From Planctomycetaceae bacterium (lineage in GTDB: Bacteria > Planctomycetota > Phycisphaerae > SM23-33), in assembly GCA_039680605.1 (NCBI GenBank), contig JBDKTA010000015.1, positions 62,001 to 126,000 of the forward strand: a stretch of DNA of 64,000 bases. Reading direction: 5' to 3'. Numbering within the stretch: position 1 is the first letter of the stretch; each line of letters opens with the position of its first letter. The notes under the pieces were generated by a model that saw only the letters and a list, made by a program, of their open reading frames with translations, did not search any database and had not been told where the DNA came from. A program made the position numbers and the translations under genes. Shown one piece after another: positions 1 to 64,000 of this stretch.

Positions 1-3000
1 CGCGCCTGCGGGGTGCGCAGGCCCTGCTGGCCCTGGGTGACCCGCGCGCTGCCGAAATCGCCATAGCGGCGCTGAAGGACAACGAGGAAGAAGTCCGCAA
101 GAAAGCTGTCCGGGTTGTGGCTCTTGCCGGGTCCGGTGAAAGGATAACCAAAGCTCTGGCGGCAGCCTCCGGCGATCAAGGCGTATATGTAAGATCAGAC
201 GCGCTGGAGGCCTTGGCCAAGATGGGACGCCCCGCCGGCAAGAGCCTGCCCAGCTTGTTCAGGCAGTCCGCAAAGATCAGAGCGAAAAGCGACTGGCCCT
301 CCAGCGATGATACGATCAAGACAGTCAAGTCCGTCGCCTGTGCGGCCGTCGGGGACTTGGTCGAGGCGATGAAGGATCCCGACCCGGTCGTTCGCCGCGA
401 GGCCGCCTGGACCGCCGGGCAGATCAAAGCCAGTTGCGCCGCCGTGGGCCAGGCGCTGATGGCGGCGTTGAAGGACGAAGACAAGTCGGTTCGGTTGGCG
501 GCGGCACAGTCGCTGGGGGAGCTGAGCTACCTCAGCCGCGACTACAAGAAACACGTGATGAACACGCTGCTGGCGCAGTTCGAAAGCCAGGGGCAGTGGC
601 AGTATCTCTCCGCGGCGGCGTCGTTGCTGGACCACGATACTTTCTCGCCCTCGGCACGGGCAGCCATCTTCAAGGCCACTGATAGTCCCGATGCGGAGGT
701 TCGGGCCGCGGGGGCCCGTGGTCTGGGATGTCTGATCGGCTTGTCGACGCCTCGCCAGGACAGCCCCGCCAGTGCCCCGTCCGGCGCGGCCGACGACCGC
801 GCTATCGTGGCTGCTCTAGTCAGACTCAGCGGCGACCGGGACGACAAGGTGCGGTTGGCCGCAGTCAGCATATTAATCTGGCGGGTGGAGCTCTTTTCGC
901 GCGACGCCCAGGTGCTGGACGCTCTGCGAAAGCGAGCGGCGGACCCCGTCGCGGCCATTCGCTGTTCGGCGATATCTGGATTGGGCCACGATAACGTGAG
1001 TGAGCGGGAAAGGGCCGAGCTTTTGGAGCAGGCCCTGAAGGATGTAGATGAGGACGTGCGGCGAACCGCTATCGAGAGCTTGTTCCAGGCAGCCGTGGCG
1101 CAGGGGCGGGCAGACCTTATCGAACGCGTGCTGAATCTGCGGGATGAGCACGAGGTCTTATATGCTTTTAGAGTATTGGGGGACATGGCACAATCTGATG
1201 GAAGGTATCTGCCCGAGCTGAAACGGCTCTGCAGGCACCCGAGGATCATGGTGCGACGCCACGCGGCTTCAAGCCTGCCCCAGGGCGAGGGGACGCCGGC
1301 GATGCTGATCGATCTGCTGGATGATGAATCCAGCGTCGTGGCTTCGGCGGCGCTGGCGCACCTTGATGATCAAAAGGAATTGTGGAGGTCCGATCCCGCC
1401 ATCATCGACAAGGCCTTGCCCGCCTTGTGCCGATGCCTGAAGGACCCCGACATCAGCTTTCGGGGAGGTGCGGCAAACATGCTGCAGTACATCGGCCCTC
1501 AAGGAGCAGTGGCTGCGCCCTTGCTGGCACGGGGGATTTATGTTGTCGAGCCATATTATGGTCATGACAGCTTCTATTTCCCATGGCAGGCGGCAGTGCC
1601 GGAGTTGCTCGAGGCCCTCAAGCACCTCGACTGGCGCGTGCGACTCCAGGCAATGCAGGCCCTGAAAGAGATCGACCCACTCCCGCAGGATGCAATCGTC
1701 GCCATTATGGAACGACTCAATGGCGACGACGACCCGGCCGTTAGGAAATCTGCCGAACAGGTTTTCGAGAAGGTCCGGATCGCCACGCCCGAGCAAGTTG
1801 GAGCGGCTGCGACGGTTCTTAAGAGCGACCAGCCAAAACTGCGCCGGACGGCGGCGCAGGCATTGTCGGCCTTTGTCCAGACCCCTGATTTGTTCGACGA
1901 CCATAGCGTCCGCTCCAGGCGTGGCCGCCGTTTGGCCATCGAAGCGCTTGTCGGACTCGTCGATGACCCTGATGAGGAAGTGGCACTGGCGGCCGTCAAC
2001 GGTCTGGCCAAGACCGAGAACCAAAGAGCAAAGGAGGCTTTGGTTCGCGCGAGCAAAAGCTCCCATGCGGCGATACGTCTGGCGGCTGGTCCTCCCGCCA
2101 GCATCACCGACCCGGATCCTCGGGTGCGGGCGGCAGCGGCAGACCTGATGCGGGAAGATTCGGATGTGCCCGCGTTGGTCAAGGCCCTGGAGGACAAAGA
2201 CGAGGACGTGCGTCTGGCGGCGGCTTTGGCTATCTGGAATGTCAGGACTGATTCCGCCGCGATGGAGGCCGCCCTTCCGGTATTGGTCGCGGTCCTGAAG
2301 GAGAGGCTTGGCTGCGAGCCTTCGGGCAGCCCGGACGCTGACATGGGCAGGCCATTGCGGAAGTCAATCGATGCGGAAGCTACCAAGATCGTTAGATCCC
2401 TGGCTTGGACAGGATCATTGGCCAGACCCGCGGCGGACACCGTCATTGAACTTCTCATTCAGGGAAAACTGGATGATGAAGACGTCGCGTACTGGTTGGA
2501 GAACGTGGGGGTCGAGCCGGTAAGTCTGCCGCGGCTGATCGCCATGCTCAAAGACCCGGCGCGGACCGATGTGGCTGCCAAGATAATCCGCTCGATGGGC
2601 GCTAAGGGTGCGCCGGCGGCCCCGGTGCTTGTTGAGGCGTTCAAGGCCAACAGGGGCGCCGCTGAAGACGTGCTCTCTGCCCTGGCCGCGGTCGACCCCG
2701 GCCGGGCGATGCAGGAGGCGCCGGCCATCATCGCCCTGATGACCGCCGAGCCGTGCCATGTCGACGACTCGATGATGTTCAAGCCCTCGCCATCGGCGCC
2801 CAGCAGGATTTGCCGCATTCTGGTAGAGATCGGCGCTCCTGCCGTGCCGCTGTTGCTGGAGGCCCTCAAGCACAAGGACGCCCGTGTGCGGCGCGACGCG
2901 GCAGCGACCCTGCGGCGGATCGATCCTTTACCCGTGCAGGCGGTTGAACCGCTCCTGGCGGCGCTGAAGGACGGCACCTGGACCGTCCGCCTGCAGGCGG

Positions 3001-4760
3001 CAGAAAGCCTGATAGAAATCGCTCCGGATCGGCCAGAAGCCCTCGATACCCTGCTGGACCTGCTGACATGGGATGACGTGCAGGCCCGATCCGACGCCAT
3101 GCGGAGCCTGTGGCAGATGGGCCCGCTGGCGGCGCCGGTGAAAGATGACCTGCTCAAACTGGCCGGAGGCCAAGACAAGAAGCTGGCGGCAATGGCGCTG
3201 CAGGCATTGGGGCGCATCGCCCCCGACAGCCCCGGTTTGCTGGCGGTGGCGGGTGATTCCCTCAGGAATGACGACACGTCCCGCACGGCACTGAGGATTC
3301 TGATCCAGTCCGGCTCTGCCGCTAAGCCGTACCGGATGCGGGTTGTAGAGTGTCAGAGTTTCCTCAACTCGACGCAACTCGACACGTTTCTGCTGGCGAC
3401 GTGCCTGAGCCGCCAGGAGGTTTTGGACGATCTGCCCAGGGACCGCGGCTCAAGCGGATGGCAATACCATCGCGATAAATGGGTGCAGGCCAATTCGTCC
3501 CGTCTTGCGGAACTGGGGGGCTTGTACATCTCCTTGCTTGCCAGCGACAGCGATGATATGGCGGGATTGGCGGCCTCGCGCCTCAGTCAACTGGGTCCGG
3601 GCCCGTGCCGCCAGGCGATGAAGGCCCTGATTAAGACCCTGAAACGCCAAGGCCTCGAACGGGAAGATTGGCTATGTCCCGGTGGGGACCGCTTCTGGAC
3701 GGTCGCCAATGTTCGTTCCGCGGCCGCTGAAGCGCTAGGCCAGATCGGATCTGACGCTGCTGCGGCTGTGCCGGCGCTTATGGACGCGCTGAAGGACAGA
3801 TCGCAGAGCGTGCGCGCATCGGCGGCTATGGCATTGGGCAGCATCGGCCCCGCTGCCGCAGAGGCCGTGCCGCTGCTGAATGCGATGCTGTCCGAGACAG
3901 ACCTTTGGAGCCTTGCCCCTGCCGCGGCAGCCTTGGGAAACATCGGTCCCAAAGCCTCGACCGCACGGGCGGACCTGGAGAAACTGCTTGCACACGATGA
4001 CATGTGGGTGCAACTGGCAGCCGCGGAGGCGCTGCTGAAGATCGCCCCTGCGCACCAGGAGGCCCTGGGGCTGCTGGAATCGATCGCCCGTGACGTTGAG
4101 GATGATCGCCGGTTCCAGGCCGCCTGCGCGATCGCACAGTGCCCGGCCCAGGTCGACAAGGGCATCGCACTGCTGGAGGCCTTGGAGGGCCCGACGGAAG
4201 AGGTGGTCAAGATTCTGGCCGCTCTGGGTCCCAAGGGCAAAGCCGCCCTGTCGCGCCTGTGTGCCAGCGGTATGGACTCTCCCGACGCCATCAAGGAATT
4301 GCTGCGAGTCGACCCGTCCAACACTGCTCCGCTGCAGAAACTGGCCAGCGCGGCGATGGACCGCAGCATTCCCGTCCGCCGACGTCGCGAAAGCATCTGG
4401 ACACTGGGCGAGGTGGGGCCGGTAGCCAAAACGCTGGCGGTGGCGGCCCTGGAGCAGGCGCTGGGCGATCCTGATATTCAAATACGTTCTGCCGGCGCGG
4501 ACGCTCTGGCGACAGTGGATCCGGAGAATGAACTGTTGGCTAAGGTATTGGTCGCCAAGCTGACCGGGCGCGATCCAAGCCAGGCTTGGGATGGGTTATT
4601 GAAAGCGTCCAAGCTCAAGCAGTCGCGAAGGGTTGAAATCATGGTAAAGGCCCGGGCCATAGGAGTCCAAGACCAGCGAACGCGGCAGTATCTCCACAGC
4701 GAGTCGAACGAGCTTAAATATTACGACCAATTTTGGGATAGCTCCGCGACACTTCCGTGA
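1..4760 (+). CDS. Giant HEAT-repeat protein, 5' end outside the window
   Basis: The frame is open from position 3 and already encodes HEAT helices before the first possible start (GTG at 117), so the true N-terminus lies upstream. More than 1,580 residues are visible. They are built almost wholly of about 30-residue helical repeats with the PBS-lyase/EZ-HEAT pattern (ALKD..xxVRxxAAxALGxIG). No catalytic motif, signal peptide or membrane segment is visible in the part seen. HEAT solenoids are protein-binding scaffolds, and giant ones are common in planctomycetes. The partner cannot be inferred. The last 40 or so residues (ending DQFWDSSATLP) leave the repeat pattern. The stop is 64 bases before the next gene on the same strand, so co-transcription is possible. 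The fold is near certain; the role is unknown. Confidence 0.9.
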   Translation, partial: RLRGAQALLALGDPRAAEIAIAALKDNEEEVRKKAVRVVALAGSGERITKALAAASGDQGVYVRSDALEALAKMGRPAGKSLPSLFRQSAKIRAKSDWPSSDDTIKTVKSVACAAVGDLVEAMKDPDPVVRREAAWTAGQIKASCAAVGQALMAALKDEDKSVRLAAAQSLGELSYLSRDYKKHVMNTLLAQFESQGQWQYLSAAASLLDHDTFSPSARAAIFKATDSPDAEVRAAGARGLGCLIGLSTPRQDSPASAPSGAADDRAIVAALVRLSGDRDDKVRLAAVSILIWRVELFSRDAQVLDALRKRAADPVAAIRCSAISGLGHDNVSERERAELLEQALKDVDEDVRRTAIESLFQAAVAQGRADLIERVLNLRDEHEVLYAFRVLGDMAQSDGRYLPELKRLCRHPRIMVRRHAASSLPQGEGTPAMLIDLLDDESSVVASAALAHLDDQKELWRSDPAIIDKALPALCRCLKDPDISFRGGAANMLQYIGPQGAVAAPLLARGIYVVEPYYGHDSFYFPWQAAVPELLEALKHLDWRVRLQAMQALKEIDPLPQDAIVAIMERLNGDDDPAVRKSAEQVFEKVRIATPEQVGAAATVLKSDQPKLRRTAAQALSAFVQTPDLFDDHSVRSRRGRRLAIEALVGLVDDPDEEVALAAVNGLAKTENQRAKEALVRASKSSHAAIRLAAGPPASITDPDPRVRAAAADLMREDSDVPALVKALEDKDEDVRLAAALAIWNVRTDSAAMEAALPVLVAVLKERLGCEPSGSPDADMGRPLRKSIDAEATKIVRSLAWTGSLARPAADTVIELLIQGKLDDEDVAYWLENVGVEPVSLPRLIAMLKDPARTDVAAKIIRSMGAKGAPAAPVLVEAFKANRGAAEDVLSALAAVDPGRAMQEAPAIIALMTAEPCHVDDSMMFKPSPSAPSRICRILVEIGAPAVPLLLEALKHKDARVRRDAAATLRRIDPLPVQAVEPLLAALKDGTWTVRLQAAESLIEIAPDRPEALDTLLDLLTWDDVQARSDAMRSLWQMGPLAAPVKDDLLKLAGGQDKKLAAMALQALGRIAPDSPGLLAVAGDSLRNDDTSRTALRILIQSGSAAKPYRMRVVECQSFLNSTQLDTFLLATCLSRQEVLDDLPRDRGSSGWQYHRDKWVQANSSRLAELGGLYISLLASDSDDMAGLAASRLSQLGPGPCRQAMKALIKTLKRQGLEREDWLCPGGDRFWTVANVRSAAAEALGQIGSDAAAAVPALMDALKDRSQSVRASAAMALGSIGPAAAEAVPLLNAMLSETDLWSLAPAAAALGNIGPKASTARADLEKLLAHDDMWVQLAAAEALLKIAPAHQEALGLLESIARDVEDDRRFQAACAIAQCPAQVDKGIALLEALEGPTEEVVKILAALGPKGKAALSRLCASGMDSPDAIKELLRVDPSNTAPLQKLASAAMDRSIPVRRRRESIWTLGEVGPVAKTLAVAALEQALGDPDIQIRSAGADALATVDPENELLAKVLVAKLTGRDPSQAWDGLLKASKLKQSRRVEIMVKARAIGVQDQRTRQYLHSESNELKYYDQFWDSSATLP

Positions 4761-4824
4761 AACGTTCAGCTAATGCCGCCGCTGCGGTCGATAAGCAATT
4801 GAGAACCCTCACGAGGATGCTCGA

Positions 4825-5643
4825 ATGCTTTATGCCGCGTTTGTTCTCTGGTTGCTGCTGATCGTATTTCTGGGCGCCGGCGTGTACCGTCTCTGGGCGG
4901 GCATGACGCGGCCGGCTTGGGTCAACTGGGCGCTGCTTCCGGGCACGCTGGTGGCCGAGATGGCGTACATCTTCGGATGCCTGATCACCGGCGGCGAGAT
5001 TCGCCACGCGCGGCTCATGCCCGCCGATTCCTCCAAGGGCGCCGCGGCCGACGGCGAGCCGGCGACCGACGCCTCGCCGCGCCTGAAGGTGCTCGGGCCG
5101 ATCATCGCCTCGCTGCTGGCGCTGGCGGCGTGCGCGGCGGCGATCCTCGCCGCCAACGCGCTGCTGGGCGAGGCCGTGCTCGACCAGTTCAACCGTCACG
5201 GCGGTTCGATTCTGCCCAAAGCCCTGCCGACAGGATGGGAGGCGTTCTGGAAGCAGCTTTCCGGGCAGGTCGCCCTGCTCAAGGCCACCTGCGAGACGCT
5301 GCCGGACCTGGACTGGCTCGACTGGCGCGTGCCCCTGTTCGCGTACCTGGCGCTGTGCCTGTCGGTACGCCTGGGCCCGGTGCGGCGCGACCTGCGGGCG
5401 ACGCTGGCGGGGGCGATCGTCGTGGCTGGCGTTATCGCCATCGTCGCCGCAGCCAGCAAGAAGTTCTCAGGGCTGATGGAAGACCTCTGGCCGCTGCTGG
5501 GATACATCTACGCCACGCTGCTGCTGACGCTGCTGGCGAGCCTGATCGTCAAAGGCATCATCGCTCTGGCCGGCGTGTTGCGGGGTGGCGAAAAACGCAG
5601 AGCTCGGGAAACAACCCGTCGAGCAAGCCCGACCGCTAACTAA
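4825..5643 (+). CDS. Polytopic membrane protein of unknown function
   Basis: A 272-residue protein with five or six hydrophobic segments: about residues 3-22, 31-56, 90-116, 170-185, 192-212 and 225-252. A central non-membrane part of about 50 residues is rich in Leu and Trp. The ATG at 4825 has a GAGGA ribosome site 8 bases upstream. I do not recognise the family and see no transport or enzyme signature. The last dozen codons (after GGEKRRA) read through a copy of the palindromic repeat also found at 11371 and 44669. The native C-terminus may therefore have been replaced by repeat sequence that supplies the final residues up to the TAA. It follows the HEAT gene on the same strand. Confidence 0.75.
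   Translation: MLYAAFVLWLLLIVFLGAGVYRLWAGMTRPAWVNWALLPGTLVAEMAYIFGCLITGGEIRHARLMPADSSKGAAADGEPATDASPRLKVLGPIIASLLALAACAAAILAANALLGEAVLDQFNRHGGSILPKALPTGWEAFWKQLSGQVALLKATCETLPDLDWLDWRVPLFAYLALCLSVRLGPVRRDLRATLAGAIVVAGVIAIVAAASKKFSGLMEDLWPLLGYIYATLLLTLLASLIVKGIIALAGVLRGGEKRRARETTRRASPTAN
5612..5640 (-). repeat. Palindromic repeat family A, divergent copy
   Basis: On the minus strand this begins GTTAGCGG and continues with a GGGCTTGCTCG core, matching the copies at 44669 and (minus strand) 11371 in the GTTAGCGG end and the xGGGCTTGCxC loop. About 18-19 of 25 aligned bases agree with the 11371 copy. It is the most divergent of the three copies and sits entirely within the 3' end of the membrane-protein gene. 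Confidence 0.55.
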
Positions 5644-5661
5644 ACAAAACGACTCTATTCG

Positions 5662-8600
5662 TTAGGGGGCGAAGACGTGTACGCCGGCGCTGTCGCCCAC
5701 GATAATCGCGCCGTCGAGGATGCGGGCGGGGTTGGGGTCGGTCCATGAACGGCCAAACTGCACGCACTGGGCGCCGGCGAGTTCCTGTCGGGCGATGTGG
5801 CGGCCGCTCGCGAGGTCGAAGACATCCATATATATTCTGAGCGGGACGGCGTCGTAGTTCCAGTACCGCTTGTAGCGGCCTTGGCGGGTGTTGCATTGCC
5901 CGCGCCACGCCGAGACGACGACTGTTGTTGTCCCGACATTCTGGAAGTCGAGGATGGCATGCACGCCGCGCGGCGGCTGGGGTGCGGCCGGCGGCGCGGG
6001 CGGATCGGGCCGGGCCTGCTTGCCCTTGCGGGGCGGGGTAGGCGGCGGCGGGGGCGGCGCGGGCAACTGGTCGTCGGGCAAGGCGTAGTGTACCTCGCGG
6101 CCGGCGGCCGTGTCGTAGTGCATCAGCAGCCCGAGTTGGCGTACATAGATTCCGCCGGGGCGGCCTTCGAGGGAAAACTGACCGGGGTACATCCAGTTGA
6201 CGTCGGGGTTGACCTGGCGGGTCCACGGTTTGGCCGGGGCAGGCCTGCCCGGCAGTGCGCCCAGTCGCACTTGCGAGGGCTTGCCCGCCTCGCGGGCCAC
6301 GTAGCCCAAAGCCGCATCGGCTGCGGCCATCGGCGGCATAGACGCAGCGCCGGGGCATATTCGCGTTACTTCTTTGAGACGCCCCGTGGCCGCGTCGATG
6401 CTGGCGGCCGCGGGCAGCCAGCCGGTCTCGTCGGCCATCGCGGCGGGCATGACGACCTCGATGGCGGTCTCGTTTCCTTTGTGGCGCAGGAACACCTGGG
6501 CGATGCCCTGGTCGCAGTTGAACCGCAGCGACTCGCCCAGCGAGCGGCTCCAGAGCAGCTTGCCGGCTGCCGGGTCAATCGCCGCCAGCCATGGTTCCCA
6601 TCCGCCGCGAGCGGCCGCGGCCAACAGCAGGTGCTCGTCGCCGTCGACGCGCGAGGGCACAAACGGCAGGCGGACCGTCCATCGCGTATTGCCGGTGGCC
6701 GCGTCCAGGCACGCCACGCTGCGGTCTTGCACGCAGTAGATTCGCTCGCCGACGTGCTCGACCAGCGCCGGTTGCTGATCCAGCACGCGCTGCCACGCCA
6801 AGCCAACTGACGGCCGCACACGCAGCAGGCCGACGCGCCGCCCCGACCACAGGCACACTGAGTCGCCCAGGTGCGGCCGGTCGGCGGCCGTGACGATCTG
6901 GAAGTTCCTCAGTGCCAGCGACCAGACTTTCTTCATGCCCAGGCGCACGGGCGAGGCGGGCACGGCCGGGCCCGGCGGGGCTGTCCATATATCGGGGGCG
7001 TGAATCTCGACGAGCGTCCCGTCCGGCAGCATCGTCGTGTCGACGGCATTGGAGGGGCCCAACTCGCGATGCTCGACGAACGAGCCGGCCGCGAGCGAGA
7101 TGCGTTCAAGCCGCCGCCCGGTCAGCACCACCGCGTCAGTCCCTGCGAGCACACCCTGGCAGGCGGTCGATTCATCAAAACGTCGGCACCATGTCTGGCG
7201 GCCGGTGGCGATATCCAGCGCCGCCAGCCAGTGGGCATTGATGCCGATGATCTTTCCGCTCCCGGCGCCGAGGATGCGATCGGACGCGGCACCAAAAGTT
7301 TCCCATACGATCTTGCCGCTGCGGCGGTCGAAGGCGATGACGCCGCTATGGTCGCGCGGGGCGGCCAGCACCTTATCGCCGGCCACCAGCGGGCTGCTGC
7401 CCTCGCGCGAGAATTGCGGCGCCGGGCGAGCCTGTGGCAGTGCGCCGTCATAGCGGCTGACCCAGTCGAGCGTCCCGTCGCGAACGTCCAGCCGCGCGGC
7501 CAGACCGCTGCTGGTCACGCAGTAGACGCTGCCCTGGTACACACTGATGGCTCGCGCGCCGCGGGCCAGGACCGTTGCGGCGGCGCCCTGCCAGCCGATG
7601 GTCCTTTTCCAGCGAATCGTGCCGTCGCCCAGGTCCAGGCACACCACGCTCATCTCGGCGTCTTCGGGATGGGCTTGCATCGCCAGAACGAATACCAGGC
7701 CGTCGGCTACGCACGGTTGGCTCAACGGGCGAAGTTGCCCCCATTCCTCGCGGCCTGTGGTGGCCCAGAGCGTGCGGCCGCTGGCAGCATCGATGCCGGT
7801 GATCATTTCCGGCACGGCGGGGTCCCAGAAGCGGCAGAGGATGTCGCGTCCGTTCACGCGCCCGCGCTGGCATGTCGTGGCGATTGGCCAGCGGTGGTAC
7901 TCGGTCCAGGGCGCACCGTCGCCGCGGATGGGCGGCATGGGCATGTTGGCATCGAGGTCCATCGGGCTTCCGGCTTCGATCCCGCCGCTGCTCATCATCA
8001 CCGAAGGGGCGCCTTGGGCATCGAATCGCCCCAGTCGTCCGGGGCTGGCGGCCATCAGGTCGCCCTGATACGCCCAGACTGCCGCCACCGGCCAGGGACG
8101 ATGCAACGCCAGTTCGGGCAAGCTCTCGGCGCCGGGCGGCGTGAGCCACTGTTGCGTCAGAGAGAGGCGCCGCACCGCCAGGGCTGTAAGGACGACGGGC
8201 TTGCTCGGCGCGATGGATTTGAGCAGTTCGGTCTTGATCTTTGCCGCTGGGGCGATGGCGCCGCGCCAGGGCAGCGGGGCGTCGTCGGGCACGGCCGCCG
8301 CGGCAGTGGTCAGGCTTTCGGCGTCGCCACAGGCGCTCAGAGCCAGCCACAGGCCCGCGCGGGCCTCTCTGCGGAGTTGCTCATCGGCGCAGAACCGCAG
8401 CACGTCATCGTATGCCGCGGCAGCCCAGTGCGGGCGCCCCGCTCGCAGGGCGTCCTCGGCGGCCTCCAGCAGCGTCGGGTGTATCTGCGGGGCCAGGGGA
8501 TACCTGCGCCAAAGGGCCACAAGTTCATCGGCTTCGAGGGGGCCGATGGTTCCGGCGGCAAGCTGCTGCTCCCGGCGCAGCGCCTGGAGCGACTCGGGGG

Positions 8601-9609
8601 TCGCCTGGGTCAACTCCCGCGTGACGACTGTCCAGAAGGACGCGGCCCGGGCGGGATCGATCTGTTGAACGGCGCCACTCTTGGCAGCGGCCAACAGGCA
8701 CGCGTTCATGTCCGCCGGCGTGATGTTCTTGAGGTCGAGCCTGCCGTCGCTGCGGGCGAAACTCTGCCAGCGCGTCTCGAGGTCGAAACTTCGCAGCAGA
8801 CCCAGCGGCTGGGGCCTGGGCAGCAGATTCTGCTTTTCCAGATTCGCCAGGGCGGCGGAGTTTGCTTTCTTATATCGCTCGGCCGCGGCCCGGTAGTGCC
8901 CCAGCGCCGCCAGGAAGTCGCCGGCCGCCTCCAGCGCGGCAGGGTTCTTTTGTGCGGCGGTCTCGATCCTGCCCAGCACGTGGGGCAGTTCGTTGTAGTC
9001 CATCGCCGCTACGGCCAGTCGCTGAAGCTCGGTACACGCGTTGGCGACGGCCGGGGCGTCGGTGGCGATCGCTCCGCCCTGGGCCTGCGCGAGGATCTCG
9101 TCCAGCGCGAACCGCCACTCCAGCACTGAGGGCGCCGTCACCGGCGAGTTGAAGGGCAACTGGATCAGGTCGCGATATGCGGCCGCGGCCAGGTCCTTGC
9201 GATCGGAGAACTCCCGCACGATCTTGAGCAGGTAGTAGTTCCGCCGCGCCTTGCAGCCAAGGTTGGCGTAGCCGTTGGCGATCTGTTGATACGCCGCGGC
9301 ATGCATGTCCTTGCGGGCGGGGAACCTCGCGATCATGGCCTTGAGCAGTTCGATCGACCGCAGCGACTCGATTCGCGACGCCGCGCCCGCCGTGGCGGGG
9401 TCGGCAGCCAGTTCCTTCTGCCATTGATCGAGCGGGTTTGCTGCCAGCGTGTCTTCCCATGTGTCTTTCCAGACGACATCAACCTTGAGCCACTGATCCG
9501 GCACGCCCTCGACCGGCGGCAGCGGCGGGTCGCCGGCGCGTGCTGGCGAGGTGGCGACGAGGCAAAGCATCAGGATCCCAATGCCGGAGAGACGACGAAG
9601 TTCCCGCAT
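5662..9609 (-). CDS. Exported TPR-like / PQQ beta-propeller protein
   Basis: A 1315-residue exported protein. The start is the ATG at 9609, because it opens directly into a signal peptide (MRELRRLSGIGILMLCLV, ending ...SPARA); the longer open frame upstream runs through repeat hairpins and is not protein-like. Residues from about 60 to 530 are helical and TPR-like (e.g. AAAYQQIANGYANLG). The second half has PQQ-type propeller blades with the usual AxDxxxGxxxW pattern (DAASGRTLWATTG, DRRSGKIVWETFG, DIATGRQTWCRR, DAATGNTRW). A Pro-rich run (about residues 1170-1215) interrupts the last blades. Planctomycetes carry many such periplasmic or surface propellers, often of unknown substrate. No PQQ-dehydrogenase metal or disulphide motif is recognised, so an enzymatic role is not claimed. 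It converges on the membrane-protein gene, with a gap of only 18 bases. Confidence 0.85.
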   Translation of the reverse strand: MRELRRLSGIGILMLCLVATSPARAGDPPLPPVEGVPDQWLKVDVVWKDTWEDTLAANPLDQWQKELAADPATAGAASRIESLRSIELLKAMIARFPARKDMHAAAYQQIANGYANLGCKARRNYYLLKIVREFSDRKDLAAAAYRDLIQLPFNSPVTAPSVLEWRFALDEILAQAQGGAIATDAPAVANACTELQRLAVAAMDYNELPHVLGRIETAAQKNPAALEAAGDFLAALGHYRAAAERYKKANSAALANLEKQNLLPRPQPLGLLRSFDLETRWQSFARSDGRLDLKNITPADMNACLLAAAKSGAVQQIDPARAASFWTVVTRELTQATPESLQALRREQQLAAGTIGPLEADELVALWRRYPLAPQIHPTLLEAAEDALRAGRPHWAAAAYDDVLRFCADEQLRREARAGLWLALSACGDAESLTTAAAAVPDDAPLPWRGAIAPAAKIKTELLKSIAPSKPVVLTALAVRRLSLTQQWLTPPGAESLPELALHRPWPVAAVWAYQGDLMAASPGRLGRFDAQGAPSVMMSSGGIEAGSPMDLDANMPMPPIRGDGAPWTEYHRWPIATTCQRGRVNGRDILCRFWDPAVPEMITGIDAASGRTLWATTGREEWGQLRPLSQPCVADGLVFVLAMQAHPEDAEMSVVCLDLGDGTIRWKRTIGWQGAAATVLARGARAISVYQGSVYCVTSSGLAARLDVRDGTLDWVSRYDGALPQARPAPQFSREGSSPLVAGDKVLAAPRDHSGVIAFDRRSGKIVWETFGAASDRILGAGSGKIIGINAHWLAALDIATGRQTWCRRFDESTACQGVLAGTDAVVLTGRRLERISLAAGSFVEHRELGPSNAVDTTMLPDGTLVEIHAPDIWTAPPGPAVPASPVRLGMKKVWSLALRNFQIVTAADRPHLGDSVCLWSGRRVGLLRVRPSVGLAWQRVLDQQPALVEHVGERIYCVQDRSVACLDAATGNTRWTVRLPFVPSRVDGDEHLLLAAAARGGWEPWLAAIDPAAGKLLWSRSLGESLRFNCDQGIAQVFLRHKGNETAIEVVMPAAMADETGWLPAAASIDAATGRLKEVTRICPGAASMPPMAAADAALGYVAREAGKPSQVRLGALPGRPAPAKPWTRQVNPDVNWMYPGQFSLEGRPGGIYVRQLGLLMHYDTAAGREVHYALPDDQLPAPPPPPPTPPRKGKQARPDPPAPPAAPQPPRGVHAILDFQNVGTTTVVVSAWRGQCNTRQGRYKRYWNYDAVPLRIYMDVFDLASGRHIARQELAGAQCVQFGRSWTDPNPARILDGAIIVGDSAGVHVFAP

Positions 9610-9632
9610 CCCGCAGGGACGCCAGGATTTAG

Positions 9633-9808
9633 CCGGGGGCGTCAGCCCCCGGAACACGGTGGAGAAGAAGCCGAGCCTCGTAGAGGCGACAGGTTGTCGG
9701 CGGCCGCGGCGGTCCTGAAGCCTGCCGCCTCTGCCAGGCGGAATGCTTTCAACAACGTCTTCCGGAGGCTTGCGCCTCCGACTAGATTCTGGAGCCTCTG
9801 CGAGGCTC
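9633..9808. repeat. Cluster of five short hairpins upstream of the propeller gene
   Basis: Five perfect small inverted repeats stand in a row. They are CCGGGGGC/GCCCCCGG (9633-9652), GCCTC/GAGGC (9675-9687), CCGCCT/AGGCGG (9725-9741), CGGAGGC/GCCTCCG (9763-9780) and GAGCCTC/GAGGCTC (9792-9808), with loops of 3-5 bases. The stretch lies between the propeller start and the Gfo/Idh gene and codes for nothing convincing. It would place strong structures in the propeller 5' leader. Similar CG-rich hairpin strings are, from general knowledge, widespread in planctomycete genomes. Confidence 0.7.
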
Positions 9809-9955
9809 AAGCAAGCCGCGCCGACATTCTCATGCGAACAAGCGAAATTTCCGTGGGGACCGTCCATCGCCAGTAATCAAACCCCCAGGCGCGGGCGTTG
9901 GCGCGAGAGTGGACGAATTGTTTCAGAAGGCATATTTGACTCTGACGATCAGGGA

Positions 9956-9978
9956 CACGCACAACGGAGTTGTGCGTG
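9956..9978 (-). terminator. Perfect 10-bp hairpin after the oxidoreductase gene
   Basis: CACGCACAAC, a 3-base loop, then GTTGTGCGTG: a perfect inverted repeat that begins 9 bases after the stop of the minus-strand oxidoreductase gene. There is no T-run after it, so it may be an mRNA-stabilising hairpin or a non-canonical terminator. Confidence 0.45.
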
Positions 9979-9986
9979 GCACCCAC

Positions 9987-11222
9987 TTATATCGACACCA
10001 CGCGGCCTTCGAGGCGCGACTGCTCGGCCGCGAAGACGATCTTGTGCGTCGCCAGCGTTTCGCTGGTCGAGGATCGCACCAGCGATGCGTCGCCCGCCGC
10101 CACCGCCGCCGCCAGCGTCGCGATCACCTGCGCGTCGCCGCCGCTGTGGTCCTCGGCGCCGTCCTGGGAGACGACCATCTCCTCCTGGCGGTCGGCGGCG
10201 AAGTTGTACAGTTCGATGCGCCCCGTCTCGAGCTGGGCGCGGATCGTCCCTGCCGTGCCCGACAGGAACAGCCGCCGCTCCATCTTCGCGTAGGCGGTCA
10301 TCGTGAAGGTGCCGGTCAGGCCGCCGTCGAATTCCATCGCGACGACCTGATGGTCGACCATCTCGTTATCGCAGCGCCACACGCAGCGGCCGTACGGGCT
10401 GGTCTTGAGCAGGTCCATCCGGGCAGCGCCGTCGGCGGGCATTTTGGCCTGCTCCCAGCGGTAGGGCAGGGGGTTGGGGCCGTAGATGCGGATCGCCGAG
10501 TACAGGCACGTCTTCTCGTGCGGGCAGTTCTGCACGCAGTACGCCGGGGCGCCCGGCGGGCAGTTGGCCGGCGTGAACAGCGACAACTCGCCGAACGAGC
10601 TGACGCGCCGGCACGGGCGGGCGGCCATCCACGCGAGCTGGTCGATGTCGTGGCAGTTCTTGGCCATCAGCATGAACGTCCCGCAGCGGCGGCTGTTCCA
10701 GTTGCCCCGAACGTAGCTGTGGGCGAAGTGCTCGGGCCCGACGCCTTCGGTCTGGTCGAAGCTGATCAGCCGCCCGATCGCCCCCTCGTCCAGCATCGCC
10801 TTGACCTTCTTCCACACCGGGATGTACCGCAGCGAGTGGCACACCGCCACGATGCAGCCGTACACGCGGGCGAGGCGGTCGACCTCGACGCACTCGGCCG
10901 GCGTCGTGGCCATCGGTTTTTCCAGCAGCATGTGGTAGCCCTGCGGCAGGGCTTGCAGGCACACCGGCCCGTGGTCGCGGTCCATCGTGGCGTTGATCAG
11001 CACGTCGGCCAGCCGTGGCTGGGCCAGCAGATCCGCCCACGACTTGAACTGCATGTCCGGTGCGACGCCGCAGCGGGCGGCCACCAGCTCGCGCCGAGCG
11101 GGCGCCGGGTCGGCCACCGCCACGACGCGCCCGACGTCCGGCCGCCGCGCGATCCAGTCCGCAAAGAACTCCCCGCGCGTGCCCGCCCCGACGATGGCGA
11201 ATGTTAATGGTCTTGTGCTCAT
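9987..11222 (-). CDS. Gfo/Idh/MocA-family oxidoreductase
   Basis: A 411-residue NAD(P)-dependent dehydrogenase homologue. It starts at the ATG at 11222 (MSTRPLTFAIVGAGTRGEFF); the open frame further upstream is low-complexity and repeat-derived. The N-terminal Rossmann domain carries GAGTRGEF for dinucleotide binding. The EKPMATT segment is the family's EKP motif with its conserved lysine (MLLEKPMATT), and LRYIPVWKKV follows as usual. The C-terminal domain has an inserted cysteine-rich loop (CPPGAPAYC, CPHEKTCLY) that could bind a metal. Family members act on sugars, inositols or related polyols, and planctomycetes hold many paralogues. The substrate cannot be told from sequence. No catabolic partner lies next to it; the neighbours are repeats and a divergent hydrolase. 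Confidence 0.9.
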   Translation of the reverse strand: MSTRPLTFAIVGAGTRGEFFADWIARRPDVGRVVAVADPAPARRELVAARCGVAPDMQFKSWADLLAQPRLADVLINATMDRDHGPVCLQALPQGYHMLLEKPMATTPAECVEVDRLARVYGCIVAVCHSLRYIPVWKKVKAMLDEGAIGRLISFDQTEGVGPEHFAHSYVRGNWNSRRCGTFMLMAKNCHDIDQLAWMAARPCRRVSSFGELSLFTPANCPPGAPAYCVQNCPHEKTCLYSAIRIYGPNPLPYRWEQAKMPADGAARMDLLKTSPYGRCVWRCDNEMVDHQVVAMEFDGGLTGTFTMTAYAKMERRLFLSGTAGTIRAQLETGRIELYNFAADRQEEMVVSQDGAEDHSGGDAQVIATLAAAVAAGDASLVRSSTSETLATHKIVFAAEQSRLEGRVVSI

Positions 11223-11268
11223 GAGAGCGAATATAACACGCCCTGCGGCGGCGAAGAGAAGAGAAAAC

Positions 11269-11450
11269 CGACGACGAGGACGAGGACGACGACGAGGACG
11301 AGCAGAAGCCCGAAGTAGCGTTTGCTTTGTTAGCGACCGACGGATGCTTGACAGGTTTGATCCATTCCAGAAACCGCGCGGAGCAAGCTCCGCCGCTAAC
11401 GTCGCCATTGGAGGCTTTGTTTCTTCGTCCTCGTCCTCGTCGTCGGTTGT
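11269..11450. repeat. Inverted (GACGAG)n microsatellites flanking a family A copy
   Basis: A GACGAG-type hexanucleotide run preceded by aaccgacgacgagga (about 11265-11303) is mirrored by its reverse complement (about 11425-11450, tcgtcgtcggtt). The family A palindrome sits between them at 11371-11400. The same 'gaa(a)accgacgacgaggacgag' string is the core of the tandem array at 50.1-50.9 kb. The block fills the divergent spacer between the oxidoreductase and the metallo-hydrolase. Confidence 0.7.
11371..11400 (-). repeat. Palindromic repeat family A
   Basis: Read on the minus strand: GTTAGCGGCGGAGCTTGCTC followed by CGCGCGGTTT. It matches the copy at 44669-44697 (plus strand) at nearly every position, including the flanking GTTAGCGG, with compensating changes in the stem (GGAGC/GCTCC versus GGGGC/GCCCC). 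The compensating changes suggest that the hairpin itself is maintained. Confidence 0.75.
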
Positions 11451-11481
11451 TTCTTTCCCTCGCCCTGACGGCACAATCCCA

Positions 11482-11487
11482 TATAAT
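11482..11487 (+). promoter_or_regulatory. Consensus -10 (TATAAT) directly before a GTG start
   Basis: A perfect TATAAT ends 7 bases before the GTG of the metallo-hydrolase. If it is used, transcription would begin at or about the start codon, giving a leaderless mRNA. No clear -35 is seen at 16-18 bases upstream, and no Shine-Dalgarno lies between. Confidence 0.4.
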
Positions 11488-11494
11488 CCATCAG

Positions 11495-12262
11495 GTGAGG
11501 ATCGTTGCTCTTCAATCCGGAAGCAATGGCAATTGCGTATACGTCGAGGCCGGCGGTGTACGGCTGCTCTTTGACGCGGGGATCTCGCTGCGCCAGGCGC
11601 GGTTGCGGTTGGCGGGGCTGGGGCTTTCGCCCGAGGGCGCCGCGGCGCTGCTGATCTCGCACGACCACAGCGACCACGTCCGCAGCGCCGGCGTCTATCA
11701 GCGGGCATTGCATGTGCCGCTGCACGTGACGGCCGGCACGCTGGCGGCGGCATCGCGGCGCATGAGCCTGGGCGAACTGGACGACGTGCAACATTTTCTG
11801 CCCGGTTCCACGGTGCCGGTGGGCGACGTCGAGGTGCGCACCCTCGCCACGCCCCATGACGGGTGCGAGGGCGTGGCGTTCATCGTCGATGACGGCCGCG
11901 TGCGACTGGGGATCTTCACCGACCTTGGCCACGTCTTCGCCGGTCTGGGCGAGGCCGTCGCCGAGTGCGACGCGGTGCTGCTGGAGAGCAACTACGACGA
12001 GCAGATGCTCACCGACGGACCATACCCGGCGTTTCTCAAGGCCCGCATCCGCGGCGCCGGCGGGCACATCTCCAACGCCGAATCGGCGGACCTGCTGGCC
12101 GCGGCGGCAGGGGCGCGCCTGCAATGGGCCTGCCTGGCGCACCTCTCGCACGAGAACAACACTCCCGAGTTGGCGTTGCAGACGCATCGCGACCGCCTGG
12201 GCGGCAAGCTGCCCATCCACGTGGCGACGCGCTATGGCGCTACGGGGATCATGGAGATCTGA
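11495..12262 (+). CDS. YycJ-like metallo-beta-lactamase fold hydrolase
   Basis: A 255-residue MBL-fold protein. I place the start at GTG 11495, because the family's conserved N-terminus (VRIVALQSGSNGNC) begins there; the frame upstream only reads repeats. The metal-binding HDHSDH motif is at residues 56-61. Downstream metal ligands are visible in TPHDG, FTDLGH and ESNYD, and the C-terminal LSHENNTPE is characteristic of the YycJ/WalJ branch. Related proteins are Mn or Zn phosphodiesterases/exonucleases linked in some bacteria to DNA repair or cell-wall signalling. No WalKR partner is seen here. The next gene (hydrolase at 12355) follows on the same strand after 92 bases. Confidence 0.88.
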   Translation: MRIVALQSGSNGNCVYVEAGGVRLLFDAGISLRQARLRLAGLGLSPEGAAALLISHDHSDHVRSAGVYQRALHVPLHVTAGTLAAASRRMSLGELDDVQHFLPGSTVPVGDVEVRTLATPHDGCEGVAFIVDDGRVRLGIFTDLGHVFAGLGEAVAECDAVLLESNYDEQMLTDGPYPAFLKARIRGAGGHISNAESADLLAAAAGARLQWACLAHLSHENNTPELALQTHRDRLGGKLPIHVATRYGATGIMEI

Positions 12263-12308
12263 ATCTGAGCCGGAGGGTTTTCTGGCTGCTGACCACTGGC
12301 CAGCGGAT

Positions 12309-12327
12309 ATATTCTTTGGGAGAATAT
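12309..12327 (+). promoter_or_regulatory. AT-rich inverted repeat before the exported hydrolase
   Basis: ATATTCT-ttggg-AGAATAT is a perfect 7-bp inverted repeat in an otherwise GC-rich region, 28 bases before the ATG at 12355. It overlaps TATATT (12308-12313), a plausible -10. It could be an operator or simply a promoter element with dyad symmetry. Confidence 0.3.
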
Positions 12328-12354
12328 TTCTTCGCCCACATGAGGACGCGACCG

Positions 12355-13836
12355 ATGCGATGGGTCCTGGTACTTCTGATGACAGCGGCGGCCGCCACCG
12401 TTGCCGCGGCGGATGACCCGCCCAAGACGATCGACCAGGTCGTCAAGGAGCCGGACAAGGCCCCTGCAGCCAAACCCAAGTTCGCCCCGGGGACGCAGAC
12501 GCAGGTTCCGCTGCCCAACACCAAGACCTCCATGGTCGTGTATGTCCCTGCCGACTACATTCCCGAGCGGCACTGGCCGGTCATCTTCAACTATCACGCC
12601 AGGTACCACAGCGACCAGTGGCAGTTCGCCACCGTCGAGCCGTTCCTGAAGATCACCGGCGGCAAGGGGTTTGTGATCGTCGGCATGAACTACGCCAGCA
12701 AGGCGTTTTATTCATCGCCCTCGCCGGCCGGCGCCGCGGGCGAGGTCGAGGCCTTCCGTGAAGCGTGGCAGATGCTGAGCAAGGAGATCGAACTCTCGCC
12801 CAAGATGGTTTTCGTGGGCGGGTACAGCCTGGGCGGGTTTGCGGCCACCGCCGTCGGCGAGAAGCTCATGGCCAACGTCTCGGGCCTGGTGCTGCTTTCG
12901 GGGGGACGGTTCTACCTCAAGGGCGGCAATGCCCCGCCGGCCGAGCTGGTGCGAGGCAAGTCCGTGTTCCTGGGCGTGGGCGCCGAAGATGCGGCTATGC
13001 TCCCGGCGGCGCAGGACGCCGCCGAGTGTTACATGAAACTCGGCGCCCGCGTGCGGTTGGAGAAATGGACCTCGGGAATCGAGATCGACTACGACAAGAC
13101 GCAACTGGGCAAGTGGCTGCTCGAGGCCGGGCCTCTGCAGACGCTCACGGAAGACCTTGCCGCCGCCCGCAAGCTCGAACGCGGCGGTAAGCAGGGCAAG
13201 GCGTATCTGCTCTACCAGACGCTGGCGACGGTCTCCGCCACTCACCGCGACGCCCAGGCCGCCGCCAAGGCCGCCGCAGCAATGGCCGATCAGGCCAAGG
13301 CGCAGCTGGCTTTGGCCGACAAGCTCCTTGCCGAGAAGGACTTTCCCAAGGGCTCGGGGCTGCTCAAGGTCCTGGCGATGCGCTACCAGGGCTGCGAGTT
13401 CGGCGCGCAGGCGCAGAAGCGTCTCGATGAGATCAGCGCCGACCCCGACGCCCAGTCGCAGATGACGCGAGACGCCCTCAACGCCAAGGCCGACGCCATC
13501 GAGGCCCAGGCCCGCCAGGCGGAAGAACGCAAGGATTACGCCACGGCGCTATCGCTGTATGAACGCTACGTCGCGGATTTTCCCCAGGCCGCGCGCTTCC
13601 AGGACGTCTCCGACCGCCTCAAGGCCCTCAAGGAAGACCCCGCCGTCTCGACCAGAATCGTCGCCAGCCAGGCGGAGCAGTTCTGCAAACGCAACCTGCA
13701 GTTGGCCGAAAGCTATCTCGGCGCCGGCAAACCCGACAAGGCCCGCCAGTGCCTGCAGAATATCATCGAGACGCACGGGCAGACGCCCTGGGCGCAGAAG
13801 GCCCGTGCGCGATTGGCGCAGATTGACGGACAGTAA
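12355..13836 (+). CDS. Exported alpha/beta hydrolase with TPR-like C-terminus
   Basis: A 493-residue protein. The ATG at 12355 has AGGA 8 bases upstream and opens a clean signal peptide (MRWVLVLLMTAAAATVAAA). An in-frame ATG at 12340 is the alternative. Residues about 45-260 form an esterase/PHB-depolymerase-like alpha/beta hydrolase with the nucleophile elbow GGYSLGG (Ser158); an Asp/His pair is expected later but I cannot assign it with confidence. The C-terminal half is Ala/Lys-rich and helical, with TPR-like repeats (YATALSLYERYVADFPQA, NLQLAESYLGAGKPDKA). The likely place is the periplasm or cell surface. The next gene starts 38 bases later and also encodes an exported protein, so the two probably form one transcript. 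Confidence 0.82.
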   Translation: MRWVLVLLMTAAAATVAAADDPPKTIDQVVKEPDKAPAAKPKFAPGTQTQVPLPNTKTSMVVYVPADYIPERHWPVIFNYHARYHSDQWQFATVEPFLKITGGKGFVIVGMNYASKAFYSSPSPAGAAGEVEAFREAWQMLSKEIELSPKMVFVGGYSLGGFAATAVGEKLMANVSGLVLLSGGRFYLKGGNAPPAELVRGKSVFLGVGAEDAAMLPAAQDAAECYMKLGARVRLEKWTSGIEIDYDKTQLGKWLLEAGPLQTLTEDLAAARKLERGGKQGKAYLLYQTLATVSATHRDAQAAAKAAAAMADQAKAQLALADKLLAEKDFPKGSGLLKVLAMRYQGCEFGAQAQKRLDEISADPDAQSQMTRDALNAKADAIEAQARQAEERKDYATALSLYERYVADFPQAARFQDVSDRLKALKEDPAVSTRIVASQAEQFCKRNLQLAESYLGAGKPDKARQCLQNIIETHGQTPWAQKARARLAQIDGQ

Positions 13837-13874
13837 CATAGAGTGCGGCCGGGGGACGTGATGATGAGGAAAAC

Positions 13875-15863
13875 ATGAAACCGACTTCTGTTGCGTGTCT
13901 ATGCCTGGCTCTTGTGGCTTGCGCGGCGATGGCCCAGGATGGCGCCCCGGCGCCTAAGCCGATCCAGCCCAAAGCCGTCGCGCCCGCCGCGCCCAAACCC
14001 CGGCTGGTGCTTATCAATGACAGTTGGCTTCTGCCGGCCATGCGAGCGCAGCTCCAGTCGGCAGTCGAGGCCGACGCCTACGACCGGCTCGCCGAAAAGC
14101 TCGAGGACATCCTGCTGGCGCGCCTGCGGTGCGGCAAGATCGACAAGCCCGAGGCATTGGCGGAGATGGTTTTTCTGGCCCGGGCGGCGCAGTATCTCGA
14201 TGGATACCGCGATGCCGCCGGCGACGACCCTGCCGCCAAGCCCATGGCGCGCAAAGCCCTGGCGGCCTGGCTGCTCAAACACGAGCCCTTTGCCCGCGTG
14301 CTGTTTCGCGCGATGGGCGCCATGAGGAACCCCGACGACGCGCTGAGACTTCTGGGCCAGCTCCTGACCAGTGAAGAAAAGAAGGTCCTGGAATACCCCG
14401 ACCTGACGGTGGCGCTGGTCACGGCGCAACCCGATCGCCGCGCTGCCAAGGTCAAGGGGGCGGTTCCCCAGGCCTCGGCCGTCGAGGTCTTCCGCTTCTA
14501 CACGCGCGGGGGCAAGTTTCGGATGGACTTGCGGGCCTGCCCGTTCGAGATCTTGCAGTACGTCGTGGACAGCCGTCTGAGCCTGGAAGAGCGGCAGTGG
14601 GCGCTGCACAATTATGGCAGCCATCCCATGCCGGCCAAGGCGTACTTCGACCTCAAGTACGACATTGAGGCGTATGGCCAGGGAGTCGCGCGCAAGATCG
14701 AGTCGCTGCCTTACACGCTGGCGAACCTGCGCAAGGTCGGCGGCGTCTGCATCGACCAGGCGTACTACGCCGCGGAAATATGCAAGACGCTGGGGATCCC
14801 GGCGGCGGTCGTTCATGGCAGCGGGTCCAGCGGCATGTCCCACGCGTGGGTGGCGTACCTGAAGGTTGCCGGCGGACGCGGGTCGTGGGACTCCCAGACG
14901 GGGCGCTATGCCGTCCACCAGTATAACACGGGATATCTTTATGACCCCGCCGACGGCAAAGAACAGATGGACTCAGCGCTGATGCTGACCGGTCAGATCG
15001 CGCAACTGCCGCTGGAGCGGCGGGAACAGGCCGACGCGGCGGCCGCCGCGGCGCGCCTGGTCGTCGACGCCGCCAAGCGCGGCGACGTGGAAGTCCTCAA
15101 GACGCTCGCGCAGGACGTCAACGCCGCCGCCGCGACCAAGGGTCGCGCCCCCGCCGCCAAGGTCTCGGCGGACTGGGCCCAGGCGCGACGCGAGCTTGAC
15201 GCCGACGTGGCGGGCGAACTGCTGACCGTCGCCCTGGACCTCAACCTGGCCCATCATCTCGCCTGGCAGCGCGTCGTCTACCTGCGCGAGCAGAAGATGA
15301 TGTCCGACAAGGCCGTCGGCGAGTTCATCAACTATCTCACGCGGGCTACCGCCGCGGCGTACCCCGACTACGCTTACGGTGTGGTGATGCGACTGATCCC
15401 CACGTACCAAAACGAAAAAGACCGCCAGGGCCTCTATCGCCGCGCCTTGGCGCTGTGGGCGGCGCGGCCGGATCTGCAGTGCCGCATCGTCATCGCCATG
15501 GGGGACGATCAGGAAAAGGCCGGCAACAAGTCCGCCGCCCTGGCGCTGTACGCTCAAGCGGCCAATCTGGGGCTCAACCGCGGCGACCTGGGTTATGACG
15601 CCGCGGCCAAGGCCGAAGGCATTCTGCGCGACGCGCGCAAGCTCGACGCGGCCATCCGCCTCTACAGCGACATGTTCGCCAAAACCAAGAAACCGGATCG
15701 GGCGGCCATGACGTTTCTGAATCAGACCGCTTACGTGAAGATCGGCAATCGCCTGGCGACGCTGCTGCAGGATGCCGGCCGCCCCGCCGAAGCCGACCGC
15801 GTCCGCACCGCCATCGGCCAGCCCGCCGCCGCGCCGACGGCCCCGCGCCGCAAGCAGTCGTGA
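13875..15863 (+). CDS. Exported transglutaminase-like (papain-fold) protein
   Basis: A 662-residue exported protein with signal peptide MKPTSVACLCLALVACAAMA. A GAGGAAA ribosome site precedes the ATG. The middle has a transglutaminase-like core: GGVCIDQAYYAAEICKTLGI places the nucleophile at Cys292, SHAWVAY gives His323 and SWDSQTGRY gives Asp339, in the order and spacing of the family triad. Before it lies a helical region; after it come TPR-like helices (residues about 370-640). Bacterial members are mostly proteases or amidases of unknown substrate rather than crosslinkers. It probably shares an operon with the hydrolase 38 bases upstream. Confidence 0.82.
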   Translation: MKPTSVACLCLALVACAAMAQDGAPAPKPIQPKAVAPAAPKPRLVLINDSWLLPAMRAQLQSAVEADAYDRLAEKLEDILLARLRCGKIDKPEALAEMVFLARAAQYLDGYRDAAGDDPAAKPMARKALAAWLLKHEPFARVLFRAMGAMRNPDDALRLLGQLLTSEEKKVLEYPDLTVALVTAQPDRRAAKVKGAVPQASAVEVFRFYTRGGKFRMDLRACPFEILQYVVDSRLSLEERQWALHNYGSHPMPAKAYFDLKYDIEAYGQGVARKIESLPYTLANLRKVGGVCIDQAYYAAEICKTLGIPAAVVHGSGSSGMSHAWVAYLKVAGGRGSWDSQTGRYAVHQYNTGYLYDPADGKEQMDSALMLTGQIAQLPLERREQADAAAAAARLVVDAAKRGDVEVLKTLAQDVNAAAATKGRAPAAKVSADWAQARRELDADVAGELLTVALDLNLAHHLAWQRVVYLREQKMMSDKAVGEFINYLTRATAAAYPDYAYGVVMRLIPTYQNEKDRQGLYRRALALWAARPDLQCRIVIAMGDDQEKAGNKSAALALYAQAANLGLNRGDLGYDAAAKAEGILRDARKLDAAIRLYSDMFAKTKKPDRAAMTFLNQTAYVKIGNRLATLLQDAGRPAEADRVRTAIGQPAAAPTAPRRKQS

Positions 15864-15899
15864 CATTCGCACGGGCTGCATGCCGTTGTGCAATAGACA

Positions 15900-15952
15900 G
15901 GGGGCGCCGCGGGGTGTTGCGGCGCCCCCATAGGCCGACCGTGTACGGTCGG
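15900..15952. terminator. Double hairpin between convergent genes
   Basis: Two strong hairpins lie between the convergent stops. The first is GGGGGCGCCGC / GCGGCGCCCCC (15900-15929) and the second is CCGACCGT / ACGGTCGG (15935-15952). Neither has a T-run, but position and stem strength fit bidirectional transcript ends. Confidence 0.6.
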
Positions 15953-15956
15953 GGGG

Positions 15957-17444
15957 TTAGCGCATCGTGGTGTCGCTCTTGCGGGCCACGGGAGCGGTTT
16001 TGGCGTTTATCGTGATCGGGGCGGTTGCCCGCACTCCTTCATTGGCGGTGACGACGGCCTGGCTGGTGTAGGTTGCGCCTCGCGCGGCTCGCAGGTGGTA
16101 CGTCACGTCGCGCGACTCGTCGGGCCCCAAGGCGCCGATGTCGACGGCGGCTTTGCGATTGCCGCCTTCCATCGTCAGCCCCTCGGGCAGCGTCTCATCC
16201 ACGCGAACGCCGCTCAACTCGCTTTGACCGCTGTTGCGTATCGTGATGGTGCTGGCGATGGCGCCGCCGGCGGTCGTTTCGCTGCGGCGGTTCACGTTGA
16301 CCTTGGCTTCGCTGACCTCGGTCGTCGTACACGATTCGGCCGAGAGACCCTGCGCTGCCGTCACCTGTCCGCAGTTCTTGAACGATCCTGCCCGAGCGGC
16401 CCGGACACGGACGGTGAAGGTGCGGTTGGCCCCGGCGTCGATCGCGGCGATATTCCACGAGAGGTTCTGCCCGCTGACACTGGCTTTGGGATCGCTGGAG
16501 ATGTATTGGATGCCCTCGGCCAGCGTGTCGGCCACGATCGCGTCCCGGACGGCGACGCGTGACGGATTGCTCACCACGATACTGTAGGCGAACTCCTGGC
16601 GTACCCTCGCGCGGGGCGGGGCGTTCTTGACGATGGCGATCTTCGCCCCCACCCAATGCACGCGCGTCGAGCCGGTCACCAGAGTCTGGCCCGCCGCGTC
16701 GTTTCGCGCGTCGGACGGCCGCATGATGTCGATGGCGATCTCGTTGACGCCTTCGAGGGGCTTGGTTTGCCCAAGGGTACACGAGGCTTCGCCGCGCTCG
16801 TCGGTGCGGACGGTGGCGGTCTTGCCCTTGCCGTTGAGGGTGGCCTCGGGGCCCGAGACGATGCTGTACGTCACGGGGTACCCGCTCACCGGCGCCCCGT
16901 CGCTATGGCGTCTGACACGCGTGACGAGCCGCTGCTCGGCGCCGACAGAGCCCACTGCCGCCGGCGGGAACAGCCACTTGACGTTGTACCAATGACCGAC
17001 GGCGAAGACCTTGTGCCGCTTCCAGTTTTCAATGTCCGGCGCGTACGCGATAACGTTGGTGGTGCCCTCGACGGGCGAGGTGATGACGGCCCAGGTCTGC
17101 CCGGCCAGGAGGTGGATGTCGTCGGAGGGGTCTTCCGTGCCCCGCGTCAGCACACGTGGACAACCGGCGGTATGTGTGATGGCGTACTGGCTGGTGACTT
17201 TCGAGCCGTCCACCTCGATCAGGGCGCCCTCGCTGCCGGCGGGAATGATCCACTCGACGCGCCGACCGCCGAGGGGCTCGCCCTTGCTGTCCTTGAGCGT
17301 AGCGACGAGGACGTGCTGGCTCATCACGGGATTGACTGCCGCGACGGGCTGCACTTCGATCGAGGCGCCCTCGCCGGCCCCGCACCCGGCGATGAAGAGG
17401 GTGGCTGTAAGGAGCAAGAACGCAATCCCCGCCCAGCCGCGCAT
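15957..17444 (-). CDS. DUF11/Ig-like surface lipoprotein
   Basis: A 495-residue lipoprotein. The ATG at 17444 is chosen because GAGAGGAG lies 8 bases before it and the protein then starts with a lipoprotein signal (MRGWAGIAFLLLTATLFIAGC, Cys21). Residues about 30-120 and 170-250 look like invasin/Big-1-type Ig domains (VAVNPVMSQHVLVATLKDSKG; RRHSDGAPVSGYPVTYSIVSG). Two DUF11-type repeats follow (about 265-370 and 385-480), recognisable by the pattern 'VSNPSRVAVRDAIVADTL' and 'IRNSGQSELSGVRVDETL'. Such proteins build outer-membrane or surface fibres. No catalytic motif is seen. It is downstream of the transaldolase gene on the same strand, separated by a hairpin. Confidence 0.85.
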   Translation of the reverse strand: MRGWAGIAFLLLTATLFIAGCGAGEGASIEVQPVAAVNPVMSQHVLVATLKDSKGEPLGGRRVEWIIPAGSEGALIEVDGSKVTSQYAITHTAGCPRVLTRGTEDPSDDIHLLAGQTWAVITSPVEGTTNVIAYAPDIENWKRHKVFAVGHWYNVKWLFPPAAVGSVGAEQRLVTRVRRHSDGAPVSGYPVTYSIVSGPEATLNGKGKTATVRTDERGEASCTLGQTKPLEGVNEIAIDIMRPSDARNDAAGQTLVTGSTRVHWVGAKIAIVKNAPPRARVRQEFAYSIVVSNPSRVAVRDAIVADTLAEGIQYISSDPKASVSGQNLSWNIAAIDAGANRTFTVRVRAARAGSFKNCGQVTAAQGLSAESCTTTEVSEAKVNVNRRSETTAGGAIASTITIRNSGQSELSGVRVDETLPEGLTMEGGNRKAAVDIGALGPDESRDVTYHLRAARGATYTSQAVVTANEGVRATAPITINAKTAPVARKSDTTMR

Positions 17445-17543
17445 CCCAAAGCTCCTCTCGACGATGGTGAAGAGGTTGCCCCCGCCGCTGACGCGGGGAT
17501 TCCCCAATCGCATCAATTATATGGCTGTGAAAGTTTCCCTTAC

Positions 17544-17570
17544 CGGCAAAAGGGGCAAAAAATTTTGCCG
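17544..17570 (-). terminator. Hairpin after the transaldolase-family gene
   Basis: CGGCAAAA and TTTTGCCG form an 8-bp stem starting 15 bases after the minus-strand stop at 17585. On the transcript the loop carries a U-run, but there is no T-run after the stem, so it is a candidate terminator only. Confidence 0.45.
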
Positions 17571-17584
17571 ATGAGATCCCGCGC

Positions 17585-18874
17585 CTATTGTGCGGCGTGC
17601 TGGAGCACGTCCTGCACCCGGTTGTCCATGGCGACCTGGTCGGCGTTGAACGCGTTCCACCCGGCCAGGTTCATCAGGCTGTCCAGGCCGATGGCGCCCT
17701 CCTGCAGCAGGTCGCGCCAGTTCTCCAGGCGGGGGATTTTGCCCTCGGTGGCGCTGCTGTGGCGCTGTTGGCGCGTCCAATCGGGGAAGATGTCGCCGCA
17801 GCCGTGGCGGGCGAGGAACGCCGTCAGGTCCCCGCCGGTGAAGGCGTCCACGTCTTCGCTTTCCAGCGCGTGCAGGCATTTGACCAGACGCTCATCGACG
17901 TCCCAAAGCGTATGCAGGCCGGTCGCGTGTTCGTCGACGCCCTCGGCCAGCGGCGGGTCATAGCGTCTGGCGGTGCAGTCCTGCAACTGCTGGGGATCGG
18001 TTCCTTCGACCAACTGGAGAAACTCGCCAGCCACTTTGGGCGGTATGGTCATCACGTCCAGTCCGGCCAGGTCCCGGACCTGTCTGCCGTCGCGGAAGCT
18101 CGCGCCGATCTGGCGCGTGGCGATGCCCATCTGCTCGCGCAGGCCCTTCAGGTGCGCCTGCGAAGCCAAGGTGGCCTTCTCGCCCACGTACGTTCCGTCG
18201 CCGAGCTTGTTCTGGGCGACAAAACTGTTCAGACGCCCCAGGAACACGTTGACGAACGCCGGTCGGCCGACCCGGGCGATCAGGTAGTTCTGCCGTGCCG
18301 AAAAGCCCAGCGTATGGTTGACGGCGATGCCCTCGGCGGTGCAGCGACGGGTGGCCAGAACGCCCGCCGGCGACAGCGGGATCTTCACGTAGAACCGCTG
18401 CGGGCAGATCTCGTAATAGCGCCGCGCGTACGCCAAAGCAGCCGGCAGGTCGTCCGCCAGGTCGGTGTGCTCCTCGACCGAGACGAAGGCGTCGAACGTC
18501 TCGACGAGCTTGAGTCCGTGACGCGCATTGAGGATGAACGCCAACTCGAGCTTACGCTGCTGCGGCGAGAGCGTGAAGTCGTCGAGCAGTCTGGAGGCCT
18601 CCACGATCAGGTCGTCGTAGAGGCCCTTCTGTACCTGCTGATTGAGCAGGGTGTTGTTGGTGGTCAGAGCGGCGAACTCGCGCGTCCAGCAGACGCCGAC
18701 GTCGTCGATGTCGCCGCTGTCGAGCCACAACTGCGTTCCCAACTCGTTGAGCCGGCGCCACAGGGGATGGGTCGGAAACGTCGCTCGCACCTGTCCCAGC
18801 CGCGGCGCGAATCCCTCAAGCACGAACTCCCTCACACGGTCGCTCAGTTGGGAACCCGGTCCGGCGTCAGTCAT
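17585..18874 (-). CDS. Transaldolase-family protein
   Basis: A 429-residue protein starting at ATG 18874 behind GGAAGGAG. The TIM-barrel signatures of transaldolases are visible: TTNNTLLNQQ corresponds to the usual ATTNPSL segment, FYVKIPLSPAG carries the Schiff-base lysine (Lys164), and EGIAVNHTLGFSARQ plus NVFLGRLNSFV match the later strands. It is longer than standard transaldolases (about 320), with an extra C-terminal part of about 100 residues ending at HAAQ. The presumed reaction is transfer of a dihydroxyacetone unit between sugar phosphates in the cytoplasm, but departures from the motif leave open a different aldolase activity. No pentose-phosphate partner is adjacent. Confidence 0.8.
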   Translation of the reverse strand: MTDAGPGSQLSDRVREFVLEGFAPRLGQVRATFPTHPLWRRLNELGTQLWLDSGDIDDVGVCWTREFAALTTNNTLLNQQVQKGLYDDLIVEASRLLDDFTLSPQQRKLELAFILNARHGLKLVETFDAFVSVEEHTDLADDLPAALAYARRYYEICPQRFYVKIPLSPAGVLATRRCTAEGIAVNHTLGFSARQNYLIARVGRPAFVNVFLGRLNSFVAQNKLGDGTYVGEKATLASQAHLKGLREQMGIATRQIGASFRDGRQVRDLAGLDVMTIPPKVAGEFLQLVEGTDPQQLQDCTARRYDPPLAEGVDEHATGLHTLWDVDERLVKCLHALESEDVDAFTGGDLTAFLARHGCGDIFPDWTRQQRHSSATEGKIPRLENWRDLLQEGAIGLDSLMNLAGWNAFNADQVAMDNRVQDVLQHAAQ

Positions 18875-18966
18875 CGCGGCGCTCCTTCCGTAAAAGTATA
18901 GCAGGCCGCTGAACACGTCGCAGGCGTCCCTCCACGCCCGCGACACGCCAGCGGCCTGCGTGTCCA

Positions 18967-19018
18967 GTGGCACAGGCTTTCCAGCCTGTGATTGCACAGC
19001 CTGGAAAGGCCGTGCCAC
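18967..19018. repeat. Large imperfect palindrome, repeat family D
   Basis: GTGGCACAGGCTTTCCAG and its inverted match (CTGGAAAGGCCGTGCCAC) are joined through CCTGTGattgCACAG, giving a hairpin of about 24 bp per arm. It ends 2 bases from the stop of the CBS gene and could also act as its terminator. Only one copy is in this window. From memory, the sequence type is common in planctomycete intergenic regions. Confidence 0.65.
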
Positions 19019-19020
19019 CG

Positions 19021-19434
19021 CTAGGGTCTGCAGACTTCCTCGATCACTTCCTCAGCCACGTCGGCGTCGCGGCTTTCGGCGATGTCTCCCAGCGACAGCA
19101 CGCCGGCGGGCTGGTCGTCATCATCAAGCACCAGCAGGCGGCGGATCTTCTTGCTCTTCATCAACTCTGCGGCATCGGCGATGTCGTCATCGCTGTGGCA
19201 GGTGAAGACCTCGCCGGTCATGATCTCGTCGACGGTGGTGGCGGCAGGGTCCATCCCCGCCGCGACGGCGCGGATCACAATGTCGCGGTCGCTGACGACT
19301 CCCGCAGGCCTGTCGCTGCGCATCACCGGGAGATAGCCCACGTCCTCGTTCTTCATGATCGTGGCCGCCTCCGTCAGCGATCCGTTGGCGTCGATACTCC
19401 TGACGTTTTGTGTCATGGCGTCTCGTACTCGCAT
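19021..19434 (-). CDS. Two-CBS-domain protein
   Basis: A 137-residue cytoplasmic protein made of a CBS pair and nothing else. The start is ATG 19434 with GAAGGAG 6 bases upstream (MRVRDAMTQNVRSID). CBS1 covers about residues 1-60 (VGYLPVMRSDRPAGVVSDRDIV) and CBS2 about 70-125 (IRRLLVLDDDDQPAGVLSLGDI). Both end in the typical G(V)(L/V)S-xDI strand. Such stand-alone pairs bind adenine nucleotides and act as energy sensors or signal transducers; the partner is unknown. It lies downstream of the divergent start of DNA polymerase X. Confidence 0.9.
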   Translation of the reverse strand: MRVRDAMTQNVRSIDANGSLTEAATIMKNEDVGYLPVMRSDRPAGVVSDRDIVIRAVAAGMDPAATTVDEIMTGEVFTCHSDDDIADAAELMKSKKIRRLLVLDDDDQPAGVLSLGDIAESRDADVAEEVIEEVCRP

Positions 19435-19591
19435 GGGAGTCTCCTTCACAAGGGGCCGGCTACCAAATCGTAGGAGCCCACGGCCGCCGGCGGCATGGGG
19501 CGAGGGCTTGTTTTCCAGGCAAGACTTCACGCGACGGCGATAGGGCAAATCCGGATGCCCCATGAAGGCCTGAGGCGATTGTGCGGCGGCC

Positions 19592-19597
19592 TATAAT
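19592..19597 (+). promoter_or_regulatory. Consensus -10 just upstream of the polX start
   Basis: TATAAT lies 10 bases before the ATG at 19608, so transcription would begin about 4 bases before the start codon and the mRNA would be nearly leaderless. No Shine-Dalgarno is visible between, and no convincing -35 is present. Confidence 0.4.
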
Positions 19598-19607
19598 TTT
19601 CTCAGCC

Positions 19608-21326
19608 ATGGAAAACGCCCAGGTTGCCGACATGTTCGACGAGATCGCCGACCTGCTCGACCTGCAGGGCGAGGACGCCTTTCGTATCCGCTCCTATCGC
19701 AACGCCGCCCGCACCCTGCGCAACCTCTCGCAACGGCTGGAAGACATGGCCGCCGAGGGCAAAGACTTCGCCGACCTGCCCAACATCGGCAAGAGCACGG
19801 CTGCCAAGGTCGCCGAAATGCTCGCCACCGGCACGTGCGAGCGACTGGAGGCGTTGCGGGCGGCCGTTCCGAGCGACCTTCCGGTGCTGATGCGTCTTCC
19901 GGGCATTGGTCCGCGCAAGGCCATGCAGCTTCACCGGCAGTTGGGGATCACGGCGGTGGAAGACCTCGAAGCCGCCTGCCGCGAGGGCCGCGTGCGAACC
20001 CTCGCCGGCATGGGCGCCAAGACCGAGCAGAAGATCCTCGAGGGCCTGGCGATGCTGGGCAAGAGCGCCGGTCGCATCCTTTATACAGCGGCTGCGGGCT
20101 ATGCGGCGGCGTTGCGGCGGCATCTGGATCGGATCGGGGCGATCTCGCAGTGGGAGATCGCCGGTAGTTTTCGCCGCCACAGCGAAACCGTGGGCGATCT
20201 GGACATCCTCGTGCAGGCGCGAGACCGGGCGAAGGCGGCCGCGGCGATCATCGCCTTCGACGAGGTCGACCGGGTGCTGGCGCGGGGACCCGAGCGGGTG
20301 GCCGTCACGCTCCAGGGCGGTCTGCAGGTGGACTTTCGCTTCTTCAACGCCGAGGCGTTCGGGGCGGCGCTGATGTACTTCACCGGCTCCAAGGCCCACA
20401 ACATCGCCCTGCGCCGCCGCGCGATCGAGCGAGGTTGCAAGCTCAACGAGTACGGCCTCTTCGAGGGCGACCGTGCGGTGGCGGGGGCGACGGAAGAGGA
20501 CGTCTACAAGCGCCTGCACCTGGCGTGGGTTCCCCCCGAACTCCGCGAGGACCGCGGCGAGATCGAGGCCGCGGCGGCGGGGACTCTGCCGAAGCTGATC
20601 GAACCGGCAGATGTGCGGGGCGATCTGCAGTCGCACACCACCGCCACGGACGGTCTGCACACGGTCGAGGAAATGGCCCACGCCGCGGCGGACATGGGCT
20701 ACCAGTACCTCGCGATCACCGATCATTCCAAGGCCATTGCCATGTCGCACGGGCTCGATGAGGATGCCCTGCGCCGCCATGCTGAGCATATCCGCGGCGT
20801 CGACGCGACCTTCAAGAACCTGTGGGTGATGGCCGGCGTCGAGGTGGACATTCTCAAGGACGGGCAACTGGACCTGGACGAAAAGGTGCTGGGAGAGATG
20901 GACTGGGTGATCGCGGCGGTGCATTCGCATTTCAACCTCGATGAGAAGGCAATGACGCAACGCCTGCTGGCGGCGATCAACAGCGGCGTGGTGCATGCCA
21001 TCGCCCATCCGCTGGGGCGCATCATCGGCCGGCGCGAGCCGGTCGCCTTCGATGCCGACAAGATCTTCGATGCCTGCAGCCGCCGGGGCGTGCGGCTGGA
21101 GATCAACGCCCAGCCGGACCGCCTGGACCTGCCCGACACGCACTGCCGCCGCGCGCGGGAGGCGGGCGTGGGTTTCACGCTGGGCACCGACGCGCACAAG
21201 ATCGAGGACCTGCACCACATGCCCCAGGGTGTCTACGTGGCCCGGCGCGGATGGCTGAGCCGCGCCGACGTGCTTAATACGCGCACGGCGGCACAATTGC
21301 GCAAGGAACTGAAACGGAAGGGGTGA
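19608..21326 (+). CDS. polX: DNA polymerase X with PHP exonuclease domain
   Basis: A 572-residue protein with the standard bacterial PolX layout. The N-terminal 8-kDa/helix-hairpin-helix region covers about residues 1-150 (LPNIGKSTAAKVAEML; LPGIGPRKAMQLHRQLG). The polymerase palm has GDLDILV with the metal-binding Asp197 and Asp199, and the third Asp is in QVDFRF. The C-terminal PHP domain (from about 335) begins DLQSHTTATDG (Asp339, His343) and has the HSHFN, AHPLGR and GTDAHK metal motifs. It fills short gaps in base-excision repair and trims 3' ends. The start at 19608 (MENAQVADMF) is preferred over an upstream in-frame ATG because the family begins here. It is divergent from the CBS gene. 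Confidence 0.95.
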   Translation: MENAQVADMFDEIADLLDLQGEDAFRIRSYRNAARTLRNLSQRLEDMAAEGKDFADLPNIGKSTAAKVAEMLATGTCERLEALRAAVPSDLPVLMRLPGIGPRKAMQLHRQLGITAVEDLEAACREGRVRTLAGMGAKTEQKILEGLAMLGKSAGRILYTAAAGYAAALRRHLDRIGAISQWEIAGSFRRHSETVGDLDILVQARDRAKAAAAIIAFDEVDRVLARGPERVAVTLQGGLQVDFRFFNAEAFGAALMYFTGSKAHNIALRRRAIERGCKLNEYGLFEGDRAVAGATEEDVYKRLHLAWVPPELREDRGEIEAAAAGTLPKLIEPADVRGDLQSHTTATDGLHTVEEMAHAAADMGYQYLAITDHSKAIAMSHGLDEDALRRHAEHIRGVDATFKNLWVMAGVEVDILKDGQLDLDEKVLGEMDWVIAAVHSHFNLDEKAMTQRLLAAINSGVVHAIAHPLGRIIGRREPVAFDADKIFDACSRRGVRLEINAQPDRLDLPDTHCRRAREAGVGFTLGTDAHKIEDLHHMPQGVYVARRGWLSRADVLNTRTAAQLRKELKRKG

Positions 21327-21417
21327 ATTGCATGCCCATGGCGACCCGCAAGAAACAACAACGCGTGTCGCCATGCCACCCGGTTTCTTCGAATTTCGAA
21401 TTTGTTCTTTCGGATTT

Positions 21418-21437
21418 CCCGGACCAGCAGGTCCGGG
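21418..21437. terminator. Hairpin between convergent polX and CAP genes
   Basis: CCCGGACC-agca-GGTCCGGG is a perfect 8-bp stem ending 2 bases from the stop of the minus-strand CAP gene. The spacer before it carries a 'ttcgaatttcgaatt' low-complexity stretch similar to the one at 38.3 kb. Confidence 0.5.
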
Positions 21438-21439
21438 TG

Positions 21440-23065
21440 TCACTTCATCCCGCCGGCGTAATCGATCGCGCACATCGTGCCGTAGTGGGAGTGCGGCGCG
21501 ATCGCCACGCCGGCGAGTTTGAAGCTCTTTTCGAAGATGTTGAGCCGATGGCCGCGGCTGGGCACGCCGTCGTCGATAATCAGTTGCAGCACGATCTCCC
21601 GCGCCGTGGTGGGGCCGTAGGAAATGTTCTCGCCGCTGCTGTGTACGGGCTTGCCGTAGCGTTTGATGCGTTCCTTGGCACTGCTGCCGTCGCTGCCGGT
21701 ATGCCCGGTCATGCCCTTGGGGCCGGTGTCCTTGGCGTGCTCCATCGCCGCCTGCGATAGCGGCTTGGAAGGCGCCAGCGGCGGGACCGTGGCCACTTTC
21801 TCCAGATACGCGATGGTCTCGTCCAGCACGGCTACCCCTTCCTTGGTGCGGATCTTGTGCCCCTCGGCCGAGACGAAGGTGTTGCCTTTCATGCGGGCCT
21901 TGAGGTCCTTGACGAGTTTGGCGTAGAACAGCGGGTTGGTGCGGGCAAGGTTCATCTCGGCGATCACCGCCCGCTCCGTCGGCGTCAGGTAGGACGCGGT
22001 TATCACTGCAGACTGCGGATCCGGCGACGGAACCGTTACGGGCTTGGGCGTCTCCTTGTCGCGAACGGGCGCCAGGCGCGGGCCGCTCAGCAGCGCGCGG
22101 CGGTCGAGGCGCCAGATCATCAGCCCGCCGGTGCTGCCGCTGACGCCGCAGGCCAGATACCGCCCGTCGGAACTGAAGGCCATCGCCGCAAGCGGTTGGC
22201 CCAGGGCAAGCTTGTGCATCACGTCGTACCTGGCGTCGCGCAGCACGACGGTGCCGTCGGCGCCCGCCGATGCGAGGATGGCCCCGTCGGCGCTGGCAGC
22301 CAGTGCAACCACTCGCCCGGCATGCTCGGCGGGCTTGCGGGCGGGGTCGGCGCCTTTGAGATCCCAGACGGTCAGCCACCCGCCCTCGCCGCCCCCGACC
22401 AGGCTCCGCTCGCCCACGAACGCCACTGCCGCCAGGGGCCCAGGAACGGGATCGAACTTGCGGGCGGGCGAACGAGCGGGAATATCCCACAGCAGCGCCG
22501 CGGTCGAGGTGGCCGCGGCGAGCCGTTTGCTGTCTTTGGAGAACGTGGCCGCCAGCAACGCACTGCCCGTGGAGACCAGCGGCTGACTCTTGTTTACATC
22601 CGCCGCCCGGAACAGCCGCCCCCGCAGGTCGCTGCCGAAGGTGGCCCACCACGTGCCGTCGGGGCTGGCGGCGAGGGAATGGATCTCGCCGATGGCGTCG
22701 GCGGAGCGATGGAGGACCTTGCCGTCGGCCGCATCCAGGACCGTCAGGCCCTGTGAACCTGCGACGCCCAGTTGACCGCCGGATGGGTCGAAGCACAATG
22801 CCCCGACGCTGCGGATGGGGGCGGCGAAGGCTCGCAGCGCTTTTCCGGTGGCGCTGTCCAGGAGGTGGATGCGGCCATCGGCGCCGCACAAGGCCAGCGT
22901 GCTGCCGTCGGGGCTGAACGCCAGCACCCTGGCGCAGCCGTAGTCGGCAGTGTTGAGAACCGTCACGACCGTTTCGCCCGCGAGGGCGGTGGAGACCATG
23001 GAGCACCATGCCAGGATGGCGATAACAGAAGCTTGTCTGTGTGGGTAATGGAAAACAAAATGCAT
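21440..23065 (-). CDS. Exported beta-propeller protein with C-terminal CAP/SCP domain
   Basis: A 541-residue protein. ATG 23065 lies behind GAAAGGAG, and the first 29 residues are a signal peptide (ending STALA). Residues about 35-340 are WD40/quinoprotein-like blades (VLAFSPDGSTLALCGADGRIHLLDSATGK; AMAFSSDGRYLACGVSG). After a short linker, residues about 365-540 are a CAP (SCP/PR-1) domain: AEMNLARTNP at its start, the HT of MTGHTGSDG, the GENISYG motif and GHRLNIF near the end. CAP domains bind lipids, sterols or metals and sit outside the cell. The combination suggests a surface protein whose propeller binds a partner. It converges on polX. Confidence 0.88.
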   Translation of the reverse strand: MHFVFHYPHRQASVIAILAWCSMVSTALAGETVVTVLNTADYGCARVLAFSPDGSTLALCGADGRIHLLDSATGKALRAFAAPIRSVGALCFDPSGGQLGVAGSQGLTVLDAADGKVLHRSADAIGEIHSLAASPDGTWWATFGSDLRGRLFRAADVNKSQPLVSTGSALLAATFSKDSKRLAAATSTAALLWDIPARSPARKFDPVPGPLAAVAFVGERSLVGGGEGGWLTVWDLKGADPARKPAEHAGRVVALAASADGAILASAGADGTVVLRDARYDVMHKLALGQPLAAMAFSSDGRYLACGVSGSTGGLMIWRLDRRALLSGPRLAPVRDKETPKPVTVPSPDPQSAVITASYLTPTERAVIAEMNLARTNPLFYAKLVKDLKARMKGNTFVSAEGHKIRTKEGVAVLDETIAYLEKVATVPPLAPSKPLSQAAMEHAKDTGPKGMTGHTGSDGSSAKERIKRYGKPVHSSGENISYGPTTAREIVLQLIIDDGVPSRGHRLNIFEKSFKLAGVAIAPHSHYGTMCAIDYAGGMK

Positions 23066-23160
23066 GGCACGCCGCTCCTTTCTCCGGCTTCACTATCGCA
23101 CAACGTCGGCCCCTGGGCAAGCAAAGCTGCGCGTTCCACAAAGCTAAACGCAAGAAGACG

Positions 23161-23247
23161 GGTGCCATGGCGGTGATTTCATAGCCGCCATGTCCCTGAC
23201 GGTGATTTGCCAGGCATGGCGGCTGAAGAACGGCCGCCATGGCACCC
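23161..23247. repeat. Palindromic repeat family B, double copy
   Basis: GGTGCCATGGCGG...GCCGCCATG is followed after about 20 bases by the inverse CATGGCGGC...GCCGCCATGGCACC, so the block is a palindrome of palindromes. The right half is nearly identical in reverse complement to the copy at 48881-48915 inside the hemW remnant. It fills the divergent spacer between the CAP gene and the DUF1854 gene. Confidence 0.75.
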
Positions 23248-23307
23248 GGCGTGAAGGCGCATTTTCCGGCCTTCCATCGTTCCTCCAATGCGGGTAAAGT
23301 GGGTCGC

Positions 23308-23817
23308 GTGACAACATCGCACGAAAGCAGAAACGACGCATCGGACGCGATAGCCATCGAGGGTATATCCCGCAACGGCCTGGGGCAGATCGTGGTGCGC
23401 CTGGCGGGGCGGAGCGAACCGGTCGTCGACGCCCGCGTTTGCCGCTGCTTTCCCTGGTCGCTGCCGGATCAGTACATCTCGATCCGAGACAAGGACGGCA
23501 ACGAGGTCGTCCTGCTCGAGACGCTGGACGCCCTGAACGGCGATTGGCAGACCCTGCTGATCGAGGAGCTGCGAGACAAGGCCTTCAACCCGCAGATCCG
23601 AAAAGTGCTCAGCCACAAGACCGAGTTCGGCGTCACCTCCATCACCGCGATGACCGACCGCGGCGAGGTGATCTTCCAGATCCGCAGCCGCGAGGACGTG
23701 CGCGTGCTCTCGCCCAGGCAGGCCCTCTTCCGCGACGCCGACGGAAACACCTACGAACTGGCCGACCTGAACGCCCTGGACAAGACCAGCCGCCACCACC
23801 TGTCGCAGTATTTTTGA
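23308..23817 (+). CDS. DUF1854-family protein
   Basis: A 169-residue cytoplasmic protein. The probable start is GTG 23308 (another GTG is at 23299). The sequence has the DUF1854 core, e.g. CRCFPWSLPDQYISIRDKDG, NEVVLLETLDAL and LLIEELRDKAFNPQIRKVLS. Proteins of this family are often encoded beside an ABC exporter. As I recall (not checked here), some family names tie the pair to cyanophycin metabolism. Here the ABC gene is its convergent neighbour, on the opposite strand across a repeat-filled gap. No cyanophycin synthetase or cyanophycinase is in the window, so that link is only a hint. Confidence 0.8.
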   Translation: MTTSHESRNDASDAIAIEGISRNGLGQIVVRLAGRSEPVVDARVCRCFPWSLPDQYISIRDKDGNEVVLLETLDALNGDWQTLLIEELRDKAFNPQIRKVLSHKTEFGVTSITAMTDRGEVIFQIRSREDVRVLSPRQALFRDADGNTYELADLNALDKTSRHHLSQYF

Positions 23818-24004
23818 TGGATGGGGGGGATGAATGGATGAATGGATGGGTGGATGGATGGGATTCGGAGCCGCTGAGGTCGCTGAGGACGAAGAGAGAC
23901 GGGAGAGACGGGGAAGCCTAAAGCCCTTAATTTGTTTCACTTCAGCGGCAAAAAGAAAGACTTGCGGCGAATGCCATCCATCCATCCATCCATCCATCCA
24001 TCCA
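23814..24004. repeat. Inverted (ATGG)n / (CCAT)n microsatellites with family E copy
   Basis: An imperfect ATGG/ATGA repeat (23814-23861) is mirrored by a clean CCAT repeat (about 23974-24004). The arms could pair into a long hairpin. Between them lies AGCCGCTGAGGTCGCTGAGG (from 23869), also found at 44482 and 61983. The block separates the convergent stops of the DUF1854 and ABC genes. Confidence 0.75.
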
Positions 24005-24014
24005 CTCGGCTGCT

Positions 24015-26294
24015 TCATCCGATGGCGATGATCGACTGCATTTCGCTCTGGAGGCGCAGGAGTTTGGCGTAGGTGCCTTCGGGGAGGGCGGATAGGTCGT
24101 CGTGCGATCCTTGCTCGATGATCTTGCCTTTGTCGAGCACGACGAGGTGGTCGGCCTTGCGCAGGGTCGAGAGGCGATGCGCGATGGCGATGGTGGTGCG
24201 GTTGGCCACCAGGCGAGCCAGGGCTTCCTGGATGAGCTTCTCGGTCTGCGTGTCGACGGAGCTGGTCGCCTCGTCGAGGATCAGGATCGCCGGGTCTGAA
24301 AGAATCGCCCGGGCGATGCTGATACGCTGGCGTTCGCCGCCGCTGAGCGTGTGGCCGCGCTCGCCGATGAGGGTGTCGTACCCGTCGGGAAAGCTGACGA
24401 TGAAGTCGTGGGCATTGGCGGCCTTGCTGGCGGCGATGATCTGGTCGATGGTCGCGTCGGGACAGCCGTAGGCGATGTTGCGGGCGACGGTCTCGTGAAA
24501 GAGGAACGGTTCCTGCAGCACCACGCCGATGTGGCGGCGGAGGGTCTCGACGTCGTAGTCGCGCACGTCGACGCCGTCGACGAGGATCTGCCCCTCGAGC
24601 ACGTCGTAGAAGCGGCAGATCAGGTTCACCAGCGTCGTCTTGCCGCCGCCGGAGGGTCCGGCCAGGCCCAGCATCTTGCCCGGGTCCACCTTCAGCGAGA
24701 CGTCGTGGAGGACCTTGCGCACGCCGTCGTAGCTGAAGCTGACGTTTCGCAGCTCGATGGCCCCGCGCACGGCGGCGGCGCTGTGGGCGGCGTGTTTGGA
24801 GAAGATCGCCGGTTCGGCGTCGAGGATCTCGAAGATGCGCTGCACGGAGCTGGCGGCGCGGTTGAACATGCGGTCGACGTGGGCGATCTGGTGGATGGGG
24901 CGGTAGAACATCATCATGTACGCGATGAACGCCATCAGCATTCCCACGGTCATCTGCGGCTGGGGCGTGCCCCATTCCTTGACAACCCACCAGCCTCCGA
25001 CGATCCACACCAGCAGCGACCCCAGGTGCGTGCAGAACTCCATTACCGGTCCGAACAGCGTCCACAGGCCGATCATCGCCACTTCGTTGCGGTAGTACCC
25101 GTCGTTGCGGTCGCTGAAGCGGCGGATCTCGCGTTTCTCCTGGCTGAAGGCCTTGATCACGCGCACGCCGGGCAGGGCGTCGGCGACGACGGCAGTCAGC
25201 AGCCCCCAGCGGTGAAAGAGGCGGTCGAAGCCGCGGTGGAGCAGCTTGTGGAAGATGATCGTCAGGGCGAGCATCAGGGGCACCGGCAGCAGGACGATGC
25301 AGGCGAGCTTCCAGTTCATCACGAACAGCGCCACGCCGACGCCGACGATGGTCAGCACGGAGGTGGCGATCTGAACGATGGTCCAGGCCAGGAAGTCCCA
25401 GATGCGGTCGCTGTCGCTGGTGATTCGCGTCACAAGCGTGCCGGTGGGGCGCTTGGAGAAGAAGCTCAGGCTCAGCTTGTGCAGGTGGGCGTACGCCAGG
25501 TCGCGGATGTCGCGGCTGACCCGCGAGCCCAGCATCGCCATCAGGCGTTCGCGCATGGCCCCGGCCAAGGCGCCGATCAGCGTCAGCGCCGCCAGGGCGA
25601 TGACGTAGGTCAGCAGCACGTTGAAATTCGGCGCCTGCCGCGAGCCGCCGGTCCCCAGGCCCCGGTCCAGCATCGGCTTGGTCAGCCAGGGCATCGCCAG
25701 CGCCGTGGCCGTCGTGAACACCGACAGCAGCAACCCCGCCACGGCCCGTCCGCGGTAGGGGCGGATGTAATCGAATAACCGCGTGAGCACCTTGCGGCGC
25801 GACAGGCAGGCCGGGCACGCTTCGGCCCAGGGTGGGATCACCCGCTGGCACTTGTCGCAGCGGATCTTCTTTTCGTCGCCGCGCGGCGCTTCGGCGTCGG
25901 GTTGTTCGTCCTTGCCGTCGATGCGGCGCTCGATCCGTCGGTGGATGCTGGCCACTTCTCGCGCGTGGCGCAGCGTGTACCGCACCTCGCCCAGCACGCA
26001 CGAGGCATCGGTCAGGCGCAGGATGCTCATGCCCAGGCCCTCGACCAGCGTCGCCGACGCCAGCGGCGCCAGGTCGATCCACCGCTGCTGCCATTGCCCC
26101 GCCGCGAAACGAAAATCGCCCAGCCGCGCCGACGTCAGGACCAGGTGCCCCTGGCAGTACATGCCCCGGTCGTCGAGATCGTAGCGGGCGTATGCCTGCA
26201 CGTCCTGCGCTGTCCCGAGCAGCTCGATGAGCTCGGGGGGAATGTGGGCAGCCGGATCGGGGGAGGCTGGATCAGGTTGTCGATCTACGGTCAT
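24015..26294 (-). CDS. ABC exporter with N-terminal PH-like domain and zinc ribbon
   Basis: A 759-residue fused membrane-ATPase half transporter. The start is placed at ATG 26294 (MTVDRQPDPASPD); seven residues upstream are the alternative. Residues about 30-130 are a soluble beta-rich domain (YCQGHLVLTSARLGDF, PH/GRAM-like). A four-cysteine zinc ribbon follows (CDKCQ...CPAC, about 145-165). The six-helix exporter domain spans about 175-480. The ATPase carries GPSGGGKTT (Walker A), LSGGERQR (signature), ILILDEATSS (Walker B) and AHRLST (switch histidine). It would export a lipid, peptide or polymer precursor; the substrate is unknown. The extra N-terminal part and the neighbouring DUF1854 gene mark it as a specific subfamily rather than MsbA. 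Confidence 0.9.
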   Translation of the reverse strand: MTVDRQPDPASPDPAAHIPPELIELLGTAQDVQAYARYDLDDRGMYCQGHLVLTSARLGDFRFAAGQWQQRWIDLAPLASATLVEGLGMSILRLTDASCVLGEVRYTLRHAREVASIHRRIERRIDGKDEQPDAEAPRGDEKKIRCDKCQRVIPPWAEACPACLSRRKVLTRLFDYIRPYRGRAVAGLLLSVFTTATALAMPWLTKPMLDRGLGTGGSRQAPNFNVLLTYVIALAALTLIGALAGAMRERLMAMLGSRVSRDIRDLAYAHLHKLSLSFFSKRPTGTLVTRITSDSDRIWDFLAWTIVQIATSVLTIVGVGVALFVMNWKLACIVLLPVPLMLALTIIFHKLLHRGFDRLFHRWGLLTAVVADALPGVRVIKAFSQEKREIRRFSDRNDGYYRNEVAMIGLWTLFGPVMEFCTHLGSLLVWIVGGWWVVKEWGTPQPQMTVGMLMAFIAYMMMFYRPIHQIAHVDRMFNRAASSVQRIFEILDAEPAIFSKHAAHSAAAVRGAIELRNVSFSYDGVRKVLHDVSLKVDPGKMLGLAGPSGGGKTTLVNLICRFYDVLEGQILVDGVDVRDYDVETLRRHIGVVLQEPFLFHETVARNIAYGCPDATIDQIIAASKAANAHDFIVSFPDGYDTLIGERGHTLSGGERQRISIARAILSDPAILILDEATSSVDTQTEKLIQEALARLVANRTTIAIAHRLSTLRKADHLVVLDKGKIIEQGSHDDLSALPEGTYAKLLRLQSEMQSIIAIG

Positions 26295-26465
26295 CGCCTG
26301 CCTTGTCTGACACAAGAACTACCGCTGGCTGGCGGCGATAGCGGAGAGGGCAGCCGTCCCGCTGCCCGTTCCTCCCCTGCGTATATGCACGATTCTGCAG
26401 CGGATTTCAACCCTTGATTGAAGGCCGCTGAAGCAGTGGCTGTTCTTTTCGCCGTCGGAGGAGAT

Positions 26466-26522
26466 TATAATCACGTCTGTCTTCAGGATATTGTTGGTCC
26501 GGTCCATGTTTTACGGAACATG
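26466..26522 (+). promoter_or_regulatory. -10 hexamer and dyad before the sensor kinase
   Basis: TATAAT at 26466-26471 is followed by an inverted repeat CATGTT-ttacgg-AACATG (26505-26522), just before the ribosome site (AAAGGAAG) and the ATG at 26550. The dyad could be an operator or a leader hairpin. No strong -35 is seen. Confidence 0.4.
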
Positions 26523-26549
26523 TCGAGGTCGACGTGAAAGGAAGTGTTC

Positions 26550-29500
26550 ATGGCGACGGCACCTGAACGAACCCCGCCGGCCAGTCCGCGCTGGATGCGG
26601 CTGGCTGCTGTCTTTCTGGCGTTGGCGTCGGGTCTGACGGCGGCACAGGCGATCGTCTGCTGGTTGCTCGACCGGTGGGACTTGGCCTCGTGGGGGCGCG
26701 GCCTGGTCCCGATAGCCCCGAGCACCGCGGTGCTGATCCTGCTGCTCAGCGCCTGCGCTGTTCTGCGCCCGCGCTATCCGTCGCGGGCCGTCGCCGGCGG
26801 CCTGGTGCTGCTGGGAGTGCTTGCTGCCATCGCCATGGGGCTGTTGGTGTTGGCCCAGGGGGCGTTTGACTTCGAATTGCCGCTGGAGCGGTGGTTGTCG
26901 CCCACCACCGCCAAGGTGGACGAGATCCCCATCGGGCGAATGTCGCCGCTGACGGCGGCGGTCTTCCTGCCCATCGCAACGGCGCTGCTGTTCCAATTGC
27001 GCCAATGCGGCCGCCGGTGGCTGTGCCAGGCGTCGTCGATTCTGCTTCTTATGGCGAGCCTATGCCTTTTCGTCGTCCTTCTGAGCTACGCCGCCGGCGC
27101 ACCGGTTCTCTATGGCAGCCGGACGATTCCCATGGCTTTGCCAACGGCCGTCGCCATGGGGCTTCTGGGTTTGAGTGTTCTGGCAGGGTCCGGTCCGCAG
27201 GTCTGGCCGCTGTCGCTTCTCGTGACGGGGCCTCTGGAATCGGCGTCACCGAACCCCGTTGCCAAAGGGCCGATCCTGGTTTCCCTGGCGTTGGTTGCGG
27301 CCGTGGCGTTCAGCAGCGTTTTTTACGCCCGGCACGAGATATCCCAGGTTCGCCAGGCGGCATATACGCAACTGTCGGCCATCGCCAAGTTGAAGGTGGA
27401 CCAGATCGTCGCCTGGCAGAATGAGAGGCTCGCCGATGCGCAACTGGCTGCGATGCACATTCTGCAATCCGATGTCGCCCGGTGGTCTGGCGGTGCTGAC
27501 GAGGCGTCCAAGGCCGCCATCGTAGAGCATCTGCGTATGTTGCAGAGGATCAAAGGATATGAGAATGCGATCCTCGCCGACGCCAACGGGCGGCGCCTGT
27601 TATCACTGGACGCCCACCTGGAGTCCCTGGACGACAGCGCGGCGCTATTGGTCGCCAGGATCGTTGCGTCACGTGCCGCCATGGCGGGCGACCTCCTGCA
27701 CTGCCCCTCATGCCGGCGGATTCATCACGATGTGGGGGCCCCTGTCCTGGGCGGCGACGGGCAGCCCATCGCCGTCATTCTCCTGCGGAGCGATCCAGAG
27801 CACTCTCTGTATCCGCTTCTCCAGATGTGGCCAACGCCCAGCCGGACTTCGGAGACATTGCTGATCCGCAAAGAGGCAGACGACGTGCTGTTCCTCAACA
27901 AGCTCCGCCACCGCGGCGATGCGGCTTTGACCGTTCGGATTCCGATGTCGAAAGCGGACGTTCCGGCGGTGCGGGCGGCGATGGGCCAGAGCGGAAGGTT
28001 CAGCGGGCGCGATTACCGGGGCGTGGAGGTCCTGGCGGATGTTCGGCCGGTGCCGCTGACGCCCTGGTTCATCATCGCCAAGGTGGACGCGCGCGAGATT
28101 CTCTCCGAAGCGGCGTATCGCGGATGGGTGGCGCTGCTTCTTGCGGCGCTGCTGACCCTCATGACCGGCGGTGCGACGGCGCTGGTGTATCACCGCCGCC
28201 AGCGGAATCTCTATCAAAGCCTGTTCCTGGCTGAACGGCAGCGCCGCCAGGTCCAGGAGGAGATCCGCGCGACGTTCTATGGCATCGGCGACGGCGTGAT
28301 CTCAACCGACGCGACCGGATGCGTCTCCCGCATGAACGGCGTGGCCGAGCAGTTGACTGGTTGGACCGAGGCCCAAGCGCTGGGCAAGCCCCTCGATCAG
28401 GTCTTTCGCATCATCAATGAGGATACCCGCCTGGAAGTGGAAAGCCCCGTCGGGCGAGTCCTGCGCGAAGGGGTCATCGTCGGTCTGGCCAACCACACGC
28501 TCCTGATCGCCCGCGACGGCAGCGAGTGCCCCATCGCCGACAGCGGCGCGCCGGTTCGCGACGAACACGGCCGCACCGCCGGCGTGGTGCTGGTCTTCCG
28601 CGACGTGGCCGACCAGCGCCAGTCGCAGCAGGAGATGCTCCGCCTGAACCGCTCGCTGCGGGCGATCAGCGACTGCAACCAGGCGATCATCCGCGCGACA
28701 GAGGAGTCGCTGATGCACGGCGAGATCTGCCGGATCATCCACGGGGTGGGCGGCTATCCATTTGTCTGCATCAGCATGAGAGAGGACGACGAAGGCAAGA
28801 GCGTCCGCGGCGTCGCCCAGGCGGGGGCAGACCAGGTTTATCTAGACGATGCTCGCGTCACCTGGGCCGACACCCCGCGAGGGCGGGGACCCACCGGAAC
28901 GGCCATCCGCACGGGGCGGCCGAGTATTGTTCAGCGCACGGCCGATGACTCTCGTTATGCCCCGTGGCGCGAGATGGCTACCGCACACGGGTTCCTTTCC
29001 AGCGCGGCGTTTCCCCTGATGCTCGACGGTAAGGCCTTCGGGGCGTTGACCGTTTGCGCCGGCGTGGCCGACGCCTTCACCCCGCAGGAGGCGGCGCTGC
29101 TGGAGGAACTGGCCGGCGATGTGGCGTATGGCGTGGCGGCGCTGCGAACGGCCTCGACGCTTGGCGCCCAGCAGGAAGAACTGCGGGCGGTTCATGACAA
29201 CATTTCGATCATGACATTCCTGACGGATCGGGACCGCAACATCGTCTTTGCCAATCGCGCGGGCGCGCGGTTTGTCGGCTTGCCCCAGGACCAGCTCGTG
29301 GGCCAGCGCGTCTGCGGCGTGCTGGGGTGCATCCATGCCAATGACGACCCGCGCGGGTGCGGGTTTGGCCCCCACTGCCCCCAGTGCTCGCTGCTCCAGA
29401 CCATCCAGGACACGTTGGCGACGGGACAGGCCCATCAGGACGTCGAGCAGAGAATGGTCCGCGTCAAAGACGCACAGCGTCAGGAGGCGGTCCTGATCGC

Positions 29501-30704
29501 CTCGACGGCGATGATCCAGCCGGCGGGGCAGGCGCGCTTGCTGTTGTGCCTGGAGGACGCCACCCAGCGCAAGGAGGCCCAGGAGGCTCTGTCGGAAAGC
29601 GAGGCGCGATTCCGCTCCTTCATCGAGGCGGCGCCGGAAGGCTTCTTTGTCCAGAGCGAAGGGCGATTTGCCTTTGTCAACCAGGCCTTGCTCAAGATCA
29701 TGGGGGCCTCGACGCCTGAGGAACTTCTGGGCAAGGATTTCTTCCCTCGAATCGCTCCGGAGTATCACCAGAAGGTGCGAGATCGCATCCGCTTTCAGCG
29801 CGAGACCGGCCAGGCCGTCTCGGCGATGGACCAGGAATTCCTCCGCCTTGACGGCTCGCGGGTTCCGGTCGAGACCGCCGCGGCGCCGATCCGCTACAAG
29901 GGCGGCGAGGCGAATCTGGTTTTCGTCCGCGACATCACCGATCGCCGCCGGCTCCAGGAGCAGCTTCGACAGTCGCAGAAGATGGAGGCTATCGGACAAC
30001 TGGCCGGCGGAGTGGCTCACGACTTCCGCAATCAACTCACCGTGATCAAAGGCTTCGCCGAGATGCTCCTGCGTCGCTCGCTGGTTCTGGACAGCGGCGT
30101 CGACCAGGTTCAGGAAATCCTCAAGGCCGCCCAGCGTTCCACTCTCCTGACCGGTCAACTGCTGGCCTTCAGCCGAACGCAGATGCTGACTCCCCAGCGG
30201 GTGGATCTGGTGGAGATCGTAGTCGACATCATCAAGGCCGTCCCGCACATGGTTGGCGAGCACGTGCGCCTTTCGGTGTCCGCCTCTTGCGATCGATGCC
30301 TGGTGGAAGTCGACCCCACCCAGCTGCAGCAGGCCCTGATCAACCTGGTGGCCAACGCCCGCGACGCCATGCCCGACGGCGGCGAACTGACGATCGAGGT
30401 CTCCCGCAGGCGGCTGGACGATCCGATCCTCCAGAAATATCCCGACGCCGTCGCGGGGGTCTATGCAGCCGTGGCGGTCGCCGACACTGGATGTGGTATG
30501 GACGATGCGACCCTGTCCAGACTCTTCGAGCCGTTCTTCACGACCAAGGAAGTGGGGCGCGGCACCGGGCTGGGGCTGGCCATGGTCTACGGTTTCGTCA
30601 AGCAGAGCGGTGGAATCATCGACGTCGAGAGCCGCCTCGGGCAGGGCAGCACCTTCACGCTTTACTTTCCCCAGTGCGACGATGCTCAGGCAACGGGTTC
30701 GTAG
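26550..30704 (+). CDS. Multi-PAS/GAF membrane sensor histidine kinase
   Basis: A 1384-residue kinase. ATG 26550 is preferred over GTG 26544, since AAAGGAAG is 6-7 bases upstream. Residues about 12-200 hold six or so hydrophobic helices, a TM lies at about 238-258, a periplasmic sensor at about 260-520, and a TM at about 523-548. Inside the cell come PAS (about 570-690), GAF (about 710-870), PAS with an unusual Cys-rich loop (CGVLGC...[10 protein letters not shown], about 880-1010), PAS (about 1015-1135), HisKA with the phospho-acceptor in [10 protein letters not shown] (His1157), and HATPase with [14 protein letters not shown] and a [11 protein letters not shown] lid. No receiver is fused and no response regulator is adjacent. 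The Cys cluster in the second cytoplasmic PAS suggests a metal or redox input; this is inference. Confidence 0.93.
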
Positions 30705-30733
30705 CATGCCCCGTATGACGCTGCGGTCCCACC

Positions 30734-30752
30734 CAAAAGGAAAACTCTTTTG
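30734..30752 (-). terminator. Weak hairpin after tRNA-Ser
   Basis: CAAAAG and CTTTTG pair around a 7-base loop immediately downstream of tRNA-Ser on the minus strand. It also lies after the stop of the sensor kinase on the plus strand, so it may serve both. The stem is short and no T-run follows it. Confidence 0.3.
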
Positions 30753-30757
30753 CCAAA

Positions 30758-30845
30758 CGGAGAGGGCGGGATTCGAACCCGCGGTACCCTTTTGGGGCAC
30801 ACAGCATTTCCAGTGCTGCACATTCGGCCGCTCTGTCACCTCTCC
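30758..30845 (-). tRNA. tRNA-Ser (anticodon GGA)
   Basis: The minus strand folds as a class II tRNA of 88 bases: acceptor stem GGAGAGG/CCTCTCC, discriminator G, D arm, anticodon stem CAGCA/TGCTG with loop CTGGAAA (anticodon GGA), a long variable arm (GTGCCCCAAAAGGGTAC region) as in serine tRNAs, and T arm CGGGTTCGAATCCCG. The 3' CCA is not encoded. It reads UCC and UCU serine codons. Confidence 0.96.
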
Positions 30846-30922
30846 GGAAAACTTACCTTACTATATCGTCTATCCTCGCCGCATGGAACATCGCAGCTTG
30901 AAGGTTTGTGTCCGGGGGCGGT

Positions 30923-33115
30923 TCACTTCCTGGTGATGAGCAGATAGTTGATTCGCGTCAGGCGGCCGGCGCGGAGGCGGTCGTGGCTGGAGAGGGTCAA
31001 TCGCCCGTCTTTGACCTCGACGCTCTTGACGATCTCGCGGTGCTCGCCGCGGTTGACGACCAGGTCTCTGCAGAACTCCACGCCGTTGGCGACGACCGTG
31101 CCGTTCTCGATCTTGCCCTCGGCGTCGCCGATGCAGACCGTCACCTCGTACGTGCCGTTGGCCAGCAGGATGCTCCAGGTGCTGCGGGGCATGAAGGCCA
31201 CCTGCGTACACTTGAGCGGGTCGGCCCCTTTACGCCGCGCGGCCGAGGCGGTCATGTCCACGTTCCAGCCGTACGCCCGATCGCCATGAACGCCGAACAT
31301 CTCGCCGCTGTCGACAAAATAGCCCTCGACGGCCGCATCCTTGGGACCGAAGTTGATCTTGATCCCGCCGCCGGCGTCGCCCGAGACGCGCGTGAGGGTG
31401 ACGGGTTTCGCCGCGGCCGCGGCGGGGCCTTTGTCGGTCCAGGTGCGCGCGGTCAGGATGGTCTTAGCCTTGAGCGTCAGCGGTTTGTCATAGACCGGCG
31501 AGGCCGCCGTCGGCTCCGATCCGTCGAGCGTATAGCGGATGACGGCGCCCTTCAGCAGCGGCCGCAACTCGACCGAGCCCTGGCCGACGAAAACCGTGCG
31601 GCCGACCTGGCCGTCCACGACGACCTGCGAGGCGTAAAGCTCTTGCCGCAGCGAATCGAGGGCCGCTTTCAGGCGGGCCAGCGTGTCGGCGCTCTGCTGC
31701 GAGAGACCTGTCTTGCCTTCGACTGGCCCCATGATGCCATGGATCTTCTCGACGGTCTTGGCCGCCTGCGCTTCGACGGCTTGGAAGTCCGCAAGCGTTG
31801 CTTGTCCGGCGAGGGCCTTTTGCCGCTGCTGGCTGCAGGCGGCCACGATCTGGAGATACAGGTCTTTTGTGCCGCTGTGCAGCACCTTGTCCAGGTCGCT
31901 CGGGTCGAGGCGGATCAGCCTGCCGTCGCCGGCCTTGAGGCCATCCAGAGCGACCGTCCAGGCCGGTTGGATAATGCGCACGGCGTTGGGCGCGGCGCCG
32001 GGGGGCGGCAGGATTTCTGCCACGTCAGCGCCCGGGCCGAAGGTCAGGTGGACGGTGCGCGCCGGCGCCTCGGGGCGGCGGGTGAAGTTCGTCCGCTTGT
32101 CGACGACCATCACGTAAGCGGGCTTGCTATTGCCGGCCTTGAAGTTCTCGAAGCCGTCCTCGACGACCAGCACACCGGCCAGCAGCGAATCGTCCATGCT
32201 CTCGATGAGCTTGCCTGCCCCGACATCGAGCGCGCCGTAGGGTTTATCGCCGCCGCCGGCGGTGTGGTACACGCCCGTGCTGCGGCAGCCGAAAACGTGC
32301 CGCCCGACGACCCCGTTGATGTACGCGCCGACCTCGGCGTTGGTCCGGTAGACGTTGCCGGTCTTGGCGTTCCACTGCGGGCGCTTGCCCGAAGAGGAAT
32401 AGGCAAACGACATCACGCCCGAGGCCCCGTACGCCACGGCTGAGTAGTTCTGGAAACGGATCTCGCTGTCGGCGACGGATTCTCGCGCGGCCAGGGCGGC
32501 GTAGATCGGCCAGAAGGTCATGTTGAGCTTGTTGGCGTTGAGTCGGTCGCCTTCGAGCGAGTTGCAGTAATTCATGCGCTTGATATGGTCGGGCCCGGTG
32601 TTGTTGTACCCGAAGGCGTAATTCTGCGTCGAGAGTACGGGCATGGGGGTGCGGGCCTGGTGGCCGGGGTTGGGGTTCTCGGCCAGGTATGCGATGAGCG
32701 TCGGGTGGTTTTCCTTGAGCCATCCGGCGCACTGCAGCGTCTGTCGCGGCAGGCCCGAGGCGTTGTCCCAGAGGTTGAACCCGATCACGCTGGGGTGTTT
32801 GAAGACCTTGTCGCCCAGGGCCTGGAGCTTGGGCAGGTCGTACCAGATGGCCGCGACCATGATCTTCATGTCGTTGGCCTTGGCGTTGTCGAGCCCGCCG
32901 GCTCCGTCCATGAGGACGTTGAAGCCGGCCGCCTTGGCGGTGGCGTAGAACTCGCTGCTGTAGTCATGCCCGGTGCGGTAATGGAACCCGACCACCGCCC
33001 ACTCCCGCAGCGAAAACCGCTTCATGCAATCCAGCGGTGGATGCAGCGGCTCATAGGCCGCCGCAGGCAGGGCAAGCCACAGGATCGTTACAACGAGCAG
33101 CATCTTGCGAAGCAT
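30923..33115 (-). CDS. Secreted glycoside-hydrolase-like protein with FN3-assoc and malectin-like modules
   Basis: A 730-residue exported protein. The ATG at 33115 has GGAG 6 bases upstream and begins a signal peptide (MLRKMLLVVTILWLALPAAA). Residues about 20-330 resemble a TIM-barrel carbohydrate-active domain (FSLREWAVVGFHYRTG; HPSVIGFNLWDNASG; YGASGVMSFAYSS), as in many planctomycete agarase/hydrolase-like proteins; I cannot assign catalytic acids with confidence. Residues about 530-570 match the FN3-associated/chitobiase C-terminal type repeat (AVIRYTLDGSEPTAASP). The C-terminal 140 residues (INFGPKDAAVEGYFVDSGEMFG...YEVTVCIGDAEG) resemble malectin/CBM-like carbohydrate-binding folds. The likely role is binding or degrading extracellular polysaccharide. 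Confidence 0.8.
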   Translation of the reverse strand: MLRKMLLVVTILWLALPAAAYEPLHPPLDCMKRFSLREWAVVGFHYRTGHDYSSEFYATAKAAGFNVLMDGAGGLDNAKANDMKIMVAAIWYDLPKLQALGDKVFKHPSVIGFNLWDNASGLPRQTLQCAGWLKENHPTLIAYLAENPNPGHQARTPMPVLSTQNYAFGYNNTGPDHIKRMNYCNSLEGDRLNANKLNMTFWPIYAALAARESVADSEIRFQNYSAVAYGASGVMSFAYSSSGKRPQWNAKTGNVYRTNAEVGAYINGVVGRHVFGCRSTGVYHTAGGGDKPYGALDVGAGKLIESMDDSLLAGVLVVEDGFENFKAGNSKPAYVMVVDKRTNFTRRPEAPARTVHLTFGPGADVAEILPPPGAAPNAVRIIQPAWTVALDGLKAGDGRLIRLDPSDLDKVLHSGTKDLYLQIVAACSQQRQKALAGQATLADFQAVEAQAAKTVEKIHGIMGPVEGKTGLSQQSADTLARLKAALDSLRQELYASQVVVDGQVGRTVFVGQGSVELRPLLKGAVIRYTLDGSEPTAASPVYDKPLTLKAKTILTARTWTDKGPAAAAAKPVTLTRVSGDAGGGIKINFGPKDAAVEGYFVDSGEMFGVHGDRAYGWNVDMTASAARRKGADPLKCTQVAFMPRSTWSILLANGTYEVTVCIGDAEGKIENGTVVANGVEFCRDLVVNRGEHREIVKSVEVKDGRLTLSSHDRLRAGRLTRINYLLITRK

Positions 33116-33210
33116 GGCGATCTCCAGAAAAGGTTCCACGTAAGGAACACGGTACAGGAGCGATGGTTCTTACGCCAGAGGGAGCTAACGGGGGATAAAG
33201 ATCGGCCGGA

Positions 33211-33509
33211 TCATTTTCTATTCTGCCAATAGCCGGGTTTGCGGTGGAGGTGCATTATCGCCAGAATCTTCACGCCCTGAGAGTGACTATGGTAGACAAC
33301 ACCATAGGGGAAATGCCGGATTCGACAGCGACGAGTGCGCTAGCCCGCCAAGGGCCAAGCAAGGGGATTCTTCAGTATCCGGTCGGTTGCCTGTCGCGAT
33401 TCCCAGGCAAATTCAAATCCCAAACCCGCGCCTGTTGGTTGTAGTAATCAATGGCCTCGTTCAGTTCCGCTTCCGCAGCCGGATGAAATTCGATATGCAC
33501 CGACTTCAC
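33211..33509 (-). pseudogene. Dead ParE/RelE-type toxin gene
   Basis: Directly after the antitoxin, a GTG at 33509 overlaps its stop by 4 bases, as expected for a toxin partner. The translation begins VKSVHIEFHPAAEAELNEAI and DYYNQQAR, typical of ParE N-termini. At about 33424-33430 the frame breaks: one base appears to be missing. The next frame continues GFEFAWESRQATDRILKNPL, meets an in-frame TAG after AWPLAG, then goes on RTRRCRIRHFPYGVVYHSHS and GVKILAIMHLHRKPGYWQNRK to a TGA at 33211. This is the whole family length with one frameshift and one nonsense codon, so the toxin is inactive unless both are sequence errors. Confidence 0.85.
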
Positions 33510-33727
33510 CTTTTCTGGTCGATCTTGCGGAAGACTTCCTCTGCGGGAATCCCTTTCACCTGCCCGCTGTCCATCTCATCAAGCCGTTTTTCAGCTTCCT
33601 CGGCCCAGGCGGCGTCTATCTCTTCTGCATTGGGCCGATCAAAACTTGACATGAGAGCATCGATCAGTGCTGCCCGTTCGGTGGGGGGGAGGCGTAATGC
33701 CCGTTCTTTGATTTCCTGCGCGGTCAT
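33506..33727 (-). CDS. Addiction-module antitoxin
   Basis: A 73-residue protein of the 'putative addiction module component' type: MTAQEIKERALRLPPTERAA, then LIDALMSSFD, a short acidic helical stretch and the C-terminal tail VKGIPAEEVFRKIDQKR. Antitoxins of this family pair with ParE/RelE toxins encoded immediately downstream with overlapping stop and start. That arrangement is present here, but the toxin has decayed. The intact frame suggests that the toxin was lost recently or that the antitoxin is kept for cross-protection. Confidence 0.85.
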   Translation of the reverse strand: MTAQEIKERALRLPPTERAALIDALMSSFDRPNAEEIDAAWAEEAEKRLDEMDSGQVKGIPAEEVFRKIDQKR

Positions 33728-33825
33728 GGTCAGGCTCCGACTTCAATTTCATTCTACCGCGACGAATAACGGTTAGCAATTTGCTGAACGTCTTACGTTG
33801 CCAGAATGAACGCCTTGCGGCGGTA

Positions 33826-36800
33826 CTACGAACCGACGGCGGCGAGTTTTTCGTCTACGCGCCAGGGGCGCAGGATGCCTTTGCTGTCGAGGTAGGCCTC
33901 GCAGCGGGTCATCATACCGGCGTCGTTGCTGTGGCCGTCGAACTGGAGGGTCAGGAACGGCTTGCCCGAGGCCAGCGTGACGAAGTGCTTGATGAACGAA
34001 TCGGGCCCGCACTTGAAGTTGGTGATATAGATGATGTGCAGGTTGTCGTGTCGGGCGACGATCTTTCCGGCGGCGAGGATCTTGCGCCCCAGGGCCCAGT
34101 ACATCTGGGCGTTGATCTCGCAGACGTCTACGCTCTCGGTATCCAGGAAGTCCTGCGGGATGCAGTTGACGCCGTAGTTGTCGCGCAGCTTGGCGGCGAC
34201 CGAGAGGTTCACGCCGGCGTCGTGGATATTGTAAGGCCGCCCCAGCAGGACGATGCCCGGCGCGGCGGCGTTGGCCAGGTCGCGCAGGGCGTGGCGTCCG
34301 GCCTGGAGGCGCCGGGCGTTGAAGGCGTCCTGGGCGGCAAAGGCCACCTTCAGGGCGTCGGCAATTCGGCGGCGGGTCAGGCCCAGGCGCTTGCCCAGTT
34401 CATGGCGGCGGAAGAACTCGACGAACTCGCGGCAGACGAAGTCGCGCCCTTCGCGGAAGTGGATCACCGGCGTGAGGAAGCGGCCGCCCGCGTCGCGCAG
34501 GGCTGGGGCGCGGCGCACCACAAAGGGCAGCGTCTGGTGCCAGGGGCACAGGTGCGCCTCGGTATTGCGCCACTGGGTGTCGCTGGAGATGATATTGGGC
34601 ATGAAGATGTAGTCGACGCCCTTGTCGGCCAGGTCGGCCACGTGCCCGTGCGCGACGATGATCGGGAAGCACGGTTCGGCCACCACGCTGGCCAGACCCG
34701 CCTGCACGATCTTCTTGTTGGTCGCCTCCGAGAGCACCACCTGCATTCCCAGGTGCGACAGCAGCGTGCGCCACAGCGGCATCCACTCCAGGGCGAACAT
34801 GGTGTTGGGCAGGCCCACCCGCGGTCCCGTCGGCGCCGCGTCGGGCATGAACGAATCGTCCATCATCCACTTGCGCCGCAGGGACATCAGGTCTTCGATG
34901 ACCGGCTTGGTGTGGCTGCGGGCGGCTTTGCGGTAGCGGTCGGAGCACTTGTCGCCCCAGTAGGTCTTGTCGCCCTCGACGTTGAACTCCTGGATCTGGC
35001 AATGGTTCGAGCAGCCCTTGCACGTGAACTCGCGCAGCGAATAATCCACTGCCGCCATGTCATACCCGCGGAAGTTGCTGACCGGCGCCGCGTCCTCCTC
35101 GGCATTTCCACGCATGCTGACGTACATGCCGCCCAGGCTCGTCTGCCCGCCTCGCGGGCGCGCGTGACCGTTGGCCGTCATCTTGTCGCGAGCCAGCAAT
35201 GCCGAGCCGATCGCCCCGATCACTCCGTTGTGCGGCGGGACGATGATCTGCTTACCCGTGACGGCCGCGAACGCCGCGGCTACCGCGTCGTTGTACGCCG
35301 TTCCGCCCTGGAAGAAGATGCAGTTGCCGATCTTTCGCCCGCGGACGACGCGGTTGATGTAGTTGTAGACGACCGAGTACGCCAGCCCGGCGACGAGGTC
35401 GGCCTTGGACGCGCCGCGCTGGAGGTAGCTGTTGACGTCGCGTTCCATGAAGACGGTGCATCGCTCGCCCAGTCGGATGGGGGAGCGGCTGGACATCGCC
35501 AGGGCGGCGAACTCGTTCTTGATGGCGATATCGAGTTCTTCGGCCCGCTCTTCGAGAAAGCTTCCCGTTCCGGCGGCGCAGGCTTCGTTCATGGTGAAGT
35601 CGACCACCACGCCGCGGTCGAGGGAGATGTACTTGGAGTCCTGCCCGCCGATCTCGAAGATGGTGTCGGGCATGCGCCCGCCGAGCATGGTGCTTCCGAC
35701 GTAGTTGGCGCCGGTCTTGTGGGCGGTGATCTCGTCGTTGACGGCGTCGGCGCCGATCAGAGCCCCGATGAGCTCGCGCCCCGAACCGGTGGTCCCCACG
35801 CCGCGGATATTCAGGCGGTCGCCCCATTGCGACTCGATTTCCTTCAGCGCCTCGGCGACGACCTCGATGGGACGGCCCAGCGTGCGGGTGTAGATCTCCG
35901 CGACCATCCGCCCGGCGTCGTCGATCACCACGACGTTCGTCGAGACGCTGCCGATGTCGATGCCCATGTACGCGTCGATGGGTCCCTGGGAATAATCATG
36001 GCGGTACTGCGTCACCTCGTTGCGCAGCAGCACCACGTTGTCCAGGCTCAGCGGGGCGGTGGTGGGGAAGGTCCCGTGGGCGCTGTCGCTGGCGGCGCGA
36101 AGGTCCGACAACCGCGACAGCGCCTGCCCGCCGGCGCCCTCGGCGGCGACCACCGCGGCGCCGATGGCGGGAACCTCGGCAAAATGATCCGGCACCAGGA
36201 ACTCGCCGGCATCGAGACCGAACGCTTCCTGGATGGCCGCAACGACGGCGGAATTGGCCGCCACGCCGCCGATCAGCGCCACGGGCGGCTCGACCGGGTG
36301 CGATCGAACCACCGCCGTGCGGAAGTTGCGAGCCACGGCCACGCACAGACCGCCCAGAACCTCGGCGGGGGTGTATCCCTTCTGCTGGGCGTGGATCATG
36401 TCGCTCTTGGCGAAGACGCTGCACCGCCCGGCCACCTGCGCCGACCGCTGCGCCCCGGCGACCAGGGCGCCGATATCCTCAATGCGGTACTTCAGCCGCC
36501 CGGCCTGCTGATCGATGAACGAGCCCGTGCCGGCAGCGCAGTCGCCGTTGGTGGCGTAGTCGACGATATCATAGCCGTCGGGGCCCTGCTTGAGCCGCAG
36601 GTACTTGCTGCTTTCACCTCCGACTTCAAAGACGGTGCGAGCCTGCACCCCCAGCGCCCGCAGCGCCGAGGCGATAGCTTTAAACTCGTTGACGCGCCGG
36701 GCGCCGAGGGTGGCGGCGGCGATCTTGGAACCGCTGCCGGTCAGGCAGACCGAGGTGACGTTGTCGCTTCCGACGGTGCGGACGACCAGGTCCATGAGTT

Positions 36801-36987
36801 CCTGGGCGGCGGCCAGCGGTTTGCCCCGCGTGCGTCGGTACGAGGAGACGTAAATTCGCCGCCCGCTGTTGAGGACGGATGTGACCTGCGTCCAGTCGTC
36901 GCCGGCAAGGGCAATGGCCGGATCGTCAATGACAATGGCGGCGCTGGCGCTGACGGCACCGATATCTATACCCACGTGACATTTCAT
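33826..36987 (-). CDS. Double-domain 2-hydroxyacyl-CoA dehydratase activase homologue with DUF2229
   Basis: A 1053-residue protein starting at ATG 36987 (MKCHVGIDIGAVSASAA). It holds two ASKHA ATPase domains of the BadF/BcrAD/HgdC type. The first is about residues 3-300 (GIDIGAVS, FEVGGESSKY, CAAGTGSFIDQ, VALIGGVAANSA). The second is about 339-620 (GIDIGSVSTN, FEIGGQDSKY, CAAGTGSFLEER, FFQGGTAYND). The Cys of each CAAGTGSF is where HgdC-type activases hold a shared 4Fe-4S cluster. From about 640 comes a DUF2229/HgdB-like part with FTCKGCSNHC and LLGRPYNIHDAGVN. Activases drive electrons by ATP hydrolysis into dehydratases or reductases; this three-part form is common in anaerobes but its substrate is unknown. 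A probable partner is at 62326. Confidence 0.9.
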   Translation of the reverse strand: MKCHVGIDIGAVSASAAIVIDDPAIALAGDDWTQVTSVLNSGRRIYVSSYRRTRGKPLAAAQELMDLVVRTVGSDNVTSVCLTGSGSKIAAATLGARRVNEFKAIASALRALGVQARTVFEVGGESSKYLRLKQGPDGYDIVDYATNGDCAAGTGSFIDQQAGRLKYRIEDIGALVAGAQRSAQVAGRCSVFAKSDMIHAQQKGYTPAEVLGGLCVAVARNFRTAVVRSHPVEPPVALIGGVAANSAVVAAIQEAFGLDAGEFLVPDHFAEVPAIGAAVVAAEGAGGQALSRLSDLRAASDSAHGTFPTTAPLSLDNVVLLRNEVTQYRHDYSQGPIDAYMGIDIGSVSTNVVVIDDAGRMVAEIYTRTLGRPIEVVAEALKEIESQWGDRLNIRGVGTTGSGRELIGALIGADAVNDEITAHKTGANYVGSTMLGGRMPDTIFEIGGQDSKYISLDRGVVVDFTMNEACAAGTGSFLEERAEELDIAIKNEFAALAMSSRSPIRLGERCTVFMERDVNSYLQRGASKADLVAGLAYSVVYNYINRVVRGRKIGNCIFFQGGTAYNDAVAAAFAAVTGKQIIVPPHNGVIGAIGSALLARDKMTANGHARPRGGQTSLGGMYVSMRGNAEEDAAPVSNFRGYDMAAVDYSLREFTCKGCSNHCQIQEFNVEGDKTYWGDKCSDRYRKAARSHTKPVIEDLMSLRRKWMMDDSFMPDAAPTGPRVGLPNTMFALEWMPLWRTLLSHLGMQVVLSEATNKKIVQAGLASVVAEPCFPIIVAHGHVADLADKGVDYIFMPNIISSDTQWRNTEAHLCPWHQTLPFVVRRAPALRDAGGRFLTPVIHFREGRDFVCREFVEFFRRHELGKRLGLTRRRIADALKVAFAAQDAFNARRLQAGRHALRDLANAAAPGIVLLGRPYNIHDAGVNLSVAAKLRDNYGVNCIPQDFLDTESVDVCEINAQMYWALGRKILAAGKIVARHDNLHIIYITNFKCGPDSFIKHFVTLASGKPFLTLQFDGHSNDAGMMTRCEAYLDSKGILRPWRVDEKLAAVGS

Positions 36988-37453
36988 GCTGCGCTGGCTC
37001 CACACCATCGAAAGACCCCGGGCCGGGGAAAAGCGTTATCCGCCGGCACGGATTTCAATTCCCCGCCGCAGGTGGGAATGCCTAACCCCGCGACAGGACG
37101 TGATATTCTATCCAAGCTGAGCCGGAAAAGGGTGCAAAAAAAGTCTTGGGGCGGTTCCAAAAGAACACCCGCCGGGAGGCATCCTGCCGCCCGGCGGGTA
37201 TTCGGAGCATGGAAACAACAGAAGGAGCAGTACCAGTCATCAGTTATACGTCGCCGGCGGGAGGCGGTTCTTTCCCGGTGGCGATTTTTTGGGCATGGGG
37301 CAATCGAGTAAGGCCAAATCAGGTTAGGCATGATTGAACCTGCGGCGGCGGTAAGAATAAAGTACTGGTGTTACGGCGGCATTGTCGCCGCGGCTCTTGC
37401 CGGAGGGGAAACGTTGTCTTGGGGTTCATATTAATCAAAGGAAGGAAACTATC
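36988..37453. other. Long divergent intergenic region
   Basis: No convincing gene lies in these 466 bases between the activase start and the PEP-CTERM gene. They contain one perfect inverted repeat, ACCCGCCGGG / CCCGGCGGGT (37167-37199), an A-rich stretch (gtgcaaaaaaagtc, about 37131) and an AT-richer segment before the PEP-CTERM ribosome site (AAGGAAGG). The region must hold the promoters of both flanking genes, but no clear consensus -10/-35 is visible. Confidence 0.6.
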
Positions 37454-38194
37454 ATGTTGAAGTTTATCTGCGCAATATTTTCATTGATGTTGCTGGCCAG
37501 CCCGTCGATGGGGGCCTTTTCCGGCTCCCTTGATTCGCAGACTGGCGGCCTGTTGGGAACGGGCTCCTGGGGCGCCGGGCCATCGTCTATTGCCTGGACG
37601 GTGACCGAACTGACGGGCGGAACGTGGCAGTATGATTACTCCCTTACCGTCCCCAGCCGGAAGATCAAGAAGCTGGTTCTGGAGACCTCGCTTGGCGGGG
37701 CCGACTTCCTCAGCTTCTCCAGTACGCCCATGACCAGGACCAAGCTCAAAACGTTCAGTTCACTGTCGAATCAGCCGCAGGATATCCGCGGCTTGGGGAT
37801 CTCTCCCAACCGCAAGACGCGCACTCTGGAGTTCAGCTTTGAAACAGACGCAGCGCCGGTCTGGGGCGACTTCTATGCTCAAGGCCCCAAGGAAACCTTC
37901 ACCACCGGAAAAGGCAGCAACAAGAAGAAGTACAAAACCGACTTGGCCCTGTGGAACGCCGGGTTCATCGGTTGGCCCACGCCGGAACTCGACCCGACGT
38001 CGGCCGCCGCCAACGGCTCCATCGGCAACCATATCCTGGTTCCCGGTTCGGCCAACGGCAATGGCGGCAGCAACGGCGGCGCAAGCAATGGCGAGGGCGT
38101 GGTCCCTGAGCCGCTGACATTGCTGGGCCTGGGTCTGGCGGTGGCGGCGGTGGCTGGCAAGCTCGTTCGCCGCCGGAACAACGCGACGGTCTAA
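37454..38194 (+). CDS. PEP-CTERM sorted surface protein
   Basis: A 246-residue protein starting at ATG 37454 behind AAGGAAGG. It has a signal peptide (MLKFICAIFSLMLLASPSMG), a beta-rich body of about 180 residues, a Gly/Asn/Ser linker (GSANGNGGSNGGASNG), and a C-terminal tripartite tag: VVPEPLTLLGLGL, a hydrophobic helix, and a basic tail KLVRRR. That tag is the PEP-CTERM recognition signal for exosortase. The exosortase at 53186 in this window is the obvious candidate processor. The mature protein is expected outside the cell or in the exopolysaccharide matrix; its function is unknown. A terminator hairpin follows. Confidence 0.92.
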   Translation: MLKFICAIFSLMLLASPSMGAFSGSLDSQTGGLLGTGSWGAGPSSIAWTVTELTGGTWQYDYSLTVPSRKIKKLVLETSLGGADFLSFSSTPMTRTKLKTFSSLSNQPQDIRGLGISPNRKTRTLEFSFETDAAPVWGDFYAQGPKETFTTGKGSNKKKYKTDLALWNAGFIGWPTPELDPTSAAANGSIGNHILVPGSANGNGGSNGGASNGEGVVPEPLTLLGLGLAVAAVAGKLVRRRNNATV

Positions 38195-38218
38195 CCTCGC
38201 CGGTATCGAGTCCAACGG

Positions 38219-38265
38219 GAGGCGAGGTCGTTCTCTTGCTGGGGAGCGGCCTCGCCTCTTCTTTT
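38219..38265 (+). terminator. Rho-independent terminator after the PEP-CTERM gene
   Basis: GAGGCGAGG and CCTCGCCTC form a 9-bp stem around a 22-base loop, followed by TTCTTTT. It starts about 25 bases after the PEP-CTERM stop and is the clearest intrinsic terminator in the window. Confidence 0.75.
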
Positions 38266-38303
38266 ATGAAAACGTGCGGCGAACCGCCGGTTCGCCGCTG
38301 CCG

Positions 38304-38362
38304 CTTTTGCCTTCTGGTTTCTGGTTTCGAGTTTCGGATTTCGAATTTCGAGTTTTCTTCTC
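38304..38362. repeat. Low-complexity 'tttcgaatttcgag' stretch
   Basis: A T-rich run of tttctggtttcgagtttcgg-like words lies between the PEP-CTERM terminator and the stop of the next minus-strand gene. A shorter relative (ttcgaatttcgaatt) lies at about 21389-21404. It looks like a drifting microsatellite rather than a regulatory element. Confidence 0.55.
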
Positions 38363-38367
38363 CCCCG

Positions 38368-40365
38368 CTATCGGCGTCCGCCGCGCCCGCCCCCGCCGGA
38401 CCGTGCCGCCGGGGCCGACGGGCGGTTTCCGCCGCGCGGAGCCGAGACCGCCGGTCGCCGCGAACTGTTGCCCGGGGCCGCAACCCTCGGTGGCGCCGAA
38501 CTTCGCTGCGGCTGAACCTGTCGTCGCGGGGCCGGAGCGCTGACCCTCGGTGCCGGGGTGCTGCGCTGAGGTTGAACCTGCCGTCTTGGCGCCGGGGCGC
38601 TGACCCTCGGTGCCGGGGTGCTGCGCTGGGGCTGAACCTGCCGACTCGGAGCGGCGGGCGTGCTCAACGCGGCTGTATCCGAACCGCTTCGCTGCGGTTG
38701 AAACTGCCGCGTCGGAGCAGCCGTGCCGATCCGGCGGGAGTCCCCTCTGGTGCGTTGAGGCTGGGCCTGCTGGGGCGATTGGGCACTGGCATTGTTCTGC
38801 CGTTCGACCGCGGCCTGAGCATCGCCGGAGCGCCTGATCGTACTATCGCGTGCGGCCTCTCGAGCGGTCCGGGCCGTTGCGCCGTCGATGGCGGGCGTAC
38901 CGCTTTGTCGAGCGGTCACGCCGGTACGGGCGTCTTGGGTCCCGCGGCGAACATCACCCCTGCCCGTGCGAATCGAAGGAGTTCCCGCCGCCGGGGCGGC
39001 CAATCGCCGTTCGGTTGTCACGCGGTCGCCATCGACAGTCCGACGCGCCGCCCGCGCGCCCGCGCGGTCTACAGCCGTCGCGCTGCCGCCGGAGAGCGGC
39101 CTGCGAGCCTGGCGAATCGCCTCGGCCGTCACGGCAGCTTGGCGCTGAGCCTGCAACTGGGCCGTGCCCCCGCCGGTTCGCAGGGCCTGACGCCTTGCCG
39201 TGCGGTCGGCAGGGGAGGCGCCGGCCTGTTGCGAGATCACAAGCGGGCTGTCAGCCGTGGTCCGGGCGTTCAGGCTGCGCCGGCTTTGCCAGCGGCTCCG
39301 GGTGACCGGGTCGCGCAAGATCTGCTCGCCCGTCAGCGCTGGGGCAGCCAAGGCCGTTGCCCCCGTGTCGCGGTCCTGCCGCCTGCTGGTCCAGTCTCCG
39401 CCCCGTCGGCCGTCCCATCGATCGCGGTCGCCCCATCGGCCAGACTTCCACCACGACCTGCCCCACCAGTCGCCGCGATAGCGATGATGATTGCCGTGGT
39501 GTCTGAATCCGTCCGTGAAGCTGAAGAACGTGAACAACTGCGGGTAGCGGAATCCGTAAGGGTAGTACGAGTAGTAATTCGGGTAAGGGTCGAGGTACAC
39601 CGGGTAATACTGGGGGTAATACTGGTAGATCACCGACGGCGGCGACGCGATCTCAGGCGCGTACGGCTGGGCTGTCGGTGTGGCGGCAGCCGCCGCTTCA
39701 GCCCGCTCCTGCTCTCGCAGAGCGGTCATAGCCGCGTTGTATCCGTCGATGAACGGCGCCTTGTCGGCGAAGCGATTCAGTTGAACCATCGCCTGGCGGA
39801 TGTCGGAACTCAATGCAACGCGACCGCTCTGGAAGTCGTGCCATGCCGCCAACTGACCGGCCAACTGCAGCACGTACGGATCCTCGGGCGCCAACTCGGT
39901 CGCCCGCACCGTGTCGGCGAAGGCCTCGCCCATGATCCCATCCTGGCCTTTGAAGAACCCCACCAGGGCCCAGCCTAGACCGCTTTGGCCGTTGAGTTGC
40001 ACCAGGGTCTGGGCCGGCTGTCGCAGCGACTCGATCTGTCCCAGCGACAACATCCGGTTGACGTAGACGTCATAGACCGTAGCGTCCTGGCCTCGAAGGG
40101 CAAGCGCCTCAGCAAAGGCTTTTTCGGTCGATGCGGCATCTGTCGCCGAGGCGATCGCCGCCAGGTCCGCAGGGAGTTGTGCTTGCGGAGCGGACGAGGC
40201 AGGCGGCGGAGGCGCCGGCAGGCCTTCGTAGCCCCAGAAGGGGTCGCCGGTAACGACTTGTGCGTTGACGTCAGCAGTCAAAGCCCCCAGGCAAAAAAAC
40301 CCGGCGGCAAAGACGGAAGCTATTCTCGAAGAATCGAATGAAGTTTTCACAACCCACCGCCTCAC
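38368..40365 (-). CDS. Exported protein with helical N-domain, aromatic patch and disordered repeats
   Basis: A protein of about 665 residues with a non-ATG start. GTG 40365 abuts AGGAGGA; GTG 40350 is the alternative, giving VKTSFDSSRIASVF as the signal peptide start, cleaved near DVNA. Residues about 60-215 are TPR-like (AFADTVRATELAPEDPYVLQLAGQLAA). Residues about 245-330 are extremely rich in Tyr, Phe, Trp, His and Gly (YQYYPQYYPVYLDPYPNYYS; RGDWWGRSWWKSGRWGDRDR). The rest is disordered and Arg/Gln/Pro/Ala-rich, ending in near-identical repeats of RRQVQPQRSTPAPRVSAPAP. I do not recognise the family. The composition suggests an envelope or matrix protein that binds polyanions or assembles by phase-like contacts; this is inference. 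Confidence 0.75.
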   Translation of the reverse strand: MRRWVVKTSFDSSRIASVFAAGFFCLGALTADVNAQVVTGDPFWGYEGLPAPPPPASSAPQAQLPADLAAIASATDAASTEKAFAEALALRGQDATVYDVYVNRMLSLGQIESLRQPAQTLVQLNGQSGLGWALVGFFKGQDGIMGEAFADTVRATELAPEDPYVLQLAGQLAAWHDFQSGRVALSSDIRQAMVQLNRFADKAPFIDGYNAAMTALREQERAEAAAAATPTAQPYAPEIASPPSVIYQYYPQYYPVYLDPYPNYYSYYPYGFRYPQLFTFFSFTDGFRHHGNHHRYRGDWWGRSWWKSGRWGDRDRWDGRRGGDWTSRRQDRDTGATALAAPALTGEQILRDPVTRSRWQSRRSLNARTTADSPLVISQQAGASPADRTARRQALRTGGGTAQLQAQRQAAVTAEAIRQARRPLSGGSATAVDRAGARAARRTVDGDRVTTERRLAAPAAGTPSIRTGRGDVRRGTQDARTGVTARQSGTPAIDGATARTAREAARDSTIRRSGDAQAAVERQNNASAQSPQQAQPQRTRGDSRRIGTAAPTRQFQPQRSGSDTAALSTPAAPSRQVQPQRSTPAPRVSAPAPRRQVQPQRSTPAPRVSAPAPRRQVQPQRSSAPPRVAAPGNSSRRPAVSAPRGGNRPSAPAARSGGGGRGGRR

Positions 40366-40459
40366 TCCTCCTCATTTAGCTTGTGGCCGCGGGGGCGGGA
40401 AGATTACACCGTCGGGTTCATTTTCCACCCCCGCGTGCAGCCGGCCAAAACCTGGTCGA

Positions 40460-40465
40460 TATAAT
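40460..40465 (+). promoter_or_regulatory. Consensus -10 upstream of the GcvT-like gene
   Basis: TATAAT lies 72 bases before the ATG at 40538, in the divergent spacer with the exported protein. No matching -35 is evident at 16-18 bases. Confidence 0.35.
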
Positions 40466-40537
40466 GACACGCCCGGTTGAAGCCGGCGACAAACCATTGT
40501 ATCGTGCGGAATCGAATATAAAGGAAAGCAGACCGCC

Positions 40538-41374
40538 ATGCCTGATCCTGCCAAGACCGCCCTGCACGACAAGCACGTCGATGCCGGCGCCGCCATGAGC
40601 GAAACCGACGGGTTCCTGATGCCCCTGCACTATGGCGACGCAGCCGGCGAAACCGACGCTGCCCGTAACCGCGCTGCCGTCTTCGACATCTCCTCCATCG
40701 GGCGAATCCGTATCAAGGGCAGCGGGGCCGTCGACCTGCTCGAACGCCTCTGCACCGCCGACGCCGCCCATCAGGAAGATGACACGTCACGCCTGACGCT
40801 CCTGTGCGACCCGGCGGGCAAGATCATCGACCTGTGCATGATCGCCCGCCTTGACGACGAGTGGCTGCTGACGTGCAGCCCCTCGCGCCGCGCCGCCGTC
40901 ATGGCGCATCTCGATACCCATGCCGGCGATTTCGACGTCAAGATCAAGGACACCACCGAGGGCAGCACGATGCTGTGGCTGTGCGGACCTGCGGCCGCCC
41001 GCATCCTCGACGGCGTGTTGCCGGAGAAGGTCTCGCCCCTGCGGCGCGGGCAGGGCAAGTCCGGTTCGTACGTGATCGCCAAGTACGTCGCCATGCGCAC
41101 CGGGCTGACCAGGCTCTGGTCGCTGGAGGTGATCTTCCCCAATCTGCTGGCCGGACAGGCGTGGCGATTCATCACTCAGAAGGCCGGCGACAACGCCATC
41201 AAGCCCGCCGGCATGGAAGCCCGCGACGCGCTGCGCAGGGGGGCGAATCTCCCCGCCTGGGGCGCCGGGATCGACGAGAACGCCAATCCCTTCGCCGCCG
41301 GGCTGGCGCGGGCGATAGACTTCAATCACGACTTCCTCGGGCGCACGGCGCTGGAGAAACTGCAAATCCGGTAA
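40538..41374 (+). CDS. Short GcvT/YgfZ-like aminomethyltransferase-family protein
   Basis: A 278-residue protein matching the first three-quarters of glycine-cleavage T proteins: LHDKHVDAGA at the N-terminus, AAVFDISSIGRIRIKG, then DLLERLCTAD, and a C-terminal stretch ending DFNHDFLGRTALEKL. In full-length GcvT (about 360 residues) a further beta-barrel domain follows this point; here the gene stops. It may be a tetrahydrofolate-binding relative (YgfZ type) or a truncated paralogue. The ribosome site (AAAGGA) is 12 bases from the ATG. No gcvH or gcvP is next to it, so a part in glycine cleavage is unproven. Confidence 0.82.
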   Translation: MPDPAKTALHDKHVDAGAAMSETDGFLMPLHYGDAAGETDAARNRAAVFDISSIGRIRIKGSGAVDLLERLCTADAAHQEDDTSRLTLLCDPAGKIIDLCMIARLDDEWLLTCSPSRRAAVMAHLDTHAGDFDVKIKDTTEGSTMLWLCGPAAARILDGVLPEKVSPLRRGQGKSGSYVIAKYVAMRTGLTRLWSLEVIFPNLLAGQAWRFITQKAGDNAIKPAGMEARDALRRGANLPAWGAGIDENANPFAAGLARAIDFNHDFLGRTALEKLQIR

Positions 41375-41395
41375 CGAAATCCCGATGTGGATGGA

Positions 41396-42994
41396 CTACT
41401 TGCAGACGTTGGCGCGGATGGCGGCAATGAGGTCTTCGGCCGGACCGCCCTTGCTGACGTAGGCTTTGGCGCCGGCCTGCTGCATCTTGGCGGCCATGTC
41501 GGACTGGTCGTGCATGGACAGCCCGATCACGCAGGTGTCGGGTTGCTGGGCGACGATATGCGACGTCGCTTCGATGCCGTTCATGCCGGGCATGGAAATA
41601 TCCATGATGATTGCGTCCGGGCGGGTGCGCAGGGCCATGTCGATGGCGGTTCTTCCGTCGGCGGCTTGGCCGACGATCTCGATATCTTCCTCCTCCCCCA
41701 GCAGCGCCGCCAGCCCCTCGCGCATGACCTTGTGGTCGTCCACGAGCAGGACGGTGATGACCTTGTCTTTCCGGGCGGTGTCCGATGCGGGCTGTGGCGA
41801 GGCCGCCGCCGCGACGGACGTTTTGCCCAAGGACGCCTTGCCGATCGGGGCGGTCAGCACCACCTTGCTTCCGCGCCCGGGCTGGCTCTCGACGCCCAGC
41901 GAACCGCCCAGCAGTTCGATGCGCTGGGCGATGCTGAAGAGACCGAACCCGCCCGACGACCCACCGGCCGCCCGAAGCGCCGCGGGATCGAACCCGACGC
42001 CCTGGTCGGTGACGGTGACTTCGAGATGATCGTCGGTGCTTTGCAGGTGGACGTCAGCCCGCTGGGCCTGGGAATGCCGCGCCACGTTCAGCAGCAACTC
42101 TCGCACGGCGGTAAAGAGAAACACCCGCAGCGGTTCGACCGGTTCGGCCAGAACGCCCTCGACGCGCACCTGCACGTCCACGCCGTGCATGCTCTGCATC
42201 TGGCGCCCCAGCCACCCCAGCGCGTCTGCCAGGTCGGCCTCGTAGACGATCGGCGGGCTGAGGTCCATCGCCAGGACGCGTGAGACTTCCATCGAATCGG
42301 ACAGGAGATTGTCCACCTGCGAGAGCACGTCCTTGAGGGCGTCATCGCCGGCGCGGCGTCGCGCGGCGGTGAGACTGAGCTTGGCCCCGGCCAACGACTG
42401 CTGAAGGTTGTCGTGAAGCAGGACTGCCAGGCGGCGCCGCTCGCGCTGCTCGGCCTGGTGGATCTCCAGGGCCATCGCCTGGAGGTGGTTCGCCCGGCGG
42501 TGGAGCTGGCAGTTCAATGCCGCCAGTTGCCGCTGGGCCTGGTGGTGGCGCGTGACGTCTTCCAGGGCGAACAGCAGTTGGTCCACGCGCCCGCGATCGT
42601 CCAGCAGCGGCGTGAGGGTCCAGTTCCAGTAGGTCGTGCCCCATTCAGGATGGTCGGGAAAGTCAAACGGTTTGGCGTCGATGCGAAAGCCTTCGCCGGT
42701 CTGGACGACGCGACTGAAAATCGCCTCGTTTTCCTCGTGCGGATAGAGTTCGAAATGATTGCACCCGGCGAAATCCTCGGGGCGTTTCTGGCAGGCGCGG
42801 GCGTAGGCGTCGTTGACGCGGACAAAATTGAAATCCCGATCGAGAATGACCAGCGGCGTCAGCGAGTGATCGAAAAATGCGTCCAGCGTGCGCGCTTGGC
42901 GTCGCAACGACTGCACGTTCTCTTTCTTGCGCTCTTGGCCGGCTCGGACCTCCCCTTTCCGTGCGTCGGGCCTGCCTGGGTCGGGGCTAGGCAT
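41396..42994 (-). CDS. PAS-histidine kinase-receiver hybrid (NarX/LiaS-type kinase)
   Basis: A 532-residue soluble hybrid. After a basic start come a PAS domain (about 35-150; FFDHSLTPLVILDRDFNFVR), a HisKA_3 dimerisation domain with the acceptor in RRLAVLLHDNLQQ (His194), and an HATPase of the NarX/LiaS class (about 280-395; LLLNVARHS, GGFGLFSI). A receiver covers about 410-532 (TVLLVDDHKV; phospho-acceptor Asp465 in IIMDISMPGMNG; Lys in YVSKGG). In most systems of this class the receiver belongs to a separate NarL-type regulator with a DNA-binding domain. Here the receiver is fused to the kinase and the HTH is missing, so output must go through another protein. No membrane segment is seen. 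Confidence 0.9.
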   Translation of the reverse strand: MPSPDPGRPDARKGEVRAGQERKKENVQSLRRQARTLDAFFDHSLTPLVILDRDFNFVRVNDAYARACQKRPEDFAGCNHFELYPHEENEAIFSRVVQTGEGFRIDAKPFDFPDHPEWGTTYWNWTLTPLLDDRGRVDQLLFALEDVTRHHQAQRQLAALNCQLHRRANHLQAMALEIHQAEQRERRRLAVLLHDNLQQSLAGAKLSLTAARRRAGDDALKDVLSQVDNLLSDSMEVSRVLAMDLSPPIVYEADLADALGWLGRQMQSMHGVDVQVRVEGVLAEPVEPLRVFLFTAVRELLLNVARHSQAQRADVHLQSTDDHLEVTVTDQGVGFDPAALRAAGGSSGGFGLFSIAQRIELLGGSLGVESQPGRGSKVVLTAPIGKASLGKTSVAAAASPQPASDTARKDKVITVLLVDDHKVMREGLAALLGEEEDIEIVGQAADGRTAIDMALRTRPDAIIMDISMPGMNGIEATSHIVAQQPDTCVIGLSMHDQSDMAAKMQQAGAKAYVSKGGPAEDLIAAIRANVCK

Positions 42995-43139
42995 CGGTTC
43001 CTCTCGGAAACATAATCAGGAATTATAGGTAGCCCCCATCCGGATATCAGAATATTTCTGAGAGTTTTTGCGAATAGTGTGCCGGGAGTCTGCCGATCTG
43101 ACGCGGTTCCTTTTACGCTCGCGGGGGTTTAATTCTTTC

Positions 43140-44477
43140 ATGACCATCAGACTATCACTATCGATCGCGATCATGTTATCCGCTACTCTGGCCGCTGCCG
43201 CCGGCGAACCGGCGCCGGCGACGCAACCGGCAGGCGCCTCGGCGCCAATCATTCCCCCGGCCAGCAACACCGCCGAAGGCATCCAGCGTTGGCGCGACAT
43301 GAAGTTCGGCATCTTCCTGCATTGGGGCCCCGGCGCCGTCGGCGGCAAGGAATTGAGCTGGTCGCGACAGACCCACAAACGATTCGCCGACTATCCCGCC
43401 GACGTGTACGACAACTTCTACAAGAAGTTCAAGGCCGAGAAGTTCAACGCCGAGGAGTGGGCCAAGATCGTTGCCGACAGCGGGGCCAAGTACATGGTCT
43501 TCGTCACCAAGCACCACGACGGGTTCTGCAACTGGGACACGGCCATCACCGATTACAAGGGCACCGCCAAAGACTGCCCGTTCGGGCGCGACGCGGCGAA
43601 GGAGCTCTCGCAGGCCGCGGCGAAAAAGGGCCTCATGCTGGGGTGGTACTTTTCGCAGCGCGACTGGCACGACCGGGACTTCATGACGCAGAACTACAAG
43701 GTGTTCGCCGCCAAGATCCGCAAGCAGATCGAGGAGCTCTGCGGCGGCAAGTACGGCCCCATCGGCGTGATCTGGTTCGACGCGGCCGGGCCTTACCCCG
43801 AAGGGTTCTGGGACGGGCGCAACCTGTTCAAGCGAATTTACGAACTGCAGCCGGGCTGCCTGATCAACGACCGCTGCGGGCTGCGGGGCGATTTCTCAAG
43901 CCTGACCCGCCGCGTGGGCGACTTCGAGCGCCTGCGGCCCTGGGAAAGCGCCGTGCCGATGGGCACGGGCTGGTCGTGGCGGCCGGATGCCAAGCACATG
44001 ACCTACGAGCAGTGCATGAACATGCTGATCCGCTGCGCGGGGTCGGACGGCAACTTCCTGCTGAACATCGGCCCGCACCCCGACGGGCACATTATCGCAG
44101 AAGAAGTCGCCATCCTCCGCAAGATGGGCGCCTGGCTGGGCCAGTACGGAAAGAGCATCTACAAGACCCGCGGCGGCCCGTACGAACCGGCCGACTGGGG
44201 CGCAGCCACCTGCCGTGAGAATACGATCTTCCTGCACATCCAGAAATGGCCGGCCGCGGGTAAGCTGACCCTGCCCGCTCTGAAGCAGAAGATCACCGCC
44301 AGTGCCGCCCTCACCGGCGGCAAAGCCGCCGTCGAGCAGACCGACAAAGGCCTGAGCATCTCACTGCCCAAAGAAAATCAAGACGCCATCGACACGATCA
44401 TCGAACTGACCCTCGACGGCCCAGCCTTCGACGCCGCCGAACCCGCGCCCGCGCCGACTGCACCGGCAAAACCATGA
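43140..44477 (+). CDS. Exported alpha-L-fucosidase (GH29)
   Basis: A 445-residue exported enzyme. ATG 43140 opens a signal peptide (MTIRLSLSIAIMLSATLAAA). The GH29 TIM barrel is clear: MKFGIFLHWGPGAV near the start, MVFVTKHHDGFCNWDT (the conserved HHDGF), LGWYFSQRDWHDR, and GVIWFDAAGPYPEG with the catalytic nucleophile Asp214. SDGNFLLNIGPHPDG is the usual late motif. It hydrolyses terminal alpha-L-fucose from glycans, presumably in the periplasm. A short beta domain ends the protein. It is divergent from the hybrid kinase, which could control it, though nothing in the sequence shows this. Confidence 0.92.
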   Translation: MTIRLSLSIAIMLSATLAAAAGEPAPATQPAGASAPIIPPASNTAEGIQRWRDMKFGIFLHWGPGAVGGKELSWSRQTHKRFADYPADVYDNFYKKFKAEKFNAEEWAKIVADSGAKYMVFVTKHHDGFCNWDTAITDYKGTAKDCPFGRDAAKELSQAAAKKGLMLGWYFSQRDWHDRDFMTQNYKVFAAKIRKQIEELCGGKYGPIGVIWFDAAGPYPEGFWDGRNLFKRIYELQPGCLINDRCGLRGDFSSLTRRVGDFERLRPWESAVPMGTGWSWRPDAKHMTYEQCMNMLIRCAGSDGNFLLNIGPHPDGHIIAEEVAILRKMGAWLGQYGKSIYKTRGGPYEPADWGAATCRENTIFLHIQKWPAAGKLTLPALKQKITASAALTGGKAAVEQTDKGLSISLPKENQDAIDTIIELTLDGPAFDAAEPAPAPTAPAKP

Positions 44478-44480
44478 CAT

Positions 44481-44501
44481 GAGCCGCTGAGGTCGCTGAC
44501 G
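44481..44501 (+). repeat. Repeat family E, short copy
   Basis: GAGCCGCTGAGGTCGCTGAC matches the copies at 23869 and 61983 (AGCCGCTGAGGTCGCTGAGG) over about 18 bases. It starts right after the fucosidase stop. Confidence 0.65.
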
Positions 44502-44786
44502 ATTCCTGGCGACCGACACTGCACTTCCTTGTACTTTGTTGTACTTTTCACAGCGGTTTGCGGGGAAGGTAAGCAATTACTATTGCCTCAATCTAGTTCG
44601 ATCAGTGCTTTCCGGTACCATAATAAGCAATAATCGTCCCAGATTATCCAGAGTGTTGTTGCGCTGTTGTTAGCGGCGGGGCTTGCCCCGCGCGTTTGCC
44701 GCGCGACCTGCCACGGACATGTTCCCTTGATCCTGACCAAGCCACAGTCGAACATGAACCGTCGGTCACTCACCGGAAATCAGTAA
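44502..44786. other. Mobile-element debris region
   Basis: AT-richer than its surroundings and without a credible gene. It contains the family A repeat at 44669 and leads into the Rhs remnant at 44787. I see no transposase. Confidence 0.5.
44669..44697 (+). repeat. Palindromic repeat family A
   Basis: GTTAGCGGCGGGGCTTGCCC followed by CGCGCGTTT. It is nearly the exact reverse complement of the copy at 11371-11400, with paired changes in the stem. Confidence 0.78.
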
Positions 44787-44880
44787 ACAACGCAGTACGA
44801 CTACGACGCGTATGGCCGCGCGACGGCGTACGACGGGTCGATGACGGAACTGCAGGCCAGAAATAAGCGGATGCTTGGCA
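44787..44880 (+). pseudogene. Rhs/YD-repeat protein remnant 1
   Basis: After an in-frame TAA at 44784 the frame reads QYDYDAYGRATAYDGSMTEL, a typical YD-repeat of Rhs/wall-associated proteins. No start codon, no core and no toxin tip follow. The frame runs on into the composite repeat at 44901. It is a fragment only. Confidence 0.75.
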
Positions 44881-44900
44881 TGCGGGCCGAAGGCCTGCAA

Positions 44901-45052
44901 TTCGTCAGCCCAGGGCGAAGTCGCGAGCGAAGCGAGGGACGCAGCCCTGGGTCAGGGCGCCTCCACGGTGCCAGCCCTGAAAGGGCGGCACACGATTGGC
45001 GTTTCGCCCTTTCAGGGCTCAAGACGATTCGGACCATGATTGCCCCAGGGCG
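44901..45052 (+). repeat. Composite palindromic repeat family C, copy 1
   Basis: Two hairpin modules are present. Module B is GCCCAGGGC...GCCCTGGG (44908-44951), preceded by ATTCGTCA. Module A is CTGAAAGGGCG...CGCCCTTTCAG (44977-45015), followed by a tail to CCCAGGGCG at 45052. Module A plus tail (about 76 bases) matches copy 2 at 49976 with fewer than ten differences. Module B is inverted relative to copy 2. Confidence 0.8.
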
Positions 45053-45291
45053 ACTTCCCCTGTCTTGATCTTGCCTTTCAGTACCTTAACCACGGTGGCT
45101 TTCGTGGGAACCTCCACACGTACGTGCTCGCTCAACTGGCCGACGGCTGTGATTGCCCCCTCAAAGACCACCGCACTATGCTCAAAAAGATCCTGTGGCG
45201 TGGCCTTCTTTCTTGTTATTCCCGGCGCAATGAAAGTGATACAGACTGCCAGCGTCAGGATGAGCCAATACCGCATGGTCTGGGTTCTCAT
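45019..45291 (-). CDS. Small exported protein, C-terminus replaced by repeat sequence
   Basis: A 90-residue frame with a signal peptide (MRYWLILTLAVCITFIAPG; the start may be ATG 45291 or 45276) and a short beta-like mature part (VFEGAITAVGQLSEHVRVEV, then KATVVKVLKGKIKTGEVAL). The last codons (GQSWSESS) and the stop come from family C repeat copy 1, so the original protein was probably longer. It lies 12 bases downstream of the radical SAM gene on the same strand and was likely its operon partner. It may now be a non-functional remnant. Family not recognised. Confidence 0.6.
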   Translation of the reverse strand: MRTQTMRYWLILTLAVCITFIAPGITRKKATPQDLFEHSAVVFEGAITAVGQLSEHVRVEVPTKATVVKVLKGKIKTGEVALGQSWSESS

Positions 45292-45303
45292 AGCACTGTC
45301 TCC

Positions 45304-47481
45304 TCAGAACATCCAGAAGTCCGCCAGCCAGATTTGTTTTTCGTAGGCGCGGGCCTGGCCGGGTGGGGTTTTCAGCATTGCCGGCAGGAGGAGCGGGGCG
45401 GTCTGGCCCAGTTGGCGGTTGGCGAACTTCTTGAGGTGCTCCTTGGCGGCCGCGTCGAGGGCGGGTTCGTTCTGGCGGTAGACCAGGCCCAGCAGATCAG
45501 CGTAGGTCAGCTCGGCTTTGGGCGGGAGTTTTACCGTGTAGGCGGTCTTGCCGACGGCGTCGCGGACGGTCATTTCGGCCCCGTCGTCGCCGGTTTCGAT
45601 GATGTCGAAGATGCCCATGCTGCTGGGGGCGCCGCGGGCGGGGCCTGAGGCGCTGAATCGCGAGGCGTTGACCCGCGACGAACCAGCCACCTCCAGGCGC
45701 ATGGCCTCGGCGTATGGGTGCCGCTCGAGGTAGCCTTCTAGCGGCTCAGGCGGGGTTGCGTTGGCTTTGGCCTCGTCCTGCGGCCCGCCCCAGCGCTCGA
45801 TGGCAGTGTCTTTGGCCAGGTGATTCTGGGCGTTGAGTTCTCGCTCGCCAGGCCGAATTGCCTTGCTCATCATGAACTGGAATATCTGCCCCGAGCGGCC
45901 GCGCGCCAGGTACGGGTCGAGCTTCTTTTCGAATATCTCGCTGCGCCAGGCGAGCGATGTCTTCTCGAGTGCGGCCATCGCTTCGCGCAGGGCTTTGCGG
46001 TCGGCGGGCGTGCGCTGCTGGGGTGCCGCGTCGGCCAGACAGTGCTCGGCCAGTGCTCGCCACATCAGGGCCGAAAACGCCAGCGACCGCTGCGGCGTCT
46101 GCACGGCCTTGTCCAGAGCCTGCGCCAGACCGGGGGCATCCTTTGGCAGCAGGCCCTGGCGGTACTGGGCCAGGAAGATTCCTGCCGGGTCGCTCACCAA
46201 GGCGTCGGGAACAGAGCGGTCGGCCAGGGGAAGACGGTCGTAAGAATACCCGCCCAGCGGCATGGCATACCAGGCCACGATGGCCTGTTCGATGGCCGAG
46301 GCTTCCTGCACGCCTTTGACGAGCTGTTTCACAGCGGGCCGGGTCTGCGCCGGCGCCTTGGGCGGATCGTCCGCCGCCGCGGCGTGGAGCACGCCCATGC
46401 AGACGGCCATTCCAGCGGCGGTCTTCAGGGCGGCGCCGACATGCCAGACCGAGCGGAAGCAGTGTGTACCGCTGCGCCGCTGCAGCCAGCACCCTCCGCC
46501 GCAGGCGGGGGCGTATTTGCAGGCGGTGCAGCGGCCTTCCATTTGCCGGTGGCGCAGTGCCGAGAAACCATCGCGCCAGATCTCCGCCAGCGGGCGGTCG
46601 TGAATGTTGCCAGCCGCCGTCAAGGTATCCAGCGTCGTGCAGGGCACGACGCTGCCGTCGGGCAGCACGACGCACTGTGCGATGCCGGCCCCGCAGCGGA
46701 AGGGGCTGTCGCGAAGCTGCGGTTCCCAGTCGCCGGTGTAGCCGATCTCGTCGGCCATCGTCACCGGGAAGTACGCTCGGCGGCGGGCGACGAAACGCAT
46801 GAGGTCGCCCAGTTGCTTCTTGGACAGGAACAAGTCTGGCCGTTTGGCGGCGCGGCCCTGCGGCACGGGCAGGTGGATGCCCCACGAGTGTGCCCCGCTG
46901 GCGACGGTCAGGCGAAACGTCTCGCCCAAGGCCGCGAAGTTGTGCGTGGTCACCGTGGTGCCTGCGGCCACGCGGCAATTGCCCAGGCCGCTGAAGAAGC
47001 GGATGGCCGCCAGCGCCTGCTCGAACGAATCGCCGCGACCGCGGAAGGAGTCATGCACGTCCTTGGGCCCATCGAGGCTGACAGCCGCGAACCGCGGCGG
47101 ATGGGTCTCGATGGCCTCGCGCAGTTCGCCGACGGGCATGATCGCGGTGTTGAGGCTCCACGGCAGGCGGCGCTGCGACAGGCATTCGAGCACCGGCCTA
47201 AGGTCCGCCCGGCACAACGGCTCGCCGCCGGTGACCAGAAACTCGCCGACACCCATATCGGCCGCCTCATCGACCAGTCGCAGCGCCGTCTCGATGGGCA
47301 TGTCGCTCATCGTGTGATCGCCCGCGGCCAGGCAGTGCCCGCAGCTCAGCGGGCACCGCAGCGTGGCCATCCACTGCACCAGCCGCGGCGCGGGGGTGTA
47401 GCCATGCTCGTCAAAGAACCGCCGCTCATCCGGGTCGCGCGGGGCAAGATGATGTCGTGACGATCTGCTGTGCGTGCCCAT
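45304..47481 (-). CDS. Radical SAM/SPASM enzyme fused to a membrane-anchored C-terminal domain
   Basis: A 725-residue protein starting at ATG 47481 behind AAAGGGA. The N-terminal half is a radical SAM enzyme with CPLSCGHC (Cys43, 47, 50) for the SAM cluster and GGEP at about 85. A SPASM-type auxiliary cluster region follows, with cysteines at 263, 270, 281, 318, 321, 327, 331 and 341 (VLPDGSVVPC; CTACKYAPACGGGC). Residues about 349-370 are hydrophobic and signal-like (AAGMAVCMGVLHAAAADD). A 350-residue helical domain I do not recognise follows. The layout suggests a cytoplasmic peptide/protein-modifying enzyme tethered to the membrane with an exported tail. Alternatively, two genes have fused: an ATG at 46410 could start a separate secreted protein. 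Neighbours are an exported propeller protein and a small exported protein. Confidence 0.83.
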   Translation of the reverse strand: MGTHSRSSRHHLAPRDPDERRFFDEHGYTPAPRLVQWMATLRCPLSCGHCLAAGDHTMSDMPIETALRLVDEAADMGVGEFLVTGGEPLCRADLRPVLECLSQRRLPWSLNTAIMPVGELREAIETHPPRFAAVSLDGPKDVHDSFRGRGDSFEQALAAIRFFSGLGNCRVAAGTTVTTHNFAALGETFRLTVASGAHSWGIHLPVPQGRAAKRPDLFLSKKQLGDLMRFVARRRAYFPVTMADEIGYTGDWEPQLRDSPFRCGAGIAQCVVLPDGSVVPCTTLDTLTAAGNIHDRPLAEIWRDGFSALRHRQMEGRCTACKYAPACGGGCWLQRRSGTHCFRSVWHVGAALKTAAGMAVCMGVLHAAAADDPPKAPAQTRPAVKQLVKGVQEASAIEQAIVAWYAMPLGGYSYDRLPLADRSVPDALVSDPAGIFLAQYRQGLLPKDAPGLAQALDKAVQTPQRSLAFSALMWRALAEHCLADAAPQQRTPADRKALREAMAALEKTSLAWRSEIFEKKLDPYLARGRSGQIFQFMMSKAIRPGERELNAQNHLAKDTAIERWGGPQDEAKANATPPEPLEGYLERHPYAEAMRLEVAGSSRVNASRFSASGPARGAPSSMGIFDIIETGDDGAEMTVRDAVGKTAYTVKLPPKAELTYADLLGLVYRQNEPALDAAAKEHLKKFANRQLGQTAPLLLPAMLKTPPGQARAYEKQIWLADFWMF

Positions 47482-47563
47482 GAGTTGTCCCTTTATTATC
47501 GTTCAGTTGGGCGCACTTCTTCGCCGGCTACTGTTTCGGGCTGTGGCCATGCCGCGGCTGCTG

Positions 47564-48535
47564 TCATTCGCCCCGGAACCACTTTTGGATGACCAGAAAA
47601 GCCGACTTGCAGCGGACTACTTGCAGGCTCTCACCATCCATTCCTTCAGCAGGAGGAATCGGCCATCGCCACTGCTCTTTGCCTTGGAGTGTAAACGCGA
47701 TCAAAGTATTCGGTGCTCGCCCCTTCCGCTCGAGGGCGAAAATTATGTTTTCTGTGTACATAAGGATTGACGTCTGTGCCGGCAACGAGAGCGCAGGGGC
47801 TGAGGCGGGGGCGGGTGCGTTCTTGGGCGCAGCGACGCGGGTCGTCGGCGGGCGATCAGTGAGACGCTTGCCCATTGCGGTATCAAAATAGACACAGGAG
47901 TCGCCCAAAATGATTCCCGGTTCAACGCCACGGATCCGGTCATTTCTTCGTGGCCACATGTAGGAGGCCATCCAGACGCGCTGGCCGGTCTCAATGTTGA
48001 TCTTGATGAGCGTCACCGGCCCCTCAATTACCGGCAGCATTCCACCCTCGACCTTTTCACTGCTCTGAGTGCAGTAAGCGAAATACGCAAAGGCGGCGTC
48101 AGGCCCCGCCTCATCCGGTTTGGGAAACCATGAACCGGCCAAAGACGCCCACGGTATATCGGTCCTGTAAAGCTCGCGTCCGGTGTCCTTGGCAAAGCCG
48201 ACAAGGCCGGTTTCTGTTGTCACGATTATTGCGCGGGGGCCGAAGCATACCCATTTGGCGCCCTGCGCTCTTTTCTGCCATGCCCGCGAATTATCGAAGT
48301 GGAAGACCGTCAACTCCTCTTTTTCAACATGAGCATACATCTCGGCCACCGGATCGACCGCATCGCCTGGCTTGGTATTCAGGCGGTGGATGAGTCTTCC
48401 TTCGCTGCTTAACAAGTAGTGGTCTGTGCCTGCTGCGCCCCCGGCCGCCATCGCCGCCTGGTTCAATACCAAGAGCAGAATCAGCACTGTGCCGCACCCA
48501 TATTTCGCCTTTGTCTGCAAGGGCATCCCATTCAT
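47564..48535 (-). CDS. Exported PQQ-like beta-propeller protein
   Basis: A 323-residue protein. ATG 48535 has AAAGGAG 7 bases upstream and opens a signal peptide (KAKYGCGTVLILLLVLNQAAMA). The mature part has propeller-like blades (HYLLSSEGRLIHRLN, GLVGFAKDTGRELYRTD, LIKINIETGQRVWMASY, LIAFTLQGKEQWRW), too few for a full eight-bladed wheel, with an Ala/Pro linker at about 235-255. It is the first gene of an apparent three-gene run with the radical SAM fusion (82 bases on) and the small exported protein. Function unknown. Confidence 0.78.
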   Translation of the reverse strand: MNGMPLQTKAKYGCGTVLILLLVLNQAAMAAGGAAGTDHYLLSSEGRLIHRLNTKPGDAVDPVAEMYAHVEKEELTVFHFDNSRAWQKRAQGAKWVCFGPRAIIVTTETGLVGFAKDTGRELYRTDIPWASLAGSWFPKPDEAGPDAAFAYFAYCTQSSEKVEGGMLPVIEGPVTLIKINIETGQRVWMASYMWPRRNDRIRGVEPGIILGDSCVYFDTAMGKRLTDRPPTTRVAAPKNAPAPASAPALSLPAQTSILMYTENIIFALERKGRAPNTLIAFTLQGKEQWRWPIPPAEGMDGESLQVVRCKSAFLVIQKWFRGE

Positions 48536-48880
48536 CTGACCACTCCTTTCGCAAGCACCCTGATTTTGACGGTCAAACTAACAGGAAGTTCCATCTTTTC
48601 AACGGGTCGAAGTCGGCTCTGTGATGATGTCGGCCAGGATCGTGTCGGCGACGAAGAGGTACTCGCCGGCGAGGTGGATGGTTTCGCCCGTCACCACCAG
48701 GGCGCGCTGTGACGCGTATCGAGCGACGGTGTTGGGGAAAGCTTCGACGGGATCGGCGCCGAAGCGCGCGGATAGTTCGCTGCGGCTGACGCCTTCGATC
48801 AGGCGCAGGCCCAGCATGAGCGTTTCGGCGTAGGCGGCGCGGCCGGTGAGGCGTTCAGATGCACCAGGCGGCAAGTGTGG

Positions 48881-48915
48881 GTGCCATGGCGGCCGTTTTT
48901 CAGCCGCCATGTCCC
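48881..48915 (+). repeat. Palindromic repeat family B inside hemW
   Basis: GTGCCATGGCGGCCGTTTTT then CAGCCGCCATG: almost identical to the reverse complement of the right half of the block at 23161-23247. It lies between the conserved LNAYLAALE and SERLTG parts of hemW, so it is an insertion there. Confidence 0.8.
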
Positions 48916-48947
48916 CAGCCAGAGCAGCAATGTAGGTGTCCAAGTCC

Positions 48948-49024
48948 GGAAAATCGGACGGTTACTATTTTCCAGTGCGGCCAGAGGAAAATCGGGACGG
49001 TTACTATTTTCCAGCGCGGCCAGA
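48948..49024. repeat. Tandem duplication of a GAAAAT...ATTTTC mini-element
   Basis: Two direct copies (38 and 39 bases; 48948-48985 and 48986-49024) each contain GAAAATCGG(G)ACGGTTACTA followed by TTTTCCAG and GCGGCCAGA. The element has inverted ends (GAAAAT/ATTTTC), and the repeat includes host hemW codons (LAALE). This resembles a short palindromic element that duplicated its target. Confidence 0.7.
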
Positions 49025-49601
49025 TAAGCATTGAGATCAGGAGCATTGGTGCGGCGCGTGCCGGCGACGTAGCTCGCGGCGGCTGGGCCGATGCCGACGT
49101 ACGGGCGGTTGTGCCAGTACGTCAGGTTGTGGCGGCAGCGGCGGCCGGGGCGGGCGAAGTTGGAGATCTCGTAGTGCTCCAGGCCCGCGGCCGCAAGGGT
49201 CTCGATGGCGGCGTAGTAGCAGTTCTTCTGCGTCTGTTCGTCGGCGGGGGCCAGGCGGCCGGCGGCAAAGTCGGCGGCCAGCGGCGTGCCCTCCTCGACG
49301 CTCAGGGCGTAGCAACTCATGTGCGAGGGTTGCAGCGCCATCGCGGCCGTCAATGATCGCTGCCACGAGGCGAGGGTCTGTCCGGGGATGCCGTATATCA
49401 GGTCGAGGCTGACGTTGTCGATGCCGGCCCGGCGGACGGTCTCGACGGCGGCGGCGACATCGGCGGCTTTGTGCGGCCGCCCCAGCGTGGCCAGCTCCTG
49501 GTCGTCGAGCGGCTGGGCGCCGATGGAGACGCGGTTGACGCCGGCGGCTTTGATGACGCTCGCGACGGCAGAGTCGAGGCTGCAGGGATTGGCTTCGGAA
49601 C

Positions 49602-49621
49602 AAAGGGGTCAGGAACCTTTT
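49602..49621. repeat. AAAGG...CCTTTT mini-palindrome at the hemW break
   Basis: AAAGGGGTCAGGAACCTTTT: inverted ends AAAGG/CCTTT exactly at the point where hemW homology stops. From memory, sequences of this type accompany REP-associated (RAYT) elements in many bacteria. No transposase gene is present here. Confidence 0.6.
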
Positions 49622-49657
49622 CGGGTGAAGTGGCAGTCGGCGTGTGAAAGATGATGA

Positions 49658-49960
49658 ATGGTTGAGATCGCAGACAGATCGGTTCAGCTAGCCGCGGGCG
49701 CGGCGTTTTGGACGCTGCCCGGGGCCGCCGCGCTCGGCCGTACGGCCGAGCCTCTGGCTTCCAGCGCCCAGCCGCAAGGGCATCACTACGTCTACGACGC
49801 CTGGAACCGGCTCAAGGAGGTCTGGAAGGACGATGGCGACGGGGACCTGGAAACGACCGGCACGCCGCCGCCGGATGAGAAACTGGCGTGGTTCTCGTAC
49901 GACGGCCTCAATGGCGGATCATCGCCGAGTGGGATTACGACTGTCAGTTGAAGGTCTCCG
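49658..49960 (+). pseudogene. Rhs/YD-repeat protein remnant 2
   Basis: The frame from 49658 contains YVYDAWNRLKEVWKDDGDGD and LAWFSYDGLN, clear Rhs-type YD repeats. After YDGLN (about 49911) a single missing base shifts the frame; the next frame continues RIIAEWDYDCQLK, as expected for the family. The homology ends at the composite repeat at 49976. There is no start, no core end and no toxin domain, so this is a decayed fragment. Confidence 0.82.
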
Positions 49961-49975
49961 GTCGGCCGCACCATG

Positions 49976-50080
49976 CTGAAAGGGCGGCACACGATGGTGT
50001 TTCGCCCTTTCAGGGCTCAAAACGGTTAGGACCGTGATTACCCAGGGCGGCGCTGCGCTGTGCCCTGGGCTGACGAATAT
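49976..50080 (+). repeat. Composite palindromic repeat family C, copy 2
   Basis: Module A is CTGAAAGGGCGGCACACGAT...CGCCCTTTCAG, with a tail to CCCAGGGCG. It is followed by module B, CCCAGGGC...GCCCTGGG (50041-50069), then CTGACGAATA. It lies directly after Rhs remnant 2, just as copy 1 lies after Rhs remnant 1. Confidence 0.8.
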
Positions 50081-50140
50081 ACGTCCTTCGGACGAAAGAG
50101 GGATATCGCGGCGGGATCGGCCAAAATCCTGCGTCTGTGC

Positions 50141-50860
<720 letters not shown>

Positions 50861-50995
50861 CTGGTCTTTTGGTCAGGCGGTATTTGTCAAGGAAGCATCC
50901 GAAAGTTGCCGATGCATCAGGATGTTGAAATGGACATCGAGGGTTGTGCCTTCCCTGCGCTGCAGCCGCGCCTGGGAAGAGCTTGCGCGACGCGC

Positions 50996-53173
50996 ATGGA
51001 AAGACCTATGGTGGATGGAGCCAACAACGCGACACGCCCATTGCTGGCGGTGATGCTGGCGGCGAGCCTGCTGGCCGGATGCAGCACCGAAATCGGCGAG
51101 TATACCAAGGTGGACTGGTCGCGGTTCTTCGACCCCAGCAAGGTTATCGCCAAGCCCAAGCACAAGGTCACCTCCGCGATCTCCGACACGACGGGCCTGA
51201 TGGATCCGGTCGAGGGTCTGCTGCCCAACTCACGACCGCCGGAGCGGGCGGATTCCGTTTTTGACGAGCGGGAATATATCATCGGCCCCACCGACGTGCT
51301 CAACATCGGCGTGATGGACCTGTTCGTGCAAGGGCAGGAGAGCACGTTCCAGCGCGAGGTCACGCCCAACGGCTTCATCGACCTGCCGCTGATCGACAAG
51401 CGCATCAAGGCCGACGGCCTGACCAGCGCCCAGCTTCGCGAGCAGATCAAGGGCGCATACAGCCCGGAGATTATCCTCGATCCCAAGGTGTCGATCCAGG
51501 TCGTCGCGCGGCGGCAGAGCCGGTTCACCCGCGTCGGATCGACCAACCAGGGGCAGTTCTTCCTCACGCGGCTGGACACTCATTTGCTGGAAGCGCTGGC
51601 CGTCAGCGGCGGCATTCCGACGATCCCGGGCGTGGAATACATTTACGTGATCCGTCAGAAGCCCGCCGCCGAGGCGACCGCGGCGGCTGCGGCTCCGGCA
51701 GTCCTGGCTCCGGCCCCGCCGGTGGTGGCGCCCACGCCCCCGGTCGTGGTTCCGCAGCCGCCGGTAACGGTACCCCAGCCGCCGGTCGTTCCCCAGCCGC
51801 CGGTGGTGACACAGCCGCCGGTGGTGGTACCCCAGCCGCCGATTGTGACGCCGATCATTCCGCCGCTGGTTGCCCCTCCGGCGACGCCGCCTGTGCGGAC
51901 CCAACCGGCCACAGCGCCGGTGAGCGGTCTGGAGGAATCGGTTCGTCGTCAGGGCACGCGACCGGCCACCCAGAGCCAGGCCTTTGAGAAGCTAAGAGAT
52001 GCGTTGCCGATTATCCCGCCGGGTACGCAACGGGTTCCAGAGCGAGAAGACCTCGGTCCGCGCGAAGAGCCCCTGCGCCTGTCGGTGACGTCGGCGGCGC
52101 CCTCGGGAACCAACGCATCATCCACCGCGAGCCAGAAGTATGCTTTCCGCGACGGCCAATGGGTGAAGGTGCCGCTGTACGTGGCCCAACCCGAGCCCAA
52201 CCCCGTCGCCACCGCGCCCAAGCCCCCTGCGGCGATTGTCGCGACGCCGGGCAAGCCCCTCCAGGCCGCAGTGCTGCCCGCCAAGGCAACGCCTCCGGCG
52301 GCGCCGGCGAAAGAGGCGCCCCGGCCGCAACCCGCCCTCGCCGCGGCAGTCGCGGCCCCGGCGCGACCGCTGCCGCTGCCGGAATCGCTCAAGCTGCCGG
52401 TCCAACCGGCCAAGCCCGACAGCGCCGCCGCGCCGGTGCGGGTCGCCACGTTCGACCCGCCGGCCAAGCCCATGCCCGTCCCCGGGCAGGCGCGGAACAA
52501 TCCGGACATGCAGACGATTCTCAGCCGCGCCCTGGGCGCCAAGACCGCCCAGGCGTTGACCGGACAGGCGCCTGCTCCCGCGCCGGCGAGCCAGCCGCTG
52601 ACGGCCCCGGTGGGGCGTGCGCCAGCCGTCGCGAGAGACCCCTACGGATGGGACGCGGCCATCGGGGCCGACCAGACCGAAATTATTGCCATCAGATTGG
52701 ACGAACTTCAGAGCATCAACACCAGTATGAACATCATCGTCCGGGACAACGACGTCATATTCGTCCCCAGCCCGGCGACCGGCGAGTTTTACATGATGGG
52801 CGAAGTGGCGCGGCCGGGCGTCTACGCCCTGACCGGAAGAGGCACGACGTTGAAGCAAGCCGTTGCCGCCGCGGGCAATCTCGGCGGCGCGAGTTGGCCT
52901 GAAAATTCGATCTTGTTCAGGAGAGTCGCCAGCAACCAGGAACAGGCGATTCCGGTGAACCTGGAAAAGATATTCAGAAGCGAGGAGCCCGACATTTACC
53001 TCAAGCCGAACGACATCCTGGCGGTGGGCACGCACGTGGCGGTGCCATTCTACGCCATGGTTCGAGGCATGGTGCCCCAGATCCAGATCCAGAGCACGCT
53101 TGAGTATAGTCGAAACTTCTTTAACCCGATTCCGACAACTGGTTTGGACAGCACGCGATTCACTCGCTGGTAA
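50996..53173 (+). CDS. Polysaccharide export (Wza-like) lipoprotein
   Basis: A lipoprotein of about 725 residues. The start is ATG 50996 or 51008; both lead to RPLLAVMLAASLLAGC with the lipid-bearing Cys29. The poly_export domain is at about 94-185 (YIIGPTDVLNIGVMD; QREVTPNGFIDLPLIDKRIK) and is followed by an SLBB-like stretch (LLEALAVSGGIPTIPG). A low-complexity region rich in Pro/Val/Ala (about 220-560; repeats of PQPPVV) separates it from a second SLBB domain (about 598-680; GEVARPGVYALTGRGTTLKQ). It would form the outer-membrane exit of an exopolysaccharide pathway. It is first in a five-gene operon: the exosortase starts 12 bases after its stop. The long Pro-rich insert is unusual for Wza homologues and may span a thick envelope. 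Confidence 0.9.
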   Translation: MERPMVDGANNATRPLLAVMLAASLLAGCSTEIGEYTKVDWSRFFDPSKVIAKPKHKVTSAISDTTGLMDPVEGLLPNSRPPERADSVFDEREYIIGPTDVLNIGVMDLFVQGQESTFQREVTPNGFIDLPLIDKRIKADGLTSAQLREQIKGAYSPEIILDPKVSIQVVARRQSRFTRVGSTNQGQFFLTRLDTHLLEALAVSGGIPTIPGVEYIYVIRQKPAAEATAAAAAPAVLAPAPPVVAPTPPVVVPQPPVTVPQPPVVPQPPVVTQPPVVVPQPPIVTPIIPPLVAPPATPPVRTQPATAPVSGLEESVRRQGTRPATQSQAFEKLRDALPIIPPGTQRVPEREDLGPREEPLRLSVTSAAPSGTNASSTASQKYAFRDGQWVKVPLYVAQPEPNPVATAPKPPAAIVATPGKPLQAAVLPAKATPPAAPAKEAPRPQPALAAAVAAPARPLPLPESLKLPVQPAKPDSAAAPVRVATFDPPAKPMPVPGQARNNPDMQTILSRALGAKTAQALTGQAPAPAPASQPLTAPVGRAPAVARDPYGWDAAIGADQTEIIAIRLDELQSINTSMNIIVRDNDVIFVPSPATGEFYMMGEVARPGVYALTGRGTTLKQAVAAAGNLGGASWPENSILFRRVASNQEQAIPVNLEKIFRSEEPDIYLKPNDILAVGTHVAVPFYAMVRGMVPQIQIQSTLEYSRNFFNPIPTTGLDSTRFTRW

Positions 53174-53185
53174 GGCTGCTGGAGA

Positions 53186-54172
53186 ATGACGCAGACATCG
53201 GACCCGACGCCCCAGGGTGCGGCAGGCGCGAGCCTCGCTGATCTGGTGGAGGATGCTTCTTCGGAGGCGTCGTCCGCCGTGTCGTCGTTTGCGTCAGGCG
53301 TCTGGGCCAAGATCATCCTGGGCGCGGGCCTGCTGGTGGCGATCAACCTCAAGCAGTTTCCCGAGTTGTTCTACAAGTGGCGCATCGACCCGAACTGGTC
53401 GCACGGGTTCATCATCCCTCTGTTCAGCGTATTCCTTCTCTACAGCCGCTGGGGCGAGATCGTCTCGGCCGAGCGAAAAGCCTGCCTGTGGGGCCTGCCG
53501 GCTTTGCTGCTGGCGGCGGTGGTCTCCCTGGCTGGATACAACTACGCCAATCCCTGGGCCGTCCAGACGGGCATGTTGTTGATGGGCTGCGCGCTGGTGT
53601 GGTACGTCGCGGGCACCGCCATGCTCCGCCTGACGTGGCTGCCGATCCTGTACCTGTTCTTCGCCCTGCCCATTCCCAACGCGTATTACGGGAGCGTGGC
53701 GCTGCATATGCAGAACATCGCCGCCGCGGCGTCGGCGACGGTGCTGCAATGGCTCGGGGTAGACATCGTCTCCAATCAAAGCAATCTGAACATCGTCAGC
53801 CTTTCCGGCGTGGCGTACCCGCTGACGGTGGCCGAAGCCTGCAGCGGCATGCGCCTGCTGATGGCGTTCGTGGCTTTGGGCGTGGCCATGGCGTACCTGA
53901 CGGACCGCCCGCTATGGCAGCGGATCGTCCTGGTGCTGGCGGCGGTCCCGATCGCCATTGCCAGCAACATCATCCGCGTGGTGATCACGTGCCTGATGCA
54001 CGTCATCGACAAGCCTGAGATGGGCAAGGGCTTCATGCACGACTTCACGGGCATGCTGATGCTGATTCCGGCGATGCTCATGCTCTGGGGGCTGGGATGG
54101 CTGTTGCGGCACTTGTTCATCGACGTGCCCGACGACGACTCGGACGACCAGCCCCAGGGAGGAGTCGCTTGA
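53186..54172 (+). CDS. Exosortase
   Basis: A 328-residue polytopic membrane protein with about eight hydrophobic helices after a polar N-terminus. The exosortase catalytic residues are present: Cys219 in AEACSGMRLL, Arg264 in IASNIIRVV and His285 in MHDFTGML. Exosortases cleave PEP-CTERM tags and pass proteins to the surface or matrix in organisms with dedicated exopolysaccharide loci. The PEP-CTERM protein at 37454 is the only visible substrate here. The ribosome site (GGAG) is very close to the ATG, and translation may be coupled to the upstream gene. The next gene overlaps its stop. Confidence 0.94.
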   Translation: MTQTSDPTPQGAAGASLADLVEDASSEASSAVSSFASGVWAKIILGAGLLVAINLKQFPELFYKWRIDPNWSHGFIIPLFSVFLLYSRWGEIVSAERKACLWGLPALLLAAVVSLAGYNYANPWAVQTGMLLMGCALVWYVAGTAMLRLTWLPILYLFFALPIPNAYYGSVALHMQNIAAAASATVLQWLGVDIVSNQSNLNIVSLSGVAYPLTVAEACSGMRLLMAFVALGVAMAYLTDRPLWQRIVLVLAAVPIAIASNIIRVVITCLMHVIDKPEMGKGFMHDFTGMLMLIPAMLMLWGLGWLLRHLFIDVPDDDSDDQPQGGVA

Positions 54173-55068
54173 CCTCCAACCGCACAACTCAGGCAGGCGC
54201 GCCGGCGGGGATCTGGCGGTGGTGTTCGGCGAACCGTCACTTCAGCGTGGCGGTGGCGGTGCTGGCGTTGACGTGGGTCGCGACGGCGGCCGTGGGGTGG
54301 ATCGTGAAAATGCCCGTGGTCTGGCCCAAGGGCGTGGAGGTGGATCCTTCCTTCCGCCTGACGAGCCTGCCGGACACATTTGGTTCCTACGTGAAGGTTA
54401 CCGAGGACGGGGTGCTTTCGCCGCAGGGTAAGAAAGACGGCAATCCCGACGGCGAACTGGTGTTTTCGGAAAAGGACCTCGAGGCGCTGGGGTACGGCAA
54501 CGCCTTGGACGAGCAGCGCTACCCCCAGCGCTGCAGCGGTTGGTACGTCTCGCGCATTTACGAGAACAAGAGCGCCTCGCCGCAGGATCCCTACCGGTAC
54601 TGGCGGCTGGACGTGTGCTACTACACCGGATCGCGCGACCAGGTTCCGCACGTGGCGGAGATTTGCCTCCAGGCCGGCGGGGCCAGCGTGGACACGCAGG
54701 GCAAGGCTACGTTCGATTTTCCGCATCTGCCCCAGCCCTGGCAGAAGGACGTCGAGATCAACCGGGTGCAGTACAGCGGTCTGCGCGGCAGCGGGGTGGA
54801 CTACTATCTCTTCTCGTGCAACGGAAAACCGCAGACCGACCGCCTGGTCGTGCGAGCGGAGATGTCGTACCCGTGGGTGCGTCATAATTACTTCGCGAAG
54901 ATTCAGTTTTCGCCGTTGGGCGCTACGGCCAATGCGGCCGAGTCCGACGCCGCCGCGGCAGCCTTTCTGTCAGCGGCCATGCCGGAAGTGCTCAAACTGC
55001 TGCCCACGCCGCAAGACATCGATCGGATGGACCAGGCCTACACGCATCCGGACGCCCAGCGTCCATAG
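54169..55068 (+). CDS. Exosortase-associated EpsI-like (DUF3485) protein
   Basis: A 299-residue protein that begins with a TTG at 54169: GGGAGGAG lies 4 bases upstream, and the codon overlaps the exosortase TGA (TTGA). One N-terminal TM (about 26-46; AVAVLALTWVATAAVGWIV) anchors a periplasmic domain with DUF3485/EpsI features (PDTFGSYVKVTEDG; DVCYYTGSRDQVPHVAEICL; MSYPWVRHNYFAKIQF). In many genomes this domain is fused to or follows an exosortase. Its role is thought to be in polysaccharide assembly or exosortase function but is not known biochemically. The overlap implies coupled translation with the exosortase. Confidence 0.88.
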   Translation: MTSNRTTQAGAPAGIWRWCSANRHFSVAVAVLALTWVATAAVGWIVKMPVVWPKGVEVDPSFRLTSLPDTFGSYVKVTEDGVLSPQGKKDGNPDGELVFSEKDLEALGYGNALDEQRYPQRCSGWYVSRIYENKSASPQDPYRYWRLDVCYYTGSRDQVPHVAEICLQAGGASVDTQGKATFDFPHLPQPWQKDVEINRVQYSGLRGSGVDYYLFSCNGKPQTDRLVVRAEMSYPWVRHNYFAKIQFSPLGATANAAESDAAAAAFLSAAMPEVLKLLPTPQDIDRMDQAYTHPDAQRP

Positions 55069-55082
55069 CAATCGGAAGAACC

Positions 55083-58000
55083 ATGGCAAAGAAGAAGAAG
55101 ATCAACAAGACGGTCGTGATTATCCTCGGAAGCATCATCGTGCTGGTGTTGGCCGGTCTGACGTGGCACTGGCGCGAGAAGATCATGAACCGCCTGTTTC
55201 CCAAGGACCCCGTAGCCGCCGAGAAGCGGGGCGACGAGTCCCTGGCCGCCGGGAAGTTCGGCCAGGCGATGGATGACTTCCGCGAGGCGTATGTCTGGTA
55301 TCGCGATCCGTCGCAGACGGCGGAGCGCAACCGTGCGGGTATGAAGAAGGTCAAGGCGTGCTTCTACCGGTACAATCCCCAGATCGACACGGATCCCAGC
55401 GTCACCCAGACGCAGCGCCATGCGGCAGGAAGTGAAGGCTTTCAGACGCTGGTGAAGATGGTTCGCGATGACCCTCAGAACGTCGAAGCGCGAAAAATGC
55501 TTTGCACCATCTACTGGGGCCAGGCCCTCCAGGCCGTCAGGGACGGTAAAGGACCCGACTGGCAGTCGTTTCTGACCCACGCCGGCCTCCTGCTGCAGCA
55601 GACGCCCCAGGATCATGAAGTCTGGTTCCTGATGGGACGCGCGCACAGCCAGATGGCCGGCGACAAGCGTGACAAGGAAGAGATTCAGAAGGCCGTCGAC
55701 GCCTATCGCAAGGCCTTGTCGATATTGAAAGACGAATCGTATTACCGCGAACTGGCCAAGTTCTACGAATGGGCGGGCGACAACGCCGCCGCTGAAGCGG
55801 TGTACAAAGAAGCCTTTGGCTCCGTGGAACCCGCCAATCGCATGCTTCTGCGAGTGGGATACGCCCAGTTCCTGCGGAACACCAATCGCAGCGATGACTG
55901 CCTTACGGAACTGCAGGTAACCGTCAAGGAAAACCCGCAGAAGGCAACAGCCTACATTGCCCTGGCCAACTTCTGGTTGGCCGAGGCCCAGAACAACCGC
56001 CGCGTGCCCGATCCGGCGCTTGTCGCCAAAGCCGTAACCGTCCTGCTGGAAGGGCTCAAAGCCAGTCAGGATGACCCGCAGCTCCATTCGGAACTGGCCA
56101 GGGTCTACATCGTGCAGCAGAAGCGCGACGAAGCCTGCGCCTTGCTGCGACAGGGCATCGCCAGGATTGACGCGGCGCTGGGGAAACTGCCGGCCAAACC
56201 GGCCGTCCCGGCCACGCAACCCTCGGCGGCGGAGCGAGAGCGGTATAGTCTTGAGAAAGCCCGTCCCGCCCTGGTGGCGATGCTGGGGATGGCGTTGATG
56301 GATCATGTCGAGTTCACTTCCGGCGACACGTCCGCGCAGTTGACCGAGGCGAAGAAATGCCTCAAAGAGATTGAAAACTCGGCCAAGCCTCAGGAGCGGG
56401 CCCGCCTGGCGGGGCGCATCGCCCTGATGGAAAACCGCCTCGCCGACGCGGCGGGGCTGCTCGAACAGGCCCACACGCTGTTCAAGGAAGACCCCGAGAA
56501 CCGCGTCAAGGGCAGTCCCGACATGCGGACCGTCAACTCGCTGGTGCGGGTGTACATGATGCAGCAACTGCGGGGCAAGGCCGAATCGCTCGTCGACGAA
56601 GTGCTCAAGGCCGATCCCAACAACGTGCAGTGGTTGATCCAGAAAGCCAAGATCCAGATGGACACCAAGCGCCAGAAGGAGGCGCGGGTCTCGCTGGAGG
56701 GGGCCCTGCGGATCGACCCGGCCAACAGCGAGGCCAGGAATCTGCTTCAGGCGATCCTGGCCGGAAGCGAGGGGCGCGGGCTTCCCGCCTCGTTCGAGCC
56801 TTCCGATCGCGCTGTCGCTTATGTGCTCGAGAGGGTGCGAACGCTCAACGCCGACCAGAAACCGCTCGAGGCCCAGACGCTGCTGGAACAGCTCTATCAG
56901 AAAGCCCCCGCCAACCGCATGGTGCTGGCGAGGCTCTATGACGTCTACATGTTCAACCGCCAGAGCGACAAGGCCCGCCAGTTGCTGCAGAACGCCATCG
57001 CCGCCGATCCCAAGGACGAGTCGCTCAAGACCGCCCTCAGGTTGATCGACGCTCCCGTCTCCGAACGCTTCGCCTCGCAGATGGTGATGCTCGACAAGGT
57101 GACCGACGAATTCCAGAAGAACCTCGCCAAGGCCGACCTGAGCCAGAACGCCGGGAACAAGGCGGACTGGGAGAAGTATCTCAAGGCCGCCGATGCGGCC
57201 AAACCCGGCAGCGTCGAGGTGCTGGGACGGCAGTTCCAGGCCGCTACCGCCACCGGCGACTTGGCGGCGGCCGAGGGCATTGCCGCCAAGGCCAAGGCCT
57301 CCAACGCCGACGGGCTGAACGGTCTGCGTTTTCTGGGCGACCTGGCCCGCCTTCGCGACCAGTACGACCAGGCCATCAGTTGCTACGTCGACGCGCTGAA
57401 ACTCCAGCCCAACAACCTGGTTCTGCGCGACTACCTGGGCCAGTGCTACCTGAAGACCAACCAGGTGGACAAAGGCTGGGCGGAATTCGACCGCTGCGTC
57501 AAGGACGATCCGGCCTTTGCCTCGGCGATCAAGTCGCTGGCGATGATCGCCCAGGCCCGCGGCAACATCGACGAGTTCAGCCGGCGGATCGAACGCCTGC
57601 ACGAGTTGACTCCGGATGACCCCTACGTGCGCGAGAATTATCTGGGCGTTCTGGCGCGGTCCATCGACACCCGAAAAGATGCCCTGACCGAACTGATCTC
57701 CCGCCGCGAGCAGATCCTGCGCACGGCGCCCGACGACATGAAGAACATCCTGGGCCTGGCCGTTCTGTACGAGCAGGACAACCGCCTCCAGCGGGCCGAG
57801 GAACTCTACCGCAGAGTCTTCGACAACGCCACTCTCGACCGCCGCTATCGCACGGCGGTCCTGGGCGAGTTCCTCGTGCGCCAGAAACGCTATGGCGACG
57901 TCGACACGATCTATGCCGCACTCTTGAGCGAACAGATGCCCGCCGGCGAAAAGGTCAAGGCCTACCTGGACTATGGACGGCTTCTGGCCCAGCACAGCTT

Positions 58001-59657
58001 CGACCTGGCGGTCGCCGCCTATCAGAAGGCGCTGGATCTGGATCCCAACAACCCGCAGCCTTATCGGGAAATCGCCCAGGTGATGGCGATGCAGAAGAAA
58101 CTGCCCAAGGCGGCCGAGTTCCTGGACCGTTCGCTGAAAGTCCAGGACGACGCAACCACCCGCTCGAACCTGGCGCAGATTTACATGGAAATGAAGGATT
58201 ATCCTGCCGCGCTGGCCCAGGCCGACAAGATCATCGCCGCCAACGCCGACGCCACCGGCGGATACATGCTCAAGGGCGCTATCCTGGGCACGCAAGCCCA
58301 GTATGACCAAGCGGAGAAGATGTTCACCAAGGTCCTGTCCATGGAGCCCAACAATGCCCAGGCGCTGCTCAACAGGGCCCAGGTGATCCAGGCCCTGCCC
58401 GACGTCGGGCGGGCTAAACTGGACCTGGCCGAGGCGCAGCGCATGAATCGCGATCCTGCCCTGGGCATGCAGATCGCCCGCGTCTATGCCTCGATGGGCG
58501 ACCAGGACGCCGCCATCGGCGCCTTGCTGGTGGTCAAGGACCAGCAGCCCCGCCATCGCGAGGCCATCGGTAGTCTGATCAACCTCTATGTCGCCAGAAA
58601 AGAACTGGAAAAGGCCCAGCGCCTGATCGACGAAGCCGTCGGCTATTACCCCAACGACGCGGCGATACGGTTGGAACGCGCCGCCCTTCTGAACATGAGA
58701 GGGCAGAAGGACCTGGCGATGGACGAGATCGTCAATGCTCTGAAACTCGCCCCCGATAACGATCGCGCCGTCGAGATGTACCTGGCCGCTCTGCTCAACG
58801 ACAAGCGATACGACCAGGTGATCGAGGCCGCCAAGACCTATGCCGCTAAAGAATCCATGGCGCCGATGCTGGCGACCCTTACCGGAAGAGCCCTGGTGGG
58901 ACTGAACCAGATCCCCCAGGCCGATGCCCAGTTCAAGCTGGCCTTGCAGAAGACCTCCGGAATACAGACCGCCGCGGTCGTGACGGAGATTTCGCGCGCC
59001 TACGGCAAGGACTCCATGGAGAAACTCATCGCCTGGCGAAGCCTGTGCCCCAAGAGTGCCGAATACCGCCTGCGCCTGGGCGAGTTGATGCAGGGACCCG
59101 GGCAGGATCCCCAAGGGGCTGTGGCGATCTTCCAGGAAGCCCTCGCGCTGACGGCGGACAAGTCACTGCAGGCCGAGCTGTGGTGCAAGATCGGCACCCT
59201 CTACCAGGTCTCGGAGAAGATCAAGAGCTCCGCCAAGGCCGCCGAGGCCTACGAGAAAGCCATCGCGGCCAATCCCAACCATCTCCAGTCGCTCAACAAC
59301 CTGGCGTACATGAACTGCGAAGATCTCAAGGACTACGCCAAGGCCGAGGACTACGGCGCCCGCGCGTATCGCCTCGCGCCGGCGGACCCCAACATCCTGG
59401 ACACCTACGGGTGGATCCTGTGCAACACGAAGAAGTATGCCCAGGCCGAACCGGTGCTGCGCAAAGCAGTAGAACTTGGCGCACGCAAAGCCGTCTTCCT
59501 GTATCATCTGGGGTGTCTCTATGAGCAGACCGGACAAGCGGCCCAGGCCCGCAGTCTCTTTGAAGAAGCCCAGAAAGTGGCCGCTCCGGGGGACGGGAAG
59601 ACCCTCCAGCAGGAGATTGACGCCGCCGTGAAACGCACGGGCGGCGGAAGGAAGTAA
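55083..59657 (+). CDS. Membrane-anchored giant TPR protein (PrsT-like)
   Basis: A 1524-residue protein with a basic start and a single TM (residues about 10-29; VVIILGSIIVLVLAGL). The rest is more than 30 TPR units in tandem (e.g. YDQAISCYVDALKLQPNNLV; YAQAEPVLRKAVELGARKAV), placed in the periplasm by the positive-inside rule. It sits between the EpsI-like gene and the Wzz/kinase gene, the place taken in exosortase loci by the large TPR protein PrsT. It probably scaffolds the polysaccharide synthesis or export machinery. The ribosome site is GGAAG; the stop is 2 bases before the next ATG. Confidence 0.9.
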   Translation: MAKKKKINKTVVIILGSIIVLVLAGLTWHWREKIMNRLFPKDPVAAEKRGDESLAAGKFGQAMDDFREAYVWYRDPSQTAERNRAGMKKVKACFYRYNPQIDTDPSVTQTQRHAAGSEGFQTLVKMVRDDPQNVEARKMLCTIYWGQALQAVRDGKGPDWQSFLTHAGLLLQQTPQDHEVWFLMGRAHSQMAGDKRDKEEIQKAVDAYRKALSILKDESYYRELAKFYEWAGDNAAAEAVYKEAFGSVEPANRMLLRVGYAQFLRNTNRSDDCLTELQVTVKENPQKATAYIALANFWLAEAQNNRRVPDPALVAKAVTVLLEGLKASQDDPQLHSELARVYIVQQKRDEACALLRQGIARIDAALGKLPAKPAVPATQPSAAERERYSLEKARPALVAMLGMALMDHVEFTSGDTSAQLTEAKKCLKEIENSAKPQERARLAGRIALMENRLADAAGLLEQAHTLFKEDPENRVKGSPDMRTVNSLVRVYMMQQLRGKAESLVDEVLKADPNNVQWLIQKAKIQMDTKRQKEARVSLEGALRIDPANSEARNLLQAILAGSEGRGLPASFEPSDRAVAYVLERVRTLNADQKPLEAQTLLEQLYQKAPANRMVLARLYDVYMFNRQSDKARQLLQNAIAADPKDESLKTALRLIDAPVSERFASQMVMLDKVTDEFQKNLAKADLSQNAGNKADWEKYLKAADAAKPGSVEVLGRQFQAATATGDLAAAEGIAAKAKASNADGLNGLRFLGDLARLRDQYDQAISCYVDALKLQPNNLVLRDYLGQCYLKTNQVDKGWAEFDRCVKDDPAFASAIKSLAMIAQARGNIDEFSRRIERLHELTPDDPYVRENYLGVLARSIDTRKDALTELISRREQILRTAPDDMKNILGLAVLYEQDNRLQRAEELYRRVFDNATLDRRYRTAVLGEFLVRQKRYGDVDTIYAALLSEQMPAGEKVKAYLDYGRLLAQHSFDLAVAAYQKALDLDPNNPQPYREIAQVMAMQKKLPKAAEFLDRSLKVQDDATTRSNLAQIYMEMKDYPAALAQADKIIAANADATGGYMLKGAILGTQAQYDQAEKMFTKVLSMEPNNAQALLNRAQVIQALPDVGRAKLDLAEAQRMNRDPALGMQIARVYASMGDQDAAIGALLVVKDQQPRHREAIGSLINLYVARKELEKAQRLIDEAVGYYPNDAAIRLERAALLNMRGQKDLAMDEIVNALKLAPDNDRAVEMYLAALLNDKRYDQVIEAAKTYAAKESMAPMLATLTGRALVGLNQIPQADAQFKLALQKTSGIQTAAVVTEISRAYGKDSMEKLIAWRSLCPKSAEYRLRLGELMQGPGQDPQGAVAIFQEALALTADKSLQAELWCKIGTLYQVSEKIKSSAKAAEAYEKAIAANPNHLQSLNNLAYMNCEDLKDYAKAEDYGARAYRLAPADPNILDTYGWILCNTKKYAQAEPVLRKAVELGARKAVFLYHLGCLYEQTGQAAQARSLFEEAQKVAAPGDGKTLQQEIDAAVKRTGGGRK

Positions 59658-59659
59658 AC

Positions 59660-61936
59660 ATGCCTCCAATCCAGATGCGCGATCGATATCCGCTGGCGCG
59701 ACCGCTGGCTGACGTCCGGCACCGCGCTGCGCCCGCCGCGACCGGGGCGACTGCGCCCGCCGGCGGGCTGACCGGACGCGATTTCATGCGCATGCTCCGC
59801 AAACGCAAATGGTGGGTGATCATCTGCGTGGCGGTCTTCGGCTCGGGGGCGTTCACCGCCACGCTGCTGTGGCGCCAGTTCGCGCCGCAGTATCGCGTCA
59901 AAGCCGACCTCTACGTCAATCCCCTTCGCCAGCAAACCAACAGTTTCGTCCAGCCCAAGGGCGAGTTTACCTCCGACTCGGCCGGCACGGCCCGCCTGCA
60001 GCACGCCCGCATGATCGGAACGCCCGAGTTTCTCAGGGTGGCTTGCGACGCGCCCGAGGTCACCAAAACGCGATGGTACAAACGCAATAAGGCCAACGCC
60101 GTCGATCTGCTCGTCAGCGGGCTCTCGAACGACATGTATCAGGACGAAAACCGCCTGGGAATTTCCTTCACCAGCGTGGCCCCGTCTGACGAAGACCGCG
60201 GTGACCTGGCCGAAATCCTGCGAGCCATCGTCGAGGAATACGTCCGGACCATCAAGGAACGCGCCGCAAGGGACGTCACCGAGAGTATCGCATCCTTGAA
60301 AAAGCAAAAGGCCGGCCAGGAGGAGCAACTGGCCGATCTGCGACGCCGGGTGGGAATGCTCGGCCTGGCGGAGATGGGCACCATCGCCAACCTCATCCAG
60401 ACCAAAGCCGCCAAGCTGGACACCATCAACCAGGTGAAGATCCAACTCGACCTGGAGCTTCAGGCCGCCCAGGGGCGGCTCAATGATCTAGACCAGAAAA
60501 AGGCTCAGGGAAAGCTTGCAGAAAGCCCGGAACTGGCCATTCTTGTGGAAGATGACCCGCAGATCCGGCAAATGCGCGACCGGGAAGCGATGGCGCAATT
60601 GAGCTTGGCCTCGTTGCAGGCCAGCTATGGTCCCAAAGACCACCGCGTGATCCAGGCCCAGGCCAACATCGCCACCCTGGCTGAACAGATGATCCGTCAG
60701 CGGGCCGCCGTGCTGGAGAGCAAGTATCTCAGCATGCGGCCTCGCTACGAGGGCGATGTCAATCGCATCACGGCTCAGAGACTTGCCCTGGCCAAACAGG
60801 AACAGCCGGTCAACACCGATATCCAGACCCTGCAGAAGAACCTCAAGGAACTGCAGGATCTCAAGACGCAGGAGAACATCAAGCAGGGCTACGTCCAGAA
60901 ACTCGACGAGCAACTGCTGGTCTTGACGATCCGCGAGAAGGAACTCACCCCCGTCTGGATGAGCCAGGCGCCCACGCCGCCGGTTGTGACCGACATCGCC
61001 AAACCGCTATGGTCGATGATGATGGCCGGGGGCATCATCGCCGGGCTGGTGGTGGGCCTGGGCCTGGCGATGGCGCTGGAGTTTCTCGATAGCACCGTCA
61101 AAGGTCCCCGAGACCTCACGCGCCGGCTCGATCTGCCGGTGCTGGGGATTATCCCGCACGTGGAAGACCTCGAAGAGAGTTTCCGCGAAGTGGCGATGGC
61201 CTTCGCCGAACATCCCGATTCGATGGTCTGCGAAGCGCATCGACAGATCCGCACCACGCTGCAGTTCAGCAGCCCCGCCAATCAGCAACGCAGCATCCTG
61301 ATCTCCAGCGCCATGCCTGGAGAGGGACGCACCACCCTGACGATGAACCTCGCCCACGCCATCGCCCGCGGCGGAAAACGCGTCCTGGTCGTCGACGCCA
61401 ACTTCCGCCAGCCGGCTCTGCAGCGCCTCGTCCCGGCCTGCCCCGAGCGAGGGCTCAGCAACGCCTTGATCGGACAGATCGACTGGCGGTCGGCCGTGGC
61501 GGAACTCGAACCGAACTTCGACGTTCTGGGGGCAGGACCCCTGCCGCCCAATCCCGCCGAACTGCTCGGCAGCGAGCAGATGCTCTCGATCCTCACCGAG
61601 ATGACCGACGCCTACGACCAGGTGCTCCTGGACGGCGCGCCGTGCGTGGTCGTCACCGACCCGGTAGCCCTGAGCACCCTCGTCGACGGCGTCATTATCG
61701 TCGTCCGCGCCGGCGCCAGCACCAGCGGGCTCGTCCAACGCGCCCGCGACCTGTTCACCCGCGTCGGGGCGCACCTGTTCGGCGTCGTGCTCAATGCCGT
61801 GCGCGCCGAGGCCGGAGGCTACCTGCGGCAGAACTACGACACGTTCTACGAGTACCGCTCCCAGGCCACCCTGCCCGCGCTGCCGCCGGGGGCGGCCGCT
61901 GCCTCCACAGGCTCTGGGCCCGACCCGGCGTCGTGA
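59660..61936 (+). CDS. Wzz-type chain-length regulator / BY-kinase with altered Walker A
   Basis: A 758-residue inner-membrane protein. TMs at about 51-71 (WWVIICVAVFGSGAFTATLL) and 453-477 (MMAGGIIAGLVVGLGLAMAL) flank a periplasmic coiled-coil Wzz domain. The cytoplasmic part (about 495-745) is a BY-kinase domain with Walker A' (VLVVDANFRQP), Walker B (YDQVLLDGAP) and a C-terminal Tyr cluster (YLRQNYDTFYEYR). The Walker A reads SAMPGEGRTTLT: the invariant lysine is Arg557. That should weaken or remove ATP hydrolysis, so it may act as a regulator only. It is the last gene of the exopolysaccharide/exosortase operon, 2 bases after the TPR gene. No glycosyltransferases or flippase are in the window. 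Confidence 0.9.
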   Translation: MPPIQMRDRYPLARPLADVRHRAAPAATGATAPAGGLTGRDFMRMLRKRKWWVIICVAVFGSGAFTATLLWRQFAPQYRVKADLYVNPLRQQTNSFVQPKGEFTSDSAGTARLQHARMIGTPEFLRVACDAPEVTKTRWYKRNKANAVDLLVSGLSNDMYQDENRLGISFTSVAPSDEDRGDLAEILRAIVEEYVRTIKERAARDVTESIASLKKQKAGQEEQLADLRRRVGMLGLAEMGTIANLIQTKAAKLDTINQVKIQLDLELQAAQGRLNDLDQKKAQGKLAESPELAILVEDDPQIRQMRDREAMAQLSLASLQASYGPKDHRVIQAQANIATLAEQMIRQRAAVLESKYLSMRPRYEGDVNRITAQRLALAKQEQPVNTDIQTLQKNLKELQDLKTQENIKQGYVQKLDEQLLVLTIREKELTPVWMSQAPTPPVVTDIAKPLWSMMMAGGIIAGLVVGLGLAMALEFLDSTVKGPRDLTRRLDLPVLGIIPHVEDLEESFREVAMAFAEHPDSMVCEAHRQIRTTLQFSSPANQQRSILISSAMPGEGRTTLTMNLAHAIARGGKRVLVVDANFRQPALQRLVPACPERGLSNALIGQIDWRSAVAELEPNFDVLGAGPLPPNPAELLGSEQMLSILTEMTDAYDQVLLDGAPCVVVTDPVALSTLVDGVIIVVRAGASTSGLVQRARDLFTRVGAHLFGVVLNAVRAEAGGYLRQNYDTFYEYRSQATLPALPPGAAAASTGSGPDPAS

Positions 61937-61982
61937 CCTGCCACAGAGCACATAGAGTACTTCTTGATCCGGAGATCGAGTT

Positions 61983-62066
61983 AGCCGCTGAGGTCGCTGA
62001 GGTCGCAGAGGGAAGAAGTCGCTTTTCTTTCGGCCTCCTCAGCGTCCTCAGCGACATCTGCGGCTA
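61983..62066. repeat. Repeat family E as an inverted pair
   Basis: AGCCGCTGAGGTCGCTGAGG (61983-62002) and its approximate inverse CCTCAGCGTCCTCAGCGACA...GCGGCT (62037-62066) enclose 34 bases. It could fold as a terminator-like hairpin after the exopolysaccharide operon. Confidence 0.65.
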
Positions 62067-62122
62067 TGTACTGCAAGAGAGTTGAGCACACCCGGCCGAG
62101 CCTTAACTGGGCGGCGGTTTCC

Positions 62123-62152
62123 TTGACTGCATGATGGCTCTGACGGTACAGT
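62123..62152 (+). promoter_or_regulatory. Possible sigma-70-type promoter upstream of tRNA-Thr
   Basis: TTGACT (62123-62128), 18 bases, TACAGT (62147-62152). The distance to the tRNA is about 85 bases; a nearer TATGAT at 62207 is an alternative. Both rest on consensus match only. Confidence 0.4.
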
Positions 62153-62237
62153 AAGCCTCTCCCCGCGGAGGGTGCGGGATTTTTCGGATTGGCCTTGCCG
62201 GGCGACTATGATTTCAGGCAAGGCGGACGGACCAGCG

Positions 62238-62308
62238 CCAGCGTAGCTCAACGGTAGAGCACAGCTTTTGTAAAGCTGGGGTTGTGGGTTCGATTCCCTC
62301 CGCTGGCT
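62238..62308 (+). tRNA. tRNA-Thr (anticodon TGT)
   Basis: The sequence folds as a standard class I tRNA: acceptor GCCAGCG/CGCTGGC, D arm GCTC/GAGC, anticodon stem CAGCT/AGCTG with loop TTTGTAA (anticodon TGT), and T arm with GTTCGATTC (one mismatch in the stem). CCA is not encoded. It reads ACA and related threonine codons. The next gene's ribosome site (AGGAGAG) begins 3 bases after it. Confidence 0.95.
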
Positions 62309-62325
62309 TCAGGAGAGATGCGCCT

Positions 62326-63624
62326 ATGATCGACACGCCGGCGCCGGCACCGACATTCAGCCTGCACAACCGCACGTTGTGGATTCCCCGCATGACGCAC
62401 ATCGGCGCGCGGATGGCCGCGGCGGCCTTTCGCTCGCAGGGCATCGACGCGCGAACCACCCCCGAGAGCGACGAACGCACGCTCGAACTGGGCGGCCTCC
62501 ACACCAGCGGCGAAGAGTGCTACCCCCAGAAGATCACGCTGGGCAACTTCCTGCGCATCATCGAAGCGCCCGACTTCGACCCCGACCGCCACGCCTTCTT
62601 CATGCCCACCGCCGAAGGCCCGTGCCGCTTCGGCCAATACCGCGAGTACCTGCGGCAACTGCTGGACTCGATGGGGCACAAAGACGTTCCGGTGATCTCG
62701 CCCTCCAGCCGCAACGGCTATGAGGGCGTCAGCGCTCACGCCACCGACATGGTGCGCCTGATCTGGCGGTCGCTGGTCTGCGGCGACATCCTGCGCAAGA
62801 TGCTGCTCAAGACCCGCCCCTACGAGACCATCGCCGGCGCCTGCGACGAAGTGTACCAGTGGAGCATCGAGCACATCGAGAGCGTCGTGGAAAAGCCCGG
62901 CGTTTCCGCCCGGGCGCGCCTGGGCCAGCTCGTCGAGGCCATGATGCACTGCCGCGACCGCTTCCGCGCCGTGGGCGTGCGCTACACGCAGGATCGCCCC
63001 CTCATCGGCGTGGTGGGGGAAATCTTCTGCCGGCTTAACACCTTCAGCAACTACGACGCCATCCGCCAGATCGAATCTCACGGCGGCGAGGCCTGGCTCA
63101 GCGACGTGGGCGAATGGGTCTGGTACACCAACTGGTCGCACAAGGCCCTGCTGCGGCGCGACGGCAAGACCGTGTCGCTGGAGATGCTGGGCGCCTTCAT
63201 CAAGAACGCCATCCAGCGCCGCGACGAACAGTGCCTGCTGGCGCCGTTCAAAGAAGATTTCGAGGGCTACGAAGAACCCCACGATATCCACCACGAGGTG
63301 CTCGATCCGGCGTGGCCGTACCTGCCCGCCGACGGGGCCCTGGGCGAAATGGTGCTCTCCGTCGGCAAAGGCATCTACCTGTACGAGAAGGGCGCCGACG
63401 GCATCATCGACATCAGCCCCTTCACCTGCATGAACGGGATCGTCTCCGAAGCGGTGTATCATGACGTCGCGGCAGACCACGACGGCATCCCGATCCGAAA
63501 TTTCTACTTCGACTCCTCCAGCAGCAACCTCGAACGCGATCTGGATATCTTTATCGAACTGGCGGTCAGCTATCAGAAGCGAAAGACCAAACGACGCCGT
63601 TTTCCGAAGTGTTTTTCCGTGTAA
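62326..63624 (+). CDS. HgdB-like CoA-dehydratase-activase-related protein
   Basis: A 432-residue cytoplasmic protein. ATG 62326 is 8 bases after AGGAGAG. It resembles the C-terminal part of multi-domain activase proteins and the dehydratase subunits HgdB/BcrB: LHTSGEECYPQKITLGNFLR, FMPTAEGPCRFGQYREYLRQ, SPSSRNGYEG, IGVVGEIFCRLNTFSNYDAI and ISPFTCMNGIVSEAV. The cysteines in EECYPQK, GPCRFG and FTCMNG could hold an Fe-S cluster. In many anaerobes this part is encoded directly after or fused to the double-ASKHA/DUF2229 protein. Here that protein is 25 kb away at 33826. The gene may be co-transcribed with tRNA-Thr. Confidence 0.85.
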   Translation: MIDTPAPAPTFSLHNRTLWIPRMTHIGARMAAAAFRSQGIDARTTPESDERTLELGGLHTSGEECYPQKITLGNFLRIIEAPDFDPDRHAFFMPTAEGPCRFGQYREYLRQLLDSMGHKDVPVISPSSRNGYEGVSAHATDMVRLIWRSLVCGDILRKMLLKTRPYETIAGACDEVYQWSIEHIESVVEKPGVSARARLGQLVEAMMHCRDRFRAVGVRYTQDRPLIGVVGEIFCRLNTFSNYDAIRQIESHGGEAWLSDVGEWVWYTNWSHKALLRRDGKTVSLEMLGAFIKNAIQRRDEQCLLAPFKEDFEGYEEPHDIHHEVLDPAWPYLPADGALGEMVLSVGKGIYLYEKGADGIIDISPFTCMNGIVSEAVYHDVAADHDGIPIRNFYFDSSSSNLERDLDIFIELAVSYQKRKTKRRRFPKCFSV

Positions 63625-63654
63625 CCGCAAGGGCCGGCGCAGGACAATCCGTAC

Positions 63655-64000
63655 ATGATCCGCCGTGCAGAACAGACCGCCTCAGAAACGCCCCCGCCTC
63701 ATGGGGCCGGGGTCGGCCAGGATTGCGCCGCCCTGGCCGATCACCGCCGCCAGATTCGCCAGTACGCCCCGGCTGTGGCGCCGCTGCCTTACGCCACCGC
63801 CGCCACGTGCCCCACGTGCCATGACGTCGTACACGCGGTGTTCGACTGGGCCGACCCCGCCCGCCCGGGCGGACAGCTTGTGCTGACCTGGCACTGCCCC
63901 GCGTGCGGACAGGCCCGGGCGGTGCATCATGACACGCTCTGGTCGCAGCCCGAAAGCGACTTTCCCGGCTCCGCCAGCCACACCTTCAGCGGCTGGAAGG
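63655..64000 (+). CDS. Zinc-ribbon protein, 3' end outside the window
   Basis: The frame is open from ATG 63655 to the window edge (115 residues). It starts MIRRAEQTASETPPHGAGVG and contains two Cys pairs, ATCPTCHDVVHAVFDWAD and TWHCPACGQARAVHHDT, about 30 residues apart. That is a zinc or Fe-S ribbon, followed by SDFPGSASHTFSGW. This type of N-terminal ribbon occurs in some radical SAM proteins, but the part that would show it is not in the window. It begins 30 bases after the HgdB-like gene and is probably co-transcribed with it. Confidence 0.65.
   Translation, partial: MIRRAEQTASETPPPHGAGVGQDCAALADHRRQIRQYAPAVAPLPYATAATCPTCHDVVHAVFDWADPARPGGQLVLTWHCPACGQARAVHHDTLWSQPESDFPGSASHTFSGWK

Follow-up and report, generated by a model that had tools for sequence, protein, structure and literature searches.

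P0001, the product of a gene in the 64,000-nucleotide stretch of Planctomycetaceae DNA analysed here (the window), raises the question of how a protein with a folded iron-sulfur enzyme at its N-terminus can export its C-terminal half, and when that half would be modified. The gene lies exactly where it had been predicted, at 45304-47481, on the minus strand, and is a single open frame of 725 aa with an ATG start, no stop inside and no conserved internal start; the plus strand of the same interval has stops in the same frame. The start call is right: all relatives (n = 8) align from the first methionine, mostly as MGTHS or MGSHS. The protein comprises an enzyme (residues 1-345), a signal-like helix (~346-372) and then a tail of ~350 residues. 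Its features and the two adjacent genes are as follows.

45304..47481, minus strand: P0001, fused radical SAM/SPASM enzyme, putative signal sequence and putative exported tail, 725 aa
46975..47364, minus strand: Radical SAM domain, residues 40-169 (PF04055, 2.5e-12; CxxxCxxC at 43/47/50)
46459..46695, minus strand: SPASM domain, residues 263-341 (PF13186, TIGR04085; CX6CX10C ... CX2CX5CX3C ... C)
46366..46446, minus strand: internal signal-like segment WHVGAALKTAAGMAVCMGVLHAAAADD, residues 346-372, with an AxA-like cleavage site; present in 8/8 fused proteins
45307..46365, minus strand: putative exported tail, residues 373-725, homologous to partner proteins P0006-P0009 (hhalign)
45859..45882, minus strand: FQFMMSKA motif, residues 534-541 (joint alignment)
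45307..45330, minus strand: C-terminal WLADFWMF, residues 718-725 (alignment of fused proteins)
45019-45291: gene for a small exported protein, starting 12 bp after the P0001 stop, with a GGAG ribosome site
47564-48535: gene for a propeller protein, ending 82 bp upstream of P0001

Architecture of the fused protein

The first half of P0001 is a member of the Radical SAM superfamily (PF04055, 47.7 bits against a cut-off of 29.5) with a SPASM domain recognised by both PF13186 (residues 263-322, 1.7e-9; 38.2 bits against 21.5) and TIGR04085 (48.2 bits against 27). The eleven cysteines in radical SAM plus SPASM arrangement that had been read from the sequence were borne out by these domain matches and by their conservation: three (C43, C47 and C50) plus eight (C263, C270, C281, C318, C321, C327, C331 and C341) of the 14 cysteines in residues 1-345 are invariant in 8/8 fused proteins. 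By score, the top NCBIfam match was TIGR04133 (rSAM_w_lipo; 157 bits over residues 34-331), far below its cut-off of 425. Many further SPASM enzyme models scored lower than TIGR04133, and those for the haem b synthase AhbD, NirJ and PqqE gave 64-110 bits, all far under their cut-offs. A profile search of the PDB matched the enzyme half alone (PqqE, SkfB, anSME 4k36-4k39 and others).

Right after the last SPASM cysteine comes a hydrophobic stretch, conserved in the fused family as W..(A)LKTAAGxAVCLGxL. The segment is Ala-rich and weakly hydrophobic, with a best 17-residue Kyte-Doolittle mean of 1.55 in P0001 and 1.55-1.91 in the family, which is comparable to the core of a signal peptide; helix 1 of the stand-alone partner proteins described below gives 1.8-3.3. 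A lysine precedes the segment in most fused members, and its end carries AxA-like sites in most of them and a lipobox (LSAC) in G307. The segment is thus probably a signal sequence that is cleaved, not a permanent anchor. The original prediction of a signal-like helix in mid-protein stands as regards the hydrophobic segment, weak as it is, whereas the AxA-like sites and the G307 lipobox argue against the membrane anchor. An internal start yielding a separate tail was also considered and rejected: a Shine-Dalgarno sequence with GTG occurs in G264 only, and the Val codon is GTC or GTA in G000 (the genome studied here), G005 and G035. As no internal start codon is conserved, the tail is made as part of the fusion.

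A search of Pfam with the tail alone (368 aa) returned no match, even at E < 10, and neither the tail nor a profile of its partners matched any structure in the PDB. Single-sequence AlphaFold modelling of the tail gave a mean pLDDT of 47 and a pTM of 0.32, making the model unfit for fold searching. A tail free of recognised homology, as had been proposed, is therefore what the curated libraries return, but homologues do exist among the stand-alone partner proteins. Mean pairwise identity among the fused proteins is 57% in the enzyme half and 29% in the tail, and no cysteine is conserved past the signal segment. Past the SPASM domain, conservation over windows of six residues peaks at the C-terminal block, which in the eight proteins reads ADFWMF, TDFWMF, ADLWMF, ADFWLF, ANFWML, AQLYLF, ADFWMF and LNQWMF. 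A C-terminal sorting tag common to many proteins was rejected as an explanation of this block, as DFW-x-F-stop occurs once in the whole genome, in this gene only. Within FQFMMSKA, K540 was found in nearly all fused tails and in all partners (there as W-x-SK-x-x-P); the serine of the SKAGP motif is not invariant, and the first and last residues of S-K-A-x-x are not kept family-wide.

Recurrence of the fusion and its split relatives

The class (397 genomes) and the phylum (392 genomes), both mostly drafts, were sampled rather than exhausted. The full-length fusion occurred in eight genomes across several classes of the phylum: the genome studied here, two of the same family (G005 and G018), one of the same order (G035), one of the same class (G264) and three outside the class (G390, G493 and G307). 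It is rare, being present in 5/397 genomes of the class, and the viral contigs searched held no relatives. The design singled out as unusual in the original prediction, a cytoplasmic maturase tied to an exported domain, is therefore real and recurrent. G005 has a second copy (contig 206) that runs off its contig and whose frame is broken behind the signal segment, perhaps through decay or a draft error.

The nearest tail-less enzymes (270-300 bits) are of two types. Enzymes of the first (G407, G072, G332:C488 and G339) end approximately where the fused protein continues into its tail, and are followed by a partner gene, which overlaps the enzyme gene by 4 bp in three genomes and lies ~15 bp away in G339. 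The partner proteins are 400-470 aa long and, with two N-terminal hydrophobic segments, are predicted to be membrane-anchored and exported. Comparison of the eight tails with the four partners by hhalign gave a score of 56.3 (probability 90.9, E 1.1e-6, 164 columns), against at most 21.0 for 59 column shuffles and 17.0 for a reversed profile. Tails and partners have in common the motifs LWR, SKAGP and FD/LD, with shared columns at W404, W474-R475 (LLWR), K540 (SKAGP), G566, D626 and L719; the aromatic C-terminal block differs in the stand-alone partners. Across the 392 genomes, the partner profile found four strong matches, each adjoining a pair-type enzyme, and one weak partial match in G484. 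Together, the tails and partners make up an exported family, marked by these three motifs, that has no match in the libraries searched.

An enzyme-domain phylogeny built with IQ-TREE placed all eight fused forms on one side of a branch (support 100/98), with the first pair type as sister to this clade (fused plus pair, 97/96). A grouping of the pairs with G307 alone was rejected (AU test, P = 0.003). The simplest account of these sequences is a single event that fused two overlapping genes, the enzyme gene first and the partner gene second. The fused gene has the enzyme clade and the homologous partner in common with the two-gene type, but not the separate genes. Pair-type enzymes (L083, L084, L081 and L086) also lack two or three of the four CX2CX5CX3C cysteines, all of which are kept in the fused type and in the second stand-alone type; the auxiliary clusters of fused and split forms therefore probably differ.

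The second type of tail-less enzyme is more distant (G308 and G332:C78), and its gene comes after one for another kind of exported, membrane-anchored protein, which has YGxRP(K/R) at its C-terminus. At the two loci concerned (L082, 3687-6094; L085, 120-2491) these proteins, of 446 and 422 aa respectively, are encoded directly before the enzyme gene and contain weak HEAT-like repeats. Homology between the tail and this partner type was not detected (hhalign probability 0.1).

Proposed function and its alternatives

We consider it fairly probable that P0001 unites a radical SAM/SPASM maturase with its exported partner, and that the tail is the substrate, being modified in the cytoplasm and only then exported. 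The exported part is the inferred target because the link between enzyme and partner is one-to-one, as an operon in one clade and as a single chain in its sister, and modification should precede export because radical SAM chemistry needs the cytoplasm. The enzyme half would fold in the cytoplasm, where [4Fe-4S] clusters and SAM are available, and would modify the still unfolded tail, either in cis or between two copies. The tail would then pass through Sec, probably with cleavage behind the AxA site (in G307, lipidation), and would end up as a modified helical protein on the outer side of the membrane. Candidate sites of modification are the near-invariant SKAGP lysine, which the partners also have, and the aromatic C-terminus ADFWMF. 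No individual residue stands out as the target, because the C-terminal block differs in the partners and the SKAGP serine is not invariant. Two points weigh against the model: cis-modification must outpace export, which is far from self-evident when both parts are joined, and one G005 copy is broken between its two parts.

The stricter form of this proposal, in which a radical SAM enzyme, while still in the cytoplasm, modifies its own C-terminal domain (at the SKAGP lysine or in the terminal ADFWMF) and the chain then enters Sec at the internal signal and is cut, is a serious possibility, if not quite a probable one. Should it hold, one gene would give rise to an iron-sulfur enzyme in the cytoplasm and also to an exported protein that is modified and belongs to an undescribed family. 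What an orphan SPASM enzyme acts on is difficult to guess; in this family, the assignment of enzyme to target is directly testable with one expressed gene, since one clade has the partner fused to the enzyme and the sister clade has it in the neighbouring gene.

Judged by its sequence, the fused gene may be a variant of a known pairing of a radical SAM/SPASM enzyme with an exported partner. In TIGR04133/TIGR04134 (lipo_with_rSAM, NCBIfam), a SPASM enzyme is likewise named for an exported lipoprotein partner; P0001 matched TIGR04133 from before CxxxCxxC to the SPASM end, and the fused protein of G307 has a lipobox after its signal segment. In contrast, enzyme and partner form one chain in P0001 and the tail falls in no Pfam family. 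The TIGR04134 model had no match in the genome studied here, and the control genomes gave none either. QhpD modifies QhpC, a subunit of quinohemoprotein amine dehydrogenase, in the cytoplasm, whereas the related subunit of MADH undergoes processing once it has been translocated into the periplasm (PMC7876137). QhpD, as a radical SAM enzyme acting on a protein subunit in the cytoplasm, is a precedent for the model proposed here, but QhpD and QhpC are separate proteins, and the reaction involves a leader peptide and thioether bonds to cysteines, whereas the P0001 tail has no conserved cysteine. The anSMEs have a full SPASM domain, as does P0001, whose PDB profile matches include anSME 4k36-4k39. 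Their sulfatase targets are often exported. These targets carry C/S-x-P/A-x-R, whereas the S-K-A-x-x of the tail does not keep its serine in all members of the family, and the tail is not a sulfatase, as no Pfam family matched it.

In the borosins, a SAM-dependent enzyme is fused to its own substrate, with split versions in other lineages (PMC8429565). The likeness to the proposed model is that modifying enzyme and substrate form one chain with split forms elsewhere; the borosin enzyme differs in being an N-methyltransferase, not a radical SAM enzyme. To our knowledge, no borosin has an internal signal sequence between enzyme and core. Literature searches, with few subscription journals in their coverage, turned up nothing directly about radical SAM enzymes that are fused to their substrates.

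Alternatively, the tail could be a permanently linked exported helper (an anchor, sensor or docking domain), with the enzyme acting on an unlinked protein at the membrane. RiPP precursors are short and consist of leader and core, whereas the partners here have 350-470 residues, and their size (~400 residues, much larger than typical RiPP precursors) suits a helper, as does the incomplete sharing between tails and partners of the lysine motif and, likewise, of the C-terminal aromatic motif. However, a third gene common to the fused loci was not found, and a one-to-one link between enzyme and partner is the usual sign of a dedicated target, so we regard a helper as unlikely but worth keeping in view. 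It is improbable that the enzyme makes or alters a small molecule, such as a haem-like or quinone-like cofactor, which the exported tail binds or carries. The AhbD, NirJ and PqqE matches hint at such chemistry, but they are sub-threshold and were outscored by TIGR04133, a model named for its partner lipoprotein; moreover, the surroundings of the fused loci showed no genes of a cofactor pathway, and Pfam revealed no known cofactor-binding domain in the tail.

The original prediction had looked for the modification target next to P0001, in the small exported protein or the propeller protein. The small gene is probably co-transcribed with P0001, given its position 12 bp after the stop and behind GGAG. 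Neither protein had a homologue in the flanks retrieved from the other seven fused loci, several of them on short contigs (best E 0.18); the fusion recurs, but its company of propeller and small exported protein does not. This makes either neighbour a very improbable target, and the tail itself the likelier one. Finally, a chance or erroneous fusion (an assembly error or lost stop codon) devoid of function might seem to be favoured by the separate genes of the sister lineages and the G005 copy broken between its halves, but it is for practical purposes excluded, because the whole architecture, far from being unique to this genome, recurs in eight genomes over several classes, in one clade and with a conserved C-terminus.

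Surroundings of the fused gene

The neighbours of the other fused loci are unrelated; by reading of the sequence, they include tRNA methyltransferase-like and CcdA-thioredoxin-like genes (G035), a pyruvate formate-lyase-like gene (G005) and an enolase gene (G390). In the window itself, a histidine kinase is encoded on the minus strand at 41396-42994, with the order PAS, HisKA_3, HATPase and C-terminal receiver and without a DNA-binding domain. At 48599-49603, also on the minus strand, lies the remnant of a HemW/HemN-like gene. It retains the C-terminal HemN_C domain but has no N-terminal radical SAM motif, and its reading frame is shifted at a tandem duplication of 39 bp (48948-49024). Elsewhere, the same genome has two more HemN_C genes, whose open frames are longer. 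A tandem array at 50152-50851, with units of ~141-170 bp and internal CGAGGA runs, is open in several frames, and just after it comes a Wza-type polysaccharide export gene (50906-53173).

Further radical SAM frames of 700-850 aa in the class (among them L004, L013 and L015) were judged by eye to have a different architecture and were set aside as relatives of P0001. Several, including one on contig 21 of the genome studied here (L004; the others being L013, L015, L019, L024, L025 and L027), join a haem synthase-type radical SAM/SPASM enzyme to two Lrp-like repeats. Such fusions are seen in several genomes of the class, and their repeats resemble by eye the siroheme decarboxylase AhbA/B.
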